Source: an uncultured candidate division WPS-2 bacterium (GTDB lineage Bacteria > Vulcanimicrobiota > Vulcanimicrobiia > Vulcanimicrobiales > Vulcanimicrobiaceae). Taken from it: a stretch of 34,765 nt of DNA. A program made the translations under genes and the position numbers. This document shows, piece after piece, positions 1-34,765 of this stretch. The stretch is taken from the NCBI GenBank assembly GCA_937910425.1, contig CALEOJ010000090.1:1-34765 (forward strand). The letters run 5' to 3'. Position 1 is the stretch's first letter. Every line of letters begins with the position of its first letter. Under the pieces are notes generated by a model. The model was given only the letters and a program-made list of their open reading frames with translations. It was not told the origin of the DNA and did not search any database.

Positions 1-45
1 GAGATATTGGCGTGACTGGAGTTCAGACGTGTGCTCTTCCGATCT
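1..45. other. Illumina sequencing adapter contamination (end of P7 + 6-nt index ATTGGC + read-2 adapter)
   Basis: GAGAT|ATTGGC|GTGACTGGAGTTCAGACGTGTGCTCTTCCGATCT matches the TruSeq/NEBNext indexed P7 primer; ATTGGC is the reverse complement of index 6 (GCCAAT). Confidence 0.98.
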
Positions 46-749
46 AGGTGCGCGGGCTCTCCGCGCGGTCGGGAACCAGCACGCTCACCGACGCGACGTT
101 CGAGGTCCGCGGCGGTGAGATCGTCGGCGTCGCCGGGATCGAAGGCAACGGCCAGACCGCGCTCTCCGACGCGCTGGCGGGGATCGCCGCGTTCACCGGC
201 GAGCTCATCTTCGCCGGCACGCCGCTGCGCGCGAGCGATACGCCGGTCTCGCGCCTCTCGCGCGGGATTCGCGTGATCCCGCAGGACCGGCGCCACGAAG
301 CGCTCGTGCTCGACTGGAACGTGCGCGACAACGTCGCGCTCGGGCGGCAGCGCACGCTCACGCTCGCGAAGTTCGGCGACGCGGCGCGCGAGGTGATCGA
401 ACGCTTCGACGTGCGGCCGCCGAACCCGGACGCGATCGTGGGCGAGCTCTCCGGCGGAAACCAGCAGAAGATCGTGGTCGGCCGTACGCTGGCGAGCTCG
501 CCGAAGCTGATCGTCGCGTACCAGCCGACGCGCGGGATCGACATCGGCGCCGCCGCGCTGGTGCAGTCGCGGCTGATCGAGGCGCGCAACGCAGGCGCCG
601 GCGTGCTGCTGATCTCGTTCGAGCTCGACGAGATCTTCGCGACCGCCGACCGGGTCCTGGTGATCGCCAACGGCAAGTTCGTCGGCTCGTTCGATCGCGC
701 GGGTATCGACCGCGGCCGGATCGGCGCGCTGATGGCGGGCAACGCATGA
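46..749 (+). CDS. Nucleoside/BMP-family ABC transporter ATP-binding protein, C-terminal fragment (5' truncated at contig end)
   Basis: Second ABC domain with EGNGQTAL, LSGGNQQKIVVGRTL signature and QPTRGIDIGA; the reading frame runs into the adapter junction; followed by two permeases. Confidence 0.9.
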
Positions 750-1768
750 ACGCCGGCCTGCTGCGCACCCGCGCGTTCCGCGACCTCGTCGTCGTCGTCG
801 TGCTGGTCTTCGGCGTCGGCTCGATCGCAATGCTGCTCGCGCACGTCTCGCCGATCGTCGGATTCGGCGCGCTCTTCGACGGTGCGTGGGGAACGAAGGG
901 CGAGATCGCCGAGACGCTGGTGCAGACGACGAACCTGCTTTTCCCCGCGCTCGGGATCGCGATCGCGTTCCGCGCCGGGCTATTCAACATCGGCGCGGAG
1001 GGCCAACTCGTGATGGGGGGCTTCGCGGCGGGCTGGCTCGGCGCGCAGTTCCCACTGCCGGGCTATCTCGCGGTTCCGATGGTGCTGGTCGCCGGAACGC
1101 TGGCGGGCGGCGCGTGGGGAGCGATCCCGGGGATCATGCGCGCGCGCTTCAAGGCGAACGAAGTGATCGCGACGTTGATGCTCAACGTCGTCGCGATACT
1201 GCTGACGACGTACCTCGTGACCGGGCCGCTGCAACAAGGCGGCGCCGCCGGTTCCGAGACCGGGCCGCTGCCGAAGGCCGCGCAGCTCACCCATCTGTTC
1301 GACACCCAGCTCACCTGGGCGTTCGTGCTGGCGCTGGTGCTCGCGTTCGTGCTGCGCTGGGTGCTGCAGCGCACCGTCTTCGGCTACGAACTGCGCGCCG
1401 CCGGCGATGCGCCCGAGGCCGCGAAGCGCGCCGGGATCGACCTCGGCCGCACGGCGCTCATCGCGATGACGCTCTCCGGCGCGATCGCCGGGCTGGGCGG
1501 CGCGACGATCGTCGCCGGCGCGCTGCACCGCTTCAACACCGGTCTTTCGCCCGGCTACGGGTTCATCGCGATCGCCGTCGCGCTGGTCGGCAACCTCGAT
1601 CCGCTCTGGATCATCGTTGCGTCGGTCGCGTTCGGGATGCTGCAGAGCGGCGGGATCGCGATGCAGGCCGAGGCCGGTGTCCCGCGCGAGGTCGTCTCGC
1701 TGATCATCGGCCTGGTCATCATCGCACTCGCCGGACGCCGCGTCGTCGCGAGCCGGAGGTCGACGTGA
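746..1768 (+). CDS. ABC transporter permease (BMP/nucleoside type)
   Basis: Hydrophobic 340 aa; FRAGLFNIGAEGQLVMGGFAAGWLG motif; ATGA overlap with upstream ATPase gene. Confidence 0.92.
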   Translation: MNAGLLRTRAFRDLVVVVVLVFGVGSIAMLLAHVSPIVGFGALFDGAWGTKGEIAETLVQTTNLLFPALGIAIAFRAGLFNIGAEGQLVMGGFAAGWLGAQFPLPGYLAVPMVLVAGTLAGGAWGAIPGIMRARFKANEVIATLMLNVVAILLTTYLVTGPLQQGGAAGSETGPLPKAAQLTHLFDTQLTWAFVLALVLAFVLRWVLQRTVFGYELRAAGDAPEAAKRAGIDLGRTALIAMTLSGAIAGLGGATIVAGALHRFNTGLSPGYGFIAIAVALVGNLDPLWIIVASVAFGMLQSGGIAMQAEAGVPREVVSLIIGLVIIALAGRRVVASRRST

Positions 1769-2640
1769 ACGCGACGCTCGCAGCGGTGCTGGCGATCCTG
1801 GGCCTGACGCTGATCAAGGCCACGCCGCTGATCTATGCGGCGCTCGGCGGCGTGCTGAGCGAGCGCGCCGGCGTCGTCAACATCGGACTCGAAGGGATCT
1901 TGATCGCCGGCGCGTTCACCTCGGTCGTCGTCAGCGGGGCGACCGGCAACCCGATCCTCGGCGCGCTGGCCGGCGTCCTCGCCGGTATGCTGCTGGCGGC
2001 AATCCTGGCGTACGTGACGACGCGGCTGGCGGTCGATCAGATCGTCGCCGGGACCGGGCTCAACATCGCCGCGCTCGCCGCCGCCGCGTTCGGGCTCGTC
2101 CTGGTGTATCACCAGCCCGGCGCTTCGCACGAGGTTCCGGCGCTCGGCCGCACCGGCGAGACCGTGCTGGTCGTGCTCGCGTTCGTCGCCGCCGGCGTGC
2201 TGCATCTGGTCCTGACGCGCACGCCGTGGGGGCTGCACGTGCGCGCGTGCGGCGAGGACCCGAGCGCCGCGGAATCGGCCGGGATCGACGCGCTGAAGAC
2301 GCGCTTCTGGGCTGTCGTGATCGGCGGCGCGATCACCTCGCTCGGCGGCGTGTACCTTTCGCTGGCGGAGCTCGACCTCTACTCGGACGGGATGACCGCG
2401 GGACGCGGCTTCATCGCGCTGGCGGCGGTGATCTTCGGGCGCTGGACGCCGCTCGGCGCGACCGGCGCCGCGCTCTTCTTCGGGTTCTTCGCGGCACTGC
2501 AGTTCTCGCTGCAGCGCGCCGGCGTCCCCAGCGAGCTGCTGCAAGCACTCCCGTATCTCGCCGCGCTCGTCGCCCTCGCCGGCTTCGCGGGGCGCGTGCG
2601 CGCTCCGGCAGCCGACGGCGTGCCCTACGTTCGCAGCTAG
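1765..2640 (+). CDS. ABC transporter permease (BMP/nucleoside type)
   Basis: GTG start overlaps the upstream TGA (GTGA); GGVLSERAGVVNIGLEGILIAGAF motif. The ORF-track start at 886 is an out-of-frame extension. Confidence 0.92.
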   Translation: MNATLAAVLAILGLTLIKATPLIYAALGGVLSERAGVVNIGLEGILIAGAFTSVVVSGATGNPILGALAGVLAGMLLAAILAYVTTRLAVDQIVAGTGLNIAALAAAAFGLVLVYHQPGASHEVPALGRTGETVLVVLAFVAAGVLHLVLTRTPWGLHVRACGEDPSAAESAGIDALKTRFWAVVIGGAITSLGGVYLSLAELDLYSDGMTAGRGFIALAAVIFGRWTPLGATGAALFFGFFAALQFSLQRAGVPSELLQALPYLAALVALAGFAGRVRAPAADGVPYVRS

Positions 2641-2655
2641 GCGACGCGCCGCAGC

Positions 2656-4146
2656 TTACGTCTCGTAGTCGATGTAGCCCTTGGTGTCGTCCTTCGTGAA
2701 GATCGCCGGGAGCGATTCGAGCGTCGGGTCCACGGGGTAGTTCAGGACCTCGACCTGGTCGGCGCGAGCGAGCTGGTTCTTCGTTTTCTTTTCCAGAGCG
2801 TCGATCAGCGGCCCGCGCGGCACCTCGCTGTTGTTCTTCACGCTACCATAGGCGCCGGGCTGTGTGGAGCACATCGCCACGCACCCGTCGCGCATCGCGT
2901 TGACGGCCGGGATCGGGCTCGCGTTGGTGCTGCCGTGGTGGCCGACTTTGTAGAAGTCGAGGCTGCCGAGGATCGTCTTGCTATTGGCGGTCAACGGCGT
3001 ATCGTCACCGACGACGGCCCCACCGAACAAGAAGTTGTCCCAATTGCCCCATTGCGCGTCGCCGGCGAAGAGCAGCTTCTTGCCGCCGAACGTGAACAGG
3101 ACGATCAGGCTCTGGTTGTTGATCGTGTTATCGGCCTTCGCGGCTTGCGCGGCCAGAAGATCCGGCTGGTTCGAGGAGATATGCTTGGCGATCTCGTCGG
3201 GGCTGAAGACGGCGAACGCGTCCGGTGGATAGCGGCTCGCATCCGCCGTAAACACGCGGTTGAACCGCATAGGCGGCGCGTTCTCTTCGCCGGTCGCCGC
3301 GAGATACTGCTGCGGCTTATTGTCCATTTGCGCGACGAGAGCGGGATCGGTCGGCGGTCCAAGGATCTGGGCGGTGAGACCGGCCTGCACCAGCGAGTCC
3401 GGGAGCGTCGGAACGTCGCCGGCCTGGTAGTAGTCGACCGGCGCTTTGTTCTTGAACCCGCCGTGCAGCGTCGCGAGCGCGGCCGCATTTCCCCCGCCCA
3501 CGGCGGCGGCGCCGGTGATGTTTTCGGCCATGTTGAAGAGCTGCTGGCCCACCTCATCGCTGCGCGCCGCGAGCGATTGCTGGAGCTTGCCGGCCAGCGC
3601 CGTGATGTTCGCCGGAAAATTCGTCGCAGCCGGGTCGCTCGGGTCTTCGAACCACGACATCCACACGCGTTCGACGGTGAACCCGGCGAAGGCGGCCGCA
3701 CCGGTACCGAATCCGGAGATGTGGTCGGCGTGCCGGTGCGTCATGATGACGAGCGCCAGCTGCTTTCCGGTATCGATCGCGAGCTGGTCGATCGCGGCGC
3801 CGATGCTGCCCAGATTCGCCGCATGAACGCCGCAGTCGACGAGGATGTGCCGCGGCGTACCGTCGGGAGCACGCACCGTCAGCAGGAAGAAGTCGCCGAA
3901 CCCGACGCGGTACATCCGCACCCGGATCCCCGCCGTCCCCCCGGTCGATCCGGCCGCCGCCGGACGCGCCGCAGGCGGCGTGCCGGAAGGCGGAGTTGTC
4001 GTCCCCGGGGTTGCCGTCGTGCGCGGCGTACGCGCAGGTTTCTTCGCCGCAGGACTCTTCTTGCGCGCGGCGGTCTTCTTGCGCGCGGTCGTCTTCTTCT
4101 TGCGCGCGGTCGTCTTCTTGCGCGTCGTCTTCTTGCTCGTACTCAT
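2656..4146 (-). CDS. MBL-fold metallo-hydrolase (ComEC/Rec2 C-terminal-domain-like) with Lys/Arg-rich N-terminal tail
   Basis: MTHRHADHISG (HxHxDH), LLFAGDAQWGNW, YKVGHHGSTNAS motifs; N-terminus MSTSKKTTRKKTTARKKKTTARKKTAARKK. Confidence 0.88.
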   Translation of the reverse strand: MSTSKKTTRKKTTARKKKTTARKKTAARKKSPAAKKPARTPRTTATPGTTTPPSGTPPAARPAAAGSTGGTAGIRVRMYRVGFGDFFLLTVRAPDGTPRHILVDCGVHAANLGSIGAAIDQLAIDTGKQLALVIMTHRHADHISGFGTGAAAFAGFTVERVWMSWFEDPSDPAATNFPANITALAGKLQQSLAARSDEVGQQLFNMAENITGAAAVGGGNAAALATLHGGFKNKAPVDYYQAGDVPTLPDSLVQAGLTAQILGPPTDPALVAQMDNKPQQYLAATGEENAPPMRFNRVFTADASRYPPDAFAVFSPDEIAKHISSNQPDLLAAQAAKADNTINNQSLIVLFTFGGKKLLFAGDAQWGNWDNFLFGGAVVGDDTPLTANSKTILGSLDFYKVGHHGSTNASPIPAVNAMRDGCVAMCSTQPGAYGSVKNNSEVPRGPLIDALEKKTKNQLARADQVEVLNYPVDPTLESLPAIFTKDDTKGYIDYET

Positions 4147-4149
4147 CGA

Positions 4150-6012
4150 TCAGATCCCGTGAAGGAGGCCGAAATTGATGCGGGCGTTGGCACCCGTGCC
4201 GTCGGTGAAGCCCTGCGCGACGTAGGCGGCGCGCTGGAGGTTGTCGTGAGTGCCGCCCAGATGCTTGGCGATCGCGTACCGCACCTCGGGGTCGGGCCGC
4301 TTGCCGCCGCGCAGCGGCTGCCGCGAGATCATCAGCGTGACGCCGCCGCGGATCACCATCGTGCCGAGCTTCGGTTCCGCCGGGTCGAGCGGGACTTTGC
4401 GCTGTTGGACCATCTCGACGACCATGTCGATCTTCAGCGACCCGTCCTCGTCGGTCCGGAACATGGGGTGGAACGACGGGACGGAGATCGGGCTCTGATC
4501 GAAGCCGAGCGCTGTGGCGTTCGCTCTGGCGTACGCGCGCAAGAGGTCGCCGTTGACGTTCTTCTCATCGTCCGTCAGGCCGTTCGGATCGCCGAAGAGC
4601 AAACCGCTCACCGCCGGCAGCGGGCCCGGAGGCGTCTCTGTTGGCGATCTCACCTTCGGCCAGCACAGGGCGTCCTCCGAAAAGAACTGCGCGCCCTCGG
4701 GGACGATGCCGCGGGAACGAAACGCCTGCATCACGGCGTCACGCACGCCGTAACTGTCGCTCGGGAACAGATCGATATCCGCGGTGATGATCGCGCGCAG
4801 GAAATCGCCGAACGTGACGTCGACCGGCGGGCAATAGTCGAGGGAGCGCGCGCAGACCGAGAAGAACAGCTCCGCGATACGGCTGGCGTCGGCCGCCAGC
4901 AGGTTGGCGAGCGGTCCCGGCAGATCGACCGGTTGGTCGGAGCCGCCGCCCGCGCGGAAGACGCGGAAGTAATCGGCGGTTTGCTGCAGATAGACCGAAA
5001 AATAGGCGTCGAACACGGCCGCGACCAGGATCGCCCCGCGCGCGTGCGGCTCGATCGTCGTCTTGAGGTCCTGCGTGTTCGCCGGCGTTCCGAGCGCACT
5101 GCGAAGCCCGGCGTGGAGTCCTGAGACCTGACCGAATTGTCGTGCCAGCTCGATCAGCGGATTGTCCGGCGCGATCTCGCTCTGGATCACCGGTTCGGTC
5201 GACGAACCCGGCGCATCGGCCCGCATGTTGGTGGTGTAGAGCCTGCCGCCGGTCCGCTGCAGCGTGTCGAGCAGCGCCTCGCGATGCGAAAAGTGCCGGA
5301 ACAGCGCCGCCAGATCGGCGAACGCTTCGTGGAACGCCGGCACGTCGATGTTCGTCGGCTCCGTGAAGTGCTCGCGGATCCCGTCGACGACGGCGTGCGT
5401 CGTTTCGTGCGCGACGATGTCGTGCGAGAGGCAGGTGAAGATCGTCTGTCCCGGCACGATCTGCGCGTCCACGACGCTGCCCGCGCGGAAGTAGCCGAAC
5501 AGGATGCCGTGCGCATCGGGGCTGTAGAACGCGTTGGCTTGCACCATCGCATGCGGAAACAGGTACAACCGGTTTGCGCCGTGCTTGCCATTGGGCGGCG
5601 GACGCCAATGCACGCGCCGGCCGAGGGCCGCCTCGAACCGCCGCAGCGTCTCGGACGCGACGGCGTACACCATCTGCTGGTGGAAGCGAGGGTCGGACTC
5701 GGTCGGATCCAACCCGTCGCGCAGCAGCAGGTTGGGATTATCGAGATCGACCGGAGCGTAGAACGACTTGGTCGAGCCGTCGTAGTCGACCACCGCGAAG
5801 CGTTCGCCGACCGGCCCCGGCTGCAACGGCTCGTAGTTCACCTCGATGACGAGGTTGTTGCCGAGCACGCGGCCCAGGGTCGGATCGAACGCGTAGACCC
5901 TCAGCGGCCGTTTGGCCGGCGGATCGAAGCTGGTCGACGGCGCGAAGAGGTCCGCGGGCGGCTCGGGCCCGGGCCGCGCCGCGGCGGCTCGCGCCGAACT
6001 TGCGTTTTGCAC
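4150..6012 (-). CDS. Gluzincin-like zinc metallopeptidase
   Basis: HETTHAVVDGIREHF ... HEAFADLAALF motif (HEXXH plus downstream E); GTG start preceded by GGGGGAGGG SD; stop codon 3 nt before the MBL gene start. Confidence 0.75.
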   Translation of the reverse strand: MQNASSARAAAARPGPEPPADLFAPSTSFDPPAKRPLRVYAFDPTLGRVLGNNLVIEVNYEPLQPGPVGERFAVVDYDGSTKSFYAPVDLDNPNLLLRDGLDPTESDPRFHQQMVYAVASETLRRFEAALGRRVHWRPPPNGKHGANRLYLFPHAMVQANAFYSPDAHGILFGYFRAGSVVDAQIVPGQTIFTCLSHDIVAHETTHAVVDGIREHFTEPTNIDVPAFHEAFADLAALFRHFSHREALLDTLQRTGGRLYTTNMRADAPGSSTEPVIQSEIAPDNPLIELARQFGQVSGLHAGLRSALGTPANTQDLKTTIEPHARGAILVAAVFDAYFSVYLQQTADYFRVFRAGGGSDQPVDLPGPLANLLAADASRIAELFFSVCARSLDYCPPVDVTFGDFLRAIITADIDLFPSDSYGVRDAVMQAFRSRGIVPEGAQFFSEDALCWPKVRSPTETPPGPLPAVSGLLFGDPNGLTDDEKNVNGDLLRAYARANATALGFDQSPISVPSFHPMFRTDEDGSLKIDMVVEMVQQRKVPLDPAEPKLGTMVIRGGVTLMISRQPLRGGKRPDPEVRYAIAKHLGGTHDNLQRAAYVAQGFTDGTGANARINFGLLHGI

Positions 6013-6133
6013 TGATCACCCTCCCCCTAGGTTCCGATGCTCCGCTGACCAAGAGTCCGAGAGCCGCTAGATACTGCTCGCCCCGCGCAGCACCTCCCCG
6101 GCAACGAAGTTCCAAATGGCCGGCTCGCGCCAC

Positions 6134-6171
6134 TTGACTTTCGTCGCACCCTACCGACAAATATATATACA
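6134..6171 (+). promoter_or_regulatory. Candidate promoter for the serine hydrolase gene; possibly leaderless transcript
   Basis: TTGACT at 6134 and AT-rich AAATATATATACA directly abutting ATG at 6172; no Shine-Dalgarno between them. Spacing is not canonical. Confidence 0.4.
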
Positions 6172-7194
6172 ATGCGGGTACCACGACGACTCGTTGCCGC
6201 CGTCGTTCTCCTCGCCGTTCCGCTTGCCGGCATTCTACCGGCGAGCGCGAGCGGTATTGGCGGGCCGATGGCCGATTTCCAGGCCGAGCTCAGCGCGTAT
6301 TCGCTGCGCGCGCCCGGCCACGTCGGAATCGCGATCGAAGATGTCGCGACCGGCGCGACGAGCGGGATCAACCGCGGCGCCGAGATGCCCGCGGCGTCGA
6401 CGATCAAGATCCCGGTCATGGTCGAGGTCTTCCGGCAGCTCGTCGCCGGCAACTTCGATCTGAACACCAAGCTGCGGTTGCGCCGTGCCGACAAGGATTG
6501 GGGCTACGGCGACCTGTGCGACGCGCCGGTCGGCGGAAGCTACACCGTTTCGCGGCTGCTCGCGCTGATGATCGACGTCAGCGACAACACCGCGACGAAC
6601 ATGCTGATCCGCCTCGTCGGCCGCCAGCGGATCAACGCGACGATGGCGAACTACGGCCTCACCCACACGCGGCTGCGCGATTTCATCCGCACCGAAGGGC
6701 CTAGCATCCACTGGACGCTCCGCTCGAGCCCGGCCGACATGGCGCACCTGCTCGGCGTGATGGCGAAGGAGCAGCTCGTCGACGAGTGGTCCTCGCGCGA
6801 GATGATCCAAATCCTCGGCGGCCAGCAGCACAACGGACTCCTGCCCGAGCCGCTTCCGCCCGGGACGCGGATCGCGCACAAGACCGGAACCCTGCACGAC
6901 ACGCTCAACGACGTCGGGATCGTCTACGGCGCAAGCGAGGACCCCTACGTCATCGCGGTGATGACCACCGATCTGCCGACGCTCGAATCCGGCCGGCGCT
7001 TCATCCGCGGTGTCTCGAAGATGGCCTACACCGCGCTCGGCAAGCTCGGCGGGTGGCGCGACGACCTCAATCCCGCTGCGGCGCTGGAGCGCGCGGCGCG
7101 CACGACGCCGGAGCAGCAGATGTGGACGCCGCAGAACGTCCCCGCGGAGGCGGCGAGTGCCGAGCCGACCGCAGCGCCCTCTCCGTCGCCGTAG
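6172..7194 (+). CDS. Secreted class A beta-lactamase-like serine hydrolase
   Basis: Signal peptide; STIK (SxxK), SDN (SDNTATN), HKTGT (KTG) motifs in canonical order. Confidence 0.85.
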   Translation: MRVPRRLVAAVVLLAVPLAGILPASASGIGGPMADFQAELSAYSLRAPGHVGIAIEDVATGATSGINRGAEMPAASTIKIPVMVEVFRQLVAGNFDLNTKLRLRRADKDWGYGDLCDAPVGGSYTVSRLLALMIDVSDNTATNMLIRLVGRQRINATMANYGLTHTRLRDFIRTEGPSIHWTLRSSPADMAHLLGVMAKEQLVDEWSSREMIQILGGQQHNGLLPEPLPPGTRIAHKTGTLHDTLNDVGIVYGASEDPYVIAVMTTDLPTLESGRRFIRGVSKMAYTALGKLGGWRDDLNPAAALERAARTTPEQQMWTPQNVPAEAASAEPTAAPSPSP

Positions 7195-8145
7195 CTAGCC
7201 GACCGCTGCCGGCGTACGGCCGCCGTACGTCCGCGTGAGCCAGGGCGCGTACTTCGGCATCCCGCCGCGGATCGCGCGATCGTAGAGGTCGATCAGCGCG
7301 CCCGCGATCGGCCCGCGCTCGCCGCCGCCGACCGGGCGGTGGTCGACCGACTCGATCCACTGAACTCCGGCCGCGCTCCCGGTGATGAACAGCTCGTCGG
7401 CGACGACCAGCTCGCTGCGGTCGATCGCGCGCTCGACGACCGTGAGCCCCAGCTCTTCGGCCGCCAGCGTGATGATCGCGCGGCGCGTGACGCCTTCCAG
7501 GATGTTCTGCGAGGGGTCCGGCGTGTAGAGCACGCCGCGCCGCACCATGAACACGTTTTCGGCCGAGCCTTCGCAGACGTGGCCTTCGGCCGAGAGCATG
7601 ATCGCCTCGTCGAAGCCGTTCATCACCGCCTCGCTTTTGGCGAGCGCGCTGTTGACGTACGTCCCGGTGATCTTGCCGCGCGCCGGCGCCATCGTGTCGT
7701 CGATGCGGCGCCACGAACTGACGCCGACCTTGAGCCCGCGGTCCGCGTCGAAGTAGCGCTCGAACGGGATCGCCACCATCGCGAACGCGTCCTTCACGCC
7801 GTGCAGGCGCACGCCGATGTCCTCGTTGGCCTTGTATGCGAACGGCCGCACGTAGACGTCGCCGCGCAGCTGGTTGCGCGCGCACAACTCGACCGTGAGC
7901 TCGCACAGCTCGGGCGTCGTGTGCGGGAGCCCGATCATCAGGATCCGCGCCGACTGCGCGAGCCGGTCGTAATGGTCGGCGAGCTGCAGCAGGTAGAGCT
8001 CTTCCTCGCGCGCGCTCCAGAAGCCGCGGATCCCTTCGAAGCAGCCGGTCCCGTACTGGAGCCCGTGCGTGAGCAGACCCACCTTCGCGTCCGCGTAGCG
8101 GGCGAAGGCTCCGTCGTGATAGACCGTCAGGTCGCCCAAATGCAT
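7195..8145 (-). CDS. ilvE: Branched-chain amino acid aminotransferase (PLP fold type IV)
   Basis: GTGCFEGIRGFW, YVRPFAYK, GTYVNSALAKSEA, CEGSAENVFMV, LEGVTRRAII motifs; start assigned at MHLGDLTVYHDG rather than the ORF-track start at 8601. Confidence 0.92.
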   Translation of the reverse strand: MHLGDLTVYHDGAFARYADAKVGLLTHGLQYGTGCFEGIRGFWSAREEELYLLQLADHYDRLAQSARILMIGLPHTTPELCELTVELCARNQLRGDVYVRPFAYKANEDIGVRLHGVKDAFAMVAIPFERYFDADRGLKVGVSSWRRIDDTMAPARGKITGTYVNSALAKSEAVMNGFDEAIMLSAEGHVCEGSAENVFMVRRGVLYTPDPSQNILEGVTRRAIITLAAEELGLTVVERAIDRSELVVADELFITGSAAGVQWIESVDHRPVGGGERGPIAGALIDLYDRAIRGGMPKYAPWLTRTYGGRTPAAVG

Positions 8146-9346
8146 GAAGTCGCGGTCCTCCGGGAGTAAGCAGACCGACGTGCGCGAGGTGTTTGCGACG
8201 TTTCTCCGCCTAGGTTCGACGTCGTTCGGCGGTCCGATCGCCCACCTCGCATACTTCCGCCGGACCTTCGTCGAGGAACGGCGGTGGCTCGATGAACCCG
8301 CTTTTGCCCGGATCGTTGCATTCTGCTCGGTCCTGCCGGGACCCACCTCGAGCCAGGTCGGGATGCTGATCGGCTTCACGCGCGGCGGTCCGCTCGGCGC
8401 ATTCCTCGCCTGGCTCGGCTTCACGGCCCCGTCGGCGCTCGCCATGACGCTGATCGCAGCCGCGCTCGGGGGGGCCGAGCGCCACACCCCGCCGCCCTGG
8501 TTCGGCGGCTTGCTCGACGGGCTGTTCGCCGCCGCGGCGGCCGTGGTCGCGTTCGCGGTCATCGGCCTGGCCGGATCGCTCTGCACCGACCTGCCGACCA
8601 AGACGATCGCCGTCGCGACGATCCTGGTGACCCTGGCGCTGCGCCCGTTCCCGGGTTTCCAATGGGTCTCGATCGCGCTGGGCGCGCTCGCCGGCGCACT
8701 CTTCCTGCACGCCCCGGAGCTGCGCCACGATCCGCTTCCGATTCGGGTCCCGCGCGCGGTCTCGGTCGCGGCCGGCCTGCTGTTCGTCGCGCTCGTCGCC
8801 GTGACGGCGCTGCCGAAGGATGCGACGCTGGCGTTCGTCGCGACCCTGATCCGGGCCGGTACGCTGGTGTTCGGCGGCGGTCATGTGGTGCTGCCCCTGC
8901 TGCAGAGCATGATCCACGACGGGCTGATCGGCGCGCAGGACTTCTACGCCGGCTACGGCGCGGTGCAGGCGATGCCGGGGCCGCTCAACACGTTCGCGTC
9001 GTTCCTCGGCTACGCGAACCGCTCGCCGCTGCACGGGTACGCCGGCGCGGTGGTCGCGACGGTGCTGATCTTCCTGCCTTCGTTCGCGCTGATCTTCGCG
9101 GTCGCGCCGGTATGGAATCGCGTCGCCGGCGCGCCGCGCGCCGCGGGCGCAGTGCGCGGCGCGAACGCCAGCGTGGTCGGCTTGCTCGGCGCGGTGCTCT
9201 ACGATCCGGTCCTGCTCTCCCTCGGCGCGAGCTGGGCGCGGATCGGGATCGCCCTCGCGGCGTTCGTGGCGATCGCCGCATGGCGCGCCCCACCATGGAT
9301 CGTCGTCGTCGCCGCCGCGGCACTCGGCGCACTCCTCGGGGCATGA
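8144..9346 (+). CDS. chrA: Chromate transporter, two-domain CHR family
   Basis: LRLGSTSFGGPIAHLAYFRR and internal repeat LIRAGTLVFGGGHVVLPLL; alternative GTG start at 8180. Confidence 0.9.
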   Translation: MKSRSSGSKQTDVREVFATFLRLGSTSFGGPIAHLAYFRRTFVEERRWLDEPAFARIVAFCSVLPGPTSSQVGMLIGFTRGGPLGAFLAWLGFTAPSALAMTLIAAALGGAERHTPPPWFGGLLDGLFAAAAAVVAFAVIGLAGSLCTDLPTKTIAVATILVTLALRPFPGFQWVSIALGALAGALFLHAPELRHDPLPIRVPRAVSVAAGLLFVALVAVTALPKDATLAFVATLIRAGTLVFGGGHVVLPLLQSMIHDGLIGAQDFYAGYGAVQAMPGPLNTFASFLGYANRSPLHGYAGAVVATVLIFLPSFALIFAVAPVWNRVAGAPRAAGAVRGANASVVGLLGAVLYDPVLLSLGASWARIGIALAAFVAIAAWRAPPWIVVVAAAALGALLGA

Positions 9347-9420
9347 CAAACGGTGGGAGCCGTGTCACGCACCGCATCGGAAGGTCCGCGCGCTCAACCT
9401 GACGCACCGCAAGGCTTGAC

Positions 9421-10317
9421 GTGACAGCCCCGATTGCTCGCCGCGGCGCGCTCGATTTTCAGTCGCTCATCATGACGCTTCAGCAGTACTGGGCGGAACA
9501 GGGCTGCGTCGTGCTTCAACCGTACGACAGTCACGTCGGGGCCGGTACGTTTCACCCGGCGACGACGCTGCGCAGCCTGGGCCCCGAGCCGTGGCGGGCG
9601 GCGTACGTGCAGCCGTGCCGGCGGCCGACCGACGGGCGCTACGGCGAGAACCCGAATCGGCTGCAGCACTACTACCAGTTCCAAGTCATCCTCAAGCCGT
9701 CGCCGCCCAACGCGCAGGAGCTCTACCTCGAGAGCCTGCGGCGGCTTGGGATCGATCCGCTCGCGCACGACATCCGCTTCGTCGAGGACGACTGGGAGAG
9801 CCCGACGCTCGGCGCCTGGGGGCTGGGCTGGGAAGTGTGGTGCGACGGGATGGAGGTCAGCCAGTACACGTACTTCCAGCAGGTGGGCGGGATCGAATGC
9901 GATCCGGTCTCGGTCGAGTACACGTACGGGCTCGAACGGCTGGCGATGTACGTGCAGGGCGTCGAGAACGTCTACGATCTCGCCTACAACGCGCCGGAGA
10001 GCAACCCGCACATCACCTACGGCGACGTCTTCCTCGAGAACGAGCGAGAGTTCTCCGCGTACAACTTCGAGTACGCGGACGTCGAGCTGCTGCTGCGGCA
10101 CTTCGCCGACGCCGAGACGGAGTGCACCGCGCTGCTGGCGCAGGCGCTTCCCCTCCCCGCGTACGATGCGTGCGTGACCGCGAGCCATCTCTTCAACATG
10201 CTGGACGCGCGCGGCGTGATCAGCGTGACGGAACGGCAAGCGTACATCGGCCGGGTGCGAACGCTCGCGAAAGCGTGCTGCGAGAGCTGGCTCGCGCGCG
10301 GCGCCGCGGCACACTGA
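9421..10317 (+). CDS. glyQ: Glycyl-tRNA synthetase alpha subunit
   Basis: [63 protein letters not shown]. Confidence 0.98.
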
Positions 10318-12413
10318 TGGCCGAGCTCCTGTTCGAACTGTTCTCCGAAGAGATCCCGGCGCGGATGCAGTCCGCCGCCGCCGAACAACTGCTCGCGACG
10401 GTCATCGCACGGCTCGGCGAAGAACGGCTCGACTTCGAGCGCGCCGAGTCGTACGTCACGCCGCGGCGCCTGACCCTCATCGTCGACGGCTTGCCGGCGC
10501 ACCAGCCCGACGTCGTCGAAGATCGCCGAGGGCCGCACGTCGGCGCGCCGCAGCGCGCGCTCGACGGGTTCATGAAGTCCGCCGGGCTGACCACGCTCGA
10601 GGGTGTCGAGGTGCGTACCGTCGGCGGCGCCGACTACTACTACCTCAGCCGGACGGTCACCGGACGCGCCAGCGCCGACGTCCTACGCGACGTGCTGACC
10701 GCAACGGTCGAGACGTTCGCGTGGCCGAAGTCGATGCGCTGGGGAAGCGGCGCGATGCGCTGGGTGCGTCCGCTGCAGAACGTCCTCTGCCTGTTCGACG
10801 GCGCCGTCGTCGACGTCACGCTGCGTTCGCACGGCCTGCGCGCAAACGCTCTGACCTGGGGTCACCGATTTCTCGCGCCGCAACCGATCGCCGTGAACTC
10901 GTTCGCTGACTATGCCGGCAAACTGCGCGACGCGTACGTCGTGCTCGATCCGCGCGAACGCCGCGAGATCATCCGCGCGGGCGCTCGGGCGCTGGCGAAC
11001 GGCGAAGGCCTCACGCTTGCGGACGATCCAGCGCTGCTCGAGGAGGTGTCGGGTCTGGTCGAGCTGCCGGTCGTCCTTGCCGGCTCGATCGACGAGCATT
11101 TCATGGATGTCCCGCGCGAAGTGCTGACCACGACGATGCGTGCGAACCAGAAGTATTTCGCGCTCGAGACCGCCGCCGGCGCGCTGGCGCCGCGCTTTCT
11201 GCTGGTCGCGAACATCGAGCCGAAAGACGGCGGCGCCGCGATTATCGCCGGCAACGAGCGCGTGCTGCGCGCGCGCCTGTTCGACGCGAAGTTCTTCTGG
11301 GACCAGGACCTCAAGACGCCGCTCGCGACGCGCGTCCCGAAGCTCGCCGAGCTCGTGTTCCACGCGAAGCTCGGATCGATCGGCGATAAGGTGGGCCGGT
11401 TACGGCCCTTCGCGCGCGAGCTCGGCGACGCGCTGCGCGACCCGCAAAGCGAACTGGTCGACCGCGCCGCGCTGCTCTGCAAGGCCGATCTCGTGACCGG
11501 GATGGTGCGCGAATTCCCGGAACTGCAGGGGAAGATGGGGCGCTACTACGCGCTCGCGGAAGGCGAGGATCCGCAGGTCGCCGACGCGATCGCGGAACAC
11601 TACGCGCCGCTCGGGCCGAACGACACCTGTCCGACCGCACCGGTGTCGATCGCGGTCGCGCTTGCCGACAAGATCGACACGCTGGTCGGCTTCTTCGCGA
11701 TCGACGAGAAGCCGACCGGATCGAAGGATCCGTTCGCGCTGCGGCGCGCTGCGCTCGGCGCGATCAGGGTGATCGTCGAGAACGGGCTGCGGCTGCGGCT
11801 GCGCGAGCAGTTCGTTTCGGCATACCGACACTATGCGCAGCAGCCGGCGTTCGCCAAGGCTGCGGCCGCCCCGCCGGACGACGTCGCGGCGGAGCTGCTC
11901 GAGTTCTTCGCCGACCGGATGAAGGCGCATCTGCGCGGAACCGGCTCGCGCCACGACTTGGTCTCCGCGGTCTTCGCGCAGGACGACGAAGACGATCTGG
12001 TGCGCGCGCTGGCGCGGGTCGCGGCGCTCGAAGCGTTTCTCGCGAGCCCGGACGGCGCGAACCTGCTCACCGCCTACAAGCGCGCGTCGAACATCGTTGG
12101 CCGCGAGGAGAAAAAGGACGGCGCGCGGTACGACGGCGCCGTCGACCCCGCGCTGTTCGCGCAACCCGAGGAGAAGGAGCTGTTCGCCGAGCTCGAGCGC
12201 ACGACCGCGGAGATTCGCGCGGCCACGGCGCGCGAAGACTTCGCCGGCGCTATGGCGGCACTGGCGCGGTTGCGGCCGTACGTCGACGTGTTCTTCGACG
12301 GGGTAACCGTGAACGCGGACGAGCCCGCGCTGCGTGCGAACCGTTTGAAGCTGCTGTCCGGGATCCGCTCGGCGCTCGGCGCGGTCGCAGACTTTTCGAA
12401 GATCGAGGGCTGA
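10317..12413 (+). CDS. glyS: Glycyl-tRNA synthetase beta subunit
   Basis: [17 protein letters not shown] start overlapping the glyQ stop (TGATG); GlyS-like throughout. Confidence 0.97.
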   Translation: MAELLFELFSEEIPARMQSAAAEQLLATVIARLGEERLDFERAESYVTPRRLTLIVDGLPAHQPDVVEDRRGPHVGAPQRALDGFMKSAGLTTLEGVEVRTVGGADYYYLSRTVTGRASADVLRDVLTATVETFAWPKSMRWGSGAMRWVRPLQNVLCLFDGAVVDVTLRSHGLRANALTWGHRFLAPQPIAVNSFADYAGKLRDAYVVLDPRERREIIRAGARALANGEGLTLADDPALLEEVSGLVELPVVLAGSIDEHFMDVPREVLTTTMRANQKYFALETAAGALAPRFLLVANIEPKDGGAAIIAGNERVLRARLFDAKFFWDQDLKTPLATRVPKLAELVFHAKLGSIGDKVGRLRPFARELGDALRDPQSELVDRAALLCKADLVTGMVREFPELQGKMGRYYALAEGEDPQVADAIAEHYAPLGPNDTCPTAPVSIAVALADKIDTLVGFFAIDEKPTGSKDPFALRRAALGAIRVIVENGLRLRLREQFVSAYRHYAQQPAFAKAAAAPPDDVAAELLEFFADRMKAHLRGTGSRHDLVSAVFAQDDEDDLVRALARVAALEAFLASPDGANLLTAYKRASNIVGREEKKDGARYDGAVDPALFAQPEEKELFAELERTTAEIRAATAREDFAGAMAALARLRPYVDVFFDGVTVNADEPALRANRLKLLSGIRSALGAVADFSKIEG

Positions 12414-12417
12414 GGCG

Positions 12418-12750
12418 ATGAACTGGGCGTGGATCGAAGGATCGCGGAGCTTCGACCTCACCTGGGGTCTGGTGAGCGCCGCGGTGTGCCTCGCGCTCGC
12501 CGTGCCGATGCTCTGGTGGTGGCTTCCGGAACACCGCCGTTCGTTCTTCGGGCCACGCGTCGACCCGCGGTCCCGTCTGCAACTGGCCTACGGCCTGTTC
12601 TGCATGGCGATGGCCGGGACGAACCTCGGCTGCCGCGCGATCCCGCACGACGACCTGCGCTTCGTTCACCCGACGTTCTTTCTGATCACCGTCGCGCTGG
12701 TCGTCGCGTTTGCGCCGCGCATCCTGCGGCTTCAGTGGAGGCACTCGTGA
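12418..12750 (+). CDS. Small integral membrane protein, unknown function
   Basis: 110 aa with about 3 hydrophobic segments; 4 nt downstream of glyS; stop overlaps the next gene's GTG. Confidence 0.7.
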   Translation: MNWAWIEGSRSFDLTWGLVSAAVCLALAVPMLWWWLPEHRRSFFGPRVDPRSRLQLAYGLFCMAMAGTNLGCRAIPHDDLRFVHPTFFLITVALVVAFAPRILRLQWRHS

Positions 12751-15053
12751 AACGCACCGGCCTTGTCATCGCCGCCGTCCTCGTGCTCGGCGGCGTTGCG
12801 CTCGCCGCGACCGGCGTGACGACGCTGCCGACCGGATGGAAGATTCGCGGCAGCGACGGGCCGGTCGCGACGGTCGGCACGTTGCCGACCGGGCTCGTGC
12901 TCTCCCGCGACGGCTCGCGTTTGTTCGTGCTCGAGACCGGCCACCGCAAGCCGGCGCTGCGCGTGCTCGATGCCGCGACCCTCAAAGAGATTCGCAGCGT
13001 TCCGCTGAGCGGCGCGTTCGGCACGCCGTTGCGTGACGCGGACGGCGACGGCGTCTGGGTCGCGGCGCCCGGCACGTTCCAGGAAACGATCGCGCACATC
13101 GACACCGCGACCGGCGTGGTCGACAAGACGGTCTCGCTGCCGGTGCCCTTCTATCCCGTCGCGCTCGCCCAGCAGCCCAACGGCGCGATCGCGGTCGCCG
13201 GCGATATCGCCAACCGCGTCGCGCTGGTCGATCCCAAGACCGCGCGCGTGATCGCCACGCACGACGTCGGACGCCATCCCGCCGCGGTGCTCTACCCGCG
13301 CAGCGGCGGCAAACTCTACGTCGCCGAACGCGGATGGGACTTCGTCACCGGCCTGGGCGCGCACAACACGCGCATCAACGTCGGCCGCCATCCCGTCGCG
13401 CTCGCCAGCGACGGGTCGCTGTTGTACGTCGCGAACAGCGACGACGACGACATCGCGGTAGTCGATCTCGCGACGGAGCGCGTGATCCAGCACGCGCGGA
13501 TCCCCTTCGCGCGCGCCGACGCGGTCGGGACCTCACCCAACGCGCTGGCGCTCGACGGTACCCGCCTCTACGTCACGTGCGGCGCGGCCAACGCCGTCGC
13601 GGTGTTCCGCACGAGCGCGCACGGGCTGACGCCGCTCGGTGCGATCCCCGCCGGCTGGTATCCGACCGCGCTCGCGATCGACCGCGCGCACGGCGTCCTC
13701 TACGTCGCGAACGGCAAGGGCGAGTCCGGGCACCCCAATCCGAAATTCAACCCGAACGCGCGCTCGGAGAGCGACTACGTCGCCGATAACCTGGTCGGCT
13801 CCGTGCGCCGCGTCGCGATTCCGGACGACGGTGCGCTCGCGCGCGGCCTCGCCGACGTCCGGGAGCTCGCGCAGCGCGAGGCCGTCCCAGCCAGTCCGGT
13901 CGTGCGGCGGAACGGCCCGATCAAGCACGCCATCTACGTCATCAAGGAGAACCGCACGTACGACCAGGTGCTGGGCGACGTGAGCGGCGCCGATGGCGAC
14001 CCGTCGCTCGTGATGTTCGGCGAAAACGTCACGCCGAACCAGCACGCGATCGTCAAGCAGTTCGGCGTGTTCGACCGTTTCTTCGAAGACGCGCACGTGA
14101 GCGCCGACGGACACAACTGGTCGACCGCGGCGTTCGCGAACGACTACCTGGAGCGGATGTGGCCGCAGAACTACGCGAACCGCCGGTCGTTCTACGATTT
14201 CGAGGACGGCGCCGAAGCAGCGATCCCGCACGCCGGGTACCTGTGGGACGACGCCGCGCACCACGGCGTCAGCCTGCGGAACTACGGCGAGTTCGTCACC
14301 GCCTCGCCGAGCGGCCCGACGCCCGTCTCGTCGATGAACGCCGTCCTGAACGCGAATACCGACCGCGGTTTCGCCACGTTCGACATGAGCGTCGAGGACG
14401 TGACACGGTTCAACGAATGGAAGCGCGAGTTCGACGCGTTCGAAGCCTCGCATACGCTGCCGCAGCTCGAGATCGTGCGCTTCCCCCGCGATCACACCTC
14501 CGGCACGCGCGCAGGTGCGGTGACGCCGCAGGGGATGGTCGCCGACAACGACCTCGCCGTCGGCAAGCTGGTCGAGGCCGTCTCGCATTCGCCCGACTGG
14601 AGCAGCACGGCGATCTTCGTGCTCGAGGACGACGCGCAGAACGGACCCGATCACGTCGACGAGCAGCGCTCCACGTTCTATTTGGCCTCGCCGTATGCGG
14701 CGGGCGGCCTGCGGCACGAAACGTACACGCAAGCCTCCGTGCTCCGCACCATCGAGATCCTGCTCGGACTCCCTCCGATGTCGGCGTACGACGCCGGTGC
14801 GCTGCCGCTCAGCGCGGCCTTCACCGCGACGCCGAACCTTGCACCGTTCGATGCGCTTCCCGCTCGCATCGACGTGAAAGCGAAGAACGGGGCGACCGCG
14901 TACCGCGCCGCGGACAGCGCGCGCTTCGATCTCGCCGAAGCGGACCGCGTCGATGCTGCGGTGATGAACGACGTCTTGTGGCATGCGGTCAAGGGCGCGC
15001 GCGCGACCCCGCCGCCGTACGGGCTCTTTCCGCACCACCGCGACGATCGATAG
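12747..15053 (+). CDS. YVTN beta-propeller / phosphoesterase (phospholipase C/acid phosphatase-like) two-domain protein
   Basis: Repeats such as LLYVANSDDDDIAVVDLATERV and LYVANGKGESGHPNPKFNP; KHAIYVIKENRTYDQVLGD, ASVLRTIEILLGLPPMSAYDA. GTG start at 12747 overlaps the previous stop; signal-anchor N-terminus. Confidence 0.9.
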   Translation: MKRTGLVIAAVLVLGGVALAATGVTTLPTGWKIRGSDGPVATVGTLPTGLVLSRDGSRLFVLETGHRKPALRVLDAATLKEIRSVPLSGAFGTPLRDADGDGVWVAAPGTFQETIAHIDTATGVVDKTVSLPVPFYPVALAQQPNGAIAVAGDIANRVALVDPKTARVIATHDVGRHPAAVLYPRSGGKLYVAERGWDFVTGLGAHNTRINVGRHPVALASDGSLLYVANSDDDDIAVVDLATERVIQHARIPFARADAVGTSPNALALDGTRLYVTCGAANAVAVFRTSAHGLTPLGAIPAGWYPTALAIDRAHGVLYVANGKGESGHPNPKFNPNARSESDYVADNLVGSVRRVAIPDDGALARGLADVRELAQREAVPASPVVRRNGPIKHAIYVIKENRTYDQVLGDVSGADGDPSLVMFGENVTPNQHAIVKQFGVFDRFFEDAHVSADGHNWSTAAFANDYLERMWPQNYANRRSFYDFEDGAEAAIPHAGYLWDDAAHHGVSLRNYGEFVTASPSGPTPVSSMNAVLNANTDRGFATFDMSVEDVTRFNEWKREFDAFEASHTLPQLEIVRFPRDHTSGTRAGAVTPQGMVADNDLAVGKLVEAVSHSPDWSSTAIFVLEDDAQNGPDHVDEQRSTFYLASPYAAGGLRHETYTQASVLRTIEILLGLPPMSAYDAGALPLSAAFTATPNLAPFDALPARIDVKAKNGATAYRAADSARFDLAEADRVDAAVMNDVLWHAVKGARATPPPYGLFPHHRDDR

Positions 15054-15110
15054 CCCTCGTCTTGCCTCCCTTGGCGACGCCGTGGTATGGTCGCCCAGGG
15101 GGTAACGACG

Positions 15111-16619
15111 ATGCAGAATTCTCGCTCGGGCCGCGCCGCGCTCTTGTTGGCGGCGGGTTTTGCGGCGCTCGCGGCCGGCGGCGTGCTGGCGCAGGCGCCC
15201 GCGCCGAAGTCCACCTGGCACATCGGCACCACGTACTGCTCGAAGATGGCCGTCGCCGCGACGATGCCGACCGATTTCGTCCCGGGCGGCTCCGTCGATT
15301 TTCAGCTCGACGCCGACTGCTACGCCTGGATGGAATTCTTCTATCTCAACTGGCGTGCGGCGGCGGGGCAGATCGGCGTCCCCGATCCGAGCGCGAGCCC
15401 GGCGCAGTTCGGCGCCCCGGCCACGAGCCGGGCCGGCATCTACCCAACGGTCTGGGAGAGCTACCATTCCGCGGACGGACTGTTCGCGTCGACCGCACTG
15501 CGCCTTCGCGGCGCGCCGCCGTCGCGTCCCGGCGTCAAGGTCCTCGCCGCGACATCGGAGTTTCTGGGTGCCGACGTGCACTTTCGCGGCATCCAGGAGG
15601 CGTCCGGCGGATGGCTCACCGACCGCCGCGGCAACCTGACCTACTATGAAGTCCACGTCGACAACGACGAGTACGGATACATCGTCGGCAACGGGTTGAC
15701 GCACGCGCGCAATCAGGTGGCGTGCGCGAACGGGCCGGCCGGATTCTCGCTCCCCCACGGCGCCGGAACGACGACTGCGGTCGACTACGCGTGCAGCGGA
15801 AAGCCTGCGCGCTACGGCATGAACTTCGGCGCGATCGAGATCAAAGCAGCGTGGATCGAGCTCCCCGACCCCGCGACGTGGCCGAACTACAAGATCTCGC
15901 TCGCCGACATCTACGCGCCGCGCAAGCCGGTGCGGCACAACGTCGTTGTCGGCCTCGTCGGACTGCACGTCATCCACAAGACGCCGAGCGCGCAGCAGAT
16001 GGTCTGGGCGACCTTCGAGCACGTCGACAACGACCCGGTCGCGGTGCCGAGCGGCTCGCCCACTCCGACGCCCCCGCCGCGCGGCTGGACGTTCTATCGC
16101 AACGACTGCAACCCGGCGACGGACCACTACCAGTGCGTCCCCAACACATCGCCGCGTCCGTGTCCGACCGTCGGCCCGTGTCAGGATCCCTACAACGCGC
16201 CGATCCAGGTCGTGCGCACGACGCCGATCGACCCGTTCTCCGAGGAGATCAACACGAGCGCGTATCGGCTCATGACCAACGCGAACGACGCGCGGTCGGT
16301 GTTCAAGCACTATCGCTTGGTGCAGGTACTGTGGCCGGGGACACCGGTCGCGGTCCCATCGCCGCGCGCGACGGTGCCGCTCTCCGACGCCGGCACGATC
16401 CCGACCGGTCCGGTCGCGAACACGACGCTGGAAACCTACGTGCAAGGATCCCGCTGTTTCGACTGCCACAAGTATGCGACCGTCGCGACGCCCTCACCGC
16501 TGCTCGGTAGCTCTCGGCGGCGCGTGATCGAGATCCCGGCGCCGGGGCAGCGCACCGCAAAGCGCGGCTCGTCGACCCTCGCATCGGATTACTCGTTCAT
16601 CTTCGGCGACGCACACTGA
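15111..16619 (+). CDS. Secreted protein with C-terminal mono-heme c motif
   Basis: Signal peptide MQNSRSGRAALLLAAGFAALAAGGVLAQA; GSRCFDCHKYA (CXXCH) near C-terminus; AGGGGG SD upstream of ATG 15111. Confidence 0.75.
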   Translation: MQNSRSGRAALLLAAGFAALAAGGVLAQAPAPKSTWHIGTTYCSKMAVAATMPTDFVPGGSVDFQLDADCYAWMEFFYLNWRAAAGQIGVPDPSASPAQFGAPATSRAGIYPTVWESYHSADGLFASTALRLRGAPPSRPGVKVLAATSEFLGADVHFRGIQEASGGWLTDRRGNLTYYEVHVDNDEYGYIVGNGLTHARNQVACANGPAGFSLPHGAGTTTAVDYACSGKPARYGMNFGAIEIKAAWIELPDPATWPNYKISLADIYAPRKPVRHNVVVGLVGLHVIHKTPSAQQMVWATFEHVDNDPVAVPSGSPTPTPPPRGWTFYRNDCNPATDHYQCVPNTSPRPCPTVGPCQDPYNAPIQVVRTTPIDPFSEEINTSAYRLMTNANDARSVFKHYRLVQVLWPGTPVAVPSPRATVPLSDAGTIPTGPVANTTLETYVQGSRCFDCHKYATVATPSPLLGSSRRRVIEIPAPGQRTAKRGSSTLASDYSFIFGDAH

Positions 16620-16678
16620 CCACCGCCTACCCCGAAACATCGTAGGGGCGTCCCGCCGCGGGCGGGTACACTGCGATC

Positions 16679-17974
16679 ATGGAACACGTGATCGCGGCGC
16701 GGGCCCTGATGGGGACGTCGCTCGCGTTCCACATCGTCTTCGCGGCGCTCGGCGTCGGCCTGCCGCTCCTGGTGGTCGCCGCCGAGGGACTGTGGCTGCG
16801 CACCAAGCGCCGCGCCTATTACGATCTCGCGCGCACGTGGGCGAAGGGGATGGCGATCCTGTTCGTGGTCGGTGCGATGTCCGGAACGATCCTCTCGTTC
16901 GAGCTGGGGCTGCTGTGGCCGACGTTCATGCGGTACGCCGGCGGGATCATCGGTTTGCCGTTCTCGCTCGAAGGCTTCGCGTTCTTCATCGAAGCGATCT
17001 TCATCGGGATCTACCTGTACGGCTGGGAGCGCCTGAGCCCGGTCGCGCACTGGCTGAGCGGGCTGCCGATCGTGCTCAGCGGCGCCCTGTCGGCCGCATT
17101 CGTCACGACGGCGAACGCGTGGATGAATATGCCGGCGGGTTTCCGCATCGTCAACGGCACGGTCGTCGACATCGATCCGATCGCCGCGATGCTGAGCCCG
17201 CCGTGGCTGGTCGAGGTGCTGCACACGACGCTCGCCGCCTACGTCGTCACCGGCTTCGGCGCCGCCGCGGTCTGCGCGTTCGCCTTGGTGCGCCGGAGCG
17301 CCGAAGACCGGCGCGAGCAAGTGCAGGCCGGCCTCACGATCGCGATGCTCGTCGCGTCGATCGCGATCCCGCTGCAGTGGATCGTGGGCGACGTGATCGC
17401 GCGCTTCGACGCCGACCACGAGCCCGCCAAGTTCGCCTCGCTCGAGGTGCTGTTCCACACCCGCCGGCACGCGCCGATCACGATCGGCGGGATCGTGAGC
17501 GGTGACACCGTCCGCTACGGGATCGAGCTCCCGAGCGCGCTCAGCCTGCTGGTCGCATTCGATCCGAACGCCGAAGTCAAAGGCCTCGACCGCGTCGCGC
17601 CCGACGACCGTCCGCCGGTCGCCGCGGTCCACTATTCGTTCGACACGATGGTCGGAAGCGCGTCGCTGCTGCTGCTGGTCGCGATCGTCTGGACGATCGT
17701 CGCGCTGCGCAAGCGCGTCCCCGCGAAATCACTGCTGATCGGCATCGCCGTCTGCGGGCCGATCTCCGTCGTCGCGATGGAAGCCGGCTGGTTCGTCACC
17801 GAGTTCGGGCGCCAGCCCTGGATCGCGCGCGGACTGCTGCGCACGAGCGATGCGGCGACGGTCGCGCCCGGCGTCGACGTCCAGCTCTACGGCTTCTCGA
17901 TCGTGTACGTCATCCTCGCCGCGACGTGCTGGTGGCTGCTGCGGCGCGTCGGCACGAAGGACCACGCAGCGTGA
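16679..17974 (+). CDS. cydA: Cytochrome bd-type ubiquinol oxidase subunit I
   Basis: LMGTSLAFHIVFAALGVGLPLL, EGFAFFIEAIFIGIYLYGW, EFGRQPWIARGLLRTSDA. Confidence 0.95.
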   Translation: MEHVIAARALMGTSLAFHIVFAALGVGLPLLVVAAEGLWLRTKRRAYYDLARTWAKGMAILFVVGAMSGTILSFELGLLWPTFMRYAGGIIGLPFSLEGFAFFIEAIFIGIYLYGWERLSPVAHWLSGLPIVLSGALSAAFVTTANAWMNMPAGFRIVNGTVVDIDPIAAMLSPPWLVEVLHTTLAAYVVTGFGAAAVCAFALVRRSAEDRREQVQAGLTIAMLVASIAIPLQWIVGDVIARFDADHEPAKFASLEVLFHTRRHAPITIGGIVSGDTVRYGIELPSALSLLVAFDPNAEVKGLDRVAPDDRPPVAAVHYSFDTMVGSASLLLLVAIVWTIVALRKRVPAKSLLIGIAVCGPISVVAMEAGWFVTEFGRQPWIARGLLRTSDAATVAPGVDVQLYGFSIVYVILAATCWWLLRRVGTKDHAA

Positions 17975-18966
17975 CGCCCGTCCTCGGTGCGGCGCTCGTC
18001 GGGCTGACGGCGGTCTCGCTCTACGCGATCTTCGGCGGCGCCGACTTCGGCGGCGGCGTGTGGGACCTCTTCGCGAGCGGCCCGCGTCGTCAGGCGCAGC
18101 GCGACGCGATCTCGAACGCGATCGGTCCGGTGTGGGAATCGAATCACGTCTGGCTGATCTTCGCGATCGTCACGCTGTTCACGTGCTTCCCGCCCGTTTT
18201 CGCCGACATCGGCGCGAACCTCAGCACGCCGCTGACGCTGGCGCTGCTCGGGATCGTGCTGCGCGGCGCGGCGTTCGTCTTCCGCAACCACGCGGCGGAC
18301 ACGTTCGCGACGGCGCGCAGCTGGACCGCCGTCTTCGGCGCCTCCTCGATCATCGCACCGTTCTTCCTCGGTGATGCGGCCGGTGCGATCGCTACCGGCC
18401 GCTACGCCTGGACGTCGCCGTTCGCGCTCTCCGCCGGTGTGTTCGCCGTCGCGCTCTGCGCGCAGATCGCCGCCGTCTTCCTCGTCCGCGAAACCTCCCA
18501 CGACCGCGCGCTACGCGACGACTTCCGCCGCCGCGCGGTGCGCGCAACGGTCGTCGTCTGGATCGCCGGGCTCGTTCCGGCGCTGCTGGCCCACCAAGCG
18601 GAGCCGGGGCTCTTCGCCGCACTGATCGGCCCGGTGGCGCGCATCGGGATCGCGATCGCGATGCTGCTCGGCATCGTCGTGATGCTGTCGATCGCCAACC
18701 ACCGCGACACGCTCGCGCGCGTCGCGGTCGGCGCCGAGGCCCTCGCGGTGCTCGCCGGCTGGTTCGGAGCCCAGGCCCCAAACCTGATCCCGAACAGCTG
18801 GACCTACCAAACCGCCGCGGCCTCTCCGGCGATGCTGAGCGCGTTCCTCGTCGCCACCGCGATCGGCGCACTGTTCTTGATCCCGAGCCTCGCGCTGCTG
18901 TTCTTCACGTTCAAAGGACGTGGCAGCGGGAGCGACGCCGCGCTCCCGCCGATGACGAACCCTTAG
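17971..18966 (+). CDS. cydB: Cytochrome bd-type ubiquinol oxidase subunit II
   Basis: FGGADFGGGVWDLFASGPRR, ISNAIGPVWESNHVWLIF, GAAFVFRNHA; GTGA overlap with cydA. Confidence 0.95.
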   Translation: MTPVLGAALVGLTAVSLYAIFGGADFGGGVWDLFASGPRRQAQRDAISNAIGPVWESNHVWLIFAIVTLFTCFPPVFADIGANLSTPLTLALLGIVLRGAAFVFRNHAADTFATARSWTAVFGASSIIAPFFLGDAAGAIATGRYAWTSPFALSAGVFAVALCAQIAAVFLVRETSHDRALRDDFRRRAVRATVVVWIAGLVPALLAHQAEPGLFAALIGPVARIGIAIAMLLGIVVMLSIANHRDTLARVAVGAEALAVLAGWFGAQAPNLIPNSWTYQTAAASPAMLSAFLVATAIGALFLIPSLALLFFTFKGRGSGSDAALPPMTNP

Positions 18967-19017
18967 AGCTTGTACGCCGCCTTTAGGTCGAGCATCGCCT
19001 GCGTCAGGACGGCTCGT

Positions 19018-19698
19018 TCAGCGCCGGCCATGTCGAAACGCGTCGTGCAGCGTCGCGTGTACCCGAGCCGGCAAGCGCATCTCCCCGAGCGCGGCCAGCG
19101 TCGCGGCGACGTCGTACGGCGTGCTGTGCAGCGTCATCCGGCCGTCTTCCCATACCGCGTAGTGGGCTAGCCCGCCGGCGGTGCTCATTCCGACGCTACC
19201 GGGGTTCACCGCGACCGCGCCATCCAGGGCAACCACGCCTTGGAGATGGGTGTGACCGACGACGACGACGGCGGCGTTGGGGACGGCGGCTCGCACGGAA
19301 GCTCCAGCCTCGGAGAGCGGCGCATAGTGGTGAACGTCCTCGACTGTTGCGTGCGTCAGCGCGATCGTGACCGAATCGAGACGAATCGTCGCAACGCGCG
19401 GCAAAGAGCGCAGATAGCCGAGATCGCTCTCATCAAGCAGCGCGCGATGAAGGAGGCGCGTCGCCTCGCTCGCCTCGCGCATGCTCGACGGCACGCCGTC
19501 CCCTTCGTCGAACGCAAGGGCCCTGTCATGATTTCCGTGGACGACGGCGGCGGCGTTCGTTCGGCACCACGAGATGACGGCGCGAGGATCGGGACCGTAG
19601 TCGACGAGGTCGCCCGCGCAGAGGACCACATCGGCCGCAGGCAGCACCTCGAGGGCGAACGGGTTCGCGTGCAGATCCGAGACGAGGAGCACGCGCAC
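19018..19698 (-). CDS. YfcE/MJ0936-like metallophosphoesterase
   Basis: LLVSDLHANPFAL, LCAGDLVDYGPDP, VVHGNHDRAL, VVVGHTHLQG motifs. Confidence 0.92.
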   Translation of the reverse strand: MRVLLVSDLHANPFALEVLPAADVVLCAGDLVDYGPDPRAVISWCRTNAAAVVHGNHDRALAFDEGDGVPSSMREASEATRLLHRALLDESDLGYLRSLPRVATIRLDSVTIALTHATVEDVHHYAPLSEAGASVRAAVPNAAVVVVGHTHLQGVVALDGAVAVNPGSVGMSTAGGLAHYAVWEDGRMTLHSTPYDVAATLAALGEMRLPARVHATLHDAFRHGRR

Positions 19699-19713
19699 GT
19701 TAGCGATCGCCGC

Positions 19714-20034
19714 TCATGCTACGGATGCAACGAAACGAACGAGCACGACGCCGAGAAGGGTGGCTGCAAGGCCCACGATCACACTACCGCCGGCATAGGC
19801 CACACTCTGAAGCGGCAAGCCATCGGCGCCGAGAAGATACGTCTCGAACGCGAACGTCGAAAACGTCGTGTATCCGCCCAGAATCCCCGTCGCCATGAAG
19901 AGGCGCATGTACGGGTTGAATCCGGCTCGCGTCGTCGCCAACTCCAGGACGACTCCAATGACGAACGCACCGCTCCAGGTGTCACGTTCGTTCACGAAGA
20001 TCCGCAGCAGCTGCCCTGGTTTGAAGTCGGCCAT
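19714..20034 (-). CDS. crcB: CrcB-like fluoride channel/exporter, short form lacking the usual first TM helix
   Basis: GILGGYTTFSTFAFET signature; GGAGG SD 5 nt upstream of ATG; only 106 aa. Confidence 0.8.
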   Translation of the reverse strand: MADFKPGQLLRIFVNERDTWSGAFVIGVVLELATTRAGFNPYMRLFMATGILGGYTTFSTFAFETYLLGADGLPLQSVAYAGGSVIVGLAATLLGVVLVRFVASVA

Positions 20035-20077
20035 ATCGTCCTCCGGTCGCGAAATGACGCCACCGGGCGGTGCTTGG

Positions 20078-21241
20078 TCACGGCACGCCCAGTTCCTCGG
20101 GATCGACGAACTCCTGGGGGTGGAAGAACGCCTGCGCCACGATCGTCGGTACGACTGCGGTCAGGATGACGACCGTCACGAGCGTCGTATACTGGGCCTG
20201 ATCGATGTAGTGATGCGTGAGGCCGTACAGACTCGAGATCGTCCCGAACGTGAGGCCTGTCGCCATCATCAGCGTGATATACCCGGCGTTCTTCGGAGTG
20301 TGCTGGAACGCTCGCGCTGCTGGAAAGACGCCGGCGCACTTCGCGACGACTTTCACGACGAAAAACGCCGCTATCGCTCCGATGCCTGCGACCGCAGCCG
20401 AGAACGAAACCAGCGTACCCGCCTTGAGGAAGTAGAACGGTGTCAAAAAGCCCATGGTCATGGAGCGCAAGCGCCGCGACACGTCGGGATTCGCGAAGAG
20501 GAAGCCCGCACACGCGAGGCCCAAGAAATAGGCCGGCAGGACACCTTCGCTTTTGGCCGCCGTTGCGATCGCGCTGAGGACCAGGATGATCAAGAACGTC
20601 AAACGGAGTCCGGGCTCGCTCACCCACCGCGACGTCTTCTCGAACACGGACGGCAAGAACTTCGGTACGAAGACGATTGCCAGCACGATGGCAACAACGA
20701 GCGCGGCTAGCCAGCCGTTGTAGGTGGCAAACAGCATACCGAGCGCTACGACGGTCCCGAGATCGGTGATGAAGCACGCCGCCAGAATCAATTGGCCGAA
20801 GTCCTTACCCGCCAAACGAGTCTCGACCATCACCGCGTAGACCACTGCGACCGACGTCGTCGACATCGCTACACCGGCGATTTTCGAAGCGTCGACGGTC
20901 CAGTGTGCGACGAAATACGCGTACGCCATGGCCCCCAGAAACGGCGCGAAAAAGGAAATCGCTCCGATGACGGCCGCCGGTCGCAGTTGCCGGCGCAGAA
21001 CCGTGGGCTCGATCTCCGCGCCGGCGAGAAACGTCAGCATGATGCTTCCGAAGCCCGCGATGAAGTCGACCCAGGCGTTCGATCGCAGGCCGATGAGGTT
21101 GCCCGCGAGCACGCCGAGCAGGATCTCGACGAGGGCGGCGGCGAGGCCCACGCGGCGCGCGATAAAGGCAGCCGCCGTCGCGAGCGCGAGCCAAACGGCA
21201 GCGAAAGCCCAAAGGTTGTCGGCTGGAATCGCGAGGGTCAC
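20078..21241 (-). CDS. CPA2-family monovalent cation:proton antiporter
   Basis: Multi-TM; AALVEILLGVLAGNLIGL, MLTFLAGAEIEPTVLRRQ, STTSVAVVYAVMVE. GTG start at 21241 with AAGGAGGA SD preferred over the ORF-track TTG at 21277, which lies in the riboswitch. Confidence 0.88.
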   Translation of the reverse strand: MTLAIPADNLWAFAAVWLALATAAAFIARRVGLAAALVEILLGVLAGNLIGLRSNAWVDFIAGFGSIMLTFLAGAEIEPTVLRRQLRPAAVIGAISFFAPFLGAMAYAYFVAHWTVDASKIAGVAMSTTSVAVVYAVMVETRLAGKDFGQLILAACFITDLGTVVALGMLFATYNGWLAALVVAIVLAIVFVPKFLPSVFEKTSRWVSEPGLRLTFLIILVLSAIATAAKSEGVLPAYFLGLACAGFLFANPDVSRRLRSMTMGFLTPFYFLKAGTLVSFSAAVAGIGAIAAFFVVKVVAKCAGVFPAARAFQHTPKNAGYITLMMATGLTFGTISSLYGLTHHYIDQAQYTTLVTVVILTAVVPTIVAQAFFHPQEFVDPEELGVP

Positions 21242-21274
21242 AAACGTCCTCCTTCCCGACGCGGAGCGCCGGCG

Positions 21275-21336
21275 CAAGAGGAGTCATCGGCCCTTTCGTG
21301 GGCGGTTTCGCTGATGCGAGGCGGACTCCACCGCCC
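21275..21336 (-). promoter_or_regulatory. Fluoride riboswitch (crcB motif) aptamer
   Basis: Minus strand GGGCGGUGGAGUCCGCC[UCGCAUCAGCG]AAACCGCCCACGAAAGGGCCGAUGACUCCUCUUG: hairpin GGCGG/CCGCC, loop GGAGUC perfectly complementary to GACUCC (pseudoknot), AAACnGCCC...GGGCnGAUG core. Upstream of antiporter-crcB operon. Confidence 0.88.
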
Positions 21337-21404
21337 GTGTCGCCGGGCAGCCGCCCGGGTCCATTGCTCCTGCTCTTGCCCCGTCTACATCCGGATTCCT
21401 CGCG

Positions 21405-21896
21405 CTAGCGCGCGCGGTTCGCCGCGAGCACGTCACGCAGACCCGATCCGGCGACGCCGAGCGCGAACAGGCTGAGCGCCCACGATAACATGCCGTAGTC
21501 GGCCCGAACGAACGCGGTCGGATCGTGCAGCCAGGCCGCGGCGAACGGCGCAAGGAGCGCCAGCAGCGCACCGTACACGATTCCCATCAGCGCGTGCGTG
21601 ACGCGCTCCCCGCCGGGCAGCCGGCGCGTGTGGTCCTCGACCAGGAAGTCGGAGAGCGTGATCGCGATCTCGGCCGCGAAGAGCAGCAGGTACGCGACGA
21701 CCAGCGCGCCGTGCGGCTCGAGCCAGGCCAGCGATGCGAACAGCACCGCGTACACGGCGTCGCGCGCCGCGTGCAGCCGCAGCTCGGTCACGGCGCGCGG
21801 ATCGGCGGGGAGCCGGCCGATCCACTCGTGAAAGACCAGCGTGTCGAACGCGCCCATCCCGCCGAGCAGGAGCAGAACGCCGAGCGCGGCCGTCAC
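21405..21896 (-). CDS. Membrane protein of unknown function
   Basis: 163 aa with 4-5 hydrophobic segments; ATGA-type overlap with the upstream DUF4166 gene. Confidence 0.7.
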   Translation of the reverse strand: MTAALGVLLLLGGMGAFDTLVFHEWIGRLPADPRAVTELRLHAARDAVYAVLFASLAWLEPHGALVVAYLLLFAAEIAITLSDFLVEDHTRRLPGGERVTHALMGIVYGALLALLAPFAAAWLHDPTAFVRADYGMLSWALSLFALGVAGSGLRDVLAANRAR

Positions 21897-22483
21897 GCCG
21901 GAACGACCGTTCCGCTATAGGCACCGATCGTACCGAGCAGCGGAAACGCGATCGAAACCTCGACCTTCCAGCCGTTCGCGGCGCCGTGCACGATCGCCGT
22001 GACCGCCGGCGCGAACGCGCGCGGCAGCGGCACGCCGAACACGCGGGCGCCGCGGCTCGTAATGCGCATCCCCGACTCGTCGGCGGCGACGTCGAACGCG
22101 ACCTCCAGCGGGCCCGCCTGCTCGATCAAGCGGCCGCGCTCGAGCCATTGCGCGGTGCGCAGTTCGCGATCCGGGAAGACGCGCGTCCAGAACTCACGCT
22201 CGCCGTCGACGAGTACCTGCAGCACCACGCGGGTGGACGGCGTGACGGCAGGGAGCCCGGCAGCGCGCGCTACGAAGCCGTGCAGCGGCCCGGCGTGGCG
22301 GCGTACGGCGAACGTGCACTCGGCCTCGCCGCCGCCTTGCGCGTGAAACCGGCGCAGGACGGGCGGGAGCCGCTCGAACGAGGCCCCCAACAGTCGCTGA
22401 TAGAGCTGAACCTCGAGCGCCTCAGGCCGCGCGCGCCGCGGCTCCGCGCATCGCTCGCGCGCGCAGGGCGCCGACAACGGCAC
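21893..22483 (-). CDS. DUF4166-family protein
   Basis: LYQRLLGASFERLPPVLRRFHAQGGG start resembles DUF4166; collinear with neighbours. Confidence 0.7.
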   Translation of the reverse strand: MPLSAPCARERCAEPRRARPEALEVQLYQRLLGASFERLPPVLRRFHAQGGGEAECTFAVRRHAGPLHGFVARAAGLPAVTPSTRVVLQVLVDGEREFWTRVFPDRELRTAQWLERGRLIEQAGPLEVAFDVAADESGMRITSRGARVFGVPLPRAFAPAVTAIVHGAANGWKVEVSIAFPLLGTIGAYSGTVVPA

Positions 22484-22859
22484 CCGTGATAACGAATCCG
22501 ATGATCCCGTAGCCGCCGTCGATCAGCATCAGCGCGATCGGACGAGCTTCGAAGCTGTACAGGTTCGCCAGCATCGCGCCGAAGATGCAGACGCCGGTCA
22601 GGAACCCGATCTGCGCACCTTTCGACGCGTCGGCGCGCTCGTAGTGCCACAGCATGTTCTCGAAGCAGTACGACACGAACAGCCCGGCGACGAACGAGAT
22701 GATGTACGGCCAGAAGCCCATGGCCATGAGCTCTTCTTTGGTCTTGCCGACGGCCGCAATCCACTGCGCGCCCAATACCGTGAACCAGATCGCGCCCCAC
22801 ACGAAGAACACGATCGCTCCCGCCACGATCCCGAGATAATTCGGACGCCGTTCGCTCAT
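22422..22859 (-). CDS. DUF1761-family membrane protein
   Basis: NYLGIVAGAIVFFVWGAIWFTVLGAQWIAAVGKTKEEL typical of DUF1761. Confidence 0.82.
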   Translation of the reverse strand: MSERRPNYLGIVAGAIVFFVWGAIWFTVLGAQWIAAVGKTKEELMAMGFWPYIISFVAGLFVSYCFENMLWHYERADASKGAQIGFLTGVCIFGAMLANLYSFEARPIALMLIDGGYGIIGFVITGAVVGALRARAMRGAAARAA

Positions 22860-22936
22860 CGTTACTTCCTCCGCTTGAGCGACCGAGCGGCCACTCTTGG
22901 GTCCAGCCTAGCGCGGCAATGCGGAATTGTCCAGAC

Positions 22937-23055
22937 TCAGGGTACGCTCAGCGCCCCCGATCTCGAACTCCGGTCCAGAAGTCGGAAGCGACCTCGCAGG
23001 TCGTCAAGCCCCAGCACGTCGCGATAGAACGATACCGCACGAACGCCGATCCCAT
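22937..23055 (-). pseudogene. Fragment resembling the N-terminus of a VOC/glyoxalase-fold protein
   Basis: Minus-strand peptide VRAVSFYRDVLGLDDLRGRFRLLD resembles the VOC 'AVxFYRDVLGL' motif; frame too short for a whole domain. Confidence 0.4.
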
Positions 23056-23171
23056 GATCACCGGAAAGCTCATCCTGGCGTGGGCTGTGGGTCGGAATAC
23101 CGCTGGCCTGGGGCGTCTGGCTGACGCTCAACAACGCGCTGAAGCTCTTTGCGAGCGCTCCCCCGACGTAA
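23054..23171 (+). pseudogene. Frameshifted small single-TM protein resembling the small subunit of OFA-type MFS transporters
   Basis: MITGKLILAWAVGR (frame of 23054) then, skipping one base, IPLAWGVWLTLNNALKLFASAPPT* (stop 23169-23171). Confidence 0.4.
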
Positions 23172-23179
23172 CGGGGCAT

Positions 23180-23255
23180 CCTTTGACGGCTCAGGATGAC
23201 ACAGAAATCGTTGTTGTCATCCTGAGCTTGTCGAAGGGCTGAGCTTGTCGAAGGG
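23180..23255. repeat. Intergenic palindromic/tandem repeat element (copy 1)
   Basis: CTCAGGATGACA (23190-23201) / TGTCATCCTGAG (23215-23226) inverted repeat, then CTGAGCTTGTCGAAGGG twice in tandem (23222-23238, 23239-23255); 24-mer 23215-23238 recurs at 34330-34353. Confidence 0.93.
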
Positions 23256-25997
23256 TTAGAGGATCGCGGCGGTCACCCGTTCGCCTTTGCGCACCGTGAC
23301 GGCGCAGAATTTGAACTCGGGGATCTTTCCGAACGGGTCGATCGCGTCGTTGGTCAGCAGGTTCGCCGCCGCTTCGTTGTAGACGAACGGCATGAACAGC
23401 GTCCCGCGCTGCATCCCGCGATCGGCTCGTGCGTAGCCGGTCAGCTCGCCGCGCCGCGACTCGAGCGTGATCGGGCCGCCCGGCTCGACGCCGAGCTGCG
23501 CGAGATCGTCCGGGTGGACGCTGATGACGGGATCGGGTTCCAGCGCGTCGAGCACGCTGGCGCGGCGCGTCATCGAGCCGGTGTGCCAGTGCTCGAGCTG
23601 CCGCCCCGTCGTGAAGATGTACGGATACGCGTTGTCCGGCATCTCGTCGGCGTGGCTGTACGCGGCCGGCTTGAACAAGCCGCGGCCGCCGGAGCGCGGA
23701 AAGTCCTCGATGAAGATCACCGGCTCACCCGGATCGCCGACGTTCTCCAGCGGGTACGTGCACGAGCCTTCGGCCTCCAGCCGTTCCCAGGTGATCCCGG
23801 CCATGCTCGGCGTCGCCTGGCGGATCTCTTCGAACACCTCCGCCGGCCCGGCATAGTTCCAGTCCAGACCGATGCGCCGCGCGATCTCTTGGATGATCCA
23901 GAGATCCTGACGCGCGTCGTGCGGCGGATCGAGGGCCTGCCGGCCGAGTTGCACGCGCCGGTCCGTGTTGGTGAACGTCCCCGTCTTCTCCGGGAACGCC
24001 GACGCCGGCAGAATCACATCCGCATAGCTCGACGTCTCGGTGAAGAAGATGTCCTGCACCACGAGATGATCGAGCCTCGTCAGCGCTTCGCGCGCGTGCT
24101 CGACGTTCGGGTCCGACATCGCGGGGTTCTCGCCCATGATGTACATCCCGCGGATCTCACCTTTGTAGGCGCCCTCGGTGATCTCGGTGACGGTCAGGCC
24201 GGCGTTCGGATCGAGCGTCGTGTTCCAGAGCGCTTCGAACTTGCGCCGGGCGTCCTGGTTGTCGACGCGCTCGTAGTCCGGGAACATCATCGGGATCAGC
24301 CCCATGTCCGAGGCGCCCTGCACGTTGTTCTGCCCGCGCAGGGGATGGAGGCCGGTGCCGGGGCGTCCTATTTGGCCCGTGACCAGCGCCAGCGAGATCA
24401 GGCAGCGCGCGTTGTCGGTGCCGTGCACGTGCTGCGAGATCCCCATCCCCCAGAAGATGATCGCCGCGTTGGCCGTCGCGTAGAGGCGCGCGACCTCGCG
24501 GATCGTCTGCGCATCGATCCCGGTGATCGGCGCGACCTTCTCGGGCGAGTAGTCCTTGACGTTCTCCTTGAGCGCTTCGTAGTTCTCGGTGCGGTCGCGG
24601 ATGAACGCCTCGTTGGCGAGGCCTTCCTCGATGACGACGTGCATCAGCGCGTTGAGGAGCGCAACGTCGGTGTCGCTGTTGAACTGCAGGAAGTACGTCG
24701 CGTGCCGCGCCAGATCCGAACGCTGCGGGTTGATATAGATGAGCTTGGTCCCGGCCTTGGCGGCGTTCTTCATGAACGTCGCGGCGACGGGATGGTTTAT
24801 CGTCGGATTCGCGCCGATGACGATCGCCACGTCGGCGAGCGCGACGTCCTCGACCTGATTCGAGACCGCGCCGGAGCCGACGTCTTCGAGCAGCGCGGCG
24901 ACCGACGACGCGTGGCAGAGCCGCGTGCAATGGTCGACGTTGTTGGTTCTGAAGCCGGTCCGCACGAGCTTCTGGAACAGGTAGGCTTCTTCGTTGCTCC
25001 CCTTCGCCGAGCCGAACCCTGCCAGCGCGCTGGGACCGTGCTGGTCACGAATCTCGCGCAGCTTTCCGCCCGCGAGATCGAGCGCTTCTTCCCACGTCGC
25101 CTCGCGGAACGCGTTCCACATCTCGTCCGGCTCCATCAGGGCGGAGGTCTTCGCGACGCCTTCCTTGCGGATCATCGGCTTCGTCAGCCGCTTCGGATTG
25201 TGCACGTAGTCGAAGCCGAAGCGTCCCTTGACGCACAGCCGGCTCGCGTTCGACGGGCCGTCGCGTCCGTCGACGGACAGAATCTTCCCGTCCTTGATGT
25301 TGTACGTGAGCAAACAGCCGACGCCGCAGTAGGGACACGCCGAGTCGACCTTCTTGTCGGGCTCGAGCATCGCGACGTCATTCGCCGGCGCGAGCGCACC
25401 GGTCGGACACGCCTGCACGCACTCGCCGCACGCGACGCACGAGCTGGGTCCCATCGGGTCGTCGAAGTCGAAGACGATCTTTGCGTGCTCGCCGCGCCAG
25501 GCGTAGCCGATCACGTCGTTGACCTGCTCTTCGCGGCAGGCACGCACGCAGCGGCCGCACTGGATGCAGGCGTCGAGGTTCACCGACATCGCGGGGTGCG
25601 AGAGATCCGGTGCGGGCTGGTGCCGCTGCGGGTAGCGCGGTGCCATGACGCCCAGCTTGCCCGCCCAGACGTCGAGCTCGGAGACGAGCTTGTACGGCGA
25701 GGCGCCCTGCTTGGGCATGTCGGTCAGCAGCAGTTCGGCGACCATCTTCTGCGATTTGGTCGCGCGATCGCTGGTGCTGGTCACCGTCATCCCCTCGGTG
25801 GGGCGCCGGCAGCACGACGGCGCGAGGACGCGTTCGCCCTCGATCTCGACCATGCAGACGCGGCAATTCCCGTCGGGGCGATAGCCGTCTTTGTAGCAGA
25901 GGCGCGGGATCTCGATGCCGTTCCGATCGGCGGCCTGCAGGATCGTCTCGTCTTCGCGGGCGGCGAGCGCCGTGCCGTTGAGCATGAAGCCGATCAC
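23256..25997 (-). CDS. fdhA: NAD-dependent formate dehydrogenase alpha subunit (molybdopterin, [2Fe-2S] and ferredoxin domains)
   Basis: NuoG-like [2Fe-2S] N-terminus (CYKDGYRPDGNCRVCMVEIEG), 4Fe-4S clusters, NNVDHCTRLCHASSVAAL active-site region, C-terminal molybdopterin-binding domain. Confidence 0.93.
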   Translation of the reverse strand: MIGFMLNGTALAAREDETILQAADRNGIEIPRLCYKDGYRPDGNCRVCMVEIEGERVLAPSCCRRPTEGMTVTSTSDRATKSQKMVAELLLTDMPKQGASPYKLVSELDVWAGKLGVMAPRYPQRHQPAPDLSHPAMSVNLDACIQCGRCVRACREEQVNDVIGYAWRGEHAKIVFDFDDPMGPSSCVACGECVQACPTGALAPANDVAMLEPDKKVDSACPYCGVGCLLTYNIKDGKILSVDGRDGPSNASRLCVKGRFGFDYVHNPKRLTKPMIRKEGVAKTSALMEPDEMWNAFREATWEEALDLAGGKLREIRDQHGPSALAGFGSAKGSNEEAYLFQKLVRTGFRTNNVDHCTRLCHASSVAALLEDVGSGAVSNQVEDVALADVAIVIGANPTINHPVAATFMKNAAKAGTKLIYINPQRSDLARHATYFLQFNSDTDVALLNALMHVVIEEGLANEAFIRDRTENYEALKENVKDYSPEKVAPITGIDAQTIREVARLYATANAAIIFWGMGISQHVHGTDNARCLISLALVTGQIGRPGTGLHPLRGQNNVQGASDMGLIPMMFPDYERVDNQDARRKFEALWNTTLDPNAGLTVTEITEGAYKGEIRGMYIMGENPAMSDPNVEHAREALTRLDHLVVQDIFFTETSSYADVILPASAFPEKTGTFTNTDRRVQLGRQALDPPHDARQDLWIIQEIARRIGLDWNYAGPAEVFEEIRQATPSMAGITWERLEAEGSCTYPLENVGDPGEPVIFIEDFPRSGGRGLFKPAAYSHADEMPDNAYPYIFTTGRQLEHWHTGSMTRRASVLDALEPDPVISVHPDDLAQLGVEPGGPITLESRRGELTGYARADRGMQRGTLFMPFVYNEAAANLLTNDAIDPFGKIPEFKFCAVTVRKGERVTAAIL

Positions 25998-27733
25998 GCC
26001 TGGACCTCGTGGGGGAAGTACTTGTAGACGCAGAGATATGGATTCGGCGCAGCTTGACCCAGGCCGCAGATCGACGCGTCCATCATGACCGTCGAGAGAT
26101 CGGTGAGCAGCTCCCGGTCCCAGTCGTCACGCTCCATCAGCGCGACGGCTTTCGCCGTGCCGACGCGGCAGGGCGTACACTGCCCGCACGACTCTTCACG
26201 GAAGAAGCGCAGCATGTTCAGCGCGGCGCTCTTCGCGCTGTCCTTGTCGGAGAGCACGATGATCGCCGCCGAGCCGATGAAGCACCCGTACTTGTTGAGC
26301 GTATCGAAATCGAGCGGGATGTCGTCCATCGAGGCCGGCAAGATCCCGCCAGACGCGCCGCCGGGAAAGTACCCGTAGAACGTGTGGCCGGGGAGCATCC
26401 CGCCGGCGTATTCGTCGATCAGCTCGCGGATCGTGATCCCGGCCGGCGCCAAATGGACGCCGGGCTTTCGAACGCGCCCCGAAACGGAGAACGAGCGCAA
26501 GCCCTTGCGGCCGTTGCTCCCTTGCGATGCGAACCACGCCGCGCCGCGTTCGACGATCTCGCGCACCCAGTAGAGCGTCTCCATGTTGTGCTCGAGCGTC
26601 GGCCGCCCGAAGACGCCGACCTGCGCAACGTACGGCGGGCGCAGCCGCGGCATCCCTTTCTTGCCTTCGATCGACTCGATCATCGCCGACTCTTCGCCGC
26701 AGATGTAGGCGCCCGCGCCGCGCCGCAGGTGGATCGGCAGCAGCGGCATCGGTGCGTGCGCCTGCAGCGCGGCGAGCTCGGCGGTCAGGATCGCTCGCGC
26801 GGCGGCGTACTCGTCGCGCAGGTACACGTAGATCTCGGCGATTCCGACCGCCCACGCCGCGATCAGCATCCCTTCGAGAAAGCGGTGCGGATCGCGCTCG
26901 AGGTACCAGCGGTCCTTGAACGTTCCGGGCTCGCCTTCGTCGATGTTCACCGCCATCAGGCGCGGCGCCGGTTCGGCACGGACGATCTTCCACTTGCGGC
27001 CGGCCGGGAAGCCGGCGCCGCCGAGCCCGCGCAGCCCGGCGTCCTCCATCGTCGCGATCACGTCGTCGGCGCCGCGCTCGCCCGCGACGCACGCTTTGAG
27101 CAGCGCGTAGCCGCCACCCGCGACGTACGCCTCGAAGTTCGTATACGAGGGCACCGCCGCGGTCAACGCCTTGGCTTCGAGCGCAGCGTCGACCAGCGCG
27201 ACCGTCGCACGGTCGACCGGATTCTGATTCACCACCGCGACCGGAGCGGTGTCGCAGCGGCCGACGCACGGAGCGGTAATCACCCGCACGCCGTCGCCGT
27301 ATCCACCGTTGCGCAGCAGACCCAGCAGGTTTTGCGCGCCCGCCATCTCGCACGAAAGGCCGTCGCAGACACGCACGGTCACCGCCGGCGGAGCGGCCTC
27401 GCCTTCCTTGACCACGTCGAAGTGATGGTAGAAGGTCGCGACCTCGAAGACCTCGGCCGGCGCGAGGCGCATCTCCTCGGCGAGTGCGTTGAGGTGCGCC
27501 GCCGAGATCGCGCGATAGCGGTCCTGGATCTTGTGCAGGTGCTCGATGAGCAGATCGCGCCGGCGCGGCTCGTCGCCGAGCAGGGCGCGCACGTCCGCGA
27601 GCGCGACCGGATCGATCGGACGGCCTCTGCCCTCGCGACGCCGCTTCTTGCGTCGGCCGTCGGCGTCCGCATCGGGCGTGAGGCGCGCCGCCTGCCCGAC
27701 CGGGATGCCGCCGACGATGTCGATCGTCTCCAA
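25994..27733 (-). CDS. Fused NuoE-NuoF-type formate dehydrogenase diaphorase subunit
   Basis: N-terminal NuoE-like [2Fe-2S] (CDGLSCEMAGA...APCVGRCDTAPV) continuous with NuoF (GLRGLGGAGFPAGRKWK, GAYICGEESAMIESIEGKKG, ESCGQCTPCRVG). TTG start with GGAG SD; ORF-track start 27787 likely too early. Confidence 0.9.
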   Translation of the reverse strand: METIDIVGGIPVGQAARLTPDADADGRRKKRRREGRGRPIDPVALADVRALLGDEPRRRDLLIEHLHKIQDRYRAISAAHLNALAEEMRLAPAEVFEVATFYHHFDVVKEGEAAPPAVTVRVCDGLSCEMAGAQNLLGLLRNGGYGDGVRVITAPCVGRCDTAPVAVVNQNPVDRATVALVDAALEAKALTAAVPSYTNFEAYVAGGGYALLKACVAGERGADDVIATMEDAGLRGLGGAGFPAGRKWKIVRAEPAPRLMAVNIDEGEPGTFKDRWYLERDPHRFLEGMLIAAWAVGIAEIYVYLRDEYAAARAILTAELAALQAHAPMPLLPIHLRRGAGAYICGEESAMIESIEGKKGMPRLRPPYVAQVGVFGRPTLEHNMETLYWVREIVERGAAWFASQGSNGRKGLRSFSVSGRVRKPGVHLAPAGITIRELIDEYAGGMLPGHTFYGYFPGGASGGILPASMDDIPLDFDTLNKYGCFIGSAAIIVLSDKDSAKSAALNMLRFFREESCGQCTPCRVGTAKAVALMERDDWDRELLTDLSTVMMDASICGLGQAAPNPYLCVYKYFPHEVQA

Positions 27734-27798
27734 ACCGATTACTCCGAGTTTTGGGATACGGTATTTTGTACACCACGACGCCGCCACCCTCCGGCGGC

Positions 27799-28053
27799 TC
27801 AGCCTCCGGGCGGATCTCCCGGCGGCTTGACCGCGTCGAAGCTCCCGCCTTCTTCCAGCGCCTCCCGTTCGTTGAAGGGCTTGCGTTCGAGCCCCTCCGT
27901 CTCGGCGGGCTGGTGAAACGCCGTCAGCGGCCGTTCGACTGCCGGCCGCCCGACGACGGAGGTACTCTCGGGTCCGGTTTCGGGCGGGGTCGTCCCCGTC
28001 CCGCGGTCGCTGTTCACGACGGGGTCCGGACCGTGCTCACGATGATTGGCCAT
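27799..28053 (-). CDS. Small hydrophilic Pro/Gly/Glu-rich protein, probably disordered
   Basis: 84 aa, GGAGGG upstream of ATG, 32 nt downstream of the hybrid kinase gene, collinear. Confidence 0.5.
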   Translation of the reverse strand: MANHREHGPDPVVNSDRGTGTTPPETGPESTSVVGRPAVERPLTAFHQPAETEGLERKPFNEREALEEGGSFDAVKPPGDPPGG

Positions 28054-28085
28054 GCTCGTCGATACCCTCCGCCGCTGCGTCCTGC

Positions 28086-30824
28086 TCAGGCGGGCGGGGT
28101 GTCCGGCGCACTCGACCGGCTGCCGTTCGCGTGGTCGAGGGCGGTGTCGACCGCGCCGTAGAGGTCCTTCATCAGGAACGGCTTCGTCAGGAACGCGTTC
28201 CAGCCATCGAGCGCGGCCGGCATCCGGAGCGCAATCCGCACCAGCGGCGTGCCGTTGGCGCGCTCGAGAAACGCCTCCGGCGACATTCCGAGCCGGTCGG
28301 CGTCGACCAGCGCGCAGTCGAAGCGGCCGTCGGTGAGGGTGCGCAGCAGATCCTCACCGCTGGTCGCGACGGCGACCGCGATCCCGTCGTGCCGCAGTGC
28401 GTGCGCGACGTACGAGCGCGCGTCGCCGTCGACGTCGAGCAGCGCGATGCGGCGCGAAGCGATCGTCCGGTGCGCGGGCCGGGCGGGGACGAAGACGCGG
28501 AACGTCGAGCCTTGTCCTTCGACCGACTCGACGTCGATCGAACCGCCGTGCAGCTCGACGATCGTCTTGGCGAGGTAGAGGCCGAAGCCGGTGCCGCCGA
28601 TCCCCAGGGCGCGCGCGTTGCTGGCGCGCGCGAAGCGGCCGAACAGCTTCGCGCGCTCGTTGTCCGGGATCCCGATCCCGCGGTCGCGGACGGTGAGCTC
28701 GACCCCGCCCACTCGCGCGCGCAGCGCGACCTCGACGGCCTCGCCGCCCGGCGAGTATTTGATCGCGTTGCCGATGAGGTTCTCGACCACCTGACGCAGC
28801 CGCGCCGCGTCGCCGATCACCACCAGGTTGCCGCCCATCACGCGCAAGTCGATCGGTCGCGTCACGCTGAAGACGCGCACGACGTCGCGAACCAGCGCGA
28901 CCAGGTCGACGTTGCCGAGCGTGAGGGCCAGCTCGTTGTGCTCGAGCCGCGAGAGCGCGAGCGTGTCGGTCGCCAGCGAGGCCAGCCGCATCGCGCTCGA
29001 CGAGATCATCCCAAGATACTGGCGCGCCTCGTGATCGAAGCGCTCGTCGTCGGCCAGCACGTCGGCGAAACCGACGATCGTCGTGAGCGGCCCTTTGAAG
29101 TCGTGCGCGAGCATCGCGATCAAGTCGTTCTTGATCTGGTTGAGCTCGACGACCGCGTCACGCCGCGCCGCCAGCTCTTGGTACAGCTCGACGTTGCGCG
29201 CGGCGACGGCGAAGTATTGACCCAGCAGACCGATCGCGAAGACGTCGGCGGTGCTGAACGCGGCGGTCCGCTGCACGTCCAGGACGTACGCCGTACCACC
29301 GCCCGAGCCGGGGACGCGCACCGCGGCGCGCTGCTCGAGCTCGTCGAGCACGCAAACGTCGCTGCGCGACGCGAGTGCGACGAACGCGTCGCCGGGTGGC
29401 GCGTCGTCCTCGAGCGAGAGATCGGTCGTCGCTCCGAAGCCGCCGCGCGGGCGCGGCGCGTACAGCGTCGCGCGCCCGTCGACCAGCTCGCGGACGCCGG
29501 AGAGCAGCGCTTCGACCAGCACGCTCGGCTCGAGCGAGGCGAACAGCGTGCGCGCGATCGAGGTGATCGCGGTCAGCCGTTCGTTCTGCATGGTGAGCTG
29601 CACGCCGCGCAGCACCTGTTCCGTGACGTCGCGCTGGACCATCACGTAGTGCGTCATCGTCCCCGCCTCGTCGAGCAGCGGGCGCGCCGAGGCTTCGGTG
29701 TTGTAGTGAGTACCGTCGATGCGGTACGAGATGTACCCGACACGCGCGGCGCGGCCGGCGGCGACCTCCGTGCGCATCGCGACGAGCGCTTCGAGGTCGG
29801 TCTTCAGTCCGAAGAACTCGTCGACGCGGTGCCCGATGACCTGGTCCGGCCGCGTCGCGCCCTTCATCCGGACGAACGCGTCGTTCGCGTAGACGATCGT
29901 CGCCGGTTCACGCGGCGAGGCGCCGGGTTTGGCCAGGATGATCGGGTCCTGCGCGGCTTCGATCGCCGCCGACAGCAGGTTGATGCGCTGCTGCGCGCGC
30001 TCGCTCTCGGTCAGATCGGTCGCGACGACGAGCGCGATCTCGCGCTTGTGCGTCGGGACCAGCTCGATGCGCAACTCGGTCGGGTAGATCGAGCCGTCCT
30101 TGCGGCGCGCCGGCGTGCGCAGGGTCAGCCGGCGCCCGGGATTCGCCCGCAGTTCCTCGAGCCGTTCGGCCAGCCGGTCCTCTTTCGCCAGCGCCGGCAG
30201 CAGCGAGGCGAGCGGGAGGCGCCGGATCTCCTCGGTGCTGTACCCCAGGTTGCGGCACGCCGCGTCGCTCGCGAAGAGCACGCGCTGGGCGACCAGATCG
30301 ACCTGATACAGCTCCGTCTGCGAACTGTCGAAGAGCCGCAGCAGCAAGCGGCGCGCCTCCATCGCCTCGACGACGGCGCCGCCGATCGCGGCCAGCGCGG
30401 TGCGCTGCTCTGGCGTGAGCGTTCGCGGCCGCCGGTCGAGGACGCAGAGCGTGCCGACGGCGTACCCGTCGCTCGAGCACAGCGGATACCCGGCGTAGAA
30501 CCGGATCCCCGGCTCTCCGGCGACCAGCGGGTTGCGCGCGAAGCGCGGGTCGGCGCCGGCATCGTCGACCTCGAAGACCCCTTCGTGCAGGATCGCCTGC
30601 GCGCAGAAAGCGGCGTCGAGCGGCGCCTCGCGCCGATCGAGTCCGACCGACGACTTGAACCACTGGCGCTCGCGGTCGACCAGGCTGATCAGCGCGATCG
30701 GGGCGTCGCAGAGCTGCGCGGCGAGCCGCGTAAACGCGTCGAAGAGATCCTCGCCCGGCGTGTCGAGGAGTTCGTACTCGTAAAGGGCGGCGAGCCGCCG
30801 CTCCTCAGAGGCTGTCGTTTGCAT
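28086..30824 (-). CDS. GAF-PAS-PAS-GAF hybrid histidine kinase with C-terminal receiver-like domain
   Basis: LIAMLAHDFKGPLTTIVGFADVL H-box; NLIGNAIKYSPGGE, RDRGIGIPDNE, GTGFGLYLAK ATPase boxes; receiver RRIALLDVDGDARSYV...CALVDADRLG...LTKPF. Start at MQTTASEERR. Confidence 0.92.
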   Translation of the reverse strand: MQTTASEERRLAALYEYELLDTPGEDLFDAFTRLAAQLCDAPIALISLVDRERQWFKSSVGLDRREAPLDAAFCAQAILHEGVFEVDDAGADPRFARNPLVAGEPGIRFYAGYPLCSSDGYAVGTLCVLDRRPRTLTPEQRTALAAIGGAVVEAMEARRLLLRLFDSSQTELYQVDLVAQRVLFASDAACRNLGYSTEEIRRLPLASLLPALAKEDRLAERLEELRANPGRRLTLRTPARRKDGSIYPTELRIELVPTHKREIALVVATDLTESERAQQRINLLSAAIEAAQDPIILAKPGASPREPATIVYANDAFVRMKGATRPDQVIGHRVDEFFGLKTDLEALVAMRTEVAAGRAARVGYISYRIDGTHYNTEASARPLLDEAGTMTHYVMVQRDVTEQVLRGVQLTMQNERLTAITSIARTLFASLEPSVLVEALLSGVRELVDGRATLYAPRPRGGFGATTDLSLEDDAPPGDAFVALASRSDVCVLDELEQRAAVRVPGSGGGTAYVLDVQRTAAFSTADVFAIGLLGQYFAVAARNVELYQELAARRDAVVELNQIKNDLIAMLAHDFKGPLTTIVGFADVLADDERFDHEARQYLGMISSSAMRLASLATDTLALSRLEHNELALTLGNVDLVALVRDVVRVFSVTRPIDLRVMGGNLVVIGDAARLRQVVENLIGNAIKYSPGGEAVEVALRARVGGVELTVRDRGIGIPDNERAKLFGRFARASNARALGIGGTGFGLYLAKTIVELHGGSIDVESVEGQGSTFRVFVPARPAHRTIASRRIALLDVDGDARSYVAHALRHDGIAVAVATSGEDLLRTLTDGRFDCALVDADRLGMSPEAFLERANGTPLVRIALRMPAALDGWNAFLTKPFLMKDLYGAVDTALDHANGSRSSAPDTPPA

Positions 30825-32556
30825 CTCCGGCTCGCGCTCGTTTCGCCTCGACGAAGGCGAGGACTTCCTCCAGCGGGCGCGCGTTGAGGACTTCGGCCGC
30901 GGTGACCCACCCGCGGCGTGCTTGTCCGACCGCATACGCGACGTTTTCGAGCTGCGCGACGCCGTGCGCGTCGGAGTCGCAGGTAAACGTCACGCCGAAC
31001 TCCTTGGCGCGGCGCGCGAGCGGGCTGGGCAGGTCGAGCCGGCTCGGCTGCCCGTCGATCTCGAGCGCGGTCCCGGTACGCGCGGCCGCCGCGAAGACGG
31101 CGTCGGGATCGAAGTCGTAGCCGGCGAACGTCTCCACGTTGCGCCCGGTCGGATGACCGATCACGTTCACGTACGGGCTTTCGATCGCGCGCAGCAACCG
31201 GACGGTCATCTCGTCGCGGGATTGGTTGAACGCCGAATGCACCGATGCAACAACGAAATCCATCCCGGAAAGGATCGCATCGTCGTAGTCGAGGGTGCCG
31301 TCGGCCAGGATGTCGACCTCGCTCGAGCACAGCGTGCGGATTCCGTAGCGCTCGCCGAGCTCGCGCACCCGCACGCGCTGCGCCCGCAGTTCTTCGGGAT
31401 CCATCCCGATCCGGCCGCGGCCCCACGAGTGGTCGCTGATCGCGTGGTACGCGTAGCCGCGCGCGGCGCAGGCGGCGACCATCGCGTCCAGCGTGTCGCG
31501 CCCGTCCGACCACGTCGAGTGCATGTGGAAGTCGCCCCGCAGATCGTGCACGTCGAGCACCTGCGGGAGCGTGCCGTCGCGGGCCGCTTCGATCTCGCCG
31601 ACGCCGAGCCGCATCTCCGGCGGGATGTACGCCATCCCGAGCGTCGCGTAGACCTCCGCCTCGGTACGGCAGACGATCGTACGGCCGTCGGTCAGATCGA
31701 CGATCCCGTTCTCGCTCACGCGCAGGTTCTTGCGAACGGCGAGCTCGCGGAACTGGATGTTGTGCTCGCGCGAGCCGGTGAAGTGCTGCAGCAGGTTGCC
31801 GTACAGATGCGCCGGCAAGACGCGCAGGTCGATCTGCAGCCCACCGGCGAGCCAGATGCTGGCCTTGGTCGGACCCTCGGCGAGAACGGCCTCAGCCCGC
31901 TCCCACGCCGTGAACGCGGCGACGACAAGCTCCGCGTTCTCCGAGGTGCAGATCACGTCGACGTCGCCGACGGTCGGCTCTTGGCGGCGCACGCTGCCGG
32001 CCGCGGTGAGATCCTGCGCGTCCGTCATCGTACGGAGGAAGGCGATGACCTCGCGCGCGATCGGCAGCGCGATCCCGAGCGGGGTGCGCCGCGTGCGCCC
32101 TTTGTACGCCAGGACGCCGCGGCGGATGTTTTCGATCGACTTCGCTCCGAGCCGCGGCATCTCGGCGAGCGCGCCCCCATCGAGCGCGCGCTCGAGGTCG
32201 GCGAGCGACGCGATCCCGAGCCGCTCGAACAGCTGCTGCGCGGTCTTCATCCCGACGCCTTGAACCGCGAGAACCTCGAGCAGCGTCGATGGGTACCGCG
32301 CCCGCAGCTCTTCGAGGTACGGGTCGGTCCCGGTCCGGGCGATCGTCGCGATCCGCGCGGCGATGCTTTTCCCGACCCCGGGGAGCTCGGTCAGCCGCGC
32401 GACGTCGACGTCGGCGCCGAGCGGCGCCGCGTTCTCCAACGTCTCGGCGGCACGCTCGTAGGCCATGAACTTGAAGAACGTCTCGCCCGCGAACTCCATG
32501 AGGGTGCGAATCTCGCGCAGGCGGTCCGCGATCTCGCGGTTGGTCGGAGTCGGCAT
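30805..32556 (-). CDS. polX: Family X DNA polymerase/3'-5' exonuclease with PHP domain
   Basis: HhH LTELPGVGKSIAARIATI, SVRRQEPTVGDVDVICTS, PHP domain DLRGDFHMHSTWSDGRDTLDAMV, YHAISDHSWGRG. Start at MPTPTNREIADRL. Confidence 0.94.
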   Translation of the reverse strand: MPTPTNREIADRLREIRTLMEFAGETFFKFMAYERAAETLENAAPLGADVDVARLTELPGVGKSIAARIATIARTGTDPYLEELRARYPSTLLEVLAVQGVGMKTAQQLFERLGIASLADLERALDGGALAEMPRLGAKSIENIRRGVLAYKGRTRRTPLGIALPIAREVIAFLRTMTDAQDLTAAGSVRRQEPTVGDVDVICTSENAELVVAAFTAWERAEAVLAEGPTKASIWLAGGLQIDLRVLPAHLYGNLLQHFTGSREHNIQFRELAVRKNLRVSENGIVDLTDGRTIVCRTEAEVYATLGMAYIPPEMRLGVGEIEAARDGTLPQVLDVHDLRGDFHMHSTWSDGRDTLDAMVAACAARGYAYHAISDHSWGRGRIGMDPEELRAQRVRVRELGERYGIRTLCSSEVDILADGTLDYDDAILSGMDFVVASVHSAFNQSRDEMTVRLLRAIESPYVNVIGHPTGRNVETFAGYDFDPDAVFAAAARTGTALEIDGQPSRLDLPSPLARRAKEFGVTFTCDSDAHGVAQLENVAYAVGQARRGWVTAAEVLNARPLEEVLAFVEAKRARAGDANDSL

Positions 32557-32596
32557 AGGACGAGGACTTCGTTCCACGCCCGCGTAGGGGCGTCCC

Positions 32597-33709
32597 ATGC
32601 TCACCACCGAGCGCCGTCGCCTGGACCCGGCGATCCTCAACTTGCCGGTCGAGAAGATGCGCGAGGGCTACTACTCCGACGTCTACTTCAACCGGGCGCG
32701 CGAGATCCTGGAGAAGGACGGCTATCATCCGCGCGTGCGGATGCAGGTTTTCCAGCGCAACCATGCCGTGCTGTGCGGGATCGACGAGGCGATCGCGATC
32801 CTCAAGCTGTGCAGTGGCCGGCACGCTCCGGACGGCTCGTGGGACGAGGGCTGGGACCGCCTCACCGTGCGGGCGCTCTACGACGGCGACCCGATCGAAC
32901 CGTTCGAGACGGTGATGACGATCGAGGGCGACTACGCGCTCTTTGCGCATCTGGAGACGCCGTATCTCGGCGTCCTCGCCCGCCGTTCGCGGATCGCGAC
33001 CAACGCCCGCGCGATCGTCGGCGCGGCCGGCGGTAAGGAAGTGCTGTTCTTCCCGGCGCGCTTCGATCACCATCTGGTGCAGACCGGAGACGGCTATGCC
33101 GCGTACATCTCGGGCGCGCTCGGCGTCTCGACCGACGCCAACGCCGAGTGGTGGGGCTCGCGCGGGATGGGGACCGTTCCGCACGCGCTGATCGCGGCGT
33201 ACTCCGGTGACACGGTGCGCGCGACGCAGAAGTTCGCGCAGTGGATCGACGCCTCGGTCAACGTGATCGCGCTGGTCGACTTCGACAACGATTGCGTCGG
33301 GACGTCGCTCGCCGTCGCGCGCGCGCTCGGCGACCGGCTGTGGGGCGTGCGGCTCGACACCTCGGGGACGCTGGTCGACAAGAGCGTGATCCCGCAGATG
33401 GGGACGTTCAAGCCGACCGGCGTCAACGCGCAGCTCGTGCACAACGTGCGCCGCGCCCTCGATGCGGAAGGTTTCGGGCACGTGAAGATCGTCGTCAGCG
33501 GAGGCTTCGACGCGGAGCGCATTCGCCGTTTCGAGGAAGACCGGGTCCCGACCGACGCCTACGCGGTCGGCAGCGCATTCTTCAAAGGCGCCGGCGCGTT
33601 CGATTTCACCGCCGACATCGTCGCGATCGACGTCGGCAGCGGCTGGCGCGAATGCCACAAAGTCGGCCGCCCCGAGCTCCCCAACCTACGGCTCTCCCCG
33701 GTGACGTGA
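32597..33709 (+). CDS. Nicotinate phosphoribosyltransferase family protein
   Basis: LPVEKMREGYYSDVYFNRAREIL, GVSTDANAEWWGSRGMGTVPHALI, GVRLDTSG, VSGGFDAERIRRFE. Confidence 0.88.
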   Translation: MLTTERRRLDPAILNLPVEKMREGYYSDVYFNRAREILEKDGYHPRVRMQVFQRNHAVLCGIDEAIAILKLCSGRHAPDGSWDEGWDRLTVRALYDGDPIEPFETVMTIEGDYALFAHLETPYLGVLARRSRIATNARAIVGAAGGKEVLFFPARFDHHLVQTGDGYAAYISGALGVSTDANAEWWGSRGMGTVPHALIAAYSGDTVRATQKFAQWIDASVNVIALVDFDNDCVGTSLAVARALGDRLWGVRLDTSGTLVDKSVIPQMGTFKPTGVNAQLVHNVRRALDAEGFGHVKIVVSGGFDAERIRRFEEDRVPTDAYAVGSAFFKGAGAFDFTADIVAIDVGSGWRECHKVGRPELPNLRLSPVT

Positions 33710-33712
33710 GGC

Positions 33713-34267
33713 TTACACCGGGGCGTTCTGGGCGGCGAGTTTTTCGATGATCGCGCGGTTGAAGAGGATCAGGTCGCCGGGGTTGCGCGAGGTGACCCAG
33801 TTGCCGTCCTGCACGACCGGCTGGTCGCGGTACAGCCCGCCCGCGTTGCGGATGTCGTCGGCGATCGAGGCGTAGCCGGTCAGCGTGCGCCCGCGCACGA
33901 GCTGCGCGGAGATCAGGACCTGCGGGCCGTGGCAGATCACGAACATCGGCTTCTTCGCCTGATCGAACTCGCGCACGAAGCGCTGCACGTCTTTGTTGGT
34001 GCGGATATGATCGGGTGATTGTCCGCCGGGGATCAGCAGCGCGTCGAAGTCGTCGGCGGTCACGTCGGCGACGAGCTCCTCGGCTTTCACGCTCTGGCCT
34101 TCGTCCAGCCCGCGTTTGCCGCGAATCTTCTGCAGCGCGCGGTCGTCGACGCCGACGATCGTGACGATCGCTCCCGCCTCTTCGAGCGCCCGCCGGGGCT
34201 CCAGCAACTCAGATTCCTCGAAACCGTCTCCGACGAGGGCGGCGATGCGCTTACCTTCGATCTCCAT
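33713..34267 (-). CDS. DJ-1/PfpI family protein
   Basis: ALVGDGFEESELLEPRRALEEAGA, LLIPGGQSPDHIR, MFVICHGPQVLISA, VQDGNWVTSRNPGDL. Confidence 0.95.
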   Translation of the reverse strand: MEIEGKRIAALVGDGFEESELLEPRRALEEAGAIVTIVGVDDRALQKIRGKRGLDEGQSVKAEELVADVTADDFDALLIPGGQSPDHIRTNKDVQRFVREFDQAKKPMFVICHGPQVLISAQLVRGRTLTGYASIADDIRNAGGLYRDQPVVQDGNWVTSRNPGDLILFNRAIIEKLAAQNAPV

Positions 34268-34314
34268 AAGGGATCGGGCGTTCTCACCGCGCTGCCATCG
34301 TGCCTTTCAGCCGA

Positions 34315-34353
34315 TGTCATCCTGAGCTATGTCATCCTGAGCTTGTCGAAGGG
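34315..34353. repeat. Intergenic repeat element (copy 2)
   Basis: TGTCATCCTGAGCT followed by TGTCATCCTGAGCTTGTCGAAGGG (34330-34353), identical to 23215-23238. Confidence 0.93.
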
Positions 34354-34367
34354 CGAAGGGCTCTTGG

Positions 34368-34765
34368 TTACAGCGTCCCCGCGGTGTTCTGGACGGCCGC
34401 CCGGAGGAGGTAGGCGAGCTCGATCTCGAGCTTGCCGAGCGGGTCGACCACGGTGTCGTCGGTCAGCGCCTTGAGCACCGGATTCCGCTTCGTCATGTCG
34501 CCCTCGGGGACGGCGAGACGCGGATTGATCTCGCGCATGTAGATCCGCGCGTCGTAGCGGATCTGGCCGTCCGGCAGAAAGTACAGCGGGTCGAGCCCGC
34601 CGGCGTACACCTCGAGGCCGAGCAGCCCGGTCTGCTGCAGAAAGCCGATCGGTCGCAGCCGCAGCGCCCGGGCCAGCCGCGCCAACTCCGGCACGCCGAG
34701 CCGTGCCTCGCCGGCGACGACCCGCTCCAGCAGCGCCGGGTCGAGTTCGGCCGCCGCGGCGAGCC
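34368..34765 (-). CDS. XRE-like HTH protein, N-terminus truncated at window edge
   Basis: Frame stays open past the ORF-track start: LAAAAELDPALLERVVAGEARLGVPELARLARALRLRP resembles an XRE HTH; C-terminal region of unknown function. Confidence 0.6.
   Translation of the reverse strand, partial: LAAAAELDPALLERVVAGEARLGVPELARLARALRLRPIGFLQQTGLLGLEVYAGGLDPLYFLPDGQIRYDARIYMREINPRLAVPEGDMTKRNPVLKALTDDTVVDPLGKLEIELAYLLRAAVQNTAGTL

Follow-up and report, generated by a model that had tools for sequence, protein, structure and literature searches.

A fluoride riboswitch aptamer with a G6-C38 pair upstream of a CPA2-type antiporter operon in a Candidatus Eremiobacterota bacterium

Introduction

The 34,765-nt stretch of DNA analyzed here (the window) comes from a soil bacterium of the Candidatus Eremiobacterota lineage, with 'palsa' MAGs of the same phylum as its nearest named relatives. 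On its minus strand, a structured leader precedes genes for an antiporter, a short CrcB-like protein and a metallophosphoesterase. Is this leader a fluoride riboswitch, and which of the operon's products would then confer tolerance to fluoride? The data bearing on these questions are a sequence match, covariation, a gene fusion and a conserved gene context. With high confidence we read the leader as a genuine fluoride riboswitch that would turn on translation of the CPA2-type antiporter operon, in which the CrcB gene is probably dead and the antiporter would be the effective fluoride-tolerance transporter.

Results and discussion

Identity and architecture of the aptamer

A scan of the window against 4227 Rfam families returned a sole match, RF01734 (Fluoride), at 21344-21271 on the minus strand (34.5 bits, E 4.6e-6), covering the model at full length (1-64 of 64). 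The rest of the genome contains no further RF01734 match. The score lies 0.5 bit above the gathering score of 34 bits, and two features likely account for this marginal value, namely a hairpin inserted in J1/3 and a double change from A6-U38 to G6-C38 (T. petrophila numbering). A first-pass annotation of this DNA had called a fluoride riboswitch here and proposed a cmsearch against RF01734; every aptamer element that it described is present on the minus strand (Table 1), and the call is borne out by the match just above gathering and by the aptamers that precede orthologous and more distant CPA2 genes across some ten phyla.

P1, P3 and the pseudoknot are found in the window sequence and covary over 58 aligned relatives. 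Across this alignment, 15 pairs are formed at 98.6% (P1 at 100%) and 11 pairs have changed on both sides, a result equaled by 0 of 500 shuffles, while the linchpin nucleotides A40 and U48 show no variation. The window aptamer resembles those of T. petrophila and B. cereus in P1, P3, the six-pair pseudoknot, A40 and U48, and the fluoride-response genes downstream; it differs from them in having G6-C38 for the reversed Watson-Crick A6-U38, in the J1/3 hairpin and in its near-gathering score. Judged by its sequence, the RNA in front of the CPA2-type antiporter gene truly belongs to RF01734, and it probably binds fluoride.

Table 1. Features of the riboswitch and its operon in the window
Feature	Coordinates	Strand	Details and support
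Fluoride riboswitch aptamer RF01734, G6-C38 form with J1/3 hairpin	21271..21344	-	Rfam, 34.5 bits
P1 stem-loop	21320..21335	-	GGCG 21335-21332 with CGCC 21323-21320; sequence
P1 loop content	21331; 21329-21324	-	G6; pseudoknot 5' strand L1 GGAGUC
Position 6 (T. petrophila numbering), G for A, partner C38	21331	-	Alignment columns 8/61
J1/3 mini-hairpin UCGC-AUCA-GCGA	21308..21319	-	Hairpin fold of insert in 28/28 G-C-form relatives
P3 stem	21290..21303	-	GCCC 21303-21300 with GGGC 21293-21290; sequence and alignment
Position 38, C for U, compensates G6	21289	-	Pair counts in clade and other phyla
Pseudoknot 3' strand GACUCC, also anti-Shine-Dalgarno	21280..21285	-	Complement of GGAGUC 21329-21324
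Linchpin A40-U48	21287 (A40); 21279 (U48)	-	U48 directly 3' of pseudoknot strand
Antiporter Shine-Dalgarno AGGAGG	21248..21253	-	Paired by pseudoknot 3' strand in predicted fluoride-free fold
CPA2-type antiporter, 387 aa	20078..21241	-	GTG start; TM5 'TD' motif; PFYFLKAG with K273; PF00999, E 2.2e-37, 129.2 bits
DUF190/CrcB deletion chimera, 106 aa	19714..20034	-	PF02537 positions 34-103 of 103
Metallophosphoesterase, last operon gene	19018..19698	-	PF12850, E 4.8e-21; same place in L056

Two aptamer sub-forms and a compensated tertiary pair

RF01734 matches occur in 63 of 117 genomes of the class and fall into two sub-forms. The canonical sub-form, GGCGAUGG...GGC-U-GAUGGCUCC, is about 64 nt long. 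The sub-form of the window runs from GGCGGUGGAGUC through the J1/3 hairpin insert to GGC-C-(G/A)AUGACUCC and spans 73-80 nt. Both are present together in several genomes, sometimes as divergent leaders (for example, at 3474482 and 3474760 in genome G105), and they share downstream gene families, among them CPA2 and a NuoH-like gene.

At positions 6 and 38, the 58 aligned Eremiobacterota aptamers have either A-U (30) or G-C (28) with zero exceptions, in an alignment that leaves out Rfam-like matches in G046, G027, G103 and a few more genomes that are seemingly spurious, cut or oddly inserted. The corresponding counts in other phyla are A-U 84, G-C 9, G-U 1 and A-C 1, with the G-C form falling in Alicyclobacillaceae (Alicyclobacillus) and Myxococcales. 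The Eremiobacterota counts by themselves could reflect a single event; because the G-C form is also found in other lineages, a chance association between the two positions is unlikely. The letters G6 and C38 in the window, in place of A6-U38, thus represent a compensatory change that is seen in two other lineages too. The first-pass annotation had correctly picked out GGUG for the usual GAUG as a variant but missed the matching U-to-C change at 21289, and the mini-hairpin that it listed as an oddity is present in all examined G-C-form aptamers of the clade. The insert and the swap are not strictly coupled: in Myxococcales, G-C occurs in aptamers that lack the insert, and in Deltaproteobacteria and Chloroflexi the insert accompanies A-U.

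A reversed G-C pair has the same geometry as the Levitt pair of tRNA. We take B. cereus A10 to be the equivalent of T. petrophila A6, a mapping based on sequence and on the reference aptamers. Probing identified A10-U38 (B. cereus numbering) as a reversed Watson-Crick pair that forms upon fluoride binding (PMC10687018). In its text, a 2026 covariation study of RF01734 gives the covarying helices as P1, the pseudoknot and P3, and we found no earlier report of a compensated 6-38 pair in the open papers searched. The swap between A6-U38 and G6-C38 adds evolutionary evidence for a tertiary pair known otherwise from crystal structures, NMR and chemical or enzymatic probing, and the two forms provide a natural mutant pair ready for testing it.

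The G6-C38 form, a distinct sub-form that shares genomes with the A6-U38 form, could also be a variant aptamer for a ligand other than fluoride. We regard this as very improbable, given that the 6-38 change is compensated, that A40 and U48 are invariant and that the two forms precede the same families.

Predicted control of translation

The pseudoknot 3' strand, read as GACUCCU, is complementary to the antiporter Shine-Dalgarno sequence AAGGAGG (21254-21248, minus strand). For all six of the closest CPA2 leaders (that of the window and five orthologous ones), the predicted fluoride-free fold places the Shine-Dalgarno in a helix with the pseudoknot strand. This complementarity extends beyond the conserved bases: across 118 leaders, the non-conserved bases 3' of the pseudoknot strand match those 5' of the Shine-Dalgarno with a mean of 2.40 (for example, GACAAU ... 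AUUGUC AGGAG in locus L036), against a mean of 0.95 after partners are exchanged among leaders, where none of 2000 exchanges reaches 2.40. The window leader itself has zero contiguous pairing outside the CUCCU/AGGAG core by a strict count, and with the pseudoknot imposed, four residual pairs that partly cover the Shine-Dalgarno are still predicted by an energy model that does not include pseudoknots.

Because pseudoknot formation and Shine-Dalgarno sequestration compete, translational ON control is predicted. Without fluoride, GACUCCU would pair with AAGGAGG and the ribosome site would be hidden; with Mg2+ and fluoride, the aptamer would fold, GACUCC would pair with GGAGUC as the pseudoknot and the ribosome site would be freed. 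We infer this fluoride-ON direction for the window leader, since its helix ends at the core and the pseudoknot lies outside the energy model. The same kind of strand exchange is already known from transcriptional fluoride riboswitches, with a terminator stem as the competitor (PMC13273304). The window leader resembles the translational fluoride riboswitches of P. syringae and B. pseudomallei (PMC13273304) in that it is predicted to control translation, not termination, and to swap the pseudoknot strand with a downstream stem; unlike these, it has G6-C38 and the J1/3 hairpin and precedes a different gene.

We further note that a gene for a 163-aa protein with no Pfam match (21405-21896, same strand) lies upstream, with about 60 nt between its end and the aptamer, and is collinear in locus L055. 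The riboswitch could lie inside a longer transcript.

A deletion chimera in place of CrcB

The antiporter, the CrcB fragment and the metallophosphoesterase follow the aptamer in the arrangement first annotated. The 106-aa ORF read there as a short CrcB is a fusion. Its residues 1-20 (20034-19975; MADFKPGQLLRIFVNERDTW) derive from the start of DUF190 (compare MADFKTGQLLRIFVNERDTW in L053), its residues 21-106 derive from CrcB TM2-4, and the junction can be placed at the nucleotide level (GACACCTGG|AGCGGT). The intact order is preserved in the neighboring genome G113 (L056), where CPA2 is followed by two DUF190 genes, a 129-aa CrcB and the metallophosphoesterase. An independent assembly, G114 (L055), carries a separate, larger deletion that leaves 75 aa of CrcB. 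A conserved three-helix CrcB subfamily is ruled out by the intact L056 operon and by the different breakpoint of the G114 remnant.

As a result of the fusion, the short CrcB lacks TM1, and the four-helix Fluc/CrcB domain is incomplete. The conserved TM2 Asn is also lost (INVSG in L056, DTWSG in the window). Compared with Fluc/CrcB (PF02537) and its DUF190 (PF02641) companion, the ORF thus retains CrcB TM2-4 but begins with 20 residues of DUF190 and is missing TM1 and the TM2 Asn. Its score against TIGR00494 crcB (NCBIfam) is 62.3 bits, below the cut-off of 80.45. Between the window and L055, the antiporter is strongly constrained (dN 0.010, omega 0.03), with higher values for the CrcB remnant (dN 0.17, omega 0.26).

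Could the ORF still be a working three-helix CrcB, or its shortness an assembly error? The frame is open, it has its own Shine-Dalgarno and omega of the remnant is still below 1. We nevertheless consider both improbable, as TM1 and the TM2 Asn region are gone, the score falls short of the crcB cut-off, and the other deletion in the independent G114 assembly points to decay within the lineage. Since the ORF covers only positions 34-103 of the profile and falls below the cut-off, it appears to be a relic of a fluoride operon whose channel function has probably been lost, and the first-pass argument that a short CrcB independently supports fluoride sensing is correspondingly weaker. A profile search of the genome found no CrcB match besides the chimera and no CLC match. 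With the chimera probably no channel, the antiporter would be the operon's effective fluoride-tolerance transporter.

Another decayed CrcB is found in the same genus: in G105, a second CrcB (C1:1459967-1460304) is split in two (profile positions 2-45 and 47-102).

The antiporter subfamily and its spread

The nearest solved structures to the antiporter are those of NapA. It scores 90.7 bits against TIGR00932, below the cut-off of 238.3, so by 'CPA2-type' we mean its fold and its nearest relatives and do not imply strict subfamily membership. The TM5 motif is QD in KefC and DD in NapA (PMC11150392). The window antiporter shares with NapA (4BWZ) and KefC the Na_H_Exchanger fold by sequence, the core ion-binding Asp (equivalent to NapA D157), which is found in the TD motif of most subfamily members, and the TM11 Lys. 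It is distinguished from them by TD for DD/QD, by its link to a fluoride riboswitch, by its sub-cut-off TIGR00932 score and by an added Lys/Arg in PFYFxKAG. This basic residue is present in 80 of 80 subfamily loci, and the same position in two alignable same-genome paralogs (PFFLISVG and PLFFAYSG) has neither Lys nor Arg.

The 80 loci, identified in a genome scan, span about ten phyla and include Eremiobacterota, Deltaproteobacteria, Alicyclobacillus, Chloroflexi, Acidimicrobiaceae, Gemmatimonadetes, Dormibacterota, Verrucomicrobia, Bacteroidota, Nitrospirota and others. An aptamer lies at most 450 nt upstream of CPA2 in 62 of them; among the remainder, several have one farther upstream in the locus and some contigs are cut. 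In a set of 50 CPA2 genomes, mostly non-Eremiobacterota, 44 have RF01734 matches. Aptamers upstream of orthologous and distant CPA2 genes across these phyla are stronger evidence from context than CrcB. A scan of viral contigs with the antiporter gave zero relatives. In the close relative L096 (antiporter 91% identical), no aptamer is present upstream and the antiporter starts directly after the preceding gene.

Homeostasis or fluoride export

The association of fluoride riboswitches with antiporters is already known: the crcB motif was earlier reported upstream of mutS, of K+ or Cl- transport genes and of formate hydrogen lyase genes (PMC2864571), and in a 2024 review Na+/H+ antiporters are the second commonest riboswitch-associated genes, a link ascribed to pH homeostasis (PMC11139923). 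In line with that review, the antiporter is somewhat likely to be a conventional Na+(K+)/H+ exchanger that corrects the upset of pH and cations caused by HF entry, with fluoride leaving by another route or passively. The retained fold, ion-binding Asp and TM11 Lys fit this role. Two sets of observations count against it. Neither CrcB nor CLC is found in 24 of the 50 CPA2 genomes, or in 19 of the 31 CPA2 genomes within the class, and the subfamily has TD for DD together with the invariant added basic residue that the two paralogs lack.

A second possibility, which we hold only tentatively, is that the subfamily exports fluoride, coupled to H+ or a cation, in place of Fluc and CLC-F. Within the class, CLC is present in 2 of the 31 CPA2 genomes against 36 of the 86 others (Fisher p 2e-4, taking related genomes as independent and from incomplete MAGs). 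The decay of CrcB beside an intact, strongly constrained antiporter and the invariant basic residue in the core also speak for export, and there is a precedent in the eriC-F genes, which were initially taken for Cl- transporters (PMC7266159). Against export, the ion-binding Asp is kept, the difference for CrcB within the class is not significant (p 0.15, under the same assumption of independence and with the same incomplete MAGs), and 11 of the 31 CPA2 genomes keep a CrcB match. In addition, we know of no anion-transporting CPA2.

Both the homeostasis and the export readings are compatible with the riboswitch itself. Should export apply, the TD/PFYFxKAG subfamily, spread over some ten phyla, might join Fluc and CLC-F as a third exporter class in bacteria and might have made CrcB dispensable in this lineage. 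For genomes in which no Fluc or CLC was found, the antiporter offers a concrete candidate fluoride exporter, and such a function would explain how these bacteria survive in fluoride. In the open papers searched, we found no report of the spread of a single subfamily through genomes with neither known exporter, nor of CrcB decay next to an intact antiporter.

Fluoride islands in related genomes

As many as 6-7 fluoride riboswitches are present in genomes of the family; most of them lie in clusters of 10-25 kb, often as divergent leaders. Such fluoride islands are found at L033-L034 (G105), L035-L036 (G019), L044 (G095), L042-L043 (G085), L037 (G063), L047 (G034), L049 (G033), L050-L051 (G100) and L052 (G116). 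Island operons under riboswitches encode Nudix, a dynamin-like GTPase, a paired MutS-domain protein, DUF190, CrcB, a phosphoesterase and complex-I-like proteins. Among the riboswitch-driven operons is one of the 'formate hydrogen lyase' type (families F3, F4, F0, F5 and F13; L033, L036, L037, L045, L046, L047 and L078). The large subunit of this operon has no CxxC motif in 20 of 20 copies (several of them cut by contig or locus ends), and because of this the complex is probably without a NiFe site and ion-pump-like, not a hydrogenase.

Recurrent small proteins of these clusters that lack a Pfam match are the coiled-coil-like F12 (L049 3675; about 100-145 aa), F23 (L047 3321; about 230 aa) and F24 (L042 8007; about 216 aa). 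Finally, about ten copies of one ~405-aa family (F11) lie in the G105 island (L033, L034). F11 looks like a repeated mobile element and may have assembled or rearranged this island.
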